Source of the DNA: Desulfuromonadales bacterium
GTDB taxonomy: Bacteria; Desulfobacterota; Desulfuromonadia; Desulfuromonadales; BM103
DNA length: 64,000 nt
Reading direction: 5' to 3'
Assembly: GCA_014860225.1 (NCBI GenBank)
Contig: JACZKE010000014.1
Span: forward strand, 62,001-126,000
Both the position numbers and the translations under genes were made by a program. Each line of letters opens with the position of its first letter. Positions within the stretch are counted from its first letter, which is position 1. This document shows positions 1-64,000 of this stretch, piece after piece. Below the pieces are notes generated by a model that had not been told where the DNA came from, did no database searches, and saw only the letters and a list, made by a program, of their open reading frames with translations.

Positions 1-597
1 TTGTTCCATGCAGATCGCCCGTGCCAGAGGTGGTGACATCGGTGCGATATCGAGTCGCGCCATGTCTTTCTCATTGATAGCAGCACTGAGGACGGGAAGC
101 AGTTCTTGCCTGTCAGCAAAGAGCGAAATACGCTGTTTCTGCCCGGGTAGAACATAGGGTTCTCCCGGCAGCAGCGTTCGGGGGCCTTGCTGGCGCCGCA
201 GCAGATCAATGATTCGTCCGCTGGCATCGACCAGGATCAGATTTCCCTGCGCGCCGAAGCCTTCCAGGATCAAATCGCAGCGTTCATGATTTACATCAGT
301 AAATGCAAAATGGACGATGCGATCCAGGGGTTCGGCGTGCACTTCTATCAGACGACGCAGGCGAGCGCGCAGGAGTTGGCAGAACCGGGGCGGTCTGGCA
401 GGAGCGCTATGGGTCTGGCAGGTCTGGTAGAAGCTCCCCTGACCATCAGCTTTCAACAGCAGATGAATCTTCTCACGTCCGGTCCAGAACCTTAAGATCA
501 AGGTTCCCGCAGTGATCTGAACGACCCGGTCCAGACGACTGCTGGCAAGTTTACGGTTAAGCTCTATTGCCATGGCTTGAAAGATGACACTATCCAT
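1..597 (-). CDS. NFACT-family protein (Rqc2/RqcH-like), N-terminal part only
   Basis: An open frame of 199 codons begins at the ATG at 597 and leaves the left edge of the window without a stop, so only the N-terminal domain is visible. The peptide starts MDSVIFQAMAIELNRKL and later has ARPPRFCQLLRARL. Both fit the NFACT-N pattern (an N-terminal helix, then a PP-x-FC-LLR helix). Members of this family bind stalled 50S-peptidyl-tRNA complexes and recruit tRNA-Ala for C-terminal alanine tailing in bacterial ribosome quality control; older annotations call them fibronectin-binding proteins. The later coiled-coil and NFACT-R domains lie outside the window, so activity cannot be judged. It is transcribed divergently from metY. 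Confidence 0.75.
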   Translation of the reverse strand, partial: MDSVIFQAMAIELNRKLASSRLDRVVQITAGTLILRFWTGREKIHLLLKADGQGSFYQTCQTHSAPARPPRFCQLLRARLRRLIEVHAEPLDRIVHFAFTDVNHERCDLILEGFGAQGNLILVDASGRIIDLLRRQQGPRTLLPGEPYVLPGQKQRISLFADRQELLPVLSAAINEKDMARLDIAPMSPPLARAICMEQ

Positions 598-743
598 GCG
601 CAGAGATTAGAGCATGTCGCGACCGGACTGCAAGCAATCTCTGGTTCGGCATCTTATACATTGAGGTTAAGTTATGTGGTGCTGGACGGTAGCGGGCAAG
701 ACAATTCATCGGTAATGCACTGTGAAATGCACATACTTTCTTC

Positions 744-771
744 TTGACTTAACAGATAAATTCGGCATGAT
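744..771 (+). promoter_or_regulatory. candidate sigma-70 promoter of metY
   Basis: TTGACT at 744-749 and CATGAT at 766-771 are separated by 16 bp and lie 38 bp before the metY start. The -10 match is only moderate. A strong ribosome site, AAGGAG at 796-801, follows. I saw no SAM-riboswitch-like leader between 598 and 808. Confidence 0.4.
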
Positions 772-790
772 TAAAGTCTGTTTTTATTGA

Positions 791-2098
<1,308 letters not shown>

Positions 2099-2119
2099 TT
2101 TCTTCTCCATGCATTCTTG

Positions 2120-2150
2120 AAAAGCGGGCATTTATGCCCGCTTTTGTTTT
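2120..2150 (+). terminator. Rho-independent terminator of metY
   Basis: An 11-bp perfect stem (AAAAGCGGGCA / TGCCCGCTTTT) with a tiny loop is followed by TGTTTTG, 22 bp after the metY stop codon. Confidence 0.85.
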
Positions 2151-2215
2151 GCTCAATGATTTGGCTCATGCTATGTTTCAACACTTGAAAAAAGACATTA
2201 TCAGGATCAAACGTC

Positions 2216-3097
2216 ATGCGTAACCTGTTGGAATACATTCCTTTTCTTTGTATTGCCACTCTGGTCAGGGCACTACCTAGAACCTTGGCGCTCAATCTGG
2301 GCAAGCGACTGGGACAATTGGCCCGACATCTCCAGGGGCGGCGGGTGAGCATCGCCCGCGAAAACCTGCAGAGAACCTTTCCTGAGATGTCCGCCACCGA
2401 GGTCTCCGAGACTATCAGCGCGATGTTCAGGCATCTGGGCATCAGCTTTATCGACATGCTGCGCATTGACAAATATCAAGGACGGCAGGATCTTGAGCGT
2501 TACTTTGAAATCGACAATCAAGAGTCTTTGGTCGAAGCTCTCGATCTGGGGCGCGGATGTATTATTTTGAGCGGACATGTCGGCTTCTGGGAAGCCGGTA
2601 CTTTCTTTATGCCGATGTTGGGATTTACCACCGGAGTGGTTGCCAAGCCGATGCGCAACCCTCTGGTTGATGCCTTCTTCACACGCTTGCGTCAAGCCAA
2701 CGGCAACCACATCATCAGCAGTCGCAAGGGTGCGCGCGGCATTCTCAAATCATTACAGAAAAACCATGCTGTCTGTATCCTGCTCGACCAGCACTTGTCA
2801 GGTCAAGGGTCGGTCGCTGCACCTTTCTTTGGCCGACCTGCTCATACCACGACCATCATCACGCAAATGGCAACGCGCTATCAGATACCCATCGTTACGG
2901 CATTCTCTTACCGGCAACCGGACAACACCTACCGGTGTCATTTTTCGAAGATGTTTCTGCTCGAGGGAGACCTGAGCAAGGAGAACATTTTCGAAAACAC
3001 CGCGCGACTCAACAAGTTGATTGAAGATGGGATTCGCCAGGATATCAGCCAATGGTTCTGGCTCCACCGCCGCTGGCGGCCCTGCTGTGAAAAATAG
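2216..3097 (+). CDS. lpxL: lipid A biosynthesis acyltransferase (LpxL/HtrB family)
   Basis: This inner-membrane-associated acyltransferase adds a secondary (lauroyl-type) acyl chain to Kdo-lipid A or a lipid A precursor. The 293-residue protein has a hydrophobic N-terminus (IPFLCIATLVRAL), the catalytic H-x4-E motif GHVGFWE (H121, E126), a conserved LDQH segment near residue 190 and the C-terminal WFWLHRRWR signature found across the family. The chain transferred and the order relative to other acyltransferases cannot be read from sequence. The ribosome site is weak (AGGA, 9 nt before ATG). The gene lies between the metY terminator and trmL. Its presence shows a Gram-negative LPS envelope. 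Confidence 0.88.
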   Translation: MRNLLEYIPFLCIATLVRALPRTLALNLGKRLGQLARHLQGRRVSIARENLQRTFPEMSATEVSETISAMFRHLGISFIDMLRIDKYQGRQDLERYFEIDNQESLVEALDLGRGCIILSGHVGFWEAGTFFMPMLGFTTGVVAKPMRNPLVDAFFTRLRQANGNHIISSRKGARGILKSLQKNHAVCILLDQHLSGQGSVAAPFFGRPAHTTTIITQMATRYQIPIVTAFSYRQPDNTYRCHFSKMFLLEGDLSKENIFENTARLNKLIEDGIRQDISQWFWLHRRWRPCCEK

Positions 3098-3252
3098 AAC
3101 TTGGTTATCTACAAAACTCCAGTAGGCAGCTATAGGAGAGAACTCAAGTCGCAAAAAAAACCATCTGCGGCCAATTCCTTTTGCTTTTCTGTTTCTCAAT
3201 AGCCAATCAGAGTCTCACTTGAGTAAAGTAGGTAACCAGAAAATAGAATTCC

Positions 3253-3717
3253 ATGTCATTTCATATCGTCCTCATAGAACCGGAAATCCCGCCCAACACA
3301 GGCAATATTGCTCGCCTCTGTGGTGCGACCGGCACAGTCCTGCATCTGGTCGGAAAATTGGGTTTCTCCATCGATGACAAGCATCTCAAGCGGGCTGGGC
3401 TGGATTACTGGGCGGCCGTGGATGTCCGTCAATGGTCGCACCTGGAAGCTTTGCAGGCGGCATTCCCGGACGGAAGGTTCTGGTATACCTCGAAGAAAGC
3501 CAGCAAGACTCACGTACAGGCCGTTTTCCGGCCGGGTGACTTCCTGGTTTTTGGCAAAGAGACGCTTGGGCTTTCTGAAGAACTTTTGCAACATAACGCC
3601 GAACAGTCAATTCGCATTCCGATTCTCTGCCCGGTTGTTCGCAGTTTGAATCTTTCAACGGCAGCGGGAATCGTTCTCTACGAAGCATTGCGGCAGACTG
3701 GACAGCTGGGGGAATAA
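3253..3717 (+). CDS. trmL: tRNA (cytidine(34)-2'-O)-methyltransferase TrmL
   Basis: This SPOUT-class methyltransferase 2'-O-methylates the wobble nucleotide of tRNA-Leu isoacceptors using SAM. At 154 residues it is the minimal TrmL length with no extra RNA-binding domain. Motif 1 is EPEIPPNTGNIARLC near the N-terminus. Motif 2 is FGKETLGLSEELL (about residues 96-108). Motif 3, which forms the trefoil knot and SAM site, is IPI..RSLNLSTAAGIVLYEALRQ at the C-terminus. It probably acts as a homodimer. It follows lpxL by 155 bp with no obvious terminator between, so the two may be cotranscribed. Confidence 0.93.
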   Translation: MSFHIVLIEPEIPPNTGNIARLCGATGTVLHLVGKLGFSIDDKHLKRAGLDYWAAVDVRQWSHLEALQAAFPDGRFWYTSKKASKTHVQAVFRPGDFLVFGKETLGLSEELLQHNAEQSIRIPILCPVVRSLNLSTAAGIVLYEALRQTGQLGE

Positions 3718-4146
3718 GTTGTACTTACAGATTAATGGTGATCAGCAGGGTAAGGCTTCGGGGATGCTTTTGACATGTTTGGGATGTTGTTTGTCGAAAA
3801 GGCAAAACGTTTAAAACCGGCGGGTCGCGTCCCGCCAGACGCCATACTTTTTGCAAGCCGCCAAAAAGTAAGCCAAAATCGGCTTCTCCTGCCCGCCGTC
3901 GCTCTTCGAGCTATGGCGGACAAGCTCTGGGCACTTCTTGCGCATGGATCTATGGCTTTTACTGGCCGCGCTACCAGGGACTTAAGGCGCAGCGGTTAAC
4001 GCTGCGGCCTATTTTAACGGCCATGAAGCTTTGGTGGATGACTTCGAGTTTACACCTCACACCTCACAGTTGGAAATAAACTACCTGCAACCTTCGCTGA
4101 AACACGCAGCAAGTTACGGGGAATAAAACCCAAACTTTGCTTTAAA
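3718..4146. other. 429-bp intergenic stretch with a degraded repetitive sequence
   Basis: There is no convincing gene. A 74-codon frame (3775-3999) lacks a ribosome site and reads like the low-complexity translations of GC-rich intergenic repeats. Two short inverted repeats are visible: GGCGGG-TCGCG-TCCCGCC at about 3819-3836 and GCGCAGCG-GTTAA-CGCTGCG at about 3987-4006. From memory, similar 'gcgggtcgcgtcccgcc' blocks occur in other Desulfuromonadales, but there is no second copy in this window to prove it is a repeat. Confidence 0.35.
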
Positions 4147-5457
4147 CTATTCCAGGTTCTCCTCAATGCGAATCAGCAGAGCCTCCTCCTGAATCACATC
4201 CAACCGGTTAATTTCAGCAACTGCCGCCGCAACGCTGCGCTCTTCAGCCACATGCGTCATAAAGACGATCGGCACAGCTTCTGCTTCATGACGATGGGGT
4301 TGAATCATCGACTCAATACTGATGTCATACTTGCCGAGAATGCCCGCTATCTGTGCCAGAACTCCAGGCTGGTCCTTCACGTTAAACCTGAGATAGTAAG
4401 AGGTAACAAGCTGATCCATAGGTTTAATTGTGCAGGATTTCAGCTGTGATTGAGGACACCCCATGGCGGGAACCCTGATGCTGGTATTGGTTCGCAAGTC
4501 ACGGGCCACGGCCAGGACATCGCCCATAACGGCACTCGCTGTTGCCAACATCCCTGCACCGTATCCGGACAACATAACCGGTCCGGAAAAATCCCCTACC
4601 AAGCGAATGCTGTTGAAGACGCCGCTGATTGACGAGAGTGAATAATTTGCAGGGATCATGGTGGGATGAACCCTGGCCTCTATCTGCTCACCATCGCGCT
4701 TGCCAATCGCCAGCAGCTTGAGCTTGTAGCCGAAATCTCGCGCATATTCGATATCAAGAGCCGTCACCCTGCTGATGCCTTCGGTATAAATCTGATCAAA
4801 ATCAACCTTTGTACCAAAGCAGAGGCTGATCAGTAAGGCGAGCTTGTGCGCCGTGTCGATACCTTCGACATCAAAGGTTGGATCCGCCTCGGCATAACCA
4901 TGCCGTTGGGCTTCGACCAGCACATCAGCGAAGTCTTCACCCTCTTCATCCATGCGGGTCAGCACGTAATTGCAGGTCCCGTTAAGGATGCCGTAGACAG
5001 CTGAAAAATCGTTGGCACCGAGATTCTCCTTGATCGCCGAAATAACCGGGATACCACCGCCGACAGCCGCTTCGAACATGACATTAACGCCGGCTTCCTC
5101 TGCGGCGCGGAAGATTTCTTCGCCATGCTTGGCAAGCAGGGCTTTGTTGGCAGTCACAATATGTTTGCCGTTGCGGATCGCCTGCAGAACAAACGTGCGG
5201 GCAGGCTCATAGCCGCCAATCAACTCGATGATAATCTGAATTTCCGGATCATTCAACAACGTATGAGCATCGTCAGTCAGCAGACCAGGAGCAACTTGCA
5301 CCCCACGATCGGTGGTTGTATCAAGATCAGCGATACGCACTAATTCAAGCCTGGCACCAAGACGACTGGCCAGTAGACCCGGATTTTTCTGAAAAGCCCT
5401 TACAACGCCGGTTCCGATCGTGCCGAAACCGAGCAAGCCAACCTTAATATTCTGCAT
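4147..5457 (-). CDS. hom: homoserine dehydrogenase (NAD(P)-dependent, with C-terminal ACT domain)
   Basis: It reduces aspartate semialdehyde to homoserine, the branch point to threonine and methionine. The 436 residues comprise an N-terminal Rossmann domain (VGLLGFGTIGTG, residues 6-17), a catalytic/dimerisation domain with the GGGIPVI..IKENL and GILNGTCNYVLTRM signatures, and a C-terminal ACT domain (from about residue 350, FNVKDQPGVLAQIAGILGKYDISIESM), which normally gives threonine feedback inhibition. It is the last gene of the minus-strand run ribD-ribE-ribBA-ribH-nusB-M17N-hom. It supplies homoserine for MetY, although no homoserine O-acetyltransferase is in the window. Confidence 0.95.
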   Translation of the reverse strand: MQNIKVGLLGFGTIGTGVVRAFQKNPGLLASRLGARLELVRIADLDTTTDRGVQVAPGLLTDDAHTLLNDPEIQIIIELIGGYEPARTFVLQAIRNGKHIVTANKALLAKHGEEIFRAAEEAGVNVMFEAAVGGGIPVISAIKENLGANDFSAVYGILNGTCNYVLTRMDEEGEDFADVLVEAQRHGYAEADPTFDVEGIDTAHKLALLISLCFGTKVDFDQIYTEGISRVTALDIEYARDFGYKLKLLAIGKRDGEQIEARVHPTMIPANYSLSSISGVFNSIRLVGDFSGPVMLSGYGAGMLATASAVMGDVLAVARDLRTNTSIRVPAMGCPQSQLKSCTIKPMDQLVTSYYLRFNVKDQPGVLAQIAGILGKYDISIESMIQPHRHEAEAVPIVFMTHVAEERSVAAAVAEINRLDVIQEEALLIRIEENLE

Positions 5458-5496
5458 AACACTTACCTTCTCAGGGAAAGAGTGCCCAAGGCTCTC

Positions 5497-5958
5497 TTAA
5501 ACGGAAACAATCGATTCACAGGAAAAGCGACACACTTCAATACCTGCCCCCTCAACAACCAGGGCATTTTCTATCTGTTGCTGCAAAACATCCGGGCCGG
5601 CTTCTGCGTGCGGCATAAACGTCAAAGAGACATCCTTGAACCCTGCCTGATGGACGACACTCAGCATGTGTCTGACCAGGGCTGCATGGGTTTCTTGACA
5701 GAGCCCGTGCCATTTACCGCCGCCGACAAAAAGGACCCAGTTCGCCTTAAGCTTGCCATTGTTCTGCAGCATGACATGTTCACCGGCACGACCCCGCACG
5801 TCTCCATCAAGCAGCATTCTGGTCAACTGGCCGTCAAGACGCCAGTCAAGTAGAGCAGCGGGGCCTTCAAGTGGCCTCTGATCGGTAAAGTAGAGCGCTA
5901 CGACCGATTCCCCCGGCAGGGAATCGGCAGGAAGCGCCACTCGTTGCAACGGCTTCAT
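5497..5958 (-). CDS. stand-alone protein resembling the N-terminal domain of M17 leucyl aminopeptidases
   Basis: This 153-residue protein lacks the metal-binding catalytic half of M17 peptidases. What matches is the regulatory N-domain pattern: ALLDWRLDGQLTRMLLDGDVRGRAGEHVMLQ corresponds to the 'L...L..G...GK.GQ..LL' region, followed by a Rossmann-like strand (WVLFVGGGKWHGL) and a helix-strand pair ending in LTFMPH. The role is unknown; it could bind a small ligand as macro-like folds do. Its start overlaps the nusB stop by 4 bp (ATGA type), so translation is coupled to nusB; hom begins 39 bp downstream. Confidence 0.6.
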   Translation of the reverse strand: MKPLQRVALPADSLPGESVVALYFTDQRPLEGPAALLDWRLDGQLTRMLLDGDVRGRAGEHVMLQNNGKLKANWVLFVGGGKWHGLCQETHAALVRHMLSVVHQAGFKDVSLTFMPHAEAGPDVLQQQIENALVVEGAGIEVCRFSCESIVSV

Positions 5959-6428
5959 GATGTAGTGGTTCGATGTTGTTGTGAGAGATGATCCAGGACA
6001 CCATTAATAAATGAGGGCGTCTCTTCGGTGCCAAAGCGCTTGCCGATTTCAATGGCCTCATTTATGACGACATTGTGAGGGACATCAGGGCAATAGATCA
6101 GCTCAAAAGCGGCCAGTCTGAGGAGAGCCAGATCAACCCTCGCCATACGATCAAGAGCCCAGTTGGTCGAGTATGAGCTGATTTCCCGATCGATACGTTC
6201 AAGATTCTCTGCAACACCGCAAACCAGTTGTTCAGCAAAATGCCTGACCTCCGGTTGCTGTGGCGATACCTCATCGACAACAGCCTCACCCAGCACGTCA
6301 TTGCGGAACTGGAAGTTTTTCCAGAAATCCCCGAGCACATGGTCGAGGGTTCCGCCTTCATGGTCGGCCAGGCTGTAAAGTACTTTCAGGGCCATTTCGC
6401 GCCCCTGGCGTCTGATACCTCGTGACAT
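5955..6428 (-). CDS. nusB: transcription antitermination factor NusB
   Basis: NusB pairs with NusE (S10) on boxA RNA to promote antitermination and rRNA maturation. The 157-residue all-helical protein starts with RRQGREMALKVLYSLADHEG, a classic NusB N-terminus with arginines that contact boxA. It ends with the strongly conserved block PHNVVINEAIEIGKRF and SFINGVLDHL. It sits immediately after ribH (6-bp gap), a widespread ribH-nusB arrangement, and overlaps the next gene by 4 bp. Confidence 0.96.
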   Translation of the reverse strand: MSRGIRRQGREMALKVLYSLADHEGGTLDHVLGDFWKNFQFRNDVLGEAVVDEVSPQQPEVRHFAEQLVCGVAENLERIDREISSYSTNWALDRMARVDLALLRLAAFELIYCPDVPHNVVINEAIEIGKRFGTEETPSFINGVLDHLSQQHRTTTS

Positions 6429-6434
6429 CTCGGC

Positions 6435-6899
6435 TTATAACGCCTTATAGAGGTTGGCCATTTCAACCGCAGCCATGGCAGCATCGAAGCCTTTGTTGCC
6501 GGCCTTGCTGCCGGCCCGTTCGATCGCTTGCTCTATCGAATCAGTGGTCAGCACACCAAAGGCCACCGGAATACCGGAATCGAGAGAAACGCTGGCAATG
6601 CCCTTCGTGACTTCAGCACTTACGTAATCAAAATGGGGCGTTGCGCCTCGAATAACCGCACCGAGACAGACAATGGCATCATAACGGCCTGATTCGGCCA
6701 TCTTTTTGGCAGCAGGCGGAATTTCATAAGCACCGGGAACCCGCACAATATTGATATCCTCTTTCTCGGCACCGTGACGCAGCAAAGCATCAATGGCGCC
6801 TTCGACGAGACGATCGCTGATAAAACTATTGAATCGGCTTACCAGCAGGCCGACGCGCAATCCTTTGGCGTCAAGTTTTCCTTCGATAATCTTGGGCAT
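6435..6899 (-). CDS. ribH: 6,7-dimethyl-8-ribityllumazine synthase RibH
   Basis: It condenses 5-amino-6-ribitylaminouracil with 3,4-dihydroxy-2-butanone 4-phosphate to give the lumazine precursor of riboflavin. The 154-residue length is normal. Recognisable segments are [19 protein letters not shown] (substrate pocket), [30 protein letters not shown] (phosphate and butanone binding) and [17 protein letters not shown]. RibH normally assembles into pentamers or 60-mer capsids. It follows ribBA by 45 bp and precedes nusB. Confidence 0.97.
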
Positions 6900-6944
6900 C
6901 TTTCATCTCCCGTAAAACATGGTCCGGAACGATCGGCTCCGAAA

Positions 6945-8150
6945 CTATAAATTTTCAAGCAGGTGGCCGAGCTTTTCCTGTTTGGTCTTGAGGTATTTCA
7001 GATTGCTCTTGGTGGCCGGCATCTCGATCGACACCCGTTCGACGATTTCCAGGCCATAACCTTCCAGACCGATAATCTTACGCGGGTTATTGGTCAGCAG
7101 GCGGATCTTGCGTACACCCAACTCATTCAGGATCTGGGCACCGATGCCATAGTCACGCAAATCAGCCTTGAAGCCGAGGGCCTCATTGGCTTCTACGGTG
7201 TCATGTCCATCATCCTGCAGGTTATACGCTTTAAGTTTATTGACGAGACCGATACCGCGTCCTTCCTGACGCATATACAGAACCACGCCAGCCCCCTCCT
7301 CGGCGATCATGCGCATTGAGGCGTGCAACTGCTCACCGCAATCACAGCGCTCTGAGCCGAACACATCTCCTGTCAGGCATTCGGAGTGGACCCTGACCAG
7401 AACCGGCTTGTCAGGACTGATGTCACCTTTGTAGAGCGCAAGATGCTGACATTTATCAACCTCGTTATCGTAGACGACGGCCTGAAATTCACCACCTGAA
7501 TGGGTCGGCAAACGGGTGACTGCAGCACGGGTAATCAGCAACTCCTTGCGCATCCGATAGGCGACCAGATCGGCGATTGCGACAATGCGTAACTGGTGTT
7601 TTTTTGCAAATAAACGCAGTTCCGGCATGCGCGCCATGGTCCCGTCGTCATTCATGATCTCGCAGATCATGCCGGCAGGCTTCAAACCAGCCATTCTCGC
7701 AAGGTCAACAGAGCCTTCCGTCTGACCGGCACGCACCATGACCCCGCCCTTCTTGGCGCGCAGCGGAAAGACATGGCCGGGACGGGCCAGATCCAGCGCG
7801 ACAGTATCGTCGGCGATGGCAACCTGGATCGTATGGGCACGATCAGCAGCAGAAATACCGGTGGTCACTCCGCGACGCGCTTCGATGGAAACGGTAAAAG
7901 CTGTACCGAAAGAGGAAGAATTATCCTGGACCATCAGCGGCAGGCCGAGGTAGTCGGCGCGATCCTCAGTCAAAGTCAGACAGATCAGGCCACGACCTTC
8001 CTTGGCCATAAAATTCACAGCTTCGGGGGTGACCATTTCTGCGGCCATACAAAGATCGCCTTCGTTCTCACGGTCTTCATCATCAACCAGAATGACCATT
8101 TTACCCTGGCGTATATCTTCAAGTGCATCTTTAACACGATCTAACGGCAT
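6945..8150 (-). CDS. ribBA: bifunctional 3,4-dihydroxy-2-butanone-4-phosphate synthase / GTP cyclohydrolase II RibBA
   Basis: The N-terminal half (about residues 1-200) is RibB, marked by [12 protein letters not shown] and DRAHTI. The C-terminal half is RibA, marked by [24 protein letters not shown] (zinc cysteines) and [18 protein letters not shown]. Together they provide both precursors of riboflavin, from ribulose 5-phosphate and GTP. I chose the ATG at 8150 (401 aa) because AGGA lies 8 nt upstream and [13 protein letters not shown] is the expected N-terminus. A 16-codon extension to a GTG at 8198 overlaps ribE and lacks a ribosome site. It lies in the rib cluster between ribE and ribH. 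Confidence 0.95.
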
Positions 8151-8194
8151 ATAATTTCCTAACGTCTGTGTGTTCAGAAAGACTTTAAAACATC

Positions 8195-8842
8195 TCACAA
8201 AAAACCATTCTTGGCAAGAAGATCCATCGTCACGCCTTGAGGCTCACCGGCGGCTCCATTGCGAAGAAATCGAGCGACATATTTACCGATCAGGTCGGTT
8301 TCCACATTCACATCATCACCGACCTTGCGATCCTGCAGAGTGGTCTTGGCCAGAGTGAGAGGGATGATGACCAGTGAGAACGTATTCTCGAAAACTTCAT
8401 TCACTGTGAGGCTTATGCCATCGATGCTGACGCTTCCTTTTGTAACCAGAAAAGCATTGACGGCTGTCTCGGTCAGAAATTTGAAACGCCATGCGTTACC
8501 ATCCATACGCCGTTCAATGATACGTGCCCGGCCATCGATGTGTCCGGTCACCAGGTGCCCCCCCAGGCGATCGGAGAGGCGCATGGCCCGCTCAAGATTG
8601 ACACGAACGCCACGCGTCAAGTGCCCAAGCGTGGTGCATTTCAAGGTTTCCGGAGAGACGTCAGCCGAGAAGACGCCGTCGCCGAAGGATGTCACCGTCA
8701 GGCAGGCGCCATTGACAGCGATACTATCACCAAGCGAAAGCTCCGCCATCGGCAACCTGGTCTCAACAGTCAAGCATGCCTGGTTTGTAGCGGTACGGAT
8801 ATCGAGCAACGTGCCGAGATCCTCAATCAGACCGGTGAACAT
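8195..8842 (-). CDS. ribE: riboflavin synthase, alpha chain type
   Basis: It dismutates two 6,7-dimethyl-8-ribityllumazine molecules into riboflavin and the RibH substrate. The 215-residue protein begins [12 protein letters not shown], the signature start, and consists of two tandem lumazine-binding beta-barrels: barrel 1 with [13 protein letters not shown] and barrel 2 with [15 protein letters not shown], followed by a C-terminal trimerisation helix. Its start lies inside the end of ribD (20-bp overlap), so the two genes are translationally coupled. Confidence 0.96.
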
Positions 8843-9947
8843 GTTGCACCTCCCCTTCTATCAGGATGTCCGTGTCGATCTGGCGTGCGCGCAAGTTCTT
8901 CAGCGAGAAGGCCTCACTGATGCTGGCAGCTCCTTCACCGGCCAACAGATTGTGACCAACGCCGCCAAGAAGTTTCGGCGCGACAAACACCATCATGCGA
9001 TCCACCAGCCCGGCCCGCATCATGGCTCCGCCTAAAACACTGCCGCCTTCCAGCAAAAGATAATGCAGGTTCCTTTTGGCAAGTTCAGCAAGAGCAGCAG
9101 GCAAATCCAGAGCATCGGCATTCCGTGCAACCTGAAGGATCTCAACGCCACTGGCACGATATGGCTGCAAGGCTGACTCACTGTGGCCAGAGGCCGTTAC
9201 CAGTATGGTTTTTGCATCTGATGACTGGGTATAGACAATTGCTTGTGGAGACGTTTCAAGTTTGCCATCAAAAACAATGCGAACCGGGTCACGATGATCC
9301 GCGTGAAGCCTGGCAGTCAGTCGGGGATCATCTGTTTTCACTGTTCCGGATCCAACCATGATGCCGTCAACCTGATTTCTCAGTTGATGCACAGCCTCAC
9401 GACTCGCGGCGCAGGAGATCCATCGTGAATCACCATTTGCAGTGGCAGTCTGACCATCCAGGGTCATTGCCGCCTTGAAGACGACATACGGCAAACCGCT
9501 GGCTGTATACTTGGCGAACGGGGCAATCAACTGCTGACATTCTGTTTTGAGCAGATCGCAGACAACGTCGATGCCAGCGTCGCGCAAACGCTGCATGCCC
9601 TTGCCAGCAACTTGCGGATTCGGATCCTGAGTTCCAACAAAAACTCTGGCGATGCCGGCATCAATCACCGCCGTGGTGCAGGGCCCGGTACGACCCTGAT
9701 GGCAGCAGGGCTCCAGGGTGACATAGAGATCGGAGTTACGAGCCTTGTCTCCGGCGTCACGCAAAGCGAACACTTCTGCGTGCGGCAGACCCGCCGCAGG
9801 GTGAAAGCCCTCGCCAACGACTTTGCCGTCATGCACCAGAATTGCACCAACCGGAGGGTTGGGCGATGTTCGCCCCAGACCCCGTTTGGCCAGTTCAATG
9901 GCTCTCTGCATAAATTGTTCGGCCTGGATTGTCATCTCGGCTCGCAT
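8823..9947 (-). CDS. ribD: bifunctional pyrimidine deaminase / reductase RibD
   Basis: It carries out the second and third steps of riboflavin synthesis. The N-terminal deaminase domain (about 1-145) has the zinc motifs HAE (in PHAEVFAL) and PCCHQGRTGPC. The C-terminal domain (about 150-374) is a DHFR-like NADPH reductase with FKAAMTLDGQTAT and a LLLEGGSVLGGAMM block. The start may be the ATG at codon 5 (MTIQAEQFMQRA, coordinate 9935) rather than 9947. It is the first gene of the rib cluster, 80 bp after nrdR; I looked for an FMN riboswitch in that gap and saw none. Confidence 0.95.
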   Translation of the reverse strand: MRAEMTIQAEQFMQRAIELAKRGLGRTSPNPPVGAILVHDGKVVGEGFHPAAGLPHAEVFALRDAGDKARNSDLYVTLEPCCHQGRTGPCTTAVIDAGIARVFVGTQDPNPQVAGKGMQRLRDAGIDVVCDLLKTECQQLIAPFAKYTASGLPYVVFKAAMTLDGQTATANGDSRWISCAASREAVHQLRNQVDGIMVGSGTVKTDDPRLTARLHADHRDPVRIVFDGKLETSPQAIVYTQSSDAKTILVTASGHSESALQPYRASGVEILQVARNADALDLPAALAELAKRNLHYLLLEGGSVLGGAMMRAGLVDRMMVFVAPKLLGGVGHNLLAGEGAASISEAFSLKNLRARQIDTDILIEGEVQHVHRSD

Positions 9948-10026
9948 TGTGTCACCGGTAGGCTGGGAGCAGTATCACCAAGTTTTTTTGAGTACTGCAT
10001 GTCTACCCGAGGTTCCAGGATTGACA

Positions 10027-10494
10027 CTACTTGGGTGAACCTTTGGCCAGAATTTCGGTTAACTCGGACATGAATTCGTTTATATCGCGGAACTGTCGAT
10101 AGACAGAAGCGAATCGGACATAGGCGACTTCATCAAGCGACTGCAGGGCTTCCATAATCGCTTCACCTATGCGGCTGGAGTCAATTTCTTTTTCACCACT
10201 TTCCTGGAGGGAAACTTCCATCTGGTCGGCAACCTTTTCAATGGTAGCGATTGAAACCGGTCGTTTTTCACAGGCCCGCTGAATTCCGGAGATAATCTTA
10301 TGGCGATCAAAGACTTCGCGTCGACCATCCTTCTTGATGACCAATGGCAAAGTTTCCTCTACACGTTCATAGGTGGTGAAACGGCGCTCACACTCAACAC
10401 ATTCCCGGCGTCTGCGAATATTGTTCCCTTCTTTGCCAAGACGGGAATCGACGACACGCGTGTCATCGTGGGTACAGAATGGGCATTTCATCAA
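10027..10494 (-). CDS. nrdR: transcriptional repressor NrdR
   Basis: NrdR senses ATP/dATP and represses ribonucleotide reductase genes. The 155-residue protein has an N-terminal zinc ribbon (CPFC at 4-7, [15 protein letters not shown] about 25 residues later) followed by an ATP-cone domain that starts at [16 protein letters not shown]. The length and both domains are canonical. Its start overlaps the comEB stop by 4 bp. The grouping with a dCMP deaminase and SHMT places it in a dNTP and one-carbon supply cluster. Confidence 0.97.
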
Positions 10495-10955
10495 CAGCCT
10501 CCGGAGATTACGTGTTCAAAGAGGCACGCCTTGATACCTGACTCTTCCAACATCTCCATGGAGAGTGTATCTGCATAGCCTTTTAGATAAATGACTTTGT
10601 CAATTCCTGCATTTATCAACATTTTCGTGCAGATAATACAAGGCGAGTCGGTACAGTAAAGAACAGCATTCTCAATATTAACGCCATGCCGGGCCGCCTG
10701 AATAATAGCATTCTGTTCGGCATGCAGACCTCGGCAGAGCTCATGCCGCTCACCGGAAGGTACGTTCAGTTGTTCACGGAGACAGCCGGCCACGTCACAG
10801 TGCGTGATGCCGCTGGGTGTTCCATTATAACCGGTCGCAAGTATATTCTTATCCTTGACCATCACGGCACCAACCTGGCGACGCATGCAGGTTGAGCGTC
10901 GCGCCACCTGGCGGGTGATATCCATGAAGTATTCGTCCCAGGACGGTCGCTCCAT
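10491..10955 (-). CDS. comEB: dCMP deaminase (ComEB family)
   Basis: It deaminates dCMP to dUMP to feed thymidylate synthesis. The 154-residue protein starts [21 protein letters not shown], the usual N-terminus. Zinc ligands are HAE in [10 protein letters not shown] and the PCIIC pair in [11 protein letters not shown], with the proton-shuttle glutamate in HAE. An additional CDVAGCLRE segment matches the second zinc site seen in dCMP deaminases. It directly abuts glyA (the glyA stop is 1 bp upstream) and overlaps nrdR by 4 bp, so the three are cotranscribed. Confidence 0.93.
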
Positions 10956-12206
10956 CTAAACGAGCCTGTGCGCGTACAAAGGAAATTGTTGGCAGAGTTC
11001 TCTGATTTCGTTACGGATTCTGGCAAGCACTTTCTCATTTTCAAGATTCTGCAGTGCTTCATCAATCCATGCACCGATTTGACGCATTTCCTTCTCTTTA
11101 AGTCCACGTGTTGTGCTTGCCGGGGTGCCGATTCGGACTCCGCTGGTGACAAATGGCGAGCGGGTATCAAAAGGAACCGCATTCTTGTTGACCGTAATCC
11201 CGGCCTCTTCAAGGACTGCCTCTGCAACCTTGCCAGTCAACTCGGTTCCGGTGAAATCAAGCAGCATCAGATGGTTGTCGGTGCCCCCCGAGACCAGATT
11301 GTAACCACGGGAGACAAGCTCCTCTGCAAGAGCCTGGGCGTTTTTTACCACCTGCTCGGCATAAGTCTTGAATTCAGGGGCGAGGGCTTCCTTGAAGGCG
11401 ACAGCCTTAGCGGCGATCACATGCATCAAAGGCCCGCCCTGAATCCCCGGGAAGATGTTGCTGTTCAATGTCTTGGCAAACTCTTCACGGCAAAGGATCA
11501 TACCTCCACGCGGACCTCGCAGAGTTTTGTGTGTCGTGGTTGTAATATACTCCGCATGCGGAACTGGCGTCGGATGGACTCCAGCGGCAACCAGCCCGGC
11601 GATATGTGCCATATCGACCATGACCGGTGCACCAACCATATCGGCAATCTGCCGGAAGGCTTCGAAATCCAGGGTACGGGGATAAGCACTGGCACCCACC
11701 ACGATCAACTTCGGCTGATGCTCTTTAGCCAATCGCTCCACTTCGTCGTAATCAATTCTACCGGTTTCTTTGCGAAGACCATAAGGTACGATATTGAACA
11801 GCTTTCCGGAAAAGTTCACCGGAGAGCCGTGCGTCAGGTGCCCGCCATGCGCGAGATTCATCCCAAGCACAGTATCTCCGGGCTTACAGGCAGCAAAGTA
11901 GACGGCCATGTTAGCCTGCGAACCGGAATGAGCCTGGACATTAGCATGCTCAGCTCCGAAGAGTTGCTTGGCACGATCAATAGCCAGCTGTTCGGCAACA
12001 TCGACAAATTCGCAGCCGCCATAATATCTTTTGCCTGGATACCCTTCGGCATATTTATTGGTAAGTACAGAGCCTTGAGCGGCGAGGACTTCCTCACTGA
12101 CAAAGTTTTCCGATGCAATGAATTCCAGGCTGTATTCCTGACGTTCCGTTTCCTTGCGAATCGCTGCAGTGATTTCCGGATCGAATTCGGCGAGTTTATC
12201 GAACAT
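10956..12206 (-). CDS. glyA: serine hydroxymethyltransferase
   Basis: This PLP enzyme interconverts serine and glycine with transfer of a one-carbon unit to tetrahydrofolate. The 416-residue form from the ATG at 12206 is chosen because GGAGG lies 7-8 nt upstream and [12 protein letters not shown] is the usual start. An in-frame extension to 12248 would run into the rpiB terminator region. Family marks are [33 protein letters not shown], the PLP lysine in [14 protein letters not shown] and [15 protein letters not shown] terminator separates it from rpiB, so it may have its own promoter, which I could not identify. Confidence 0.96.
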
Positions 12207-12244
12207 GGCAATTGGCCTCCAGATTTTTTTGTAAATATCGCGAG

Positions 12245-12280
12245 TCAAAAAGTGAAGCGGGCAGGCGATTGGCCTGCCCG
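12245..12280 (-). terminator. Rho-independent terminator after rpiB
   Basis: On the minus strand CGGGCAGGC and GCCTGCCCG form a 9-bp perfect stem with a 5-nt loop, followed by CTTCACTTTTTG. It lies 13 bp after the rpiB stop and about 40 bp before glyA, splitting the long minus-strand block into at least two transcription units. Confidence 0.7.
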
Positions 12281-12292
12281 TAGGGAACTGAG

Positions 12293-12748
12293 TTATAACT
12301 CACCGGCACGTACGGCGGCTTCCAGTTTGGCAATCTTGTCGAGACGCAGTTGGTGACGACCGCCTTCGAAGGTTGCATCAAGCCAGACATTCACCATTTT
12401 TGTAGCCTGGTCTACTGACAGCACTCGCCCACCCAGAACGAGGACATTGGCGTTATTATGCTCCTTGGCCATCTGCGCCATGAACTCATCGGTCGCTAAC
12501 GCAGCACGTACTCCAGGAAATTTATTGGCCACAATCGACATGCCGATTCCCGTTCCGCAGACCAGGATTCCAAGTGCGGCTTCGCCACGAGAAACAGCGC
12601 CGGCAACCTTTTCAGCAAAATCGGGATAATCAACAGACCCGCAGTTGTCAGTGCCGAAATCAGTCACGTTCATTCCACGGGAGGTAAGTACTGCCTTGAC
12701 AGCCTCTTTCAGCTCCAAACCACCATGATCACTGCCAATAACAAACAT
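12293..12748 (-). CDS. rpiB: ribose-5-phosphate isomerase B
   Basis: It interconverts ribose 5-phosphate and ribulose 5-phosphate in the non-oxidative pentose phosphate pathway, which also supplies RibBA with ribulose 5-phosphate. The 151-residue protein has the N-terminal [15 protein letters not shown] motif, the catalytic cysteine in [14 protein letters not shown] and [26 protein letters not shown]. This is the RpiB/LacAB fold, unrelated to RpiA. It lies 5 bp after fabF and ends at a terminator. Confidence 0.94.
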
Positions 12749-12753
12749 GTTGG

Positions 12754-13986
12754 TTACACCTTGCGGAACAATAAGGTTGCGTTGGTACCACCAAACCCGA
12801 GCGAATTCGAGAGCGCGACCTTCACATCAGCCTTGCGCGCCTCGTTCGGAACGTAATCGAGATCACATTCAGGATCCGGTTCAGTATAATTGATGGTCGG
12901 AGGCACAACACCGCGTCCCATCGCCAGAAGCGTATAAATGGCTTCGACACCACCGGCTGCACCAAGGAGATGGCCCGTCATACTTTTGGTAGAGCTGACC
13001 ATCAACCGCTTGGCGTAGTCTCCAAAGACAGACTTTATCGCCAGGGTTTCGTAGAGATCGTTAAACGGTGTCGAGGTCCCATGGGCATTGATGTAATCAA
13101 CCTCTTCAGGGTTCACGCCAGCCGTATCCAGAGCCATCTTCATGCAACGCGCCGCACCCTCACCGCCAGGTGACGGGGCAGTCAGATGGTAAGCATCACC
13201 GGTCAGACCATAACCGGCAACTTCTCCATAAATTTTAGCCCCACGCTGTTTGGCAGACTCATATTCTTCGAGGATAACGATGCCGGCACCCTCACCCATA
13301 ACAAAACCGTCACGGGATTTCTCGAAGGGGCGACTTGCAGCCTGCGGGTCATCGTTACGCGTCGAAAGGGCTTTCATGACAGAGAACCCCCCCATGCCGA
13401 GCGGGCATATCGTCGATTCTGTACCTCCGGCAATAACAGCATCTGCATCACCGCGTTGAATGATGCGAAAAGCCTCACCAATCGAATGAGTGCCTGTGGC
13501 ACAAGCAGACACTGGCGCAAGGTTGGGCCCCTTGGCACCGCTTTTTATGGAAATCTGGCCAGCAGCCAGATTGATAATCGTCATCGGGATAAAAAATGGG
13601 CTGATCTTGCGGTATCCGCCAGTAGACATGGCTTCATGATACTTTTCGATAGCAGGGAGACCGCCCATTCCGGAGCCGACCACAACACCGACACGCTCGG
13701 CATTGCCGGCATTGATCTCCAGACCGGAATCAGCCAGAGCCATGGCCGCCGCGCCAAGAGCATAGTGGATAAAGAGGTCCATCTTACGGGCCTCTTTTTT
13801 GTCGAAAAACTCTTCTTCGGGGAAATCCCTGACCTCGCCGGCGAATTTGACCGGGAAATCCGAAGCGTCAAAACGGGTGATCGGACCGATACCGGAGCGG
13901 CCATTTATCAGGGCGTCCCAGTTCTTTTCAATTCCGGTACCCAGAGGGGAAGTGATCCCCAGGCCGGTTACAACAACTCTGCGCAT
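12754..13986 (-). CDS. fabF: 3-oxoacyl-[ACP] synthase II (KAS II)
   Basis: It elongates acyl-ACP with malonyl-ACP in type II fatty acid synthesis. The ATG at 13986 (410 aa, [16 protein letters not shown]) is the correct start: GGGAGGA precedes it by about 10 nt, and the longer frame to 14067 is unsupported. The catalytic triad is visible as C in [15 protein letters not shown] in [12 protein letters not shown] and H in [15 protein letters not shown]. It sits about 110 bp downstream of acpP, the usual acpP-fabF pair. Confidence 0.96.
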
Positions 13987-14097
13987 GAGGCTATTGTCCT
14001 CCCAACACAAAGCCGGCCACCGGTAACCCAATCGGGCCACCGGGGCAGGTTCTGTTATAAGCGACAACCTCAGCGGTAAGCCAAGGTTGCCAAAGGT

Positions 14098-14331
14098 TTA
14101 GGAATTTTCGCCGATATAGTCGATGGCATTCTGAACTGTCTGGATTTTTTCGGCATCTTCATCAGAAATTTCGATGTCGAATTCTTCCTCAAGAGCCATA
14201 ACCAGCTCTACGGTATCCAGGGAATCAGCGCCCAGATCGTCCATGAAAGACGCTTCTGTCGTAACCTGATCCTCATCAACACCCAACTGCTCTGCAACGA
14301 TCTGCTTGATACGCTCTGCAACACTTGCCAT
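14098..14331 (-). CDS. acpP: acyl carrier protein
   Basis: This 77-residue acidic four-helix protein carries growing acyl chains on a 4'-phosphopantetheine arm. The attachment serine is S37 in [18 protein letters not shown], and the C-terminus [14 protein letters not shown] is typical. The ATG at 14331 has a perfect AAGGAGG site 7 nt upstream. A longer in-frame reading (to 14514) runs into fabG and is spurious. The gene lies between fabG and fabF in the standard cluster order. Confidence 0.97.
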
Positions 14332-14407
14332 TTTATTTTCCTCCTTCTTGGTTTCGATCCGATCTATGACCGTCTCATTTTGCTTTGTTATAATAACCCC
14401 GATGAGC

Positions 14408-15145
14408 TTACATGTACATGCCGCCATTAACGCCAAGCACCTGTCCAGTAATATAGGATGACTGGTCAGATGCCAGGAAAAGTACGGCATTGGCAACGTC
14501 TTCCGCTTCACCAAGACGACCCAGTGGAATTTGTTCGGTCATGGTTTCACGGGCTTTGTCAGTCATTTTTTCAGTCATTTCAGTAACGATGAAACCTGGT
14601 GTTACAGCATTCACTGTCACATTGCGACGGGCCAGCTCGCGCGCGACAGACTTGGTCAATCCAAGCAGACCGGCTTTGCTGGCAGAGTAGTTAACCTGAC
14701 CGGCATTGCCCATTTCTCCCACCACCGAGGATATATTAATAATACGCCCATTTCTCTGCTTGCTCATAAATTTTGCCGCAGCACGGGTGCAGAGGAACGC
14801 ACCTTTCAGGTTCGTATCAATCACAGCATCCCAGTCGTCATTTTTCATGCGCAACAACAAACCGTCACGCGTTATCCCGGCGTTGTTGACCAGAATATCA
14901 ACCCTTCCATATGTAGCGACCGTCTGGTCGATGAGATTGTTTGCTTCAGCTTCCACAGCCACATCCGCAACCACAGACACAGCTTCTCCACCTTGCGTCC
15001 TGATTTCAGCGACAAGGCTCTCAAGAGCCTCGACATTGCGGGCCGATGCAACGACTTTAGCGCCCTGCGCAGCAAGTGCAACAGCAATGAAACGGCCGAT
15101 GCCGCGTGACGCTCCGGTAACAATGGCAACTTTATCAGACAGCAT
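14408..15145 (-). CDS. fabG: 3-oxoacyl-[ACP] reductase FabG
   Basis: This NADPH-dependent short-chain dehydrogenase reduces 3-ketoacyl-ACP. The 245-residue Rossmann protein has the TGASRGIG cofactor loop (residues 10-17), [16 protein letters not shown], the catalytic serine in [12 protein letters not shown], the Y-x3-K pair in [15 protein letters not shown] and the C-terminal [15 protein letters not shown] that is specific to FabG among SDRs. It follows fabD by 18 bp. Confidence 0.96.
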
Positions 15146-15163
15146 TTCTCAAGCCTCCCGCAG

Positions 15164-16084
15164 TCATTTTACCAAGGCTTTGATATCAGCCACATTCTGC
15201 ACGTTTTGCACGGTGCTTTCTTTCGCCATACGTTTCACCAGGCCGGAGAGGACCTTGCCCGGACCGATCTCAATGTAACGTTCAACATCAAGGTTGACCA
15301 TGCAGGCAATCGACTCTTGCCAGCGTACCGGTGCACTGACTTGACGGACCAGCAGGTCACGCACTCGAGAGACATCCTGATTCGGTGTCGCCTCCACGTT
15401 AGTTATAACCGGTAAATGCATCTCATCAATAATAATGTCGGCCAGGACATCAGCTAAACGCTCACCGGCAGGAACCATCAGGCTGCAATGGAAAGGCGCA
15501 CTGACCGGCAACGGCATCGCCCTCTTCGCACCCTTTTCCTTAGCCAGATCAATTGCGCGTGAGACCGCTTCAGTATGACCGGCAATAACCACTTGTCCGT
15601 CGCTGTTATAATTGGCTGGTGACACGACCTGGCCCCGGGCTGCATCGCGACAAACAACACCCAGAGATTCAAGGTCAAGGCCAAGAATCGCAGCCATTGA
15701 ACCGGTGCCAACCGGAACGGCTTCCTGCATGAAGATCCCGCGTTGACGAACCGTTCGGACAGCATCAGCGAACTTCAGACCACCGCTACAAACGAGGGCA
15801 CTGTATTCACCAAGTGAATGCCCGGCTGCGAACGCAGGGACAAGGCCGGTTTCGGCTTCAAGGACTCGTAAAGCAGCCACACTGGCCGCGAGTATTGCCG
15901 GCTGCGTATTGGCAGTCAACCTGAGGTCATCTTCCGGGCCATAATAGCAGAGTGAAGCGAGGTCGAAGCCGATGGCGTCGTTTGCTTCCTCAAAGGTTTG
16001 GCGGGCAACCGAAAAATTCTCGGCGAGCTCTTTGCCCATACCGGCATGTTGTGAACCCTGGCCGGGAAATAGAAAAGCAATCAT
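15164..16084 (-). CDS. fabD: malonyl-CoA:ACP transacylase
   Basis: It loads malonyl groups onto ACP. The 306-residue protein starts IAFLFPGQGSQHAGMGKELAE, the expected oxyanion-hole segment. The nucleophile serine is in FAAGHSLGEYSALV (about residue 91), and the catalytic histidine is in PVSAPFHCSLM. It lies between fabH and fabG. Confidence 0.96.
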   Translation of the reverse strand: MIAFLFPGQGSQHAGMGKELAENFSVARQTFEEANDAIGFDLASLCYYGPEDDLRLTANTQPAILAASVAALRVLEAETGLVPAFAAGHSLGEYSALVCSGGLKFADAVRTVRQRGIFMQEAVPVGTGSMAAILGLDLESLGVVCRDAARGQVVSPANYNSDGQVVIAGHTEAVSRAIDLAKEKGAKRAMPLPVSAPFHCSLMVPAGERLADVLADIIIDEMHLPVITNVEATPNQDVSRVRDLLVRQVSAPVRWQESIACMVNLDVERYIEIGPGKVLSGLVKRMAKESTVQNVQNVADIKALVK

Positions 16085-16120
16085 CGTAGTCAGACACCTT
16101 AAACCGCTAAAAAGTTCAGA

Positions 16121-17101
16121 TTACCAACGCACTATAGCTGAGGCCCAGGTAAAACCGCCACCAAAAGCATCGAGCAGCAGGATATCGCCTTCCTTGATTC
16201 GGCCAGCACGGTTTGCTTCGTCCATGGCAAGCGGAATCGTTGCGCCCGAGGTATTGCCGAAACGCTCGACATTGATATAGACCTGATCATCTCTGAAACC
16301 AATTTTTTTCGCCGTAGCATTCAGAATACGGATATTGGCCTGATGAGGAATAAACAAATCGACATCTTCTACAGACATATTGTTTGCTTTCAGAGCGATA
16401 TTGGCCACATCGGTCATCGAACGCACGGCGACCTTGAAAACTTCGTTGCCCTGCATATGCAAGAAGTAGTTTCGATCCTTCAGTGCTTGCTCGCTCGGCT
16501 GCATCCTGGTACCAAACCCGGGCTGGTAAAGAAGCTCGAGATGGGTTCCATCTGCATGCAGGTGTGTGGAAAGAACTCCGTGTTCTCCTTCACAGGCTTC
16601 AAGAACAACGGCACCGGCAGCATCTCCAAAAAGTATGCAGGTGTTACGGTCCTCCCAGTTGACAATCCGGCTCAGAGCTTCAGCACCGATAACCAGCGCT
16701 TTTTTGCTGCGACCTGCTTCAACGCGATCGACAGCACAGGACAAGGCGTATAAAAAACCACTGCAGGCGGCAGACACATCAAAAGCACCGGCATTGATCG
16801 CGCCGAGATTGCTTTGAACGATACAAGCAGTTGCCGGCCATGGATAATCACCGGTAATTGTGCCGACGACGATCAGGTCGATGTCCGCAGCACTGACACC
16901 TGCCATCTCCATCGCACGTTCTGCAGCTCGCGTTGCCAGATCCGAGGTGTTTTCGCCATCAGCAGCAATATGACGCTCATTAATTCCTGTACGCGTCCTG
17001 ATCCATTCATCGCTCGTATCGAGAAATTTCTCTATATCCAGATTGGTCAGAACTTTTTCAGGAACATAGGATCCTGTACCGGTGATTCTTGCTCTGATCA
17101 C
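16121..17101 (-). CDS. fabH: 3-oxoacyl-[ACP] synthase III (KAS III)
   Basis: It initiates fatty acid synthesis by condensing acetyl-CoA (or a branched primer) with malonyl-ACP. The 326-residue protein has the catalytic cysteine in [12 protein letters not shown], histidine in [11 protein letters not shown] and asparagine in [13 protein letters not shown], the complete C-H-N triad of this class. Its start overlaps the plsX stop by 4 bp, so it is translationally coupled to plsX. Confidence 0.96.
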
Positions 17102-18168
17102 AATTCTGCTCCTTGCAAAGTACTCGTTGAGCTAACGTCAGAGCCGGAGCCACCATGGTTTTCTGTACGGATTTCTTCAAGACGTTCGTTCAACTTCCTG
17201 TTGACCTGACTGGTCTCGCTGTCATAGGCCATTTTGATGGCATTCATGATAGCCCGGGGACTGGAACTGCCGTGACAGATCATTGCTGTCCCCTGAATCC
17301 CCAACAAAGGCGCACCGCCATATTCTGCATAGTCGATTTTCTTGCGAAAAGCTTTGAGGGCAGGCCTGACCAGCAGGTATCCAAGTCTGGATAACAGCCT
17401 CGAGTTCAACTCTTCACGCAGCATAAGGCTCATTGCCTCTGCCAGTCCTTCTGAAACCTTCAGGACGACATTGCCGACGAATCCGTCACAAACAACAACA
17501 TCAATATGACCATTATAGATGTCACGACCTTCGGTATAGCCGACATAATTTAGCGAGGTTTTTTTAAGGGCCAGACTGGCTTCACGAGTCAAGTCATTCC
17601 CCTTGGACTCCTCTTCGCCATTTGACAGAAGACCGACACGCGGCTTACTTTTGCCAAGCATCTGGGAAGCATATACACTGCCCATCAAGGCAAACTGAAC
17701 AAGATGTGGAGGTTTACAGTCAACATTGCCACCTACATCCAGGATAAGCGTCTGGTCTTTGAGATTTGGAACGACCGTCGCGATAGCCGGACGGTCTATA
17801 CCGGGGATACGCTTAAGGACAAACATGCCTGCCGCCATTGTGGCACCGGAATTACCGGTGCTGACCACAGCATTGGCTGTCCCTTGCTTGATAAGGTCAA
17901 ATGCAACGCGAATAGAAGAGTTCTTCTTTTTGCGTACCGCATCAGAAGCCGGGTCTTGCATGCCGACAATTTCACTTGCATGCACAACGCTGATATCCAG
18001 GCCCGTAACATCATGGCGCAGCAGCTCAGCTTTAACTGATTCGGCCTGACCAACAAGTACAATAGGGATCTGCCATTGCCTGGCAGCCATAACGGCACCG
18101 GCAATCTCATGAGCGGGCGCATGGTCTCCTCCCATGACATCAACGGCGACTATGGGACTGTTACTCAA
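17098..18168 (-). CDS. plsX: phosphate acyltransferase PlsX
   Basis: It converts acyl-ACP to acyl-phosphate, the donor for PlsY in phospholipid synthesis. The 356-residue protein has the N-terminal [12 protein letters not shown] block, [36 protein letters not shown] and [16 protein letters not shown], which together are diagnostic. The last roughly 30 residues ([20 protein letters not shown]) are a serine/glycine-rich tail that is probably disordered. It lies 11 bp after rpmF in the conserved rpmF-plsX-fab order. Confidence 0.96.
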
Positions 18169-18179
18169 AAGAAACGTCC

Positions 18180-18359
18180 CTACTCTTTGGTACCAAGAAC
18201 ATCCTTGCCCTTATAACTGCCACAGGAAGGACAAGCGCGATGAGACTGTTTCGGCTCTTTGCATTGCGGACAGAGAGAGATTCCGGGAGCTTTAAGGGCA
18301 TCATGGGAGCGGCGCATATCGCGCTTGGATTTCGAGGTCTTTTTCTTTGGTACCGCCAT
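18180..18359 (-). CDS. rpmF: 50S ribosomal protein L32
   Basis: This 59-residue protein reads [19 protein letters not shown] at the N-terminus, then CPQC and CPSC pairs (residues about 30-33 and 43-46). It is the zinc-binding C+ form of L32 and ends [11 protein letters not shown]. It is read from the ATG at 18359 to the TAG at 18180-18182. It sits between yceD and plsX, the near-universal context for L32. The C+ form (rather than C-) implies zinc-dependent folding. Confidence 0.96.
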
Positions 18360-18434
18360 TGTCTGAGTGTCTCCTTGAATACCGGAAGAACCGGTTTTTT
18401 GTTATATTAGAGCAGGGCTAAAGCCCTTTGATAT

Positions 18435-18980
18435 TCACTGTTTGACTTTAAAATTTTTCAAAGCACCCAACCCGGCATGAAAAACCGGTGGTTCACAATC
18501 ACAACTGACCTGATTAAGATTACCGCCACATACAGGGCAGAGCCCCTTGCATGTTTCCTGACACAACGGCTGTTGAGGCAATGCCATGATGATTTCCTGG
18601 TCGAGGTCTGGACGTAAATCAATTTCAGGGCCGGAGAACGGAATCAACCCGAGTTCTTCACTCTGTATTTCAATGTCTTCACCGGGAGCAGTTTCTTCAC
18701 TATCCTCTTTGCCGGCATAACAGAGCATAACCTGAATTTCCAGTTGACTGACTACCGGCATCAGGCATCGACTGCAGGGGGAAGTAACTTGCGTCGTCAG
18801 CAAGCCCGCCACTTCGATGACATCCCCAGCCCAGGTCACCTCCAAGGTGCCATGGATTGCTTCATTAAAAGCGACGGTTCCCTGTTCGATAAGCTCGCGC
18901 AGGACAGGGAAGTCTGTAGCCTGCTCATTGAGTTTGATCTGGCGTGGTCGTCGTTTAAGTTTGTCGATCTGTATCAGCAC
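18435..18980 (-). CDS. yceD: YceD/DUF177 family protein
   Basis: This conserved protein of the DUF177 family is nearly always encoded next to rpmF; genetic links to 23S rRNA metabolism are known for relatives, but the biochemical role is not settled. The 181 residues contain a CSRCLMPV motif in the middle (about residues 90-97) and a C-terminal cysteine cluster, CQETCKGLCPVCGGNLN..CDCE, likely to bind zinc. It is the first gene of the rpmF-plsX-fab operon, with a promoter 36 bp upstream. Confidence 0.85.
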   Translation of the reverse strand: MLIQIDKLKRRPRQIKLNEQATDFPVLRELIEQGTVAFNEAIHGTLEVTWAGDVIEVAGLLTTQVTSPCSRCLMPVVSQLEIQVMLCYAGKEDSEETAPGEDIEIQSEELGLIPFSGPEIDLRPDLDQEIIMALPQQPLCQETCKGLCPVCGGNLNQVSCDCEPPVFHAGLGALKNFKVKQ

Positions 18981-19015
18981 GTCAATCTATCTCATGGCAA
19001 ATCAGGCAAGGCGCC

Positions 19016-19043
19016 AGTATAGGAACCAACCGGAAACAGTCAA
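19016..19043 (-). promoter_or_regulatory. sigma-70 promoter of the yceD-rpmF-plsX-fab operon
   Basis: On the minus strand TTGACT (19043-19038) and TATACT (19021-19016) are separated by 16 bp and lie just upstream of yceD. This is one of the best promoter matches in the window and explains transcription of at least yceD through rpiB. Confidence 0.7.
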
Positions 19044-19100
19044 GAAGTTTTCGCATGTGGCCGAAATTAAGTCCCTTCTATTAACGTATTAAGAATAAAT

Positions 19101-19152
19101 TTGCAAGAGTTTAGTAGTTCGCGCTCAAGGGTCTCTTGCAATCTTGCAAGAG
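19101..19152 (+). promoter_or_regulatory. operator-like TTGCAAGAG repeats upstream of mazG
   Basis: The 9-mer TTGCAAGAG occurs directly at 19101-19109 and as a perfect inverted pair at 19133-19141 and 19144-19152 with a 2-bp spacer. The cluster lies between the divergent yceD promoter and mazG, 43 bp before the mazG start. Three copies in 52 bp look like a regulator-binding site. The regulator is unknown. Confidence 0.45.
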
Positions 19153-19194
19153 CTGCGGTAGAAGGAGTCATCACTGCCTGGGGAAAGTTAAACA

Positions 19195-19887
19195 ATGACT
19201 CATAATAATGCTTGCAATAGTTTAGATTCACTACTGAATATCATGCAGGCTCTCAGAGCACCGAACGGTTGCCCCTGGGATGCAATGCAGACGTCCGAAA
19301 GTCTGACACCTTTCATTTTGGAGGAAGCTTGCGAACTGATTGATGCAATTGAAGAAGGCTCGACAGAGCTTATCCTCGACGAACTCGGCGACTTGCTTCT
19401 GCAAGTCGTTTTTCAAGCACAGATCTTTAAAGAGCGGCAGCAATTTGATTTCTATGATGTTGCCACCGGCATTGCCGAAAAACTGGTGCGACGCCATCCC
19501 CACGTCTTTGCCCAGGATATTCCTAAAGTTCACGTATCCGAACTCGACAGGCAGTGGGATGAGATCAAGCGCTCTGAAGCAACGCATAACAAAAGCTGCC
19601 TTGCAGACCATCTGCCGAGCAAGCTGCCGGCACTGCAACGTGCCCAGAAGCTGATAGTCAAAACTTACCAGGTTGGCCGTCAAGAAGAGCTGCCGGCTTT
19701 ACGTCAAGATCTGCTGCAACAAATGAGCGATTCAAAAAACAGCACTGCAGGATGGAAACTTGATGAGGAGACACTAGGGCAGATTTTATTCCACCTCGTC
19801 AGGCTGGCTCACGAGGCCAATCTGGATGCTGAAGCGGCCCTGCGCAAAATCTCCCGGAAAGCCATCAAACAATTAGATATGGAATGA
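19195..19887 (+). CDS. mazG: nucleoside triphosphate pyrophosphohydrolase MazG
   Basis: It hydrolyses non-canonical or excess NTPs to NMP and pyrophosphate, a house-cleaning enzyme that can also lower ppGpp signalling. The 230-residue protein has the MazG opening block LRAPNGCPWDAMQTSESLTPFILEEACELIDAIEEG, where EE-x2-E and the later ELGDLLLQVVF (E-x2-D) are the magnesium ligands. It continues KLVRRHPHVF and ends with the degenerate second domain. It is slightly shorter than the E. coli enzyme (263 aa). It is divergent from the yceD operon. Confidence 0.94.
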   Translation: MTHNNACNSLDSLLNIMQALRAPNGCPWDAMQTSESLTPFILEEACELIDAIEEGSTELILDELGDLLLQVVFQAQIFKERQQFDFYDVATGIAEKLVRRHPHVFAQDIPKVHVSELDRQWDEIKRSEATHNKSCLADHLPSKLPALQRAQKLIVKTYQVGRQEELPALRQDLLQQMSDSKNSTAGWKLDEETLGQILFHLVRLAHEANLDAEAALRKISRKAIKQLDME

Positions 19888-20198
19888 CGATAATTTTATA
19901 GCTACTTAGTTATTTTGGAACCTGAAACTTTTGTTGTGGTGTCATGCTGGAAACGAAAAAAACAAAGTGTTTCGGGCATCTTCCCACCTTGTCCACAAAA
20001 TATGTGGACAAGGTGTTGAAAAGCATGTGCACAAACCAGTTTCCAAACCACACGACAACCACTCTTACTGTCTGCACAATATTTGGGCAGTTTATTTATT
20101 GAACAATTTCAAATACTTATAGTTGCATGACAAGGTAAACTGGATATGGAGTTTCTTCGGGACAATTTTACCTGCAACAACCTATTAATCGAGGCTGC
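19888..20198. other. AT-rich intergenic region with a 13-bp perfect palindrome
   Basis: There is no gene. A perfect inverted repeat (CACCTTGTCCACA, 5-nt loop, TGTGGACAAGGTG) spans 19985-20015 and is followed by TTGAAAA. It may be the mazG terminator. Its arms contain TTGTCCACA, one base off the DnaA-box consensus TTATCCACA, in inverted orientation, and a third similar 9-mer (TGTGCACAA) lies at 20026-20034. The rest shows nothing I can name. Confidence 0.45.
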
Positions 20199-20591
20199 AT
20201 GTTTATAAGACTACTTTCAATCTTCATATTTGTACCACTTATGGAACTCTACATACTGATTACAGCCGGACAAATTATCGGGATCTGGCCAACTGTCAGC
20301 CTCATCATGCTGACCGGAGTTGCCGGTGCCTGGCTGGCTCGCAGCCAGGGGCTTGAGATTCTGCGCAGGATACAGGATGAAACGGCTCGAGGGCAAATGC
20401 CCGCCATCACATTAATTGATGGCGCGCTGGTCCTTGTCGGCGGCCTGCTGTTGCTGACTCCCGGTTTTTTTACAGATGTACTCGGCTTCAGTTTTCTGGT
20501 TCCTGCAACTCGAAGCCTCTGGCGGCAAGGGCTGACTGTCTGGCTGCAGAGACAGATCCAGCATGGCACGGTTACAATTCACCGTTCTTAA
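20199..20591 (+). CDS. fxsA: FxsA family cytoplasmic membrane protein
   Basis: This 130-residue membrane protein belongs to the FxsA family, named for suppression of F-plasmid exclusion of phage T7; its normal role is unknown. The pattern is clear: a first transmembrane segment (IFIFVPLMELYILITAG), a second (ISLIMLTGVAGAWLARSQG, with the conserved ARSQGLE..R), then the GALVLVGGLLLLTPGFFTDVLGF signature and a basic tail. It stands alone; family A repeat copy A1 begins 3 bp after its stop codon. Confidence 0.88.
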   Translation: MFIRLLSIFIFVPLMELYILITAGQIIGIWPTVSLIMLTGVAGAWLARSQGLEILRRIQDETARGQMPAITLIDGALVLVGGLLLLTPGFFTDVLGFSFLVPATRSLWRQGLTVWLQRQIQHGTVTIHRS

Positions 20592-20593
20592 GC

Positions 20594-20750
20594 TTTGATG
20601 CATTCGCAAAAACTCAGAGAATGGCTAAGCAAAAATTTCGTCCTACAAGGCTTGGTGGTTTTTTAGGGGCGAAGGCATACATCAGGTATGTCGAGGTCCT
20701 GAAAAAACGCCGTAACGCCGTAGGGCGGACTTTTTTGCGACGCCATCAAA
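20594..20750. repeat. dispersed palindromic repeat A, copy A1
   Basis: A 157-bp element, first of three full copies (A2 at 36197, A3 at 41996). Its ends are imperfect inverted repeats: the left end reads TTGATGCATTCGCAAAAA, and the right end read backwards is TTGATGGCGTCGCAAAAA. The inner halves are also partly complementary (GGGGCGAAGG..; a shared GTTTTTT[C/T]AGG segment in both arms), so the whole unit can fold as one long hairpin. It contains a short conserved open frame (MAKQKFRPTRLG...). It lies between the convergent genes fxsA and htpG. No transposase is present, so it is MITE-like or REP-like. Confidence 0.85.
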
Positions 20751-20785
20751 CAGGAGAGGAGCCGCAATGTCCGGCTCCTCTCCTG
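20751..20785. terminator. bidirectional terminator between fxsA and htpG
   Basis: A 14-bp perfect stem, CAGGAGAGGAGCCG / CGGCTCCTCTCCTG, with a 7-nt loop, is flanked by TTT on both strands. It lies 24 bp after the htpG stop and directly against repeat A1. Confidence 0.75.
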
Positions 20786-20809
20786 TTTCGTTATGTCGTC
20801 CTGTTGCTA

Positions 20810-22666
20810 TCAGTCTTTAGCAACCTCGCTATTCACTCTGGCCAGCAATTGATTGCTTCGATCGAGAAATCGTGTCATTCGGTCCTGATCAAAAGCCCGG
20901 CATGTCAGCATGGCCAGATCAAACACCTGAGCAACCAGTAATTCAACGTCTTCAGTTTTCTGTTTTGCATACAGATCAAGGATGTTCTGCACAACCGGAC
21001 TTGAAGCGTTGACTAACAGAGAGGGGCCTTTCTCCGGAATCCGTATTTCTTTACCAAGAGTGCGGGTCATTTCCTGGAAGCGACGATCCTGCTCGGAAAA
21101 CAGCGCCATAGCCGGCACAGATTCATCCTTGAGTCTTTCCACACGGACCTCCAGTTCCTCATCCTTGAGGAACTGCTTGAACAGGTCGGCAATTCTTTCA
21201 TCACGTGTCTTGCCATCTTTGGCATCAACCAGTTCACTGGCCACGTCTTGCTGTATCAGGTTTTCCGTGACATCTGCGTCCACCCGGGCAAAGTGAATTT
21301 CAGAGTTTTTCATCTCCAGAAACTGAATAAAATGCGAGTCGATCTGGGCATCAAGCACCAGCACGTCTATGCCCTGTGCTTTGAACAATTTAAGATAAGT
21401 CGACTGGGCGACTTCATCATTGGTGTAATAAACCGTAGTCGCTTTAGCCGCTGAAGTGTTTTCAAGGTACTCGGGCAGGGTGGTCCACTCATCAGAGCCG
21501 CTCAAGGCAAAAAGAGTATGGTCCTTAAGCTTTTCATAATACTTGTCATCTTTCATCATGCCGAACTTGATAAAGGTATGAATATCTGCCCAAATTGCGG
21601 CGAAGGCCTTGCGATCCTGCTTGTCAAGCTCAACCAGTTTGCCGGCAACACGGCTGGTGATCACGTCTCGAATCTTCCGCACCTGCGGGTCGTTCTGCAA
21701 ATAACTGCGCGACACGTTCAATGGCAGATCGGGAGCGTCCAGACAACCCTGCAGGGGTGAGAGAAACTCCGGAATCACTTCTGCGCAGTTGTCACTGACA
21801 AAGACCTGGTTACAAAAGAGCTTGATATGACTTTTTGTAACATCAAACTCATTGGTTAACTTGGGAAAATAGAGAATTCCTTTCAGGTTAAAAGGAAAAT
21901 CTATGTTGAGGTGAATCCAGAAAAGCGGATCATCCGAGAACGGATAAAGTTTACGATAGAAAGTCTTGTAATCATCATCGTCAAGCTCTGTGGCCATGCG
22001 TGTCCAGAGGGGATTCTGGTCATTAACCACGTCCCCCTCCAGGTGTATTGCCACCGGGAGAAAGTTACAGTACCGGGTAAGAACTTCACGTATTCGGGCA
22101 GGCTTGAGAAACTCGAGCTCATCATCATCCAGGAACAGGATAATTTCGGTACCACGATCTTTTTTTTCAATCTCAGAGAGTTCATAACTGGTCGAACCGT
22201 CACATGTCCAATGAGCTCCCGAAGCACCTTCCTGGTAACTGAGCGAACGTATTTCAACCTTTTTGGCCACCATGAAAGCTGAATAAAAACCCAGGCCGAA
22301 ATGACCTATGATCTGACTTTTGTCTTCCAGGTCCTTAAACTTCTGAACAAACTCCTCAGCTGAAGAAAATGCAATCTGATTAATATAACGGCGTATTTCA
22401 TCGGCAGTCATACCTATACCGTTATCTTTGACCGTTAATGTCTTGCCGTCTTTGTCCAGCAGTACATCAATCCGGTAATCATCCGCATTCTGCAAACCTT
22501 CAACCAGATTGACATGTTGCATCTTGTGTATGGCATCAACCGCGTTGGAAACAAGTTCACGAAGAAATATCTCTTTCTCGCTGTAGAGCCATTTTTTAAT
22601 GATCGGAAAAATATTTTCCGTGTGTATGGAGATTGTCCCTTGTTCTTTTAAACTTTGATCTTTCAT
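20810..22666 (-). CDS. htpG: molecular chaperone HtpG (Hsp90)
   Basis: This ATP-dependent homodimeric cytosolic chaperone is 618 residues, typical for bacterial HtpG. The N-terminal GHKL ATPase domain shows IFLRELVSNAVDAIHKM (magnesium-binding Asn), VKDNGIGMTADEI and IGHFGLGFYSAFMV. The middle domain carries the conserved arginine in NVSRSYLQND, and the C-terminal dimerisation domain follows. One difference from most HtpGs is the acidic C-terminal region around EVRVERLKDESVPAMALFSE, which is still family-like. It has its own promoter (22703-22731) and a GGGAGG ribosome site. Confidence 0.96.
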   Translation of the reverse strand: MKDQSLKEQGTISIHTENIFPIIKKWLYSEKEIFLRELVSNAVDAIHKMQHVNLVEGLQNADDYRIDVLLDKDGKTLTVKDNGIGMTADEIRRYINQIAFSSAEEFVQKFKDLEDKSQIIGHFGLGFYSAFMVAKKVEIRSLSYQEGASGAHWTCDGSTSYELSEIEKKDRGTEIILFLDDDELEFLKPARIREVLTRYCNFLPVAIHLEGDVVNDQNPLWTRMATELDDDDYKTFYRKLYPFSDDPLFWIHLNIDFPFNLKGILYFPKLTNEFDVTKSHIKLFCNQVFVSDNCAEVIPEFLSPLQGCLDAPDLPLNVSRSYLQNDPQVRKIRDVITSRVAGKLVELDKQDRKAFAAIWADIHTFIKFGMMKDDKYYEKLKDHTLFALSGSDEWTTLPEYLENTSAAKATTVYYTNDEVAQSTYLKLFKAQGIDVLVLDAQIDSHFIQFLEMKNSEIHFARVDADVTENLIQQDVASELVDAKDGKTRDERIADLFKQFLKDEELEVRVERLKDESVPAMALFSEQDRRFQEMTRTLGKEIRIPEKGPSLLVNASSPVVQNILDLYAKQKTEDVELLVAQVFDLAMLTCRAFDQDRMTRFLDRSNQLLARVNSEVAKD

Positions 22667-22702
22667 AAAAAAACCTCCCGAATACTTTTAATGTTCGTGA
22701 GG

Positions 22703-22731
22703 AAGATAGTTATGATGTAATAGAATGTCAA
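22703..22731 (-). promoter_or_regulatory. promoter of htpG
   Basis: On the minus strand TTGACA (22731-22726) and TATCTT (22708-22703) are separated by 17 bp, 36 bp before the htpG start. It looks like a sigma-70 promoter; no CIRCE element (TTAGCACTC inverted repeat) is present. Confidence 0.6.
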
Positions 22732-22745
22732 GGAAGGCATTTACA

Positions 22746-23084
22746 TCAGGCCCCGTAGACAATCCCGATCGGATCCGGACCCTTATCTGGCTGCAAGATC
22801 ACTCTGAGATCACGGTAATATTCAACGTTCAGCTGCAAAGGTGCATCAAAGTCATAAAACTTGACGCTTGCATCATACTGACGCACGCCCCAGCCAAGAC
22901 ATACAACGCAAATCAGCATGGGCAGAGCGACTCTTGCAATAAAATACAGAGAATGACCGACCGTACGGCCCCAGATACGCCTCAGTAGTGCAAGGGCGTC
23001 ATCCTGCCGTCCGACGAGAACCAGGCATAGAGATATGGCAGCGACATAGAGGGCAAAGAGTCCAAAGACAATATGTGCATTCAT
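22746..23084 (-). CDS. small two-helix membrane protein of unknown function
   Basis: This 112-residue protein starts at the ATG at 23084, which is preceded by GGGAG 8 nt upstream. A longer frame to 23450 is only non-coding upstream sequence. It has a transmembrane helix at about residues 5-24 (IVFGLFALYVAAISLCLVLVG), a basic loop (RRIWGR), a second helix at about 47-66 (ARVALPMLICVVCLGWGV) and a C-terminal hydrophilic part rich in beta-like residues (ASVKFYDFDAPLQLNVEYYRDLRVIL). I do not recognise the family. It lies upstream of htpG, which has a separate promoter. Confidence 0.65.
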   Translation of the reverse strand: MNAHIVFGLFALYVAAISLCLVLVGRQDDALALLRRIWGRTVGHSLYFIARVALPMLICVVCLGWGVRQYDASVKFYDFDAPLQLNVEYYRDLRVILQPDKGPDPIGIVYGA

Positions 23085-23352
23085 GGTGCCAATCTCCCGA
23101 ACAACTGCAGCAGAACCTGTATTAATTATAATCAATTCTCCACTGAAGGCAAGTACAACAAAACAACGTTTTATATACACGCTCGCAAAAGTCAAAATAT
23201 GTAACTCAGGTAAGGCTCGTGCCAGGGAGATTCTGACTAAAACCAGATCCCGATAGCGGCTTTCGGTGATGATAACCTCGCTTTGCAAGTGGTTCAGATG
23301 CCCCTGTATGCCCTTCGACAATGTCTCACCAACAACTGTCCAGTATCCGACG

Positions 23353-23387
23353 CATACTTTTCGGCACTCTAAAAAGTATGGTATAGT
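23353..23387 (+). promoter_or_regulatory. inverted repeat overlapping a candidate promoter of the glucosaminidase gene
   Basis: CATACTTTT at 23353-23361 and its complement AAAAGTATG at 23372-23380 form a 9-bp inverted repeat immediately before TATAGT (23382-23387), a good -10 hexamer located 27 bp upstream of the next start codon. No strong -35 is seen, which fits an activated or repressed promoter. Confidence 0.4.
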
Positions 23388-23413
23388 GCTTCGAATATAA
23401 TTAGCCATATGAC

Positions 23414-24436
23414 ATGGACAACTTAATGATAAACCACACCACAATTTCAAGACTCAGGACTTCTTTGTTTCTCCTGCTTCTCCCCCTGTTCATTGCTTGC
23501 CATTTACTAACAGATGAGGCAGCGGCCCAACAAATCGATCACGACAGGGCTCAAACCATTCGGCCGGAAACCACCTCGGGCCTGCAGGCTTTTTACCAAA
23601 CCCTCGACTACGATTGGATGCAGCTGGAAAAAGGAGTGCCGCCACTTATTCTCGAGAATATTCCGACTGACATAACATACTCGGTCAATACAGCCTCAAA
23701 GAAACGTACTTTTTTCATGGGGCTCTTACCGATGGTTTTACTGGCCAACCAGGAGATTGAACAAGAACGCGAAGAGATTCTGCTGATATTTGAACGGCAT
23801 AGTACCGGAACGTTGAGTTTTGACGACAGGCAACGCCTCGAAGCGATAGCCAATCGTTACGGCCTTCGCGGCCATATGCTTAATGATCATCGGATGCGTT
23901 CACGCTTGCTGCGGAGAGTTGACACACTCCCCCCGGCGTTAGTACTGGCCCAGGCCGCCAACGAATCCGCCTGGGGAACCTCAAAATTCGCACAACGCGG
24001 GAACAACTTCTTCGGCGAATGGACTTTCAGACCCGGCACCGGAATCGTGCCGGAGGATCGCCCACCAGGGGAAATCTATGAGGTGCGAAAATTCTCAAGC
24101 ATTTACGAGTCGATCCGCAGCTATATGAATAATCTCAATAGCAACGGCGCTTACCGCAAATTGCGCGACATCAGGGAAAGGCTGCGACAGGCCGAGCAGC
24201 CGGTTACAGGGATCGCTTTAACAACAGGTTTGCTGAAGTACTCGCAGCGCGGCGAGGATTACATCGTGGAGATTCAGGCGATGATTCGCCAGAACAGGTT
24301 GTCACTTGCAAACAGCGCGTTTCTGCGCCAACCGGAAACAGATGCAGCGATCAGAACCAGGACCTCAGGCAGCGGTCTTTTCTCATCGAGAAACAGAATG
24401 ATCGGTGGATTCTCCTCAATGGTGCAGAATCCATAG
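23414..24436 (+). CDS. exported glucosaminidase-domain protein (Bax/FlgJ-type cell-wall hydrolase)
   Basis: The predicted product cleaves peptidoglycan glycan strands in the periplasm. The N-terminal hydrophobic segment (LFLLLLPLFIACHLL, about residues 18-32, with a possible lipobox-like C29) should direct export. The region 165-290 is the glucosaminidase domain: LPPALVLAQAANESAWGTSKFAQRGNNFFGEW carries the catalytic glutamate, followed by RKFSSIYESIRSYMNNLN and LTTGLLKYSQRGEDYI. The order matches E. coli Bax. The C-terminal 50 residues are serine/arginine-rich. The start could also be the ATG at 23426. The gene ends inside the opposing deacetylase gene (21-bp convergent overlap). Confidence 0.82.
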   Translation: MDNLMINHTTISRLRTSLFLLLLPLFIACHLLTDEAAAQQIDHDRAQTIRPETTSGLQAFYQTLDYDWMQLEKGVPPLILENIPTDITYSVNTASKKRTFFMGLLPMVLLANQEIEQEREEILLIFERHSTGTLSFDDRQRLEAIANRYGLRGHMLNDHRMRSRLLRRVDTLPPALVLAQAANESAWGTSKFAQRGNNFFGEWTFRPGTGIVPEDRPPGEIYEVRKFSSIYESIRSYMNNLNSNGAYRKLRDIRERLRQAEQPVTGIALTTGLLKYSQRGEDYIVEIQAMIRQNRLSLANSAFLRQPETDAAIRTRTSGSGLFSSRNRMIGGFSSMVQNP

Positions 24437-25477
24437 CTGGCTGAACCAATACCAGGATTTGCCGTTGGCGTCCCTGGCCGTCAAGGTGTATTTACTGCGT
24501 CTTCCGGAAAGCGGTTGCAGCGAAGTTACCTCGTAAAGACCATCCTCTCCATTGACTTGCGTGACCAGACAATCCGACTGCCCTGGAACAAAACAGCGCA
24601 GAGAGCTGCTGTCAATATTCTGCTTCAAATAAAACCTCAGTCTTGGCGGATTATCCTCTTTAACGACCGGGCTGGAGGGTGAGACGACACGGACTGACAA
24701 CCTTTTCATAAAAAGCTTACTGCTAAACTCAGCAATAGAGGCAAACTCGCCTCCCACAGGGAAGCGTGGCAAACTGAAAAGATCCTGCCCGGCATCAACG
24801 ACCCCTGACTGCTGACCGAATGCCGCTTCGAAACCAGCCACCTTTACCAGGCTGGCCAACTCCGGCGCAAACTCACCATAGGGATAGGCAAACAGCTTTG
24901 GAGAAGAACCAAGCTGCTTCTCAAATGCTTGCTGAGAACGATAAAGGTCTTCTGATACCCGTATGACCCAATCAGCCTCACTTTCAAAAACCAACCTGTC
25001 GAGCAAATAGGCGTGACTTGCCGAGTGGTTACCAATTTCAACACCTTCGCCTTGCAACACCCTGAGTTCCTGCCAGCTGAGATACTCCCCTCCGCCAACT
25101 GAATCCGTACTTACAAAGAGTGTTGCCGGGTAACCATACTCCTTCAATAACGGCCAACCATCCGTAAAGAATGAACGATAAGCATCATCAACCGTAATCA
25201 CAGCACAGCGTTGCGGCAGGCTGACTCCCTTTTGCAATTTCTCGACGACCTCGCCGAGTTTGAGGACAGTAAACTGCTGTTGAGACAAGAGCTCAAGATG
25301 AGCGCGGAAATCCTGCAGGGAGACGTTGGTTGAGGGATAGCGTGAATCGTTAAATCGATGGTAAACGAAGACATTGGCCTGGTCAGCAAAAACAGGGCCA
25401 GCCATCAGCATCAGCAGGAGGAAAACAAGTCCGGACTGGAAAATTTTCAACAAATGGCTATCGCTTGCTTTTTTCAC
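24416..25477 (-). CDS. exported polysaccharide deacetylase-like protein
   Basis: This NodB-fold protein of about 353 residues is predicted to remove acetyl groups from a cell-envelope polysaccharide. I place the start at the GTG at 25477, giving a signal peptide (KKASDSHLLKIFQSGLVFLLLMLMAGPVFA). It overlaps the upstream Rel-like gene by 20 bp; the ribosome site is weak, so the start is uncertain. The catalytic motif is VITVDDAYRSF (metal Asp pair), and the second motif is IGNHSASHAYL (H-x3-H). A C-terminal region after about residue 250 resembles a small beta-sandwich (LTARDANGKSWYWFSQLWILHH). The two envelope genes here converge. Confidence 0.8.
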   Translation of the reverse strand: MKKASDSHLLKIFQSGLVFLLLMLMAGPVFADQANVFVYHRFNDSRYPSTNVSLQDFRAHLELLSQQQFTVLKLGEVVEKLQKGVSLPQRCAVITVDDAYRSFFTDGWPLLKEYGYPATLFVSTDSVGGGEYLSWQELRVLQGEGVEIGNHSASHAYLLDRLVFESEADWVIRVSEDLYRSQQAFEKQLGSSPKLFAYPYGEFAPELASLVKVAGFEAAFGQQSGVVDAGQDLFSLPRFPVGGEFASIAEFSSKLFMKRLSVRVVSPSSPVVKEDNPPRLRFYLKQNIDSSSLRCFVPGQSDCLVTQVNGEDGLYEVTSLQPLSGRRSKYTLTARDANGKSWYWFSQLWILHH

Positions 25478-26948
25478 TTCTCGGTTGTTTGACTTTAGAA
25501 CGCAAATAGCGGCGGATACTGTTGCGTGCACGCGGCATAACCGCCCATTCCAGCCATTTAGGCAGCACTGTTGGACTATCGGCGGTTTCGACCTCAATCT
25601 GATCTCCGTCCATCAAACGAGCCTTGAGTTGACGAGTCTTGCCGTTGATACGCACACGAACTGCATGTAAGCCCAACTCTTCATGGATATCGAAAGCAAA
25701 GTCAAGAGCACTGCTTCCTTCCGGCAGCGAACGTACATCACCCTGTGGGGTATAAACCTGAATTGAAGCAGAGGCCAGTCGCAGGCTCTCCATATCAAAA
25801 GCCGACTCACCCTCTATCAGTGACTGCATTAAATCTTCAAAACTCGAACTGCGAAATTCGAAACCAGGGGCCAGAACCCCCGATTCATTGAATCGCGACA
25901 GCTTGCGTGTGGTAATTTCAACCCGCAAGCGAATTTCACCAGCCTGCACGCTGGTCTTCAAAGCCTGATAACCGAATTGCGACGGAACATGCAGATGATC
26001 ACGTAGCTTCCCCGGAATCGGCGGGTACAGGCGATGCAGCAGACCAAGGGCGTGGTAGGCATCCATGGAACGATCGACCAGGATATCAAGGGTATAGAGG
26101 GCAGGCAGGCCACGGGCAGTCGCTCGGGCTGCGACGATGGAGAATGGCCGCCAGCGGTCTTTGACCAGGGCATCGATTTTGTAATGCTCAAGGATATTGT
26201 GAACTTCTGAACGGATGCGGCCAAGTGCGGCCTCATGCGTTTTGCGCATCTCATTCACTGCAGCTTCGAAATGCACCGCTCTGTTCGGGTAGAGGATACT
26301 CAAGGAAAGTGCGTCAAGCTCAGTGGCGACACGCCCCATGCCGAGGTGCCTGGCAAGAGGGACATAGATAGTGCGCGTTTCTTCTGCAATCAGGCGCTGC
26401 TTTTGAGGGTCAAGAGCCTGGATAGTCTGCAGGTTATCGATTCGATCCCAGAATTTCAGACAGAGGACACGAATGTCTCTTACTGCCAGAAGTACCTGCT
26501 TCCGGTACGTTTGCTCTTTCAGGACGTTACGACTGAGGAGACCATCATCGACTTTGGTCAATCCATCGACCAGCAGTCCGATTTCCATGCCAAACATATC
26601 ACTGACATTTTCAAGGGTTGTTGCAGTGTCTTCTACGACGTCATGCAGCAGAGCGGCAATGACTGAAGCGAAATCCATCCAGTGCCGGGCAGCCATATGT
26701 GCGACACGCAAAGGATGAAAGAAATAAGGTTCGCCCGTTTTGCGAACCTGCTGGCTATGGGCTTCCTGCGCAAGATTGATCGCTTTCTGCAGGCTTTCAA
26801 TCGATTCGTCGAGGACTTTCTCGCTGAGACTCCCACCATGATGCGTAACCAGTAATTCCATGATCTCATTGATCAGGCGATGCTGGCGTTTTCCATCATA
26901 ACTTTCCGGCCTGTCCGGTCGAGATATCGGTTGACGAATACTGTCCAT
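25458..26948 (-). CDS. RelA/SpoT-like protein: intact ppGpp hydrolase domain, degenerate synthetase domain
   Basis: Three parts are visible in 496 residues. The HD hydrolase domain (about 45-200) keeps its metal ligands: H78 in YFFHPLRVAH, H102-D103 in LLHDVVEDT, and D168/N172 in DRIDNLQTI. The synthetase-like region (about 250-350) has lost key residues: the F-D-L-x-A-x-R motif reads YTLDILVDR, with threonine 286 where the catalytic aspartate should be, and the basic G-loop is gone (KDRWRPFSIV). VEITTR and the PIPGKLRDH..GYQALKTS part remain. A TGS domain follows (about 394-455). There are no ZFD or ACT domains. The sequence predicts a hydrolase-only or regulatory paralogue. It lies upstream of the deacetylase gene (20-bp overlap). 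Confidence 0.85.
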   Translation of the reverse strand: MDSIRQPISRPDRPESYDGKRQHRLINEIMELLVTHHGGSLSEKVLDESIESLQKAINLAQEAHSQQVRKTGEPYFFHPLRVAHMAARHWMDFASVIAALLHDVVEDTATTLENVSDMFGMEIGLLVDGLTKVDDGLLSRNVLKEQTYRKQVLLAVRDIRVLCLKFWDRIDNLQTIQALDPQKQRLIAEETRTIYVPLARHLGMGRVATELDALSLSILYPNRAVHFEAAVNEMRKTHEAALGRIRSEVHNILEHYKIDALVKDRWRPFSIVAARATARGLPALYTLDILVDRSMDAYHALGLLHRLYPPIPGKLRDHLHVPSQFGYQALKTSVQAGEIRLRVEITTRKLSRFNESGVLAPGFEFRSSSFEDLMQSLIEGESAFDMESLRLASASIQVYTPQGDVRSLPEGSSALDFAFDIHEELGLHAVRVRINGKTRQLKARLMDGDQIEVETADSPTVLPKWLEWAVMPRARNSIRRYLRSKVKQPRSEKSKR

Positions 26949-27026
26949 GTAACCACGCTTCCATACAAAGATATTAAATTTGATAGTAAAACAGAATCAG
27001 CAGGCGCGCAACTGTGTTGCCGGCCT

Positions 27027-27191
27027 AGGAGGTTGTCGGACTACACGGACCGAAGCGAAAGTTTGGATGTTTGAGAACAGCTTTTAGCTCGTTTGCAGCT
27101 CCATAACCGTAGCTATAGAGCAAAAAGGAGCTGAAATATGGGCCGAACAGCCGAATTTGCAGCCGGTTCATGGATAGTCCAACAGCCTCCT
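27027..27191. repeat. dispersed palindromic repeat B, copy B1
   Basis: A 165-bp element bounded by AGGAGG...CCTCCT. It is one of five copies (B2 31391, B3 37005, B4 47430, B5 58949). The inverted ends extend about 19 bp (here with a few mismatches), and the centre holds a small hairpin around ACCGTAGCTATAG. It lies between the Rel-like gene and hinT and fills most of that 265-bp gap; the rest of the gap shows nothing. Confidence 0.9.
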
Positions 27192-27213
27192 GATCAATCA
27201 TATCAAGGCTCCA

Positions 27214-27561
27214 TCAACCGGGAGGCCAACCCATATCCCGGCCACCCAACAAGTGGAAATGGATATGCCAGACGACCTGGCCACCGGCTTCGTTACAATT
27301 GTTGACAATTCGAAAACCATCCTCGGAAAAACCCATGTCGTGAGCAATTTTACCTGCGACCTGGAAAACATGGCCGATCAGTTCGTTATCTGCCGTTGTC
27401 AGGTCGAGAGTGGTACGGATGTGCTTGCGCGGCACAATCAGATAGTGTTTGGGAGCTTGAGGATTAATATCCTCAAGGACGATGACCCGGTCATCCTGAT
27501 AGACGGGCTTTCCCGGGATCTCTCCGGAGATAAGTTTACAGAAGATGCAGTTGTCCGGCAT
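27214..27561 (-). CDS. hinT: HIT family nucleotide-binding protein (HinT)
   Basis: This purine nucleoside phosphoramidase-type protein hydrolyses AMP linked to amines or lysine. The 115 residues begin with CIFCKLISGEIPGKPVYQDD, the typical HinT start, and end with the histidine triad GGQVVWHIHFHLLGGR (H-x-H-x-H-x-x). The two N-terminal cysteines (CIFC) are the possible zinc pair seen in some HIT proteins. Its start lies 26 bp inside the end of the ATPase gene, with GGAAGGAG upstream, so the two are translationally coupled. Confidence 0.93.
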   Translation of the reverse strand: MPDNCIFCKLISGEIPGKPVYQDDRVIVLEDINPQAPKHYLIVPRKHIRTTLDLTTADNELIGHVFQVAGKIAHDMGFSEDGFRIVNNCNEAGGQVVWHIHFHLLGGRDMGWPPG

Positions 27562-29701
27562 GTCCTTCTCCTTCCATAGGGCTGATGTCTACAGTGTCCT
27601 CATCCAGGGGAACAACATGCCACCGTTCACGGGCGGCACGTTTACCTAAATCCAGATTATGACTGAAGAGAATCAATTGTCCATCCGCTGAAGCAAGATC
27701 AATCAGGTTGAGGGTTGTCGCCAGACGCTTTTGGTCGAGATGAACAAACGGGTCATCAAGCATCAGTGGCAGTGAACGACCATCATCGCGGACTTTCGCT
27801 AAAGCAATGCGCAACGACATATAGATGGCATCAACCGTTCCTCTGCTGAAGTGATCAACAGGTACCCAGCGACGACCATCGACCTGAACCGAAGGAGCCA
27901 TGTTCTCGTCGAGTTTTATGGCAGCATAACGTCCGCCGGTTATCTTGCCGAACAGCTTGCTGGCTTCATCGTTTAAGCGCGCCAGGTGTGAATGACTGAA
28001 CTCGTCAACAGCTCCGGCGAGCAGATTAATTGCTTTGCGCAAGACCGTGATACGCTCTTCCAACTCCCGCTTGCGATTGTGCAAGCCAGTTCCAGGAATT
28101 TTAGCCCTTGAGTCCTGATCGACAGAAAGCTCATTGAACTGCAATCGCAAATTTTGCAATCGCAACTCTTTCCGCTTGAATTCTGCCTCAAAACCAGTCA
28201 TCAGCGCTTCAAGTTGCAACAGCTCTTTCTCTGCGTCATCATTGTCTGATGACGCGTTGCCAACCTCTGTGGCTTCATCTTCACTGGCATTGCCGTTGTC
28301 GCATGCATCAGTTTCCACCACAGCACTGCCAGCTTGATTCCAAAACTTTTCGAGCAACTCACGATGCTTGGTAACGAGTTTTTGCAGCCTGACCAGATCA
28401 ACGGCAGAAGATGGCAACCCAAACGCCTCGCAGCGTTCACTCAACCCAGCCTGTCGTTTCTGCGCGTCCAACTTTTTCTGTTCAAGGTGACTACGCTCTT
28501 TGCGACTTTCTGCCAAAGCTTTTTTTCTTTCAATTTGACGCCAGGCCCCCCAGCCAAGACACAGACTGCTGCATATTCCGGCCCCCACAGAAATCCAGAG
28601 AAACTGGAAATCCTGCCACCAGGAAACAGCCATCCCGGCGATCAGGACTACGACAATGGGACCAAGAGTCAGCCATGGCACCGTAGGGATTTTCTTCTCG
28701 CGGTTGTTGAGCGCAGAGAAGGGTTGTTGCAGTTCGGCAAACTCCTGTCTGACCTGCGCAGCCTCAGAGAGCAGTTCCGGCAACTCTCTCGGTGGGTTTT
28801 GCGGCAAGCCTGCAGCTGCAAGCTGCTCGCCCAGATTGTCCATATCCGTTGATATTTTGAGGGTTTCCGGCTTTCCTTCAACAACAGTTGAAACAACATT
28901 TTCCGAAGTTTCCGGCACTTGAAGACGGACATGTTCGATATACCGCAAACCTTTTTCATATTCCTGGCGGTCACCTTCCAACTCAATGGAAAGCTTTTCA
29001 ATCTGTTCCCTGATGTCAGCGGAGCTATCTATTTCAACAAAAACCGGGACGGTTTCTACAGGCTCAGCTTCACCCTGCTCGTTCAACTGCTGACAGATTT
29101 CTTCGTATTCGCGATCACGCTGTTTATCGCGGCCCCAGGGATTCCTTCGGGTCAACTGAAAATGTTCATTCAACAGGCCGTCAAGGATCTCTGCATAATC
29201 TGTCTCTGCACTACCGCTGACCAGTGTCCTCAGCTTTTGGGCAAGCTCTTCGCCACTCCATTCCTGTGGCTGGTGTCCAAAGAAATACGTTGCCCGGAAC
29301 AGACTCTCGTCGGCAATACCCAGTAAAGACTCAAGTAGAGCGAGATACTCCCGGCAGGATGCACTCCGTCCTCGCAGTGGGGCTTTCCCGGTGAATTGCG
29401 ACAAGACATGGTAAAGGTCATCTTTTTCAATCAACTCAACTTCATCGGTAATCAGATTACGCTTGACCTGAATTGTACGCCCCTTCCCTTCAAAAAAGAG
29501 TACGGCGGAACAGACGTTACGCCCCCAGGGTTTAAATCTCTCCAGACGATCTGTGCCAAACAGGACAGCAGGGACAGCGCAGGCAATGGTCGATTTACCC
29601 GCCTCATTCGGCCCGATCACCAGATTCAAGCCACGCCGGAATTCTATGGTCTGACCACGGAAACGGCCGAAGCTTTCCAGTTCTATGCTACGCAGTATCA
29701 T
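27536..29701 (-). CDS. SMC/SbcC-like ATPase with central membrane segments (YhaN-like)
   Basis: This 721-residue ABC-type ATPase has a split head: Walker A GPNEAGKST (residues 30-38) at the N-terminus, and signature FSRGTVDAIYMSLRIAL plus Walker B LPLMLDDPFVHLD at the C-terminus. The arms (about 190-330 and 410-560) are coiled-coil-like. Two hydrophobic stretches in the middle (LTLGPIVVVLIAGMAVSWW and FLWISVGAGICSSLCLGWG) suggest membrane anchoring at the hairpin tip, as in B. subtilis YhaN. Relatives pair with an SbcD/YhaO-type metallophosphoesterase in DNA end processing. No such nuclease gene is adjacent; instead a 61-codon gene precedes it with an ATGA overlap. Confidence 0.8.
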   Translation of the reverse strand: MILRSIELESFGRFRGQTIEFRRGLNLVIGPNEAGKSTIACAVPAVLFGTDRLERFKPWGRNVCSAVLFFEGKGRTIQVKRNLITDEVELIEKDDLYHVLSQFTGKAPLRGRSASCREYLALLESLLGIADESLFRATYFFGHQPQEWSGEELAQKLRTLVSGSAETDYAEILDGLLNEHFQLTRRNPWGRDKQRDREYEEICQQLNEQGEAEPVETVPVFVEIDSSADIREQIEKLSIELEGDRQEYEKGLRYIEHVRLQVPETSENVVSTVVEGKPETLKISTDMDNLGEQLAAAGLPQNPPRELPELLSEAAQVRQEFAELQQPFSALNNREKKIPTVPWLTLGPIVVVLIAGMAVSWWQDFQFLWISVGAGICSSLCLGWGAWRQIERKKALAESRKERSHLEQKKLDAQKRQAGLSERCEAFGLPSSAVDLVRLQKLVTKHRELLEKFWNQAGSAVVETDACDNGNASEDEATEVGNASSDNDDAEKELLQLEALMTGFEAEFKRKELRLQNLRLQFNELSVDQDSRAKIPGTGLHNRKRELEERITVLRKAINLLAGAVDEFSHSHLARLNDEASKLFGKITGGRYAAIKLDENMAPSVQVDGRRWVPVDHFSRGTVDAIYMSLRIALAKVRDDGRSLPLMLDDPFVHLDQKRLATTLNLIDLASADGQLILFSHNLDLGKRAARERWHVVPLDEDTVDISPMEGEGHAGQLHLL

Positions 29702-29883
29702 GAATCATCTCCACCCATGACCTGGAAACGCGTCAAGAGTAACTGCAGGGCATTTTCCAACAGCATTTTCTCTTCACTGTCGGCATGCTCTGCCTGCTTT
29801 AGCACCATGCGTACGAGCACGCCAAGAACACTCTCTTCATGAGCCAGAGTCTCGATATGCGCACTACCCAGCAAACGTGTCAT
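29698..29883 (-). CDS. 61-residue protein coupled to the YhaN-like ATPase; possible remnant or minimal partner
   Basis: This short gene has its own GGGGAG site 4 nt before the ATG at 29883 (inside the end of tlyA). Its stop codon overlaps the ATPase start codon (ATGA), so translation of all three genes is coupled. The peptide is a single helical, acidic stretch (HEESVLGVLVRMVLKQ..EKMLLENALQLLLTRF). I do not recognise it with certainty; it resembles the helical C-terminal end expected of an exonuclease partner, so it may be what is left after loss of the nuclease domain. It could also be a genuine small subunit. Confidence 0.5.
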   Translation of the reverse strand: MTRLLGSAHIETLAHEESVLGVLVRMVLKQAEHADSEEKMLLENALQLLLTRFQVMGGDDS

Positions 29884-30637
29884 ATTGCTCCCCTGTCAAA
29901 AGCTCCATACGCAGATGGATCAGGAACTCACGATTTCCCTTCGGGCCCAAAACAGGGCTTTCACAAACATCCATCACCTGACAGCCGAGCTGTGTTGCCA
30001 GAAGCTTAATTTTCTCGACAACCTGGGCATGTTGTTCCGGATCGCGGACAATGCCCCCTTTGCCTACCTGCCCCTTGCCAACTTCGAATTGCGGCTTGAT
30101 CAAAGCGATGACATCACTGCAGGGCGCCAGCAACGACAAGGTTGCCGGCAAAACTTTCTCCAGCGAGATAAATGAAGCATCGATCACGGCGAGATCGGGA
30201 GTGGCAGCAAGCGTCTCAGCCGTCAGATGCCTGATGTTGGTACGCTCAAGGTTGACAACCCTGTCGTCATTGCGCAGTTTCCATGCCAGCTGACCATAAC
30301 CAACATCAACGGCCACGACCATTGCCGCACCATTTTGCAGAAGGCAGTCGGTAAACCCACCTGTCGAAGCACCAACGTCAATGGCGGTGCGCCCGGTGAC
30401 ACTGAGCTTGAAATAGTCAAGTGCCTGGGCCAACTTCAATCCGCCTCGGGAAACGTACGGGATATCTTCGCCTCTCAGGCGAATGGATGCGGCAAGATCA
30501 ACCCGTGTTCCGACCTTGTCGATAGTCTGGTCATCGACCAGAACGCGTCCCGCCAGGATCAGGGCCCTGGCCCGTTCACGCGAACCAGCCAGCTGCAACT
30601 GAACCATCAGCTTGTCAATCCTCTCCTTGGCAGCCAT
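29864..30637 (-). CDS. tlyA: TlyA family rRNA (cytidine-2'-O)-methyltransferase
   Basis: Members 2'-O-methylate C1920 of 23S rRNA, and some also C1409 of 16S rRNA; 'hemolysin' is an old label. The 257-residue form from the ATG at 30637 (MAAKERIDKLMVQLQ) has an N-terminal S4 RNA-binding domain (RIDKLMVQLQLAGSRERARALILAGRVLV) and an FtsJ-like SAM domain with AIDVGASTGGFTDCLLQNGA, VIDASFISLEKVLP and IKPQFEVG. A TTG at 30664 would add 9 residues. It heads the tlyA - 61-codon gene - ATPase - hinT unit. Confidence 0.93.
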   Translation of the reverse strand: MAAKERIDKLMVQLQLAGSRERARALILAGRVLVDDQTIDKVGTRVDLAASIRLRGEDIPYVSRGGLKLAQALDYFKLSVTGRTAIDVGASTGGFTDCLLQNGAAMVVAVDVGYGQLAWKLRNDDRVVNLERTNIRHLTAETLAATPDLAVIDASFISLEKVLPATLSLLAPCSDVIALIKPQFEVGKGQVGKGGIVRDPEQHAQVVEKIKLLATQLGCQVMDVCESPVLGPKGNREFLIHLRMELLTGEQYDTFAG

Positions 30638-30666
30638 CGAAGTTCTAAACCATCCTGAGATCAAGA

Positions 30667-31215
30667 CTAAAGGGTAGCCAGGAATCGTTCTCTTGCTGTA
30701 GCACGATCAAGCTGCAGACAGCGACCAAGAAACAGTTCGAAAATCTGCGTCAGCCATTCAACCTGTTCCAGGAGTGCATGACCGGCCGGAATCAGATGCA
30801 GCATCGCCTGATGTTTTTTGGCAAAGTCGAGAACCGGCTCAACCGGGACAATATCATCATCCCAGCCATAAACAACAGTCAACTCACGACTGATCGGTAA
30901 CGGCGCCTGATTAGCATAACCGGGCAAACCAAAAGCAGGAGCCATGAGGAACAAACCAACCGGCCGCACGACCTGAGAGGCAACCGTTGCCACATAACCG
31001 CCCATACTTGAACCAACCAACACAACCGGCCCATCTATCGCTTTGACCTCATCGATCAATCTGACAACGCGCAATTCGGGATCACGGTTATCTCTGTCAT
31101 CACGGCTGATGACCTGACAACCAAGTCGCTCTGCCACTTTAGCAAGCGCCCTGATCTTTGTTCCCCAGGGGCCGCTTTCGCGCCCATGAGCAAAAATTAC
31201 GGTCAAAGTCTGCAT
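30667..31215 (-). CDS. small alpha/beta hydrolase, YqiA/dienelactone-hydrolase-like
   Basis: This 182-residue single-domain hydrolase has an N-terminal VIFAHGRESGPWGTKI (oxyanion segment), the nucleophile elbow VLVGSSMGGYVA (serine about 69), a likely acid in VVYGWDDDIVPVEP and the histidine in IPAGHALLEQV. All three triad members are therefore present. Size and motif order fit the UPF0227/YqiA-type esterases. The substrate is unknown. It lies just upstream of tlyA (30-bp gap) on the same strand. Confidence 0.8.
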   Translation of the reverse strand: MQTLTVIFAHGRESGPWGTKIRALAKVAERLGCQVISRDDRDNRDPELRVVRLIDEVKAIDGPVVLVGSSMGGYVATVASQVVRPVGLFLMAPAFGLPGYANQAPLPISRELTVVYGWDDDIVPVEPVLDFAKKHQAMLHLIPAGHALLEQVEWLTQIFELFLGRCLQLDRATARERFLATL

Positions 31216-31390
31216 CTGTTTGCCTCACCTGAAATAATTGCAGACTATAGCATGCTTCCCCGCTGATTCACACTGTCAAGATGTAATTTTTCAAGGGAAT
31301 TTTAGCTTGTTTCGGAACTAAAAAGACGTCTTGAACCAGAGTCTTGCGGATAACAGATGTTTATGCACGGGTGCAGTAAGTGTCCATTCT

Positions 31391-31555
31391 AGGAGGCTGT
31401 CGGACTATACGGACCGAAGCGAAAATTTGGATGTTTGAGAACAGATTTTAGCTCGTTTGCAGCTCCATAGCCGTAGCTATAGAGCAAAAAGGAGCTGAAA
31501 TATGGGCCGAACAGCCAAATTTGCAGCCGGTTCATGGATAGTCCGACAGCCTCCT
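31391..31555. repeat. dispersed palindromic repeat B, copy B2
   Basis: A 165-bp copy with perfect 18-bp inverted ends (AGGAGGCTGTCGGACTAT and its complement), the cleanest of the family. It lies between the hydrolase gene and the end of the DUF255 gene. The remaining 175 bp of this gap (31216-31390) contains no gene or hairpin that I can support. Confidence 0.93.
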
Positions 31556-31577
31556 AGCGTCAATGAATAGCAGAGAT

Positions 31578-33641
31578 TCAGCCTGGTAATGAATTTAAAA
31601 TGACCTGAAGTTCTTCGGCGTCATTCAAAGGTTGATCGCAGGTGAAGTTCTGGCAGACATATGCCGTTGCAAGCTCATTCACGATATGCATATGACATGT
31701 GAACGGTGCCAGGGCCGCGATCGCCTCTGGATCATCAACCGCTTTGTAAATAACCACCGTCTGCGGCATTTTGCAGTTGCGGACAGCAGACAGCATGATT
31801 TCTGTTGAAGATTCTCCGTGAACCCCAACGATGACGACTTCCCGGGTAGGTCGCAATAACCAGTTCGCCGATTGCAGCAATTGCGTGTAACCCGTTGGGT
31901 ATCTGGACACTTTTGTCGAAACAGACTGAAGTAGTTGCTCAGCCGCGGTTTGCCATATTGGCGCCCCCGTCAGCAGAAACAGTCGTGCAAAAACTTCCAG
32001 GACGATCGAACTGGCTGCCGGCGTGGCACCGTCATAGGTGCTTGACGGCCTTACCAGGAGTTGCTCACCGTCAGACGGAGTATCGTAAAGCTGTCCACTT
32101 TCGGGATCTTGGAAATACTGCTTCAGCAATTGTGCGATTTCGATGGCCTGAGCCAGATTTTGAGGATCGAAATCAGCAGCATAAAGGTCCAGAAGGCCGC
32201 GAGCCAGGAACGCATAATCTTCCGAAAAGGCGGACACCGCAACTTCGCCCTGACGGTATCGGCGGAACAGACGTCCATCCTGATTGCGCATCGTTGTCAG
32301 GATAAAGTCAGCGATGCGCTGCGCACCAGTGAGGTAACCTCGGTCGCCAAGCATCCTGCCCGCGTTGGCAAATGCCGATATCGCCATTCCATTCCAGGCG
32401 GTAATGATTTTGTCGTCCAGGTGCGGCCTGACACGTTTTTTACGTTCTTCGAAAAGCAGTTTTCTTGATGCTGCAAAGGCTTCGTCCGCAAACGACTTTT
32501 CAGCCTCCGCAACATCCGGAGTAGAACGATGAAGGATATTTCCGCCAGTGGTTTTACCGGTCATCTCATCATGATAGTTGCCGGCGGTCAGGACATTGTA
32601 AGTCTTGCAAAAGTCTGTGGCTTTTGCGCCCAGAACATCTTCAATTTCCGCCTTCGACCAAAGATAGAATTTCCCTTCGACACCTTCGGAGTCTGCATCT
32701 TCAGCGGAAAAGAGGCCACCTTCGGGTGCCGTCATATCACGTAACAGATAAGCGAGGATTTCGTGTACCGTTGCGGCATAGATATCGGCACCGGTGATCT
32801 GCCAGGCCTCAAGGTAAGCTGGAACCAGCCCGGCCTGATCGTAGAGCATCTTTTCAAAATGCGGCACCAGCCATTTCTCATCCGTCGCATAACGATGGAA
32901 ACCAAAGCCGAGCTGGTCGTAAATTCCACCGTTGCGCATCGCCTGCAACGTCTGCTCGACCATCGACAAACATTGCACGTCTCCTGAGCGCCTGAATTGC
33001 TGCAACAGGAAAGTCAGGTCATGAGGGCGTGGGAACTTGGGGGCCTGGCTGAACCCTCCATACTGCCTGTCATAGCTCTTTTTAAGCGTCTCCTCAGCCT
33101 CTGCATGCAAATCAAGATTGACAGTTTTCCTCTCGTCAGAGCTCCTGCCTGCCTGCAGTTCGGCAGTAATTTCATGTGCCGCATTGCGAAGAAACTCCGG
33201 ATTATCGTGCCAACTGGTCGTTACCCACGGCAGTAGCTCCATCAAACCCGGCCGGCCGTGGCGGCCATGCTTGGGGATGTAGGTCGCGGCATAAAAGGGC
33301 AGTGCATCCGGCGTCATGATGATGGTCAGCGGCCAGCCACCGCTGTTCGTCAGTCTTTGGCATACCTCCATATAGACCTGGTCGATATCCGGTCGCTCTT
33401 CGCGGTCAACTTTGATAGAGACATAATCACGGTTGAGAAGCTCGGCGACCTCGGCATCCTCGAAGCACTCATGGGCCATGACATGACACCAATGACAGGT
33501 CGAGTAGCCGACAGACAGGAAAATCAGCTTGTTTTCATTGCGGGCACGCTCAAAAGCCGACTCCGACCATGGGTACCAGTCAACAGGGTTATTGATATGC
33601 TGCAGTAGATATGGGCTTTTTTCTGTTTGCAGATGATTCAT
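31578..33641 (-). CDS. thioredoxin-domain protein of the YyaL / DUF255 (spermatogenesis-associated protein 20) family
   Basis: This 687-residue protein starts at the ATG at 33641 (MNHLQTEKSPYLLQHINNPV, the invariant start of the family), not at the upstream frame to 33815. The N-terminal 160 residues form a thioredoxin-like domain with a C-x2-C in YSTCHWCHVMAHECF and VKVDREERPDID. The rest is an (alpha/alpha)6-barrel resembling N-acylglucosamine 2-epimerases or glycosidases (GGIYDQLGFGFHRYATDEKWLVPHFEKMLYDQAG). The reaction is unknown. There is a weak AAGG ribosome site. The gene ends 22 bp from repeat B2. Confidence 0.9.
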   Translation of the reverse strand: MNHLQTEKSPYLLQHINNPVDWYPWSESAFERARNENKLIFLSVGYSTCHWCHVMAHECFEDAEVAELLNRDYVSIKVDREERPDIDQVYMEVCQRLTNSGGWPLTIIMTPDALPFYAATYIPKHGRHGRPGLMELLPWVTTSWHDNPEFLRNAAHEITAELQAGRSSDERKTVNLDLHAEAEETLKKSYDRQYGGFSQAPKFPRPHDLTFLLQQFRRSGDVQCLSMVEQTLQAMRNGGIYDQLGFGFHRYATDEKWLVPHFEKMLYDQAGLVPAYLEAWQITGADIYAATVHEILAYLLRDMTAPEGGLFSAEDADSEGVEGKFYLWSKAEIEDVLGAKATDFCKTYNVLTAGNYHDEMTGKTTGGNILHRSTPDVAEAEKSFADEAFAASRKLLFEERKKRVRPHLDDKIITAWNGMAISAFANAGRMLGDRGYLTGAQRIADFILTTMRNQDGRLFRRYRQGEVAVSAFSEDYAFLARGLLDLYAADFDPQNLAQAIEIAQLLKQYFQDPESGQLYDTPSDGEQLLVRPSSTYDGATPAASSIVLEVFARLFLLTGAPIWQTAAEQLLQSVSTKVSRYPTGYTQLLQSANWLLRPTREVVIVGVHGESSTEIMLSAVRNCKMPQTVVIYKAVDDPEAIAALAPFTCHMHIVNELATAYVCQNFTCDQPLNDAEELQVILNSLPG

Positions 33642-33770
33642 CGAATTCGCTGCCTTTGAAAGGGTCGTCGTGCCAAGCAGTCTCTTGCAGATCGTTCGCA
33701 ATGTGTGTAGAAGTAATAATACAGACTCCGGATAGAAAAGCGCTTGCCACTCACCGGGGGAGGACCAACT

Positions 33771-33929
33771 ATGCTTGGATATGCTGCCTTGCTGGACAAT
33801 TCGTTTGGAGAGCAACTGCGCGTCGCTTTCAACAATTTCACCAGTCTCCTAAGTGATGTACCCTTCTATTGGTATATTGTCGCCCTGGCCATGCTGTTCG
33901 TCTTGTTCAAACTCCTGATCAAGAGATGA
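33771..33929 (+). CDS. small single-pass membrane protein (52 aa)
   Basis: The ATG at 33771 has an excellent GGGAGGA site 6 nt upstream, better than most genes here. The product has a short hydrophilic N-terminus (LLDNSFGEQLRVAFNNFTSLLSD), then one strong transmembrane helix (FYWYIVALAMLFVLFKLLI) ending KR. The helix is preceded by aromatic residues, typical of small membrane peptides. It is divergent from the DUF255 gene and upstream of repeat C1. The function is unknown. An in-frame ATG at 33744 is less well supported. Confidence 0.55.
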   Translation: MLGYAALLDNSFGEQLRVAFNNFTSLLSDVPFYWYIVALAMLFVLFKLLIKR

Positions 33930-33972
33930 CAGTTGATATCACCCTTGGCCCACCAGTCTCTCAGGCTAACGC

Positions 33973-34153
33973 GTTTTCGTCCGGAAACGGCCCTTTTCCA
34001 CAATCTCTGCGTCAATCGGCGGATTTGATTGTGCGGCGTAAAGGACTACGCCTCCGCACAAATCCTTGATTTCCTTGACCTTGAGAAAAATTGCTCGTTT
34101 CCAGATCGAAAACTGCGGTCGTGCCAACCGGAGTTTCCGGATGGAAACTAACT
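33973..34153. repeat. dispersed palindromic repeat C, full-length copy C1
   Basis: A roughly 181-bp element starting GTTTTCGTCCGGAAAC and ending with the inverted form TTTCCGGATGGAAACTAACT. The centre (about 34021-34066) folds as a hairpin (GGATTTG..GTGCGG..CCGCAC.AAATCC). The right edge supplies the TAG stop codon of the rhodanese gene. Related pieces are C2 (45512), C3 (58259) and C4 (37610). Confidence 0.8.
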
Positions 34154-34462
34154 CTCTTTCTTGACTGGCCGGCCCGAATGACGCCAGTGACTCATATGCC
34201 CGCTCAGTAATTCGATATTTTTGTAGCCGCGCCAATTGAGCAGCATCTTGGCTAGCTGCGCACGGGGGCCATGTTCACAGATGAGCACCAGAAGGTCCAT
34301 TTTACTTGTAGACGCCGCCCGGGTAGCTGTCAGGAGATTTGTCAAAGGAGCATGTATGGCCCTGGAGATATGACCGGATGCGAATTCAGCGCCGCTGCGA
34401 ACATCCAGGATTATTGGAGCCTGTCTGGCTTTGATCCGTTTTTCCAGTTCCTCAGCTGTCAT
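34148..34462 (-). CDS. single-domain rhodanese
   Basis: This 104-residue rhodanese-fold protein starts at the ATG at 34462 with AAGGAG about 10 nt upstream, inside the end of rbgA (11-bp overlap). The fold markers are PIILDVRSGAEFASGHISRAIHAPL and a possible active-site cysteine C62 in VLICEHGPRAQLA, which keeps C-x2-G-x-R. The loop differs from the usual C-x3-G-x-R-S, so sulfurtransferase activity is likely but not certain. The TAG stop lies at the edge of repeat C1, so the original C-terminus may have been longer. Confidence 0.85.
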   Translation of the reverse strand: MTAEELEKRIKARQAPIILDVRSGAEFASGHISRAIHAPLTNLLTATRAASTSKMDLLVLICEHGPRAQLAKMLLNWRGYKNIELLSGHMSHWRHSGRPVKKES

Positions 34463-35312
34463 GCCTGCCCTCTCCTTCCAGATCGTCTCCTGGCCTCTCA
34501 AGGCTAACACGGCCAATCAGGCCGGCCCGCAGTTCACGCAAAAGCAATTCCGATGCACGCAGATGATCAACACTGCCACCTGCGATCAGACAACCACGTT
34601 TACGGCCGATAAGATCGATCAGGGCAGAGGCGCTCTCTGGCATTTCTGCAAGTTTATAACGGATGGCAAGCGGTTCGTAGTATCGGCTCATCAAATACTC
34701 GGCAGCAAACAGCGCAACACCCTCATAATCCATGCCACCCTCACCGATTGCGCCGCTGGCAGCTAATCGATAGGCACTCTTCTGGTTGCGGATGTCAGGC
34801 CAGAGCAAGCCGGGGGTATCGGCAAGGTGAATGCCGTTACGCAGATCGATCTGTTGCGGACAGGTCGTGATCGCTGGCTTATCACCGACACGCGCCATCT
34901 TCTTACCGGCCAGAGTGTTGATCAACGTCGATTTGCCGACATTGGGAATGCCGACAACCATGGCGCGCAAGGTTTTCCCCGGCACGCCGCGATGAGGTAC
35001 CAGGCGACGACAGAGTTTGGGGATTTGACCGGCGGCTGAGCGTTTCTTTGCTTCGAGCGGAATGGCCTTCACGCCCTTCATTTGATCGAAATACTCCACC
35101 CACGAGTCAGTCACCTCCGGATCTGCGAGATCGCTTTTATTCAAGACTTTGATACAGGGCTTGTTACCACGGAGCTTTTCCAGCATCGGGTTGGCGCTGG
35201 AAACCGGCAACCGCGCATCAAGAACTTCGATAACCAAGTCAATCTTCGGCAATACTTCGGCGATCTGCCGTTTAGCTTTCGCCATATGTCCCGGATACCA
35301 TTCAATTTTCAT
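34452..35312 (-). CDS. rbgA: ribosome biogenesis GTPase RbgA/YlqF
   Basis: This circularly permuted GTPase is needed for late 50S subunit assembly. The order of motifs proves the permutation: G4 NKSDL (about residues 58-62) comes first, then G1 GIPNVGKST (about 121-129), then G3 DTPG (about 165-168). The N-terminal WYPGHMAKAKRQI is the family signature. The 286-residue length and C-terminal ANTAR-like helical region (LIDLIGRKRGCLIAGG..) are normal. Rhodanese follows with overlap. Confidence 0.95.
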   Translation of the reverse strand: MKIEWYPGHMAKAKRQIAEVLPKIDLVIEVLDARLPVSSANPMLEKLRGNKPCIKVLNKSDLADPEVTDSWVEYFDQMKGVKAIPLEAKKRSAAGQIPKLCRRLVPHRGVPGKTLRAMVVGIPNVGKSTLINTLAGKKMARVGDKPAITTCPQQIDLRNGIHLADTPGLLWPDIRNQKSAYRLAASGAIGEGGMDYEGVALFAAEYLMSRYYEPLAIRYKLAEMPESASALIDLIGRKRGCLIAGGSVDHLRASELLLRELRAGLIGRVSLERPGDDLEGEGRHDS

Positions 35313-35496
35313 TCATTACATTCCTTGCCTTGCACATGAACTCTCAAGCGAAGCAGTAGATAACCTGACAAATCACTCACGGACTTATCATCGTGACAAA
35401 ATACCACAAGGGCACACACAGTCTTGAACTTTACTGAAATCACTTGCCATGCCTGGATCTATAGAAATGAAACAACACACCCCTGGCGTACATGCA

Positions 35497-35988
35497 TCAA
35501 TACGATTTACGAAAAATTGTTTTATGACACTTTGGACAAGGGGGGATACGGGTTGTCTTCGACATATGCATTTCAGCATTGCAGTCTTTGCAGGTCAAGG
35601 TTCCCGGGCTGGTGATTTCACCGGTTTTATACTCAAGGGACTTTTCAGATCTCTCTGCAAGTTCGGTAAGAGTCTCGGCAGCGCTTGTCAAAATTCGAGA
35701 AAAGGCACTTTGCACACCGGCAGCCACGCGCTGGGGTTCGACAGCTTTTTTTACAGCTTCTGTGGCCTTGCCAGCATTCGCTTTCAAGTCTCGGCGTACA
35801 TATTCACCAATCTTATCTGCGCGCTCGCGCGAAAAATCACCAGCGGCAGAAAGTTCTTCCTTGGCTCTTTTGAGTGCCTCATCAAAGGTTTTCTTTCCCT
35901 CTTCAAGGAGATCGGCAGTACGGGAAGCTAATTTCTCATAAAGCCCGATCTCTTCATGCTCCGTTTTTTTGTCGTTTTGATCATTCAT
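35497..35988 (-). CDS. DUF1451-like zinc-ribbon protein
   Basis: This 163-residue protein is in two parts. The first 120 residues are charged and helical (LYEKLASRTADLLEEGKKTFDEALKRAKEELS), which is likely coiled coil. The C-terminus is a zinc ribbon, TLTCKDCNAEMHMSKTTRIPPCPKCHKTIF, with two C-x2-C pairs. This arrangement matches the DUF1451 family (E. coli YbeL type), whose function is not known. It stands alone between rbgA (184 bp away) and repeat A2. Confidence 0.75.
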   Translation of the reverse strand: MNDQNDKKTEHEEIGLYEKLASRTADLLEEGKKTFDEALKRAKEELSAAGDFSRERADKIGEYVRRDLKANAGKATEAVKKAVEPQRVAAGVQSAFSRILTSAAETLTELAERSEKSLEYKTGEITSPGTLTCKDCNAEMHMSKTTRIPPCPKCHKTIFRKSY

Positions 35989-36196
35989 GACATATCTCCA
36001 GGTTAAAGTAGACTACAACTGTATATGCGTAGGTTACCACAAAGGACGCCTGTTGATGACCTATGAAATCAATATTTTACAATTTTGACAGCAAAAGGGA
36101 GAGCAGGGGACAGTCCTGTTTATAGTACGGAGAAATGAACAGAAAAAGAAATTGAAGAAACAGCCAGCACGTGCGAAAATTATGCGTCTTTTAAAG

Positions 36197-36350
36197 TTGA
36201 TGCACTCGCAAAAACTCATGGGATGGCTAAGCAAAAATTTCGCCCTACAAGGCTTGGTGTTTTTTCAGGGGCGAAGGCATACATATGGTATGTCGAGGTC
36301 CTGAAAAAACGCCATAACGCCGTAGGGTGGACTTTTTGCGACGCCATCAA
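36197..36350. repeat. dispersed palindromic repeat A, copy A2
   Basis: A 154-bp copy, nearly identical to A3 and slightly diverged from A1. The left end reads TTGATGCACTCGCAAAAA, and the right end is its imperfect complement. It ends 31 bp before the ACT-domain gene. Its internal open frame (from the ATG at 36223) happens to run in frame into that gene. The rest of the 35989-36381 gap holds nothing clear. Confidence 0.88.
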
Positions 36351-36381
36351 AGTTGTAAGCAGATCAAGAATGGAGGTAAGC

Positions 36382-36912
36382 ATGCAGAGTCGATATATCC
36401 TGACCGCCTTTGGTAAAGACAGGCCTGGCATAGTTGCCGATGTGACACAAATTTTATACGAGAACGACTGCAATCTAGAAGACACCACCATGTCGATGTT
36501 AGCTGATGAATTTACAATAAATCTGCTGTTCTCATCCAACAACAGGGATATCGAATCAACTCTCCTTGAGGAGTGTCGCAATTTGGAGCAACAGAAAAGC
36601 ATTGCAGCTTTCATTCGCCCTGTTAAAGAACGTAGACCGGCGAGCCGGGCAGGTTTTTTTACTTGTAAAGTGCATGTCGAAGGGATGGATCAGGCGGGCA
36701 TTGTTTTCAAAATAAGTCGTTTTCTTTCTGAGAATTCATTGAATATTGTCGATTTAAAATCATCGGTGAAGATCACCCCGGAGAGTGGCACAGCGCTTTA
36801 TTTAATGGATATCCACATACAGGGCCCGGGTTCCACTTCAAGAAAAGCCCTGGAAGAGGGTTTGAACATCGTTGCTGAAGAGCTTAATGTGGAAATCACC
36901 ATCGAAACTTAA
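36382..36912 (+). CDS. tandem ACT-domain protein, GcvR-like
   Basis: This 176-residue protein starts at the ATG at 36382 with GGAGGT 4 nt upstream. It has two ACT domains: the first at about 1-80 (YILTAFGKDRPGIVADVTQILYENDCNLEDTTMSML) and the second at about 95-175 (KVHVEGMDQAGIVFKISRFLSENSLNIVDL). This is the layout of GcvR, the glycine-responsive partner of GcvA; in anaerobes without gcvA such proteins are simply amino-acid-sensing regulators. A start at 36223 inside repeat A2 would add 53 residues of repeat-derived sequence and is rejected. Confidence 0.88.
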   Translation: MQSRYILTAFGKDRPGIVADVTQILYENDCNLEDTTMSMLADEFTINLLFSSNNRDIESTLLEECRNLEQQKSIAAFIRPVKERRPASRAGFFTCKVHVEGMDQAGIVFKISRFLSENSLNIVDLKSSVKITPESGTALYLMDIHIQGPGSTSRKALEEGLNIVAEELNVEITIET

Positions 36913-37004
36913 GAAACAACTCCTCATGATTTACAGGCATATCTGCAACCCGGCAAACAAATATTTCTTTGATAGAATGCATATACGACATCCGCCAGCG
37001 ACCT

Positions 37005-37168
37005 TGGAGGCTGTCCGAGAATAAAAGCCCGGCTGCAAACCCAGCCGTTTGGCCCATATTTCAGCTCCTTTTTGCCTCATAGCTACGGCTATGAGGCTGC
37101 AAACGAGCTAAAATCTGTTCTCAAACTTCTGGATTTTCGCTACGGCCCTTATTCTCGGACAGCCTCCT
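37005..37168. repeat. dispersed palindromic repeat B, copy B3 (inverted orientation)
   Basis: A 164-bp copy in the opposite orientation to B1 and B2. Its ends have changed together: both arms carry GTCCGAGAATAA where B2 has GTCGGACTATAC, keeping 19 of 20 terminal pairs. The central hairpin is perfect here (GCCTCATAG / CTATGAGGC). It ends 26 bp before the 122-codon gene. Confidence 0.9.
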
Positions 37169-37194
37169 TGGATATCGGCAAGTGAGGTGATGCC

Positions 37195-37563
37195 ATGCAC
37201 AGGGACAACGTACTCAACGTACTGCAACAATCTGAAGAAAAACATTCACGTTTTTTGAAGGCATGGAAGCATGGCGTTGAATTTTTGGGCCCACAATTTT
37301 TTGGCCCTCAAACTCCGGAGACCGCCAGCTGCAAAGAAGAGCTGGTGCCCCTGAGGGATATCATTGAAGCTGTCTTCGAGCAGGAGAGCGAAGGTGAAGA
37401 ACAGTTCCTTGCAGCCATGGTGAGCTTTTACGATCCAGCCTGGGGTGAAGAACTGGCGAGCCGCATCGAGTGCCACAAATCACTTTGTGGGCTGACCTTT
37501 AATCTCGATCATGAATGCACCGGGGTAGTATGTGAACTGCTGTTGAATTATGAAGGCTGGTGA
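37195..37563 (+). CDS. hypothetical protein (122 aa)
   Basis: I do not recognise this gene. It has a reasonable ribosome site (GAGGTGATGCC then ATG) and acidic, helix-rich sequence throughout: QSEEKHSRFLKAWKHGVEFLG, ELVPLRDIIEAVFEQESEGEEQFLAAMVSFYDPAWGEEL, ending with CHKSLCGLTFNLDHECTGVVCELLLNYEGW. Four cysteines and two histidines in the last 35 residues could bind a metal, but no known pattern fits. It is isolated between repeats B3 and C4. Confidence 0.6.
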   Translation: MHRDNVLNVLQQSEEKHSRFLKAWKHGVEFLGPQFFGPQTPETASCKEELVPLRDIIEAVFEQESEGEEQFLAAMVSFYDPAWGEELASRIECHKSLCGLTFNLDHECTGVVCELLLNYEGW

Positions 37564-37609
37564 TTTAATAACAGCAAAAACCATTTTATAAATATTGAAA
37601 AGTGCGTTG

Positions 37610-37643
37610 CGTCCATCCCGGGTTTCCGGATGGGCACGAGCTG
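37610..37643. repeat. repeat C fragment C4 (one end only)
   Basis: GTCCATCC..GGTTTCCGGATGGGCAC matches the right end of C2 with a few changes, including its small hairpin. No left end is present, so it is a remnant. It lies in the 395-bp gap 37564-37958. Confidence 0.6.
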
Positions 37644-37696
37644 TTAATGTGGAATAAATAATGCCCGGCAACAGATGAAAAAAACTGAATTGTTGT

Positions 37697-37702
37697 TATA
37701 AT
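37697..37702 (+). promoter_or_regulatory. -10 element of the candidate ncRNA
   Basis: A perfect TATAAT at 37697-37702 lies 7 bp before a 16-bp perfect palindrome (CAAGCAACGTTGCTTG, 37709-37724). No clear -35 is visible at 16-18 bp, which would fit an activator-dependent promoter. Confidence 0.35.
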
Positions 37703-37708
37703 TGTAAT

Positions 37709-37890
37709 CAAGCAACGTTGCTTGTAACTTAAACCCCCTCACAAGGAGGATCTGCCTATCGAAAATAAGCCTGATCACTGTGAACATTTCCAAACCAACC
37801 GGCGCTTGATCCCGCCGGAATAACCCGTGATGAGGGTACACAGATAGGTTAATCAAAGGCCTGCGCATCAAGTGGCAGGCCTTTCACTTT
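37709..37890 (+). ncRNA. candidate structured non-coding RNA with its own terminator
   Basis: The roughly 180-nt stretch contains no plausible start codon after its GGAGGA but is rich in nested complementarity. A 16-nt palindrome lies at the 5' end (37709-37724); CCUC/GAGG hides the GGAGG near 37745. CCUAUC (about 37756) plus CUGUG can pair with CACAGAUAGG (about 37839-37848), enclosing CCGGCG/CGCCGG and ACCC/GGGU hairpins. A strong terminator (37855-37884) closes the unit. It could be an sRNA, a riboswitch-like leader or an RNA on the other strand downstream of the PilZ gene. No known family was recognised. Confidence 0.35.
37855..37884. terminator. terminator hairpin between the candidate RNA and the PilZ gene
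   Basis: AAAGGCCTGC and GCAGGCCTTT form a 10-bp perfect stem with a 10-nt loop. The U-tracts are short on both sides. It may serve the plus-strand RNA, the minus-strand PilZ gene that ends at 37959, or both. Confidence 0.6.
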
Positions 37891-37925
37891 GACAAACATG
37901 ATGGCGTTTAGCCATCCAATGACTA

Positions 37926-37942
37926 TTTGCGAATGCATCAAA
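37926..37942 (-). repeat. solo end of repeat A (inverted)
   Basis: On the minus strand this reads TTTGATGCATTCGCAAA, identical to the first 17 bp of copy A1. No rest of the element is present. It faces away from the PilZ gene. Confidence 0.55.
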
Positions 37943-37958
37943 AACATGCGGCAGGCGA

Positions 37959-38315
37959 TTATTCTCCCCGTTGCGAGATCAGCGCGTCACAGAGGGCATA
38001 ATAAATCTCTTCCCCCGCCAGGAAAGACTTGATCTGCACTCCCATCCCACCTTTTAGTTTACTCAAAAAACTTGGCGGAATCTTTTTGCCCCATTTAACT
38101 TCACCGATCAAAGCAATCAACCCTTGGGGGTGCTTGATTTCAACCTTGATTGCCACTCCTGGTTTGAAAACGACTGCCGAGCGGATAAAGAGGCCATCGT
38201 GATTGAGATCATCGGTGAAACCGAACTTATCACTTTTGTCGATTCCAAAGTTGACCGAAATCCGTTTACGGTGACGCTTCTTAAAGCGGTCTTCCCCCAT
38301 ACTTTCCCCATTCAT
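37959..38315 (-). CDS. PilZ-domain protein
   Basis: This 118-residue stand-alone PilZ domain is probably a cyclic-di-GMP receptor. The RxxxR-type motif is RHRKRISVNFG (about residues 15-25), and the second motif reads DLNHDGLFIRS where the consensus is D/N-x-S-x-x-G, so the serine is replaced. The remaining strands (GVAIKVEIKHPQGLIALIGEVKWG, GGMGVQIKSF) fit the PilZ barrel. The altered second motif may weaken ligand binding. The start may be the ATG at codon 6. The gene is flanked by two outward-facing solo ends of repeat A. Confidence 0.75.
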   Translation of the reverse strand: MNGESMGEDRFKKRHRKRISVNFGIDKSDKFGFTDDLNHDGLFIRSAVVFKPGVAIKVEIKHPQGLIALIGEVKWGKKIPPSFLSKLKGGMGVQIKSFLAGEEIYYALCDALISQRGE

Positions 38316-38372
38316 TCCCTACAAATCATTACAAATCAGGGTGCAGTTACAAAATTAACGCAGTGTCCATCA

Positions 38373-38396
38373 TTGATGCACTCGCAAAAACTCATG
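38373..38396 (+). repeat. solo end of repeat A (direct)
   Basis: This 24-bp stretch (TTGATGCACTCGCAAAAACT then CATG) is identical to the left end of copy A2. The sequence then diverges completely into the end of the diiron gene at 38402. With the fragment at 37926 it brackets the PilZ gene. Confidence 0.65.
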
Positions 38397-38401
38397 TTGT
38401 A

Positions 38402-38899
38402 CTAAGACTGCTCTCGAGCATACCTGGCACGACGTTCTTTCAAAATCTCCGCGTGTCTGGCTTCTTCACCAGCCAGCCAGGCAAAGGCCTCTTTACCATC
38501 TTCCGTCTGCGCCAATGCGCTCGCCTTGAGAAAATATTCTGCGAACTTCACTTCCGCCTCAATGGCCATATCCAAGGCTTGAATATCTGCTGTATCGGTT
38601 TTCAGAACCGCTTCTAGACGCTCGGCATCCGGAAAAATTTTCGTCGTGGAAAACTGGCTGAGATACGGCAGGAGCTCTTCTTCACCATCTGCAAAGGAAC
38701 CATCCTGGTAATTTGCTTCCAGCTGATTCAAACGTCGGAGATGTTCAACTTCATCCTGGGCAAGCCAGCTAAAAAGTTCTTTCAACAAAAGATCAGACGC
38801 CCGCTCAGCCATAGTGGAGTAAAAGCGATGACCGTTTCTTTCAACATCTTTTGCTGCCGCAATAACCTCAAAACCACTGAAGTATTTGATACCACTCAT
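38402..38899 (-). CDS. rubrerythrin-like diiron (ferritin-like) protein
   Basis: This 165-residue four-helix-bundle protein starts at the ATG at 38899 with GGAGGT upstream; a longer frame overlaps asmA and is rejected. Metal ligands are visible in pairs: E20 in AKDVERNGHRFY, E50-x2-H53 in QDEVEHLRRL, glutamates in AIEAEVKFAEYF and E-x2-H in GEEARHAEIL. There is no rubredoxin domain, so it is a sulerythrin/ferritin-like form. A role in peroxide or iron handling in an anaerobe is likely. It follows asmA by 55 bp. Confidence 0.85.
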   Translation of the reverse strand: MSGIKYFSGFEVIAAAKDVERNGHRFYSTMAERASDLLLKELFSWLAQDEVEHLRRLNQLEANYQDGSFADGEEELLPYLSQFSTTKIFPDAERLEAVLKTDTADIQALDMAIEAEVKFAEYFLKASALAQTEDGKEAFAWLAGEEARHAEILKERRARYAREQS

Positions 38900-38954
38900 A
38901 AATATTACCTCCATACCTGATATGCAATTTTTGTAACCCAAACAGGAGGGCCTG

Positions 38955-41378
38955 TCAATTACCAAACAGTTTTTGCAATGAATCCTGCAATAGTTTGCGC
39001 GCCGGATCCTCTGCAGGTGCAGAGTCCTTTTCTGCAGGTTGCTGATCAGTATCCTGTGATGCCGGCTCCGATCGCTTGAGGAGTTTGTCGATCTGGCGAC
39101 CCACTTCGTTGCTTAATGCCTTAGAAGCCTGCTCCTGCACACCTTTGGGATCCAGCCCGAAACCTGGTGAGGCGAAACTGCCCTTGAGCAGTAGCGGTAT
39201 CTGGGTCCAACCGTCCTTATCTGCAAGATAGCTTAAGACACCGCCCTTTTTGTCTAACTTTGCTGATAACTCCGGGCTCAGACGCGTATCAAGGGCCATA
39301 TTCAGAGAGCCATCAAGACCGATGGTGCCTTTTGGGAACAGCTTAAGCCTGCTGCTGAGCAGTCGGCTGTCCAGTATGACCTTGCCGTCCTCAATTTTGA
39401 ACTGACCTTTAAAATCATCAAACGGGATATCTTTCAGCTCTGGAAGCTGCAGAACTTCACTCAAACCACCGACCAGACCAGGACTGACCAGGCGTCCATC
39501 CGCAACAAGCATGTTGCCATCTCCGGAAAGATTGCGACTGAGTGCCTGCCACTCTGTTCCACGTCCATTGAGAGAAAATGTAAGATCCATGGCCCCCAGC
39601 AGGTTGCCGGCAGCCTTCGGTACAAATGCTGTCAGCAACGGATCCGCTTGTATGGCTTTCAACCCAAGTTGAGCTGAATAAGCCAGATCTTTTTTGCCCA
39701 GATCGACACGGGCGCTGTTACTGAAAGACCCCCCGGCAACTTGACCATCCATACGGCTAAGGTTGAGGACATTGTCCTTGAGCTCATATTGAGCCAGAAA
39801 GTTTTTGATCTCCAGACCTTTCCACAAGCCTTCAGCAACGGTTATCGTCCCCGTAGCGCGCAAAGGTATATCGAAAGGGCCTATCTGCCCCGTAGACTGC
39901 TTTTCCTGTACATCTCCCTTGTCCTGACCAGAGGCGACTGCCGCGCCGGCGCTGCCCGCCAGAAGCGGTTCCAACAAGAAGCGCTCCGAGGATATATCAG
40001 CTTTGACAATGATCGGTCTGGCAAAAATCTGACTCGCTTTGAGCTTGATGTCAGCCTTGTTGTCACCAAGCAACACATGCAAGCCCTCGGAAGATATTTG
40101 CTCATCAGCGACAATCAGACGTCCGGAAAATGCGGGGCGCAGTCCTCCTGCTGTAGCCTGGACACCCTCCAGATTAACGGTTGCCGTCTTTAACAGTTTT
40201 AAAGCATTCTCCGTGCTGCCTGACAACGTTGCTTCGGCCGAAAGGGCTCCGGCCGGATCAAGAGAACTGATATCGCCGACAAGCCCTGCAGGAACGGCGG
40301 CTATTGCCTGGAGAATCTGCAAATCGGGAACCTCAACTGTCAGGTCAAGTGCGGGCTTGCTCATCAGCCCGGTGATCACGCCGCTGGTGTTGACTTTGAT
40401 GCCGTTGTAATCGAGTCCCAACTGCTGAAGTTGCAGCCGTTCCTGATCCCGGGTAAACCGTAAATCGTAATTTGCGTCCAGTCGGGCATTTTTTAGAGGC
40501 GCATCAGGCATTGCGTCAAGGATCAGGTCAAGCTCTTTAAGCGATAGCGTTCCTTTGAGCGAGATTTCACCAGGCGTTCCTGAAACAGTCGACTTCAAAT
40601 TCAGCTTCAGGCCACCCAGTTTGCCGGGCAAAACATTCTGCAGATACGGACGGAAGGCAACGACATCCAAATCCTGCAGCTCGACGTTAAAATCTCCCCC
40701 CAGTGGCTGCAGATTCACATCTCCGTCAAGTGTCAGATGGCTGCCATTCAGTTGGCACTGCAACGACAAGGGAACTTTTCCTGAAAGAGACACGCCTTTG
40801 GCAGCAATTTGCAGAGAAGACACTTCATAACGATAAGGAACATTATTATTGAGGACATGGTCAAGAAAGATCAGATGACCATCCTGCACCAGAACATTTG
40901 AGACCAGCATGCTGATCGGTGCACCGTCTTGCGTATCTGAAGGCTTTTGGGTTGCAGTTGACTCGGATTGATTTGTTTCATTCTCGGCAGCAACCATGAG
41001 ATCGCTGAAGTTAAACAGTTCTTCATCAAATCGAACAATCCGGATACTTGGTTTTTCCAGTCTGATTTCATCAATCACAACTTTCATGGCCAGCAGCGGC
41101 AGCAGCTGATATCTGAGCCTTACCAGGTCAGTCGACACAAAAATCTCGCTGCCGTCCTGCTCATAAATAGTCAATCCTTGGATTTCAATCCCTGAAAACA
41201 GGCTGACTTCGATAGTACCCAGGCCGATTTTTCGGTGCAGTTTTTCCTCAGCCATCGGCAGGAGCGTTCCCTTTATCCGTTCCGGGGTAATCAACACGTT
41301 GGCCAGCACAATTAAAACAACAATCAAGAGAACCAGAACTGCTGCAGCGACAGAGAATATTTTAGTCCACTTTTTCAT
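38955..41378 (-). CDS. AsmA family protein
   Basis: This large envelope protein of 807 residues starts at the ATG at 41378 (MKKWTKIFSVAAAVL), with GGGAG 8 nt upstream. One N-terminal transmembrane helix (AAAVLVLLIVVLIVLANVLI) anchors a long periplasmic part made of repeating beta-strands (GHLIFLDHVLNNNVPYRYEVSSLQI, SGVITGLMSKPALDLTVEVPDL, MDGQVAGGSFSNSARVDLG). AsmA-like proteins form beta-groove bridges implicated in phospholipid transport to the outer membrane. The C-terminal 50 residues are low-complexity (SEPASQDTDQQPAEKDSAPAEDPA). It is a single gene upstream of the diiron protein. Confidence 0.85.
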   Translation of the reverse strand: MKKWTKIFSVAAAVLVLLIVVLIVLANVLITPERIKGTLLPMAEEKLHRKIGLGTIEVSLFSGIEIQGLTIYEQDGSEIFVSTDLVRLRYQLLPLLAMKVVIDEIRLEKPSIRIVRFDEELFNFSDLMVAAENETNQSESTATQKPSDTQDGAPISMLVSNVLVQDGHLIFLDHVLNNNVPYRYEVSSLQIAAKGVSLSGKVPLSLQCQLNGSHLTLDGDVNLQPLGGDFNVELQDLDVVAFRPYLQNVLPGKLGGLKLNLKSTVSGTPGEISLKGTLSLKELDLILDAMPDAPLKNARLDANYDLRFTRDQERLQLQQLGLDYNGIKVNTSGVITGLMSKPALDLTVEVPDLQILQAIAAVPAGLVGDISSLDPAGALSAEATLSGSTENALKLLKTATVNLEGVQATAGGLRPAFSGRLIVADEQISSEGLHVLLGDNKADIKLKASQIFARPIIVKADISSERFLLEPLLAGSAGAAVASGQDKGDVQEKQSTGQIGPFDIPLRATGTITVAEGLWKGLEIKNFLAQYELKDNVLNLSRMDGQVAGGSFSNSARVDLGKKDLAYSAQLGLKAIQADPLLTAFVPKAAGNLLGAMDLTFSLNGRGTEWQALSRNLSGDGNMLVADGRLVSPGLVGGLSEVLQLPELKDIPFDDFKGQFKIEDGKVILDSRLLSSRLKLFPKGTIGLDGSLNMALDTRLSPELSAKLDKKGGVLSYLADKDGWTQIPLLLKGSFASPGFGLDPKGVQEQASKALSNEVGRQIDKLLKRSEPASQDTDQQPAEKDSAPAEDPARKLLQDSLQKLFGN

Positions 41379-41443
41379 TTTAATGACTCCCATCAAGTCC
41401 GGTTCAGAGATTGCGCATGCTGTCTGTTAAAACGGCCACAAGC

Positions 41444-41920
41444 TCATAAGGGATCGGCAATTCCGCTTAAGGTGAGAATGGCCTGCCACTCTTCAGCTTT
41501 GACAGGCTGAACTGATAAACGGTTGCCTTTGCGCAACACACTCATGCCGGACAGCAAAGGATGTTGTCGCAAATCATCGCGGTTTAACGGCTGCGGCAGA
41601 TGACACAGGTACTGGACATCGACCATGAACCAGATTGGCTTTTCATCGGTGGCTTTCGGATCAAAATGCTTCTCACGGGGATCGAGAGCCGTATGATCAG
41701 CATAACCTTCGCGAACGACTCTTGCCAAACCAACAATGGCCGGTTCCGGACAATTGCTATGGTAAAAGAGCACACCGTCACCAACCTTGATTTCATCGCG
41801 TAAAAAATTGCGCGCCTGATAGTTGCGCACCCCATCCCAGTGTTCGGTTTTGTTCTGCATACGCTGCAGATCATCAAGAGAGAAGTTTGAAGGTTCAGAT
41901 TTCATTAACCAGTAGTTCAT
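41444..41920 (-). CDS. EVE domain protein (Thy28-like)
   Basis: This 158-residue single EVE (PUA-like) domain is thought to bind modified bases in nucleic acids. The family start is clear: MNYWLMKSEPSNFSLDDLQ, then WDGVRNYQARNFLRDEIKVGDGVLFYHSNCPEPAIVGLARVV, which forms the binding pocket. It is complete and of standard length. It is located between asmA and repeat A3. EVE proteins sometimes accompany modification-dependent restriction, but no restriction gene is nearby. Confidence 0.92.
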   Translation of the reverse strand: MNYWLMKSEPSNFSLDDLQRMQNKTEHWDGVRNYQARNFLRDEIKVGDGVLFYHSNCPEPAIVGLARVVREGYADHTALDPREKHFDPKATDEKPIWFMVDVQYLCHLPQPLNRDDLRQHPLLSGMSVLRKGNRLSVQPVKAEEWQAILTLSGIADPL

Positions 41921-41995
41921 GGCGACTCCGGGATCCGGGGAATAAAAGCCTGGATAGAAATCTTGCCTTGATCCCCATTTCTGCAGACTCCAGTT

Positions 41996-42148
41996 TTAAT
42001 GCACTCGCATAAACTCATGGGATGGCTAAGCAAAAATTTCATTCTACAAGGCTTGGTGTTTTTTCAGGGGCGAAGGCATACATATGGTATGTCGAGGTCC
42101 TGAAAAAACGCCATAACGCCGTAGGGTGGACTTTTTGCGACGCCATCA
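41996..42148. repeat. dispersed palindromic repeat A, copy A3
   Basis: A 153-bp copy with small changes at the left end (TTAATGCACTCGCATAAA) and otherwise almost identical to A2. It lies between the EVE gene and the hcp promoter and ends 20 bp before the FNR/HcpR-type site. Confidence 0.88.
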
Positions 42149-42167
42149 GTCTTGTTTATTTGCTTTT

Positions 42168-42211
42168 TTTGACCTCTGTCAAAGTTAACGGATGGCAGGA
42201 GAGTGTATGGT
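42168..42211 (+). promoter_or_regulatory. FNR/HcpR-type operator and promoter of hcp
   Basis: TTTGAC-CTCT-GTCAAA (42168-42183) is a perfect palindrome of the CRP/FNR half-site type TTGAC-N4-GTCAA. A -10-like TATGGT follows at 42206-42211. That puts the palindrome centre at about -42 from a start near 42218, the classic class II activator position. The leader to the hcp ATG would be about 144 nt. A second inverted repeat, AAAGTT-ATC-AACTTT, lies in the leader at 42321-42335. Confidence 0.55.
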
Positions 42212-42361
42212 CACACCAACGCTGCACACAGAGCATCAAGTATAGCAAATCACAGGGATATATCAGGCAGACATTTTTCATAAATCTGTTAAAGTTGCAC
42301 GTTTCTGTCACGGCTGGATCAAAGTTATCAACTTTACTCACCCCAAAAAGGAGAAAAAACA

Positions 42362-43984
42362 ATGTCCATGTTTTGTTACCAATGCGAACAAGCGTCCAAA
42401 GGTACCGGCTGCACTTCTATCGGCGTATGCGGCAAGCAACCCGACGTCGCCGCCCTTCAGGACTTGCTGGTCTACACTCTCAAAGGTATTGCTTTCTGGG
42501 CTGACAAGGCCCGTGCGAATGGTGCCAAGGATCAGGAAATCGATCGTTTCATGATCGATGGACTCTTTACCACCGTCACCAATGTAGACTTCGATCCTGA
42601 AGCCGTTGCCCAATTTGTTACCGAAGGCGTGCGTCTGCGCGACAAAGCCAAGCAGCTTGCCGGAAATTATACTGGTACTGTTCCCGCAGCAGCCCAGGCC
42701 TGGACCCTGCCCGCAACCCTGGAAGAGCAGGTCAAGCTGGGCGAACTGCATGGTGTCAAAGACTTCAATGTCGATCCGGACATCCACTCGGTGCGCGAAA
42801 TCATCACCTACGGAATCAAGGGCTACGCAGCCTATGCCGACCATGCACGTATCCTCGGCAAGGAGTCCGATGAAATCTATGCCTTCACCCACAAGGCACT
42901 GGCCGCGCAACTCGACGACAGCCTCGATCTGATGGCCAATGTCGGCCTGGCCCTTGAAGCCGGCCGTATTAACTACGTCACCATGGAACTGCTCAACCAG
43001 GCCCATGTTGAAGCTTATGGCCACCCGGTCCCTACTCCGGTCCAGCTTGGCACCAAGGCCGGTAAAGCAATCCTGGTCTCCGGTCATGACCTGAAGTTCC
43101 TCGAGGAGCTGCTCAAGCAAACCGAAGGCACGGGGATCAACATCTACACCCATGGCGAGATGCTGCCGGCTCACGGATACCCCGGCCTGAAAAAGTATTC
43201 TCACCTGGTTGCCAACTTTGGCGGTGCATGGCAGGACCAGCATAAAGAGTTCGCCGAATTCCCCGGAGCGATCATCTTCAACACCAACTGTATCCAGAAG
43301 CCTGCTGATAACTACATTGATCGCCTGTTCACCTGGGGTCTGGTGCAATGGCCTGACGTCAAGCACATCAATGGTTGGGACTTCTCCGCGGTGATCAAAA
43401 AGGCCCAGGAGTGCGACGGCTTCGAAGACAATCCGGGTCAGGAGATCCTCACCGGTTTCGGCCATAACGCCATCCTCGGCGTCGCTGACAAGGTTATTGA
43501 GGGCGTGAAAGCAGGTGCTATCAAGCACTTCTTCCTGGTCGGTGGCTGCGACGGCGCCAAATCGGGCCGTAACTACTATACCGAGTTTGCCGAAAAAGCG
43601 CCCAGGGACACAGTCATTCTGACGCTCGCATGCGGAAAATACCGCTTCAATAAGCTCGATCTTGGCGATATCGGCGGTATTCCCCGACTGCTCGACGTTG
43701 GTCAATGCAACGATGCTTACAGTGCCATTCAGGTCGCAGTTGCCCTGGCAAACGCCTTCGAGTGCGGCGTCAACGACCTGCCGCTTTCCATGATCCTGTC
43801 CTGGTACGAGCAGAAGGCCGTAGCTATCCTGCTTACCCTGCTCCACCTCGGCATCAAGGACATCAAGCTCGGACCGACACTGCCGGCCTTCATTACGCCG
43901 AACGTACTTGACTTCCTGGTTGCCAACTACAACATCGGCCCGATCACAACTGCCGAAGAAGATCTGAAGCAAATTCTCGGCTGA
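42362..43984 (+). CDS. hcp: hybrid cluster protein (hydroxylamine reductase / NO reductase), class I
   Basis: This cytosolic Fe-S-O cluster enzyme acts in nitrosative stress, reducing NO or hydroxylamine. The N-terminal cysteines C5-x2-C8-x8-C17-x5-C23 have the spacing of class I proteins from strict anaerobes, which hold a [4Fe-4S] cluster. Hybrid-cluster ligands are expected in FNTNCIQKPADNYIDRLF, LVGGCDGAKSGRNYYTEF, LTLACGKYRFNK and VGQCNDAYSA, all present. The 540-residue length is normal for the class. AAAAGGAG precedes the start. It is a single gene ending at a strong terminator; no hcr reductase is adjacent, as expected for class I. Confidence 0.97.
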   Translation: MSMFCYQCEQASKGTGCTSIGVCGKQPDVAALQDLLVYTLKGIAFWADKARANGAKDQEIDRFMIDGLFTTVTNVDFDPEAVAQFVTEGVRLRDKAKQLAGNYTGTVPAAAQAWTLPATLEEQVKLGELHGVKDFNVDPDIHSVREIITYGIKGYAAYADHARILGKESDEIYAFTHKALAAQLDDSLDLMANVGLALEAGRINYVTMELLNQAHVEAYGHPVPTPVQLGTKAGKAILVSGHDLKFLEELLKQTEGTGINIYTHGEMLPAHGYPGLKKYSHLVANFGGAWQDQHKEFAEFPGAIIFNTNCIQKPADNYIDRLFTWGLVQWPDVKHINGWDFSAVIKKAQECDGFEDNPGQEILTGFGHNAILGVADKVIEGVKAGAIKHFFLVGGCDGAKSGRNYYTEFAEKAPRDTVILTLACGKYRFNKLDLGDIGGIPRLLDVGQCNDAYSAIQVAVALANAFECGVNDLPLSMILSWYEQKAVAILLTLLHLGIKDIKLGPTLPAFITPNVLDFLVANYNIGPITTAEEDLKQILG

Positions 43985-44004
43985 TCAGTACATCGATCAT
44001 AAAT

Positions 44005-44042
44005 AAAAAAGGGACGGCTCATACACGAGTCGTCCCTTTTTT
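44005..44042 (+). terminator. Rho-independent terminator of hcp
   Basis: A 16-bp stem with one G-U pair (AAAAAAGGGACGGCTC / GAGTCGTCCCTTTTTT) and a 6-nt loop lies 20 bp after the hcp stop. The following 180 bp to 44224 holds no gene. Confidence 0.88.
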
Positions 44043-44224
44043 GCGTTCTTGCCTCTTGCGGAGGAAGCTATTCAGCTCCCTTACTCAACGGCACAGCATG
44101 TGGGCTGCAGCTGTTGCTTGCGGGAAGTTAAGTGACAACGTTGGACGCAGGCAATGGCTGCAGACCGCATGCACTCGCTTATGTGCTGAATAAGATTAAA
44201 TTAGTGTATGTGCCATGCTCAACT

Positions 44225-44635
44225 TTATGCGTCGAAAGCTACAGCCTTCTCCCGGAACTGCGCGTCAAGCCGCCGGGGCTTGCGGCTCTGATAATCAAAG
44301 CAGACCAGCGCTGTCTCTCCTTCTGCCATCACCTCACCATTGCGCTCAATGCGATACTCCATCTTAAACGACGAACGGCTGATATCCTTGATCCTGGTGC
44401 CTATGACCAGTTCATCACCGAGAAACATCTCAGCCAGGTATCTGACATGGGCCTCTGGAAGAATGATGCCACACTGGTTGCCGATATCAAGCTCGGAATA
44501 ACCGCCAAGCTTATGCAGATAAGCGATGCGCGCGTCCTGAAAAAAGTTGAGGACCGCAGAATTGGCGACATGTCCGCCATAATTTACGTCAACGACCCGC
44601 ACTGAATAAGGGATGGTGAAGTTAAATCCGTCCAT
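44225..44635 (-). CDS. 4HBT-family acyl-CoA thioesterase
   Basis: This 136-residue hotdog-fold protein has the YbgC-type active-site segment VRVVDVNYGGHVANSAVLNFFQDARIAYL, where the aspartate and following NYGGH are the 4-hydroxybenzoyl-CoA thioesterase signature. It continues IGTRIKDISRSSFKMEYRIERNGEVMAEGETALVCFD. The substrate is a small or medium acyl-CoA. It is located between hcp and mutM, on the opposite strand to hcp. Confidence 0.88.
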   Translation of the reverse strand: MDGFNFTIPYSVRVVDVNYGGHVANSAVLNFFQDARIAYLHKLGGYSELDIGNQCGIILPEAHVRYLAEMFLGDELVIGTRIKDISRSSFKMEYRIERNGEVMAEGETALVCFDYQSRKPRRLDAQFREKAVAFDA

Positions 44636-44683
44636 AAAGACTCCATTGTGTAAACAGGGTATTGATCAACAACAATTCACACC

Positions 44684-45499
44684 TTACTTCTGACACGCAG
44701 GACAGTAGTAAGTCGAGCGCTGGCCAAGCTTGATCTTCTCAATGAGAGTACCGCAAGCAGTGCACGCTTGCCCTGCCCGCCCATAGACACGCAGTTCCTG
44801 CGCAAAATATCCAGGCCGTCCCTGGCTGTCTGAAAAGTCCCGAATCGTAGTACCACCAGCAGAAATCGCTGCATAAAGGATCTCTCTGACAGACGATATC
44901 AGACGATCATATGCGGCCTTCGTGATCCTTCCGGCGGGACATGCAGGGGCAATGCGGGCACGGAAAAGCGCTTCACTTGCATAGATATTACCTACTCCCA
45001 CCACCACATTCGCATTCATCAGGAACGGCTTGACAGCAACGCTGCGACCGCGGGAAAGCTTGTACAGATAAGCAGCGTTAAACACAGAGTCGAAAGGCTC
45101 TGGTCCTAAACCGGCCAGACGTGCGTGCTGGTAAGGGTCACTCTCGGTCCATAACATGGCACCAAAACGCCGGGAGTCATTGTAGCGCAACGAGGAGCCG
45201 TCTCTGAACACGATCTCCACATGGTCGTGCTTGCGTCGCTCCGCTGTCGATGAGTCCAGTCGCAAGTGGCCGGTCATGCCGAGGTGAACAATAAGCGTTC
45301 CCCGGTCGAAATGAAAGAGCAGGTACTTTGAGCGACGGTCGACAGCAGAAACCTGCTGACCTGGCAACACGTCAACAAGTTTGTCAGGGATCGGCCAACG
45401 TAACGAAGCATTGTAAATCTGCACATGATCGATAACTTTATTGACGACCAGAGGCTCAATACCGCGACGGGTGGTCTCTACTTCAGGGAGTTCAGGCAT
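44684..45499 (-). CDS. mutM: formamidopyrimidine-DNA glycosylase (Fpg)
   Basis: This bifunctional base-excision repair enzyme removes 8-oxoguanine and Fapy lesions with beta,delta-lyase activity. The catalytic N-terminal proline is intact (MPELPEVETTRRGIEPL), as are the lysine in DRRSKYLLFHF, the intercalation loop region and the C-terminal zinc finger CTACGTLIEKIKLGQRSTYYCPAC. The 271 residues are typical. It begins 13 bp from repeat C2. Confidence 0.96.
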   Translation of the reverse strand: MPELPEVETTRRGIEPLVVNKVIDHVQIYNASLRWPIPDKLVDVLPGQQVSAVDRRSKYLLFHFDRGTLIVHLGMTGHLRLDSSTAERRKHDHVEIVFRDGSSLRYNDSRRFGAMLWTESDPYQHARLAGLGPEPFDSVFNAAYLYKLSRGRSVAVKPFLMNANVVVGVGNIYASEALFRARIAPACPAGRITKAAYDRLISSVREILYAAISAGGTTIRDFSDSQGRPGYFAQELRVYGRAGQACTACGTLIEKIKLGQRSTYYCPACQK

Positions 45500-45511
45500 A
45501 AGGTTCCATAA

Positions 45512-45572
45512 CTAGTTTTCGTCCGGAAACTTCAGTCGTGCCATCCGGAGTTTCCGGATGGGCACTAACTAG
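45512..45572. repeat. repeat C, internally deleted copy C2
   Basis: A 61-bp element with both ends but no middle: CTAGTTTTCGTCCGGAAAC, then a 28-nt near-perfect hairpin (GTGCCATCCGGA / TCCGGATGGGCAC), then ACTAACTAG. Both outer edges are CTAG, possibly a 4-bp target duplication. It lies between mutM and wbuC and may act as a terminator for wbuC's upstream neighbours. Confidence 0.8.
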
Positions 45573-45586
45573 GATTCTACAGATAC

Positions 45587-46069
45587 TCAGCAGAGAAGTC
45601 TTTCAGACACACGCGACATAAGATAAGTCAGGTATTCGTCGGTTTCCGCTGTCCCTTCAACCGGCGACCAGGAAGCAAAATCCTTGTCAGACAATGGCTG
45701 ATATGGGCCCGGTTTTGTTTCAAAAAAAATGCTGCCGTGCTCAAAGACAAGCAAGGTGTGCCATAGACCGGGGGGCAGCTCTATCGCCACGGCATCGCAA
45801 CCGGTCCCAAAGGGAACGACCTGCTCAAGCTCACCATTGTCATCAAAAACCACCAGGACCATCCGTCCGCGAACTGCCATGAAACACTCGGGCTTGGGCG
45901 GGTCAAGATGGCGATGCGGACGGATGTAGGTACCTGGCTCCATGGCGTTGAACAACCGCTGGCAAGGATCGGCATAATCATCATGCATATTGAGGTTTTT
46001 GCGCAGGCGGTCTGACTCAAGCGCTTCACAACTTAATTTATCAAGCCGGGCCTGATTGATGATTTTCAT
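45587..46069 (-). CDS. wbuC: cupin-fold metalloprotein, WbuC family
   Basis: This 160-residue cupin is named after a gene in O-antigen clusters; its reaction is unknown. The characteristic start IINQARLDKLSCEALESDRLRKNLNMH is present, followed by cupin motif 1 PGTYIRPHRHLDPPKPECFMAVRG (two metal histidines and a glutamate) and motif 2 ELPPGLWHTLLVFEHGSIFFETKPGPY. It is not near other O-antigen genes, apart from ugd and galE 2-3 kb upstream. Confidence 0.85.
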   Translation of the reverse strand: MKIINQARLDKLSCEALESDRLRKNLNMHDDYADPCQRLFNAMEPGTYIRPHRHLDPPKPECFMAVRGRMVLVVFDDNGELEQVVPFGTGCDAVAIELPPGLWHTLLVFEHGSIFFETKPGPYQPLSDKDFASWSPVEGTAETDEYLTYLMSRVSERLLC

Positions 46070-46086
46070 CTGTCAGCTCCTGATTT

Positions 46087-46506
46087 TCAGAAGATCGTCG
46101 CTGGATCGAGTTTGGCAAAGTCCGCAAAGCTGAGAGATTCCGGATTATCAGGGAGCTCCTCGGCAGTGATCTTCTGCCCGCGATAATAGCGCCATGCTTC
46201 ATTTTCCCAACGCAGCCAGGCGAGTTCGGCGTATCGTTGCACACTTCCACGGGTTTTCATCTCCATCAGGAAGATCACTCTTGACTCATGCTCATCATCC
46301 ACTATTTCTGCCAGAACCTGGCAACTGAGTATCCGGAAGTCCTGTCCAAGGCTGGATTGGCCGTATTGAAGATATTCATCCCGTTCGAAGAACTGTCTGC
46401 GGAAGTTTGACCCGGAATGATAGGAGTCGTAGATAAAGCCGAAATCGCCTCGGGAAAACGCCTGACTGCGCGCAAGGATAAGCTCGGATGGGCTGTAATC
46501 ATTCAT
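46087..46506 (-). CDS. YchJ-like (NTF2-fold middle domain) protein
   Basis: This 139-residue protein resembles the middle domain of YchJ/UPF0225 proteins: ARSQAFSRGDFGFIYDSYHSGSNFRRQF, then VIFLMEMKTRGSVQRYAELAWLRWENEAWRYYRGQ. It lacks the SEC-C zinc tails normally found at one or both ends. The NTF2-like fold is an inference from these blocks. The function is unknown. It is adjacent to wbuC (18-bp gap) and oppC on the same strand. Confidence 0.6.
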   Translation of the reverse strand: MNDYSPSELILARSQAFSRGDFGFIYDSYHSGSNFRRQFFERDEYLQYGQSSLGQDFRILSCQVLAEIVDDEHESRVIFLMEMKTRGSVQRYAELAWLRWENEAWRYYRGQKITAEELPDNPESLSFADFAKLDPATIF

Positions 46507-46561
46507 AGCAGAGCACCGGTTGAATGGTTGAATCGCAGCGATTCAGCAGAGTTTTACAGTC

Positions 46562-47404
46562 TCAGTCCCTGATGCGTGGATCCATGGCATCACGAATACC
46601 CTCACCCAGCAGGTTGTAACCCAGGACTGTTATCAGGATTGCCAGACCAGGAAAAACCGAGAGCCACCAGGCGGTCCCCAGAGTCTGTTTTCCGGCAATC
46701 AGCATGTTACCCCAGGATGGTGTGGGAGGTTGTACACCAATGCCGAGAAACGAAAGAGCGCTTTCTGTGAGGATGGCGCCGGCGACACCGAGGGTTGCTG
46801 ATACAAGCACAGGAGAAATTGCATTGGGCAGGATATGGCGAAAGATAATGCGGGCATCCCTTGCTCCGATCGCCTGTGCGGCAAGGACAAAGTCACGTTC
46901 TTTCAACGAAAGAAATTCAGCGCGCACCAATCGCGCCACCCCCATCCAACTGGTCAGACCGATAATAATCATAATGTTCCAGATAGAGGGTTTCAGGAAA
47001 GCGATGACAGCGAGAATCAGAAAGAACGTCGGGAAGCAGAGCATGATATCGACGAAGCGCATAATCAGAGAATCTATCCAGCGGCCGTAATATCCGGCCA
47101 TAGCGCCAAGAAGGATGCCGATGAACGTGGAGATGCCAACGGCAACAAAACCGACCATCAATGAGATTCTGGCACCATAGAGAATTCTGACCAGAACGTC
47201 GCGACCCAGATCATCCGTACCAAAGGGGAATTCAAAGCCCGGGGGGTGCAACCTGTGAGCGATATCAATGGCGCCAGGGTCGCGGCCAATCATTGACGCC
47301 AGCAAGGCAAGAAGAAACATGGCCAGCACGATTGCAGCACCAGCCATGGCCATGTGGTTGCGTCTTAACCGTTGCCAGAGAACTTCACGGAAAAATGCAG
47401 ACAT
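46562..47404 (-). CDS. oppC: ABC peptide/nickel-type permease (OppC/DppC)
   Basis: This inner-membrane subunit of an oligopeptide or nickel importer is 280 residues. The N-terminal helix (HMAMAGAAIVLAMFLLALLASMI), the DppC-type loop FPFGTDDLGRDVLVRILYGARISL and the EAA coupling motif (EFLSLKERDFVLAAQAIGARDARIIFRHILPN) are all intact. A GAGG site lies 5 nt before the start. Its usual partners (OppA, OppB, OppD/F) are not adjacent on either side: repeat B4 and ugd lie upstream, and YchJ-like and wbuC lie downstream. Confidence 0.9.
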   Translation of the reverse strand: MSAFFREVLWQRLRRNHMAMAGAAIVLAMFLLALLASMIGRDPGAIDIAHRLHPPGFEFPFGTDDLGRDVLVRILYGARISLMVGFVAVGISTFIGILLGAMAGYYGRWIDSLIMRFVDIMLCFPTFFLILAVIAFLKPSIWNIMIIIGLTSWMGVARLVRAEFLSLKERDFVLAAQAIGARDARIIFRHILPNAISPVLVSATLGVAGAILTESALSFLGIGVQPPTPSWGNMLIAGKQTLGTAWWLSVFPGLAILITVLGYNLLGEGIRDAMDPRIRD

Positions 47405-47429
47405 TTAAACCTCAAAATGCGAAGCGCCT

Positions 47430-47594
47430 AGCAGCCTGTCGGACTATACGGGCCAAAGCGAAAATTTGGATGTTTGAGAACAGATTTTAGCTCATTTGCA
47501 GGTTCATAGCCGTAGCTATGGACCAAAAAGGAGCTGGAATATGGGCCTAACAGCCGGATTTGCAGCCGGCTCATGGATAGTCCGACAGGCTGCT
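47430..47594. repeat. dispersed palindromic repeat B, copy B4
   Basis: A 165-bp copy with perfect 18-bp inverted ends that differ from B2 by two base changes per arm, each compensated in the other arm (AGCAGCCTGTCGGACTAT). The centre hairpin has also co-varied. It sits directly upstream of oppC and downstream of ugd. Confidence 0.93.
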
Positions 47595-47684
47595 CATACC
47601 ACCTGTTCTGGTTCCCACTTCGACATTATAGTAATTCACGCAGGTCTTCAGAGTTACGTTTTACTGCCTTGCAAAACATCTGTT

Positions 47685-49019
47685 TCAACGCCGCCCGATG
47701 CCAAAGTACTCAAAACCGTCTTCTTGCAGATTTTGCGGGTCGTACTGGTTGCGTCCATCAAAAATGATCGGCTGTTTCATCAGGTTTTTCATGGCGTGGA
47801 AGTCCGGATGACGGAACGGCTTCCATTCCGTCACCAGAGCCAGAGCATCGACCTGTTCCAGCGCCTCGTACTGATGACGGACAAGGGTCACATGCCCATT
47901 TTCTAACCAGTGCAATGGCAGTTCATCCTGCGCCGCCTCGAGTGCTTCAGGGTCATAGGCTTTGACATGGGCCCCCGCAGCAATCAATTCACCTAAGAGG
48001 ACAATCGCCGGAGCTTCACGGATATCATCTGTACCGGGTTTGAATGCAAGTCCCCACAGGCCAAAAGTCAGCCCGGAGAGATTTTCACCAAAGCGGGCAG
48101 TGATCTTGCGAAAAAGTACATGCTTCTGGTCCTCGTTTCGCTCATGCACTGCCTTCAGAACCATTGAATGATAATCTTTTTCACCGGCCATGTGGATCAG
48201 GGCACGGACATCCTTGGGAAAACATGAGCCGCCGTAACCGCAGCCCGGGTAAATAAACGAGTAGCCGATACGACTGTCGGAACCGATGCCGAGACGTACA
48301 TTCTCCACATCGACCCCAAGGCAGTCGCACAGATTGGCGACCTCGTTCATAAAAGAGATCTTGGTGGCCAGCATGGCGTTTCCGGCATATTTGGTCATTT
48401 CAGCGTCTTTGACGCCCATAAACAGGATGCGATCATGGTTGCGGCTGAAATCCTTATAGAGTTCCCGCATAACCTCACGGGAACGGTCAGAGTCGATGCC
48501 GACAACGATGCGGTCCGGTTTCATGAAATCGTCAACCGCAGCGCCCTCTTTGAGAAATTCCGGATTGCTGACCACGTCGAACTCGACGTCTGCATCACGT
48601 TTTGCCAACTGTTTGCAGACTGCCGCCTTGACCTTCTCAGCGGTCCCGACCGGCACGGTGGACTTGGTAACCACGACCGTATAGCCGGCGAGGTTCTCAC
48701 CGATTTCACTGGCGACAGCCAGAACATGCTTCAAATCGGCTGAGCCATCCTCACCCGGAGGGGTCCCGACGGCAATAAAAACAATCTCTGTGTCAGCGAT
48801 GGCTTCGGCAAGCGACGTGGTGAAGAGCAATCGGCCTTGTTCGTGATTACGCTGCACGATCGGCTTAAGTCCCGGCTCATAGATCGGCATCCAGCCCTCT
48901 TTGAGTTTAGCGACTTTGCCGGCATCGATATCGACGCAGGTCACGCGGTGGCCCATTTCCGCAAAACAGGCCCCGGTAACAAGGCCGACATATCCGGTTC
49001 CAATGACTGCCAGTTTCAT
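47685..49019 (-). CDS. ugd: UDP-glucose 6-dehydrogenase
   Basis: It makes UDP-glucuronate for polysaccharides and LPS. The 444-residue protein has the N-terminal Rossmann motif VIGTGYVGLVTGACFAEMGH, the catalytic cysteine in PGCGYGGSCFPKDVRAL, ATKISFMNEVANLCD and the C-terminal GLAFKPGTDDIREAP. It is the last gene of the run rnc - radical SAM - era - galE - ugd, 71 bp after galE, and is probably cotranscribed. Confidence 0.96.
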   Translation of the reverse strand: MKLAVIGTGYVGLVTGACFAEMGHRVTCVDIDAGKVAKLKEGWMPIYEPGLKPIVQRNHEQGRLLFTTSLAEAIADTEIVFIAVGTPPGEDGSADLKHVLAVASEIGENLAGYTVVVTKSTVPVGTAEKVKAAVCKQLAKRDADVEFDVVSNPEFLKEGAAVDDFMKPDRIVVGIDSDRSREVMRELYKDFSRNHDRILFMGVKDAEMTKYAGNAMLATKISFMNEVANLCDCLGVDVENVRLGIGSDSRIGYSFIYPGCGYGGSCFPKDVRALIHMAGEKDYHSMVLKAVHERNEDQKHVLFRKITARFGENLSGLTFGLWGLAFKPGTDDIREAPAIVLLGELIAAGAHVKAYDPEALEAAQDELPLHWLENGHVTLVRHQYEALEQVDALALVTEWKPFRHPDFHAMKNLMKQPIIFDGRNQYDPQNLQEDGFEYFGIGRR

Positions 49020-49090
49020 AATTACTCCTTAATGCGTTACGCGTGACGCGGGAATCAGCTCATAGTTTTTTATCAGCCCGATCGTTTTCA

Positions 49091-50982
<1,892 letters not shown>

Positions 50983-50990
<8 letters not shown>

Positions 50991-51996
50991 AATGCCCTCC
51001 CTGGGCAGACAGATCGATTAATGATACCTCCCGGTCAGACATACGCAAAAAGCCTCTAAAAACAGCTTTATCAGCTATCACGCAAACTGCCGGTCTGGTC
51101 CTTTTGAGCCAATCGCGATTCTCGTTGCGATGCCCCATGACATCGCTCAGGTCATTGGGATTGACGTAGATTTGTTTGCCGTGTGAGCCGGCATGATACA
51201 GAGCACGACGCCAAAGTCGTGAGCGGACCAATTGCCCGAAAGCAGGATGATAAGGTCCGGCGAGAAGATTCTCTTCCAATTGAGGATCTCGTTGCAAGCC
51301 CAGACGAATGACCGGCATCTCAACCTGACGACAAAGAAGCAGCATATCGGCACAGAGATCAACAGCTTCGTCAAGCGTCCAGGGTTGATAACCACCGGAT
51401 TTCCAAAAATCCGCGAGCACCGTGCCGTCAATCACAACGGTCGGGTAGATTCTCACGAATGACGGCTTGAGTTCCAGTGCCTGCCGCAACGACATCAAGG
51501 CTTCCTCGGCATCGCCACCAGGCAGACCGGGCATCAACTGCACACCGACCTGCAAGCCGGCCTTCAGGCAACGGCGAACGGCAGAGATGCTGTCAGAAGC
51601 GGTATGCCCACGCCCGGATGCTGTCAGGACAGACTCGCTGAAACTCTGGCAGCCGATTTCGACCGTTGTAACGCCAGAGATCCGCAGACGGGCAATGCAT
51701 CGATCATCGAGCGCATCCGGACGCGTTGAAATCCGTATTCCGGCAACTTGTCCGGAAGCAACAAAACGTCCGGCGATTGTCAGGTATTGATCCTGCTGTA
51801 TTGACGGCAGCAGTGAAAAGGTGCCTCCGTAAAAGGCAATTTCACCATCGCCCTGTTGTGGCAGAACCTCTTCAAGGAAATTGGTGACACTCTTGAAATC
51901 GGCAACAACAGATTGACTGATGGACCGATCCTGAGCACAGAAGAGGCACCGATGCGGACAACCTGCATGCGGAATGAATACCGGGTAAATCCTCAC
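50983..51996 (-). CDS. radical SAM protein of the ELP3/YhcC-like family
   Basis: This 337-residue protein starts at the GTG at 51996, whose GTGA overlaps the rnc stop. The longer frame to 52086 lies inside rnc. The radical-SAM cluster motif is GCPHRCLFCAQD (C-x3-C-x2-C), followed by IAFYGGTFSLLP, IRISTRPDALDD, VEIGCQSFSESVL and GVQLMPGLPGGD, the ELP3-type barrel. There is no acetyltransferase domain, so it is not a full Elp3; a tRNA-related role is possible. It sits between rnc and era with overlaps on both sides. Confidence 0.88.
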
Positions 51997-52709
51997 GAAT
52001 TTTCGTCCAATAGCAACAAAGTCGCTTTCGCAGCAGCCTGCTCCGCGCTTTTCTTGGTGCGCCCCTGACCCGAACCGTAGGCGCAACCATCAATCTGCAC
52101 ATCAATACGATACAGACGCTCATGAGCGGGTCCTGTGGTTTCGATTAATGTATAGACGGGCAGCTCACGTCGTGTGCTCTGCAAGAGCTCCTGTAGACGA
52201 CTTTTAAAGTCCTGTCCTTCATCGGTTGCAGCCTGCTGCAACAGGGGTACGAATAAAGGCATAATAACCGATTTGGCTGATTCAAAACCACCATCAGTAA
52301 AGACAGCGCCGAACAAAGACTCCAGGGCGTCAGCCAGCAAGCTGGGCTTATTGCGGCCGCCACTGCTCTCTTCTCCCCTGCCCAGCAGCAGGCACGAGCC
52401 TATCTTGAGAGAACTGGCCAGACTTGCCAGGCTTGGCAGGGCAACAACTTCCGCTCTGATGCGTGTCAGATCACCTTCATGAGATTCTGGCAGTGTTTCC
52501 ATCAGGTGCTGGCTGATAACCAGGTCGAGCACCGCGTCACCAAGAAATTCCAGTCGTTCATTGTCCGGCAAAGCTTCTGATTGAAATTCATTGGCATAAG
52601 ACCTGTGTGTCAAGGCCTCAGCAAGCAGGGAACGCTTCTTGAAGGAGTATCCCAGGGACTCTTCCAGGCTTTGCCAATTCTCTTGTACTATTTTAGCAGA
52701 CAGTTTCAT
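51993..52709 (-). CDS. rnc: ribonuclease III
   Basis: This double-strand-specific endoribonuclease matures rRNA and some mRNAs. The 238-residue protein has the signature NERLEFLGDAVLDLVIS (catalytic Glu and Asp), the second metal site LADALESLFGAVFTDGGF and a C-terminal dsRBD (FKSRLQELLQSTRRELPVYTLIETTGPAHE..KKSAEQAAAKATLLLL). It is the first gene of the rnc - radical SAM - era - galE - ugd unit and diverges from holB across a 265-bp gap. Confidence 0.96.
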   Translation of the reverse strand: MKLSAKIVQENWQSLEESLGYSFKKRSLLAEALTHRSYANEFQSEALPDNERLEFLGDAVLDLVISQHLMETLPESHEGDLTRIRAEVVALPSLASLASSLKIGSCLLLGRGEESSGGRNKPSLLADALESLFGAVFTDGGFESAKSVIMPLFVPLLQQAATDEGQDFKSRLQELLQSTRRELPVYTLIETTGPAHERLYRIDVQIDGCAYGSGQGRTKKSAEQAAAKATLLLLDENS

Positions 52710-52974
52710 AAGCGAGATATGCTGTGGAGGTTAAAGTGCGCGACCGTTCATCCTGAAACTTTCCGCACAAAATTCAATTATGCTACACTACTTATTCACA
52801 GATATCAATTGCGCCAGGCCAGGTAACCATTATAGGATGCCGATTGGTTTCCAACACTTACAGTAATTACTTGGATTTCGATCCAACCCGTTGTTTTGCT
52901 ATTGCTTTATGACTTTTAATAGCGCAGGGGCTCGCGACAGAACGCAGAGCCTCTGATATCGATCATTTTCTTGC

Positions 52975-53958
52975 ATGCTGAAAACCTTTATGACTTTTGA
53001 CCAGATCCTCGGCCATGACCGACAAAAGGAAATCCTGAGCAGAGCCCTGGCCAATGGCCGGCTTGCTCACGCCTATCTCTTTTCCGGGCCAGACGGCGTC
53101 GGCAAACGACTTATGGCGCTGGCGCTGGCACGTGCCATCGTCTGCCTCGAACAACGCGGCTGTGGCCATTGCCTGGCCTGTCGCAAAATTGACCACCAGA
53201 ACCATCCTGATTTGCACATTCTTGAACCGGACGGCAACTCTATCAAGATTGAACAAATCCGGGCTTTCCAGCGAGAGTTGAATCTCAAACCGCTGGAAGC
53301 ACCGCGCAAAATCTGTTTGATTGAACAGGCGGAATCGATGACGGTCGGAGCATCGAATGCTCTGCTTAAGACCCTTGAAGAACCACGAGGTGACACTCTG
53401 CTGATGCTATTGAGTGCACAACCGAACCGCCTGCTCGAAACGATCCGCTCCCGCTGTCAGCTGTTGCCCTTTGCCAGGCACCCGAACAGCCGGATTCAGG
53501 CAGAACTGGAGAAGCAGCTTGGTATTGAATCTACAGAGTCTCATGTACTGGCCGCCCTTTCTGAAGGCAGTTTCAAAAAAGCCTTCGGCAAAGATCGCGA
53601 ACTTTACCTGGGACAGCGCAGGGAGCTGCTAAAAACCTTGACGGGGTTATCCTCAGGAAGTATCTTGCCCATTCTGGATTTTGCTGAGCAATTAGCTGCA
53701 GACAAGACCATTCTTCCCGATATCCTGGAGATTTTTCAGGCTTTTTACCGCGATGTCCTGATGACCCTGCAAGGGCGAAGCGACGAAGAGCTGGTCAACC
53801 TTGATCTCAAAGACAAGGTCCGCAGGGTATCAGGCCGCGAGAGTGTCACATCAATTCTCGCTAAACTGGATGCGTTGATCGAAGTTCGCCGTCAGTTGGA
53901 TCGCAATGTGAATCGCCAACTGGCCATGGAGGTTCTCCTCCTGAAACTGGCGGCTTAA
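52975..53958 (+). CDS. holB: DNA polymerase III, delta-prime subunit
   Basis: This clamp-loader subunit is up to 327 residues; the ATG at 52990 (MTFDQILGHDRQKEIL) is the more likely start, as it matches the family N-terminus. The AAA+ P-loop is SGPDGVGKR (non-canonical last residues, as often in delta'), with the zinc module CLEQRGCGHCLACRKIDH and SNALLKTLEEPRGDTLLMLLSAQPNRLLETIRSRCQ, the SRC-motif region. No strong ribosome site is visible. It starts the holB - PSP1 - metG - tatD/radical-SAM unit. Confidence 0.93.
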   Translation: MLKTFMTFDQILGHDRQKEILSRALANGRLAHAYLFSGPDGVGKRLMALALARAIVCLEQRGCGHCLACRKIDHQNHPDLHILEPDGNSIKIEQIRAFQRELNLKPLEAPRKICLIEQAESMTVGASNALLKTLEEPRGDTLLMLLSAQPNRLLETIRSRCQLLPFARHPNSRIQAELEKQLGIESTESHVLAALSEGSFKKAFGKDRELYLGQRRELLKTLTGLSSGSILPILDFAEQLAADKTILPDILEIFQAFYRDVLMTLQGRSDEELVNLDLKDKVRRVSGRESVTSILAKLDALIEVRRQLDRNVNRQLAMEVLLLKLAA

Positions 53959-54009
53959 ATTGACGTTAATCGCGGCATTAATCTTTACATAATCGATGAT
54001 AGAGATCTC

Positions 54010-55149
54010 ATGATACGAATTGTTCCACTCAAATTCCAGCAAGCTGGTCGACAATATGACTTCAACGCTTTAGCCCTGGAACTCAAGGCTGGTGACAAGG
54101 TGATCGTTGAAACCGATCGTGGCAGGGCGATGGCCATAGTCGTCATCCCGCCTCGCGAAATACAGGAGGATGAAGCGCCCGAAGGGCTGAAGAGCATCCT
54201 GCGCATCGCTTCAGAAGAAGACCTGGCCCTGGCTGAGACCAATCACGCCAGAGAAAAGACCGCCTATCGTTTCTGCAAAGAACGAATTCATGAGCGCAAA
54301 CTGGAAATGAAGCTGGTTCGTGCTGAATATGCTTTTGACGGGTCGAAAATCATCTTCTTCTTTACCGCTGACGGACGTATCGATTTCCGTGAACTGGTCA
54401 AAGACCTTGCTCATCATTTTCACACGCGGATCGAAATGCGTCAGATCGGAGTACGCGATGAAGCGAAGCTGGTCGGCGGGCTCGGCATCTGTGGGCGTGA
54501 GCTCTGCTGCTGCAGCTTCCTCACGCAGTTCAGCCCGGTTTCCGTGAAGATGGCCAAAGAACAGGGCCTGGCACTTAATCCGACCAAGATCTCCGGACAA
54601 TGCGGACGTTTGCTTTGTTGTCTTGGTTACGAATACGAGACCTACGGAGAGCTCAGGAAAGGCATGCCGAAGTGCGGCAAAAAGGTCATGTGGGAGAATC
54701 GTGAATGTGAAGTTACATCTCAGGATGTCCTGCAACAGAAAGTGACTTTGCGAGACCGTGAAGGAACCTGCTGCCGCGTGACAATGGCAGAGCTTCGTAC
54801 CGGTCAGGCCAGTCAGCCGATCACACAGGAAAACCCTGTCGAAGAGACACATGCAAGCCGATTGACCAAGAGCAGACCACAGAGGCAGCAGCCCCGCAAG
54901 CAAGTCGACAAGGCCCAAAAACCCCAAAGACAAGCCAGCAAGACTCAGCAGCCGACGCAAAAGCAGGTCAACAAAAAGCCGCGACCTGCGGATAGAGCGG
55001 CCGAAGAACAACCGAAACCTGTCGAGCAGCAATTAAAGCAGGTACCAGGTGAAGCAACCGAAGGAAAGAGTCCGACCAGTCGCAGGCGGCGCAGCAGACG
55101 CAGGCCTCGCAGTGGTCACAAACCAGACCCGAGCAAGCAGGGAGAATAG
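54010..55149 (+). CDS. PSP1-domain protein (RicT-like) with a basic disordered tail
   Basis: This 379-residue protein has a PSP1 domain over about residues 1-250, with the two cysteine blocks ICGRELCCCSFL and GQCGRLLCCLGYEYETY that coordinate Fe-S clusters in RicT (YaaT), a partner of the RicAFT complex controlling RNase Y and phosphorelay in Bacillus. The holB-PSP1-metG neighbourhood is the same as in Firmicutes. The last 120 residues are a Q/K/R/P-rich low-complexity tail (KPQRQASKTQQPTQKQ, SRRRRSRRRPRS), likely to bind nucleic acid. It is 51 bp after holB and 3 bp before metG. Confidence 0.88.
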   Translation: MIRIVPLKFQQAGRQYDFNALALELKAGDKVIVETDRGRAMAIVVIPPREIQEDEAPEGLKSILRIASEEDLALAETNHAREKTAYRFCKERIHERKLEMKLVRAEYAFDGSKIIFFFTADGRIDFRELVKDLAHHFHTRIEMRQIGVRDEAKLVGGLGICGRELCCCSFLTQFSPVSVKMAKEQGLALNPTKISGQCGRLLCCLGYEYETYGELRKGMPKCGKKVMWENRECEVTSQDVLQQKVTLRDREGTCCRVTMAELRTGQASQPITQENPVEETHASRLTKSRPQRQQPRKQVDKAQKPQRQASKTQQPTQKQVNKKPRPADRAAEEQPKPVEQQLKQVPGEATEGKSPTSRRRRSRRRPRSGHKPDPSKQGE

Positions 55150-55152
55150 TTC

Positions 55153-56691
55153 ATGTCGGACGATAAACATTTTTACCTGACAACCCCGATCTATTACGTC
55201 AACGACGTCCCTCATATCGGTCACGCTTACACGACTCTGGCCTGCGATGCCCTGGCGCGTTACAAACGCGCACGAGGCTATGAAGTCAGTTTTTTGACCG
55301 GCACCGATGAACACGGCCAGAAAGTTGAGAAAGCGGCTCATGCCAAGGGAGAGACACCCCTGGAATTGGCCGACCGTGTCGTCAAGCGTTTTCAATCACT
55401 CTGGGAAAAGCTGAACATCTCGAACACCGACTTTATCCGCACCTCTCAGGAGCGTCATAAGCTGGCCGTTCAAGAGATTTTTCGCAATATTGAAGCCAAA
55501 GGCGATATCTACCTTGGCGAGTATGAAGACTGGTACTGTACTCCCTGCGAAACGTTCTGGACTGAAACCAACCTGCTCGACGGCAACTGCCCGGACTGCG
55601 GTCGACCGACCGATAAACTCAAGGAGGAGTCTTATTTCTTCCGGATGAGCAAGTATCAGGAGCAACTACTGGCGCACATTGAAGCCAACCCTGATTTCAT
55701 CCAGCCGAAAAGTCGACGCAACGAGATCCTCAGTTTTATTCGCGAGGGTTTGCGCGATCTTTCAATTTCACGGACCACCTTCTCCTGGGGAATTCCGGTC
55801 CCGAACAACGACAAGCATATCATCTACGTGTGGTTCGACGCCCTGACCAACTACATCAGCGCTCTCGGCTATCCGCATGACAGCGAAGGTAATTTCAAGA
55901 AGTTCTGGCCTTGTGATGTTCATGTCATCGGCAAGGACATCCTGCGTTTCCACACAGTCTACTGGCCAACATTCCTGATGGCGGCCGGCATTCCCTTGCC
56001 AAAAAAGGTTTTTGCACATGGCTGGTGGACCGTCGAGGGACAGAAAATGAGCAAAAGCCTGGCCAACGTGGTCGAACCGAACATGCTCATTGACAAGTAT
56101 GGAGTCGATGCCATCCGCTACTTCCTGTTGCGTGAGGTTCCCTTTGGCCTGGACGGAGACTTCTCCCACAGCGCCCTCGTGCATCGCATCAATTCCGACC
56201 TTGCCAACGATCTCGGCAACCTGGTCAGCCGCTCTACAGCAATGCTCAGCAAATACTTTAACGGTGAGCTGACAAATCCTGGAAAAACAACAGAAACAGA
56301 CACAATTCTGCAGGACAAGTTCATCCGGCAAATCGGCGTGGTTGATGATCACATGGAGGCTCTCGCCTTCAATAAAGCATTGCAGTCAATCTGGGAGCTG
56401 GTCAGCGCTGCCAACAAATATATCGACGACTCCGCCCCCTGGGCTCTGGCCAAAGATGCCGACCAGCGTGAACGTCTCGGTACAGTCATGTACAATCTGC
56501 TCGAAGCTGTTCGACTGATCGGCCTGCTCGTCACGCCTTTCATGCCTGGAACAGGTGCGAACATCTGCAATATCCTCGGTATTGATCCGGATGACCAGCA
56601 ACTGGACAAACATGACAAATGGGGTTTATTGCAGCCCGGCACCAAGATTGAAAAAGCCGCCCCACTCTTTCCCAGGATAGAAAGCGAATAA
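55153..56691 (+). CDS. metG: methionyl-tRNA synthetase
   Basis: This class I aminoacyl-tRNA synthetase charges tRNA-Met. The 512-residue protein has the HIGH-type motif in VNDVPHIGHAYTT, the zinc knuckle C-x2-C..C-x2-C in YCTPCETFW and GNCPDCGRP, WFDALTNYISALGYP and the KMSKS loop (QKMSKSLANVVEP). It lacks the C-terminal tRNA-binding (Trbp111) extension, so it is the short form. It is translated immediately after the PSP1 gene and followed 75 bp later by the TatD fusion, a widely conserved metG-tatD pairing. Confidence 0.97.
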   Translation: MSDDKHFYLTTPIYYVNDVPHIGHAYTTLACDALARYKRARGYEVSFLTGTDEHGQKVEKAAHAKGETPLELADRVVKRFQSLWEKLNISNTDFIRTSQERHKLAVQEIFRNIEAKGDIYLGEYEDWYCTPCETFWTETNLLDGNCPDCGRPTDKLKEESYFFRMSKYQEQLLAHIEANPDFIQPKSRRNEILSFIREGLRDLSISRTTFSWGIPVPNNDKHIIYVWFDALTNYISALGYPHDSEGNFKKFWPCDVHVIGKDILRFHTVYWPTFLMAAGIPLPKKVFAHGWWTVEGQKMSKSLANVVEPNMLIDKYGVDAIRYFLLREVPFGLDGDFSHSALVHRINSDLANDLGNLVSRSTAMLSKYFNGELTNPGKTTETDTILQDKFIRQIGVVDDHMEALAFNKALQSIWELVSAANKYIDDSAPWALAKDADQRERLGTVMYNLLEAVRLIGLLVTPFMPGTGANICNILGIDPDDQQLDKHDKWGLLQPGTKIEKAAPLFPRIESE

Positions 56692-56766
56692 CCGGGACGC
56701 GTGACACGATAAATCTTCTGATTTTACCTGTCTGCGTGCCGTGTCCCCCTGCTACGGAATTTTTCC

Positions 56767-58158
56767 ATGAAAAGCTTAAAGACCTTTCTTGTTGACTCCC
56801 ACGCCCACCTCGACTCAAAACCCTACACGACCGATCTCGATGCCGTCATTGACCGCGCCGGAGACAATGGTGTTGGCCACATCCTGACGGTCGGTTGCGA
56901 CCTGGAGAGTTCGCGCGCCAGCGTAGACCTGGCTCTGCGTTATCCCAATGTCTACGCCAGCGTCGGTATACATCCGCACGATGCCGATACCGTGGACAAT
57001 GAGACCATCGATGAACTGACCCGAATGATCGAATCGGTTGACAAAGTGGTTGCCGTTGGAGAAACCGGTCTTGACTTCTATCGTGATCGCTCACCGCGGG
57101 ACCAGCAAAGAGCCTCGTTTCGCAGGCACATCCAACTGGCGAAAGACACTGGCAAGCCACTGATCATCCACGACCGCGATGCCCACGACGAGGTTGTCAG
57201 GATCATGCAGGAAGAGAATGCTGCCGAAGCCGGTGGCGTGCTGCACTGTTTCTCCGGCGACCTGGCCATGGCCCGTAAATGCGTGGAAATGGGCTTTTAC
57301 ATCTCTTTCGCGGGGCCTTTGACCTATCCGAAAAACGATGCTTTGCGCACAATCGTCCGGACCTTGCCGATTGACGTCATGCTTGTAGAAACCGACTGTC
57401 CGTACCTTTCTCCGCAGAAATGGCGGGGCAAGCGCTGTGAACCAGCCTATGTGAGGGCGACTGCGGAAAAACTTGCCGAGATCAAAGGCTTGACACTTGA
57501 GGATGTTGCCCGCATCACCAGCCTTAACGCCTGGCGACTTTTCGGCATCGGAGAGGTTGACCAAAGTACACGTATTGCCTATGTGATCCGCAACAGCCTC
57601 TATCTCAACATCACCAACCGCTGCACCAACAGCTGTACCTTCTGTGCAAAGTTTCATGATTTCACGGTCAAAGGTCACCAACTCTGCCTGGTGCGTGAAC
57701 CCGGTATTGAAGAAGTTATGACAGCCATCGGTGACCCGTCATCCTATGACGAAGTCGTTTTTTGTGGTTATGGAGAACCCTTATTACGTCTCGACCTGGT
57801 CAAAGCTGTTGCAAGTTTTCTGAAGCAGAAGAACATCCTCGTGCGGATAAACACCGACGGCCAGGCCAACCTGGTCCATGGACGCAATATTCTGCCCGAA
57901 CTGGCAGGACTGGTTGACTCAATCAGCGTCTCGCTGAATGCTCCCGATGCGGCAACCTACCAAAAGATCTGCCGTTCAGAGTTTGGTGAGAAGGGTTACG
58001 ATGCACTAAAGGATTTCCTTCTGGAGGCGAAGAAGCACATCCCGTCCGTCACAGCAACCGCTGTCACTCTGCCTGGCATTGATATCGCCGCGTGTCGCAA
58101 GGTTGCCGATGAGTTGCAGGTGGATTTTCGCGAGAGGGTTTACAACGAAGTGGGTTAA
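56767..58158 (+). CDS. TatD-family deoxyribonuclease fused to a radical SAM domain
   Basis: This 463-residue protein has two domains. Residues 1-260 are TatD, a metal-dependent nuclease: DSHAHLDSKPY (metal histidines), VGETGLDFYRD, IIHDRDAHDE, LHCFSGD and ETDCPYLSP. Residues about 275-463 are a minimal radical SAM domain with NRCTNSCTFCAKF (C-x3-C-x2-C) and FCGYGEPLLR. From family knowledge, a TatD-linked radical SAM domain is recurrent in anaerobes, either fused or adjacent. The substrate of the radical SAM half is unknown. It is the last gene of the holB - metG unit and ends at a terminator. Confidence 0.92.
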   Translation: MKSLKTFLVDSHAHLDSKPYTTDLDAVIDRAGDNGVGHILTVGCDLESSRASVDLALRYPNVYASVGIHPHDADTVDNETIDELTRMIESVDKVVAVGETGLDFYRDRSPRDQQRASFRRHIQLAKDTGKPLIIHDRDAHDEVVRIMQEENAAEAGGVLHCFSGDLAMARKCVEMGFYISFAGPLTYPKNDALRTIVRTLPIDVMLVETDCPYLSPQKWRGKRCEPAYVRATAEKLAEIKGLTLEDVARITSLNAWRLFGIGEVDQSTRIAYVIRNSLYLNITNRCTNSCTFCAKFHDFTVKGHQLCLVREPGIEEVMTAIGDPSSYDEVVFCGYGEPLLRLDLVKAVASFLKQKNILVRINTDGQANLVHGRNILPELAGLVDSISVSLNAPDAATYQKICRSEFGEKGYDALKDFLLEAKKHIPSVTATAVTLPGIDIAACRKVADELQVDFRERVYNEVG

Positions 58159-58189
58159 GATAACAGCATGCTCGCAAAGCACTGATACT

Positions 58190-58228
58190 ACAGGGGGTTG
58201 CGTTTTAATTGGCAGCCCCCTGTTTTGT
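58190..58228 (+). terminator. Rho-independent terminator after the TatD/radical-SAM gene
   Basis: ACAGGGGGTTGC and GCAGCCCCCTGT form a 12-bp stem with one T-G pair and a 10-nt loop, followed by TTTTGT, 32 bp after the stop codon. Confidence 0.85.
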
Positions 58229-58258
58229 CTATAAATCCCAGCATAATTATGCACAAAT

Positions 58259-58324
58259 CGTACAATCAAATCAGCCGATTGACGCAGAGATTGCAGAAAA
58301 GGGCCGTTTCCGGACGAAGGCTAG
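58259..58324. repeat. repeat C, half copy C3 (inverted)
   Basis: On the minus strand this reads CTAG-CC-TTCGTCCGGAAACGG and continues CCCTTTTCTGCAATCTCTGC, matching the left 60 bp of C1 (33975-34034) with few changes. The other half is missing. The CTAG edge supplies the TAG stop codon of the CBS gene. Confidence 0.8.
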
Positions 58325-58755
58325 CTGCCGTGGATGTAGTGTTCCAACTGATTGATCATAAAATCCTTTTCAGCGACATGCGCATTAACCAGGTCGCCGA
58401 TGGAGATTATCCCGATCAACTCCTTGTCCTCGAATACCGGCAGATGACGGCAGCGCTTGTCGGACATCAACGCCAACCCCTCTTCAACACTCATATCCGG
58501 GGTGATGTAGAGAACTTTGGTGGTCATGATTTTCTTGATGACCGTCTTGAGAGACGAGCGTCCTTCAAGAATCACTTTCCTCGCATAATCACGCTCGGTG
58601 ATGATGCCGATCACCTGGTCACTCTCCATAACGAGAAGGGCGCCGACATTTTCTGCTGCCATCAACTCCAAAGCCTTGTAAACCGTATCATCAGCATTGA
58701 TCGTTAATACATTATTGCCTTTGTTCTTCAATACATCACGGACAGATTTTGTCAT
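58321..58755 (-). CDS. CBS-domain-pair protein
   Basis: This 144-residue protein consists only of two tandem CBS domains: the first at about 1-65 (SVRDVLKNKGNNVLTINADDTVYKALELMAAENVGALLVM..GIITERDYARKVI) and the second at about 75-138 (KIMTTKVLYITPDMSVEEGLALMSDKRCRHLPVFED..GIISIGDLV). Such modules bind adenine nucleotides (AMP, ATP, SAM) and act as regulators of unknown partners. The last codons and stop come from the edge of repeat C3. A promoter candidate lies 45-72 bp upstream. Confidence 0.92.
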   Translation of the reverse strand: MTKSVRDVLKNKGNNVLTINADDTVYKALELMAAENVGALLVMESDQVIGIITERDYARKVILEGRSSLKTVIKKIMTTKVLYITPDMSVEEGLALMSDKRCRHLPVFEDKELIGIISIGDLVNAHVAEKDFMINQLEHYIHGS

Positions 58756-58799
58756 GGCGAATTCCTTTCCAAGCTCATAGATAGAATGCTGTTATATTA

Positions 58800-58827
58800 A
58801 CTTTAGCGAAGGCGTTAGGCTTGTCAA
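58800..58827 (-). promoter_or_regulatory. candidate promoter of the CBS-protein gene
   Basis: On the minus strand TTGACA (58827-58822) and TAAAGT (58805-58800) are separated by 16 bp; the -10 is moderate. A second -10-like TATAAC lies closer to the gene with non-ideal spacing. Confidence 0.4.
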
Positions 58828-58948
58828 TTTTTATTGCCAACGGGACTCTTTACATAATAACAGGCTTTTATGCCGATAGCTGATATGGCTGATTTGCGCA
58901 GCCATGATAAACAGGATATATTTACAAAGACCTGATTTTGTTTGGCAC

Positions 58949-59112
58949 AGCAGCCTGTAGGACTATCCATGAGCCGGCTGCAAGTCCGGCTGTTTGGCCC
59001 ATATTTCAGCTCATTTTTGGTCCATAGCTACGGCTATGAACCTGCAAAAGAGCTAAAATCTGTTCTCAAACATCAAATTTTCGCTTCGACCCGTATAATC
59101 CGACAGGTTGCG
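58949..59112. repeat. dispersed palindromic repeat B, copy B5 (inverted orientation)
   Basis: A 164-bp copy oriented like B3 and carrying the B4-type end (AGCAGCCTGT). It has diverged slightly at its right end. It ends 17 bp before the zinc-ribbon gene. The other part of the gap (58756-58948) contains the CBS promoter and nothing else clear. Confidence 0.9.
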
Positions 59113-59129
59113 TAGAAGGAGGATAAAAT

Positions 59130-59513
59130 ATGAAGTGCCCATTATGTAAAAGCAGGAAGCATGTGGAAATTGACCTGCATGCAGAAGGATTCTCTCAGGA
59201 TGCGCGTGAATGCGCAGTATGTGGTGGAATATGGACGTTCTCTGGTGATGTGCGTAAAATTATTAAGGGCCGTGTTCAGAGACAACAAAAAGTCTGCACA
59301 GACTTTGTTTGTCCAACCTGCAAATGCATGGTCAGCAACGAAACCGATTTGAACGCATTCCAGTTTCATGAACAACTTTACGAGTGTACTATCTGTGGAA
59401 CGGTGTGCTCTGTTGCTCATGATAAAGTGGTCGTCGTTAAAGATTCACAAAAAGGATCTTTCCTCGATTCCACAGGCGACACAGTAGAGTCAGACGATTA
59501 CAACACTATGTAG
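59130..59513 (+). CDS. duplicated zinc-ribbon protein
   Basis: This 127-residue protein contains two copies of a C-x2-C-x21-C-x2-C zinc module: C3/C6 with C28/C31, and C61/C64 with C86/C89, all four pairs offset by exactly 58 residues. The modules share E-C-x2-C-G after the second pair (ECAVCGGIW, ECTICGTVC). The C-terminal 35 residues are acidic and probably disordered. AAGGAGGA precedes the start. The function is unknown; a zinc-binding adaptor or nucleic-acid contact is possible. It lies between repeat B5 and a long terminator. Confidence 0.8.
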   Translation: MKCPLCKSRKHVEIDLHAEGFSQDARECAVCGGIWTFSGDVRKIIKGRVQRQQKVCTDFVCPTCKCMVSNETDLNAFQFHEQLYECTICGTVCSVAHDKVVVVKDSQKGSFLDSTGDTVESDDYNTM

Positions 59514-59627
59514 TCTTCCTGCATGTAATCCGGTGATAATGCTTCCCAGACCTGATTGAGTTCGATCGGGAATGTGGTGACGATTCAAGATTTATTTCTG
59601 GACGGTGCTGAGCGATCAATAGCGGAT

Positions 59628-59682
59628 TTTTAGCCAAAACGAAAGCGCGGCCCGACGGGCCGCGCTTTCGTTTTGGCTAAAA
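59628..59682. terminator. bidirectional terminator, 26-bp perfect hairpin
   Basis: The arms 59628-59653 and 59657-59682 are perfectly complementary over 26 bp with a 3-nt loop (core GAAAGCGCGGCCC / GGGCCGCGCTTTC) and have T-runs on both strands. It lies between the convergent zinc-ribbon gene and mtaB. It is the longest perfect inverted repeat I found in the window. The preceding 114 bp contains no gene. Confidence 0.9.
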
Positions 59683-59711
59683 CTGTGGCTCTATATTAGA
59701 GCTTCACGGAA

Positions 59712-61073
59712 TCATGCAACCTGTTCCGCTCGCAGGGCATCATCAATCCAGGAGGTCGGCTTAACCAACAAACACTGTCCCGCAAGCGAGGACTCTCCAG
59801 GGAACCGGATATCCAGATAATTTCTTGACATGCCCTTTAACAAACCAGCTTTCTTACCGTCTTCGACAATCACTTCAAGCTCTTGGCCAATGAAACTTTC
59901 TGCAAACAGACGATATTTCTCTGCAGCCAGATGGCGCAATCTTGCTGCCCTCTCGCGGCTGACATCGCCGGGGATCTGATCAGGAAGAGTCGCCGCAGGG
60001 GTGCCAGGTCGCTTGCTGTACGGGAAAACGTGCAGATCAGTTACCGGCAAGCCAGCTATGAAATCAAAGCTATTTTCAAACTGCCGATCCGTTTCACCTG
60101 GAAAACCGGTAATCACATCAAGACAGATGGCTGAAGGCGGCAGGACGTCCCTGATTTTGTTAACAAGACGAGCAAAAAAACCTGTGCCGTAAGTCCTTCC
60201 CATTCTCTGTAAAACATCATCATCGCCAGACTGAAGCGGGATATGCAGGTGCGGGCAAATCACCCGGGAAGCAGCAATTGATTCGAGCAGTTCATCCGTC
60301 AACTCGGTGGGCTCTATGGAGCCAAGCCGCAAACGATGTACTTTGGTCTTTTGCTCAATGTGCTGAACAAGGTCGTTCAGAGTCACCGGTAATTGCAAAT
60401 CGGCGCCGTATCCACCGATGTGAATGCCAGTCAGAACTATTTCCCGGTAACCGGATTCGACCAGACCGGAAACCTGTTGCAGGATCGCATCCGGACGTGC
60501 AGATCGACTGGCACCGCGGGCATAGGGAATGATGCAGTAGCTGCAGAAAGCATCACAACCATTCTGGATTTGAACAAAGGCTCGACTGCGACTTGCAAAT
60601 GAGGTTAATGGCTGTAGACAGACGTTTTCCGCCTTACGAATATCTGAAACCTCGACATATGTTGAGTCTCGTTCCTTTTTCAGGAATTCAAGGAGTCGCT
60701 GTTTCTCTTCGTTGCCGATCACCAGGCTCACACCAGGCAAATCATGCAGCGCGTTTGGATCAACCTGCGCATAGCAACCGGTTACAACCACCCGACAGCG
60801 GGAATTAAGCCTGCGGGCTCGTCGGATCAGGTTGCGCGACTGGGCATCAGTGGCACTGGTAACAGTGCATGTGTTTACTATGACCAGCTCTGCCCCGGCA
60901 TCGAGCGAGACAACCTGATAGCCGGCATTCATTAAAGTCTCCTGCATGGACGCAGATTCAAACTGGTTGGTTTTGCAACCCAGCGTCGCAAAGGAGACTG
61001 TTTTCAACGCCGGAGCCTGGCATGCTGAAGATGGGGCGAGTACATTGCTCTTGTCAGAGGTCTTCAAAATCAT
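59712..61073 (-). CDS. mtaB: tRNA (t6A37) methylthiotransferase MtaB
   Basis: This radical SAM methylthiotransferase converts t6A to ms2t6A at position 37 of tRNAs. The 453 residues contain an N-terminal UPF0004 domain with three cluster cysteines ([30 protein letters not shown]), a radical SAM core with [15 protein letters not shown] (C-x3-C-x2-C) and a C-terminal TRAM domain (about 395-450). The first 25 residues (up to AFATLG) are a variable extension. It begins inside the end of mnmA (20-bp overlap), so two tRNA sulfur-modification enzymes are coupled. Confidence 0.92.
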
Positions 61074-62178
61074 GACCCTCGTCCCGCATCCCGGATTCTC
61101 TTATCCAGCCGCCGCCAAGCACACGATCACCAGCGTAAAACACTGCAGCCTGCCCGGGTGTTACACCACTCTGCGGTTCATAAAAATCGACCCTGGCAGA
61201 ACCGTCATCGAGCACTGTGATCAACGAAGGGGCTTCCTGGTGACGATAACGGATGCGGCATGCCGCTTCGATATCCCTTTCAGGGGCATCAATCAGCCAG
61301 TTGATATCATCAACATAGCAATGATAAACAACCAGACAGTGCTTTTCACCGACAAGCACTTTCCGCTTCAGCGCATCGATACCGACCACATAAAGGGGGT
61401 GCGGCCAGGAAAGACCGAGACCACGGCGTTGGCCGATCGTATAACGATAGGTGCCCAGATGTGTTCCCAACACTTGACCATCAACATGCACGATGTCGCC
61501 GTTCATGGCTCCGGAACCACGTTGCTCCTCGAGAAAACGCACGTAATCGCCATCGGGCACAAAGCAGATATCCTGACTCTCAGGTTTTTCCGCCACGTTC
61601 AGTCCCAGGCGCACAGCATGCCCACGCACCTGCTCCTTGGTCATGCCACCCAATGGAAAGCGAACGTACTGCATCTGCTCCTGGGTCAAGGTAAAGAGGA
61701 AGTAGCTCTGGTCCTTGTTGCGATCCCTGCCTTTTTCCAGCGCGAAGAATCCATCCTTGCGGACAAGTTGAGCATAATGTCCGGTAACAAGGTAGTCAGC
61801 CTGGAGCTCACGCGCACGTCGCAGAAGGACCTCAAATTTGAGGACCTGATTGCAGACAACACAGGGATTCGGGGTAAGACCTTTAAAGTAATCATCACAG
61901 AAACGATCAATCACTTCCTTCTCGAACTGCTTTTCGAAATTGACCACATAGAATGGGATGTCGAGGGACTCGGCGACCCGACGCGCATCGTATACATCAT
62001 CGAGCGAACAGCAGGACCCGGAACTTTCTCCGTGATCAGCAGTAAACTTTGAGTAATCCCAGATCTGCATAGTCATACCGATCACCTCACAACCCTGCTC
62101 CTTGAGCAAGGCCGCAGCAACCGACGAATCGACCCCGCCGCTCATGGCGACGACAACTCTTTTCCCTGGTTCAATCAT
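61054..62178 (-). CDS. mnmA: tRNA-specific 2-thiouridylase MnmA
   Basis: It thiolates U34 of tRNA-Lys, -Glu and -Gln using a persulfide relayed from IscS, whose gene lies 0.6 kb upstream on the same strand. The 374-residue protein has the PP-loop [10 protein letters not shown] (about 14-23) and two catalytic cysteines, one in [12 protein letters not shown] and one in [12 protein letters not shown], plus GYRYTIGQR-type [13 protein letters not shown]. The order iscS - iscU - mnmA - mtaB groups sulfur mobilisation with its users. Confidence 0.96.
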
Positions 62179-62305
62179 AGCTGAATCTGTTCATCGTAAA
62201 AGGTTTTCACAATTTTCAAGCTTTTCCTCGTCACACCAAGCAGAGAGAGCGACCCTGTTGAGAGCCGCCCTCCGTTCTATAACTTGACAGCTGAAGTAAT
62301 GACAC

Positions 62306-62674
62306 TTAACTGTTATGTTCCCTGTAATTCTTGATTGCCTCGTGTAGAGCGTCCGCCGCGAGGTTCGAACAGTGCATCTTCTGCGCCGGCAGGCCGTCGA
62401 GAGCCTCGGCAACAGCCTGATTGCTCAATGCCAAAGCCTCATCGATCGTCTTGCCGATAGCCATTTCTGTCACCATCGAAGAGGTCGCAATTGCCGCACC
62501 GCAGCCGAAGGTCTTGAATTTGACATCTTTGATGATGTTGTCTTCAACCTTGAGGAATATCTTCATGATGTCACCGCAAGAGGCGTTACCGACCTCTCCT
62601 ACTCCATTGGCGTCTTCAATCTCCCCCACGTTTCGCGGGTTGGTAAAGTGATCCATGACTTTATCAGTGTACAT
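62306..62674 (-). CDS. iscU: Fe-S cluster assembly scaffold IscU/NifU-N
   Basis: This 122-residue scaffold assembles [2Fe-2S] and [4Fe-4S] clusters from sulfur supplied by IscS. The three cluster cysteines are in NASCGDIMKIF, FKTFGCGAAIATSS and KMHCSNLAADAL, and the aspartate after the first cysteine (CGD) is the release residue. It is the single-domain NifU-N form without the Nfu extension. It is 65 bp downstream of iscS. Confidence 0.96.
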   Translation of the reverse strand: MYTDKVMDHFTNPRNVGEIEDANGVGEVGNASCGDIMKIFLKVEDNIIKDVKFKTFGCGAAIATSSMVTEMAIGKTIDEALALSNQAVAEALDGLPAQKMHCSNLAADALHEAIKNYREHNS

Positions 62675-62739
62675 ATTTTTTTCTCCTGAATGAGACGGAT
62701 AATTGGTTACGGCAGCGAACCTCTACTTGAATCATCGAT

Positions 62740-63954
62740 TTAAATTCTTCTCACCGTTTCACAGGTCTCGCAACCTTCGGCGGTTCTACCGCAATTGTAC
62801 AATGGACTCATATCGCGAAGACGCTGCACCGTAGCCGGCAGAACTTCCAGAACTTTATCAATGTCTTCGGCAGTGGTTTCCGGTCCGAGGCTGAAGCGCG
62901 TACTCGAATGCGCCAGCGTCACCTCAACGCACATCGCGCCCATAACATGCGAAGGTTCGAGGGAACCGGAAGTACAGGCAGAACCGGATGATGCAGCGAT
63001 GCCAAACATGTCGAGGTTGAGAAGCAACGACTCCCCTTCAATATAGGCAAAGCTGACATTCAGGGTATTGGGTAAACGCTGGTCCCGGTCCGGCGTTCCA
63101 TTCAATTTAATATCAGGAACCTGACTGAGAATACCGTCTTCCAGCCGATCACGAAGGAGGCGTACACGCTTATAGTAATCATCAAGTTCTGCACCGGCAA
63201 TCTCGCAGGCTTTACCGAGCCCCACAATTCCAGCAACATTCTGGGTGCCGGCACGTCGATTACGCTCCTGATGACCGCCATGAAGAAATGTTGCCATGCG
63301 CGTGCCACGTCGGATATAAATTGCTCCGACTCCCTTGGGGGCACCGATCTTGTGCCCGGAGATCACCAGAAGATCAACATTGGCCTTCTGGACATCAACC
63401 GGAATCTTGCCGACAGCCTGAACAGCATCGGTATGAAAGCGAATGTTATATTTTTTGGCGATCTTGCCGATCTCTTCAATCGGGTAAATGTTGCCGGTTT
63501 CATTGTTGGCCCACATCACTGAAATCAGAACGGTCTTGTCGGTAATCGCCTTTTCAAGATCAGCAAGATCGAGCTGGCCGTCCTTGTCAACCGGCAGGAA
63601 AGTGACATCATAACCTTCTTTTGCAAGGGCCTCGCAGGTTTCCAGTACAGCAGGATGTTCCACAGCAGTAGTGATGACGTGGTTGCCTTTTCCCTTGAGG
63701 GCTGTCAGGGTTCCCTTGATCGCCATGTTGTCTCCCTCGCTGCCACAGGACACAAACACGATCTCTGCAGGAGAGGCATTAATCAAAGCAGCGACCTGTT
63801 CACGTGCCTTTTCAAGAGCTCCGGAGACTTGACGACCGGCCCAGTGCACGCTCGAAGGGTTTCCGAATTGCTCTTTATAAAAAGGCAGCATGACCTCAAG
63901 TACTTCAGGCCTGACCGGCGAAGTGGCGTTGTAATCCAGGTAAATACGATTCAC
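62740..63954 (-). CDS. iscS: cysteine desulfurase (NifS/IscS type)
   Basis: This PLP enzyme releases sulfur from cysteine as a persulfide. The GTG at 63954 (404 aa) is chosen: GGAGG lies 7 nt upstream, whereas a TTG at 63960 would be too close. Landmarks are YLDYNATSPVRPEV, the PLP lysine in ISGHKIGAPKGVGA, and the persulfide cysteine loop SSGSACTSGSLEPSHV. It has NifS-like length plus a cysteine-rich tail (NCGRTAEGCETCE). The 40 bp upstream to the window edge probably hold the end of the previous gene, whose identity cannot be read (iscR would be usual). Confidence 0.95.
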   Translation of the reverse strand: MNRIYLDYNATSPVRPEVLEVMLPFYKEQFGNPSSVHWAGRQVSGALEKAREQVAALINASPAEIVFVSCGSEGDNMAIKGTLTALKGKGNHVITTAVEHPAVLETCEALAKEGYDVTFLPVDKDGQLDLADLEKAITDKTVLISVMWANNETGNIYPIEEIGKIAKKYNIRFHTDAVQAVGKIPVDVQKANVDLLVISGHKIGAPKGVGAIYIRRGTRMATFLHGGHQERNRRAGTQNVAGIVGLGKACEIAGAELDDYYKRVRLLRDRLEDGILSQVPDIKLNGTPDRDQRLPNTLNVSFAYIEGESLLLNLDMFGIAASSGSACTSGSLEPSHVMGAMCVEVTLAHSSTRFSLGPETTAEDIDKVLEVLPATVQRLRDMSPLYNCGRTAEGCETCETVRRI

Positions 63955-64000
63955 CTTCAAACCTCCAATAAATCAATCTTCAATTTTGAGTTTCCGGGCT

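Follow-up and report, generated by a model that had tools for sequence, protein, structure and literature searches.

What role does a second RelA/SpoT homologue (RSH) play in a bacterium that also carries an ordinary Rel? The question is raised by P0001, a gene in the window analysed here, a 64,000-nucleotide stretch of the genome of a Desulfuromonadales bacterium. In a preliminary description made from the nucleotide sequence, its product was a Rel-like protein with an intact hydrolase and a broken ppGpp synthetase site, and a complete Rel was expected elsewhere in the genome. Here we compared P0001 and its relatives with the long Rels of the order, the class and the phylum. Judging from the sequences, P0001 is probably (about 80%) a dedicated (p)ppGpp hydrolase whose partner Rel is turning synthetase-only, a RelA/SpoT-like division of labour that is seen at several stages. 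This reading is built on residue patterns, conservation, co-occurrence and domain-specific divergence, from which we infer the enzymatic activities, the causal direction and a regulation independent of the ribosome.

Domain organization of P0001

The open reading frame of P0001 exists where it had been reported, on the minus strand. The features of the locus are as follows.

25458..26948, minus strand: P0001, second RelA/SpoT homologue, 496 aa (open reading frame and Pfam), ending shortly after the TGS domain
26337..26783, minus strand: HD_4 hydrolase domain of P0001, residues 56-204 (Pfam, 116.6 bits)
25896..26099, minus strand: pseudo-synthetase RelA_SpoT region of P0001, residues 284-351 (Pfam, 30.9 bits; cut-off 27)
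25590..25763, minus strand: TGS domain of P0001, residues 396-453 (Pfam, 51.8 bits)
27214..27561, minus strand: HIT-domain protein, conserved upstream neighbour
24416..25597, minus strand: polysaccharide deacetylase, conserved downstream neighbour

The listed deacetylase frame overlaps P0001, so the true start of the deacetylase gene probably lies further in. The TGS domain and the missing ACT domain agree with the preliminary description; in the Pfam search, P0001 had neither an ACT nor a RIS match, and nothing matched after TGS. The HD, SYNTH and TGS domains, all above their Pfam cut-offs, lie in one chain, the architecture of the long RSH superfamily. P0001 is not a small alarmone hydrolase, a class defined by the HD domain only, as RelA_SpoT and TGS are present. 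Against the NCBIfam profile TIGR00691 (RelA/SpoT family), P0001 scored 341.3 bits, below the curated cut-off of 499.2, and aligned with profile positions 1-459 of 687; against the SpoT equivalog, it scored 267.7 versus a cut-off of 947. Of the 72 distinct relatives of P0001, 69 are 479-509 aa long as read, and the other three are shorter. A PADLOC search gave no match, and promoter and terminator matches near P0001 were not above the level of shuffled sequences.

Hydrolase and synthetase residues

For the residue census, 96 loci were examined, with E. coli SpoT as the reference for residue numbering. Four loci were too partial, and the remaining 92 collapsed to the 72 distinct sequences. P0001 has R69, H78, H102, D103, E106, D107, D168 and N172; H78, H102/D103 and D168/N172 had been named correctly as hydrolase ligands, to which R69, E106 and D107 must be added. 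All eight residues (R39, H48, H72, D73, E76, D77, D139 and N143 in SpoT) are present in 72/72 distinct relatives and are invariant in a 34-sequence alignment.

The synthetase residues have a different fate. When the family was aligned to E. coli SpoT, the equivalent of D259, which we take to be the synthetase Asp, was lost in 72/72 relatives (Ala, Thr, Ser, Lys or Asn instead), as was that of R264, presumably the motif Arg (Glu, Asp or Asn instead). The equivalent of E319, which we take to be the catalytic Glu, is Arg in all 71 relatives with sequence there. In P0001, D259 corresponds to A283, just before the RelA_SpoT match, R264 to D288, and E319 to an Arg. The reported replacement of the synthetase Asp is therefore real, but its site is A283 and not T286, three residues away. 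The reported loss of the GTP-contacting loop is true only in part, because the Tyr and Gln of 'GYQ', presumably the guanine side of the synthetase, are kept in 68 and 67 of the 72 relatives, respectively. Thus, of the two residue sets of a bifunctional Rel[HS], the P0001 family has that of the hydrolase (72/72) and not that of the synthetase.

Three further positions bear on substrate and control. The residue preceding the conserved Asn is Asp in 72/72 second copies and His in control Rels, so that the substrate preference of the second copies could differ. The substrate-loop Tyr is kept in 68/72 second copies, with Phe in three of the others and Cys in one. The TGS His equivalent to E. coli RelA H432 is present in P0001 and in all 69 relatives with sequence there, and also in ordinary Rels.

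Distribution and gene neighbourhood

We searched 107 Desulfuromonadales genomes with completeness of at least 85%, and a P0001-type second copy was present in 103 of them, namely 102 with a match above 400 bits and G053 with a cut-off N-terminal piece. Among these 107 genomes, no second copy was found in G007, G049, G052 and G061. The relatives across the order share 59-89% identity and the same residue pattern, and persistence of the pattern at such identities is far from chance. In a search of 296 genomes of the phylum, seven had a match at 1e-100, all of them Desulfuromonadales. In a contig scan for close relatives, the matches lay in genomes of Desulfuromonadales and of deltaproteobacteria, apart from two weak ones in Gracilibacteria; Desulfuromusa kysingii, one of these relatives, belongs to Desulfuromonadales by taxonomy.

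In 62 related loci, many of them short, the neighbours included the HIT protein in 57, the polysaccharide deacetylase in 56, a glucosaminidase-domain protein in 50 and an S4/FtsJ (TlyA-like) protein in 49. The suggested link with mazG did not hold up: MazG occurs in 10 of the 62 loci, many of which are too short to reach it, as against 57 for the adjoining HIT gene. The order-wide occurrence and the shared neighbours fit vertical inheritance within Desulfuromonadales.

The full-length Rel of the same genome

The expected complete Rel was found outside the window, in a genome estimated to be 100% complete. This protein, P0004, is the one full-length Rel (714 aa) and consists of HD, RelA_SpoT, TGS, RIS and ACT domains. 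Every synthetase residue that we checked is intact in P0004. The R/SGEPY substrate loop of P0004, however, has three residues fewer than in its relatives and has lost its Arg and Tyr. In total, the genome has two HD_4 domains versus five RelA_SpoT domains; beyond P0001 and P0004 there are three further RelA_SpoT-domain loci and no third HD_4, so P0001 may be the main (p)ppGpp hydrolase of this bacterium. The proposal of a hydrolase-only, TGS-containing paralogue that tunes ppGpp stands, at the level of sequence, insofar as a second copy exists beside the full-length Rel. Given the losses at the hydrolase site in P0004 and in 77 of 116 Rels of the order, this copy probably replaces the hydrolase of Rel rather than merely tuning its product.

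Decay of the Rel hydrolase site within Desulfuromonadales

Long Rels were sought in 136 genomes of the order, found in 121 and read in 116. At least one of the eight hydrolase residues is lost in 77 of the 116, and all eight are kept in 39. Among the first 112 Rels, 38 have all eight residues and 74 have lost at least one, including 59 that have lost at least three and 35 that have lost a metal ligand; a later set of four comprises three broken Rels and one intact Rel. Just one of the eight residues is lost in 11 of the 112, often by D to N, and Rels with such single losses may keep activity, some of the losses perhaps being mild. The fourteen synthetase positions checked are unchanged in all 116 Rels, save three positions lost to a frameshift in G011.

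Various states occur within the genus of the window. The Rel of G011 has HA in place of HD and a His at the position of the loop Arg, that of G013 has HD changed to HE and ED to AE, and those of G012 and G016 have ED changed to EN, whereas the Rels of G010, G014 and G015 keep all eight hydrolase residues.

We compared the protein divergence of the HD domain with that of the synthetase domain. In the order set (the first 112 Rels), the HD/synthetase ratio was 1.44 for broken Rels versus 0.87 for intact ones. Outside the order, it was 0.78 for Rels of the class (n=30) and 0.87 for Rels of the phylum (n=28), and that of the second copy was 0.82. Broken Rels are the only group in which divergence is faster in HD than in the synthetase domain. 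Pairwise dN/dS by domain was discarded as a measure, as synonymous sites were saturated and many pairs were undefined; in it, broken Rels seemed faster in every domain.

On a tree of the columns after the HD domain, the losses form at least 10 clades if there was no regain, three of them in the family of the window; this number is rough, because outgroup Rels fall inside the order and the largest loss clade (46 Rels) has 36% support.

Co-occurrence was counted in those 94 of the 107 searched genomes whose Rel is among the first 112. Of these, 59 combine a second copy with a broken Rel, and 31 combine it with an intact one. In the other four the search revealed no second copy; their Rel is broken in three (G049, G052 and G061) and intact in one (G007). 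These are raw counts that ignore kinship, and most genomes surveyed are drafts. G049, G052 and G061 are draft genomes; instead of a second copy, the G052 genome encodes a small HD protein whose motifs are intact. As the Rel site is intact in 31 of the 90 genomes with both genes, decay of Rel is not obligatory.

Rels and second copies outside the order

The 96 distinct intact Rels read outside the order keep all eight hydrolase residues. In another order of the same class, Rel was found in 57 of 58 genomes and 47 were read (30 + 17; G131 of that order is counted with the phylum set), and 47/47 have all eight residues. In the phylum sample of 59 genomes, Rel was found in 57 and every Rel was read; 28/28 and 21/23 are intact, and six in all are broken, namely two of the 23 plus 4/4 of a last group (G000 and G168 lie outside the 28 + 23 + 4, and G168 is among the 30 of the class). 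The synthetase residues D259 and E319 are kept in all 96 intact and in the six broken Rels; 8/28 phylum Rels vary at one or two other synthetase positions, as do some of the 23.

All six genomes with a broken Rel in the phylum sample have a hydrolase-only second copy. In G143, G177, G157 and G120, a second long RSH had already been seen, and 4/4 are HD-intact and synthetase-dead. In G127 and G164, the copies were found by an HD_4 search prompted by their broken Rels, which revealed in each a second HD protein with an open frame of more than 700 aa. Both again combine an intact HD site with a dead synthetase; they give higher scores against P0001 than against P0004 and share with P0001 the Asp preceding the conserved Asn. 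An HD_4 search of eight intact-Rel genomes gave no second full-length HD protein, and one of them has a 146-aa HD fragment. With G131 and G168, the HD_4 search covered 10 of the 96 genomes that have an intact Rel. Most intact controls were scored as lacking a second copy by a search with Rel at E 1e-50 or 1e-60, which had missed the copies of G127 and G164.

The two orders to which G120 and G143 belong were sampled with 15 and 16 genomes, including the four broken-Rel genomes above. Rel is HD-broken in 31/31 and keeps D259 and E319 in 31/31. Of the second copies read, 29/29 are HD-intact and 29/29 are synthetase-dead, a count that excludes the G490 and G309 copies and, in G486, a third partial match. 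These second copies are 697-728 aa long as read, with one of 555 aa, and most keep the C-terminal part, unlike P0001.

In one further genome, G163, the second copy has a dead HD site and a live set of synthetase residues; the Rel of G163 is intact.

Origin of the second copy

In the tree, the second copy falls outside both E. coli SpoT and the Rels of the phylum, on a long branch, and E. coli SpoT is not the nearest relative of P0001. Trees group the P0001-type copy with its counterparts in the other two orders (support 94; 99/92), with long branches in both. By BLAST, P0001 is closer to ordinary Rels than to these counterparts, and in an AU test the joining of the second copy with the Rels of its order was not rejected (p 0.088). 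Given the trees, BLAST, the AU test and the similarity to the G127 and G164 copies, we do not claim an order-specific duplication.

Structure model and function of P0001

The AF2 model of P0001 (mean pLDDT 74) aligns with known Rels in their catalytic halves (7oiw, Z 32.1, rmsd 2.8 over 319 residues), and its best solved relatives are Rel proteins. In fold, the HD part matches, among others, MESH1-NADPH, a (p)ppApp hydrolase and SAHs. Some small HD hydrolases act on (p)ppApp or NADPH, and P0001 might mainly hydrolyse such another nucleotide, the decay of the Rel hydrolase being unrelated. The fold matches fit this, as does the Asp that stands beside the Asn in 72/72 second copies in place of the His of control Rels. 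We nevertheless consider it improbable, because a broken Rel and a hydrolase-only partner coincide in several lineages while the 96 Rels elsewhere are intact, and because the complete hydrolase residue set is retained.

That P0001 is a non-enzymatic regulator, a pseudo-RSH acting on (p)ppGpp or Rel by binding and modulating it, seems slightly less probable still. The dead synthetase region is indeed still constrained (HD/SYN ratio 0.82), and the Tyr-Gln of the presumed guanine side is kept in most members, but a non-enzyme would be unlikely to retain eight hydrolase residues in 72/72 sequences while its partner Rel loses its own. No more credible is a redundant extra hydrolase beside Rels whose changes are drift that leaves them enough hydrolase, for although 38/112 Rels have all eight residues in genomes most of which carry a second copy, and 11 lost just one, 59/112 lost at least three and 35 a metal ligand, and drift of this kind is absent from the 96 intact Rels read in other orders.

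A dedicated (p)ppGpp hydrolase thus remains our preferred reading. P0001 would be a (p)ppGpp 3'-pyrophosphohydrolase derived from a long RSH, its dead synthetase domain presumably being kept as a structural or regulatory module. The full-length Rel would make (p)ppGpp on sensing uncharged tRNA at ribosomes, P0001 would remove the alarmone so made, and the pair would act like RelA and a hydrolase-only SpoT. With a second hydrolase in the cell, the hydrolase site of the partner Rel would be free to decay, as it appears to have done repeatedly in the order, this genome included. In this sequence of events, which we infer, the hydrolase-only copy came first and the decay of Rel followed. As P0001 is without the ribosome-contacting C-terminal domains, stalled ribosomes should not shut off its hydrolysis, and since the TGS His is kept, control by uncharged tRNA is possible.

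Comparison with known systems

The closest described counterpart is SpoT of A. baumannii (SpoTAb, PDB 7qpr), in which the hydrolase is intact, the synthetase is dead and the partner is a synthetase-only long RSH (PMC9974481). In SpoTAb, hydrolysis is abolished by substitution of Y51, E82, D83 or N147, and the active conformation of the HD site is maintained by Core and TGS (PMC9974481). The ribosome contacts of Rel are made by its C-terminal domains (PMC9974481). P0001 carries the equivalents of these four residues (Tyr, Glu, Asp and Asn). It resembles SpoT[Hs] of Moraxellaceae in the intact HD, the dead SYNTH, the retained pseudo-synthetase and TGS, and the partner that is probably synthetase-only; however, SpoTAb has HEL, ZFD and RRM and has lost the TGS His, whereas P0001 ends after TGS and keeps the His. 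The loss of this tRNA-contacting His, which we had initially expected by analogy with SpoTAb, was thus dropped from our reading of P0001. A SpoTAb-like compact state locked by TGS was also left out of this reading, as the pLDDT of the model is below 50 at residues 380-411 (Core-TGS) and the whole-chain rmsd against 7qpr is 19.5.

Atkinson et al. (2011; PMC3153485) described hydrolase-only SpoT in Moraxellaceae as well as RshD[HS], second long-RSH copies in four deltaproteobacteria, including Pelobacter carbinolicus, with an unsupported placement. RshD is probably the P0001 family or another of the second-copy families seen here. In contrast to the [HS] notation, the second copies here are hydrolase-only by their residues, and their Rel partners are often hydrolase-broken. 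Among open-licence papers, screened mostly by title, we found no report that, in these bacteria, second copies have a dead synthetase or Rels a dead hydrolase.

Small alarmone hydrolases (MESH1, RelH and the P. aeruginosa SAH) share with P0001 the HD fold and the hydrolase-only character, to which P0001 adds a pseudo-synthetase and TGS. In RelA and SpoT of beta- and gammaproteobacteria, one long RSH has a dead HD domain and the other performs hydrolysis. The pair described here would be alike in having one HD-dead long RSH and one hydrolase, but the partner is the ordinary Rel of the lineage, caught at many stages of decay, and in Desulfuromonadales the hydrolase is short and without C-terminal domains.

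Implications

A wider form of this reading is tentative, and we would give it somewhat less than even odds: a phylum-wide ratchet in which, once a hydrolase-only RSH is established, the Rel hydrolase tends to be lost, repeatedly and by varied lesions, so that RelA/SpoT-like pairs arose several times. P0001 would then be the minimal form (HD, pseudo-synthetase and TGS), which would not dock to ribosomes and may be switched off by uncharged tRNA.

The textbook example of one bifunctional stringent-response enzyme becoming two is the gammaproteobacterial RelA/SpoT split, and here the same outcome appears in other bacteria, at differing stages. Within one genus, there are Rels with an intact hydrolase site and Rels in which it is shortened or mutated, so that the order of events and the enzymatic cost can be tested with natural variants. 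The pattern also matters for annotation: a large number of the proteins labelled 'bifunctional Rel' in these bacteria probably act as synthetases only, and second copies of RelA/SpoT type are in many cases probably hydrolases.

Genes neighboring P0001 and further RelA_SpoT frames

The gene of P0001, the genome's second RelA/SpoT-like copy, which lies in the window, is flanked in most of 62 related loci by HIT-protein and polysaccharide-deacetylase genes, which are conserved beside it, yet without an obvious functional link. In the window, these genes are located as follows.

27214-27561, HIT-protein gene
24416-25597, polysaccharide-deacetylase gene

Besides Rel and P0001, the genome containing the window harbors three more open frames with a RelA_SpoT (synthetase) domain (450, 391, and 387 aa). 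These may represent small alarmone synthetases, or else proteins resembling CapRel.

C4:5220-5585, RelA_SpoT-domain frame
C57:8854-9174, RelA_SpoT-domain frame
C6:346977-347375, RelA_SpoT-domain frame

RSH proteins in other genomes

Full-length second RSHs were read in G127 (L424, contig C1; 723 aa) and G164 (L425, contig C22; 713 aa), both HD-intact and synthetase-dead by their residues. P0001 outscores Rel as a match to both, and DN ahead of the end of the HD site is common to all three proteins. L424 and L425 are possibly long-form relatives of P0001.

In G052, where the Rel hydrolase site is broken and a search for a second copy found none, a small HD_4 protein (L240, contig C73; open frame of 181 aa) retains intact HD and ED motifs. 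The long Rel of the draft genome G011 (L103, contig C86) lies in two frames as assembled, with the break near residue 305.

G163, from a different lineage of the same phylum, encodes a fully intact Rel and, as a second copy, another long RSH (L299, C79:6300-8300; 504 aa) whose HD site is destroyed and whose synthetase set is intact. Judged from these residues, L299 beside its Rel is the mirror image of the predicted hydrolase-only second copy.
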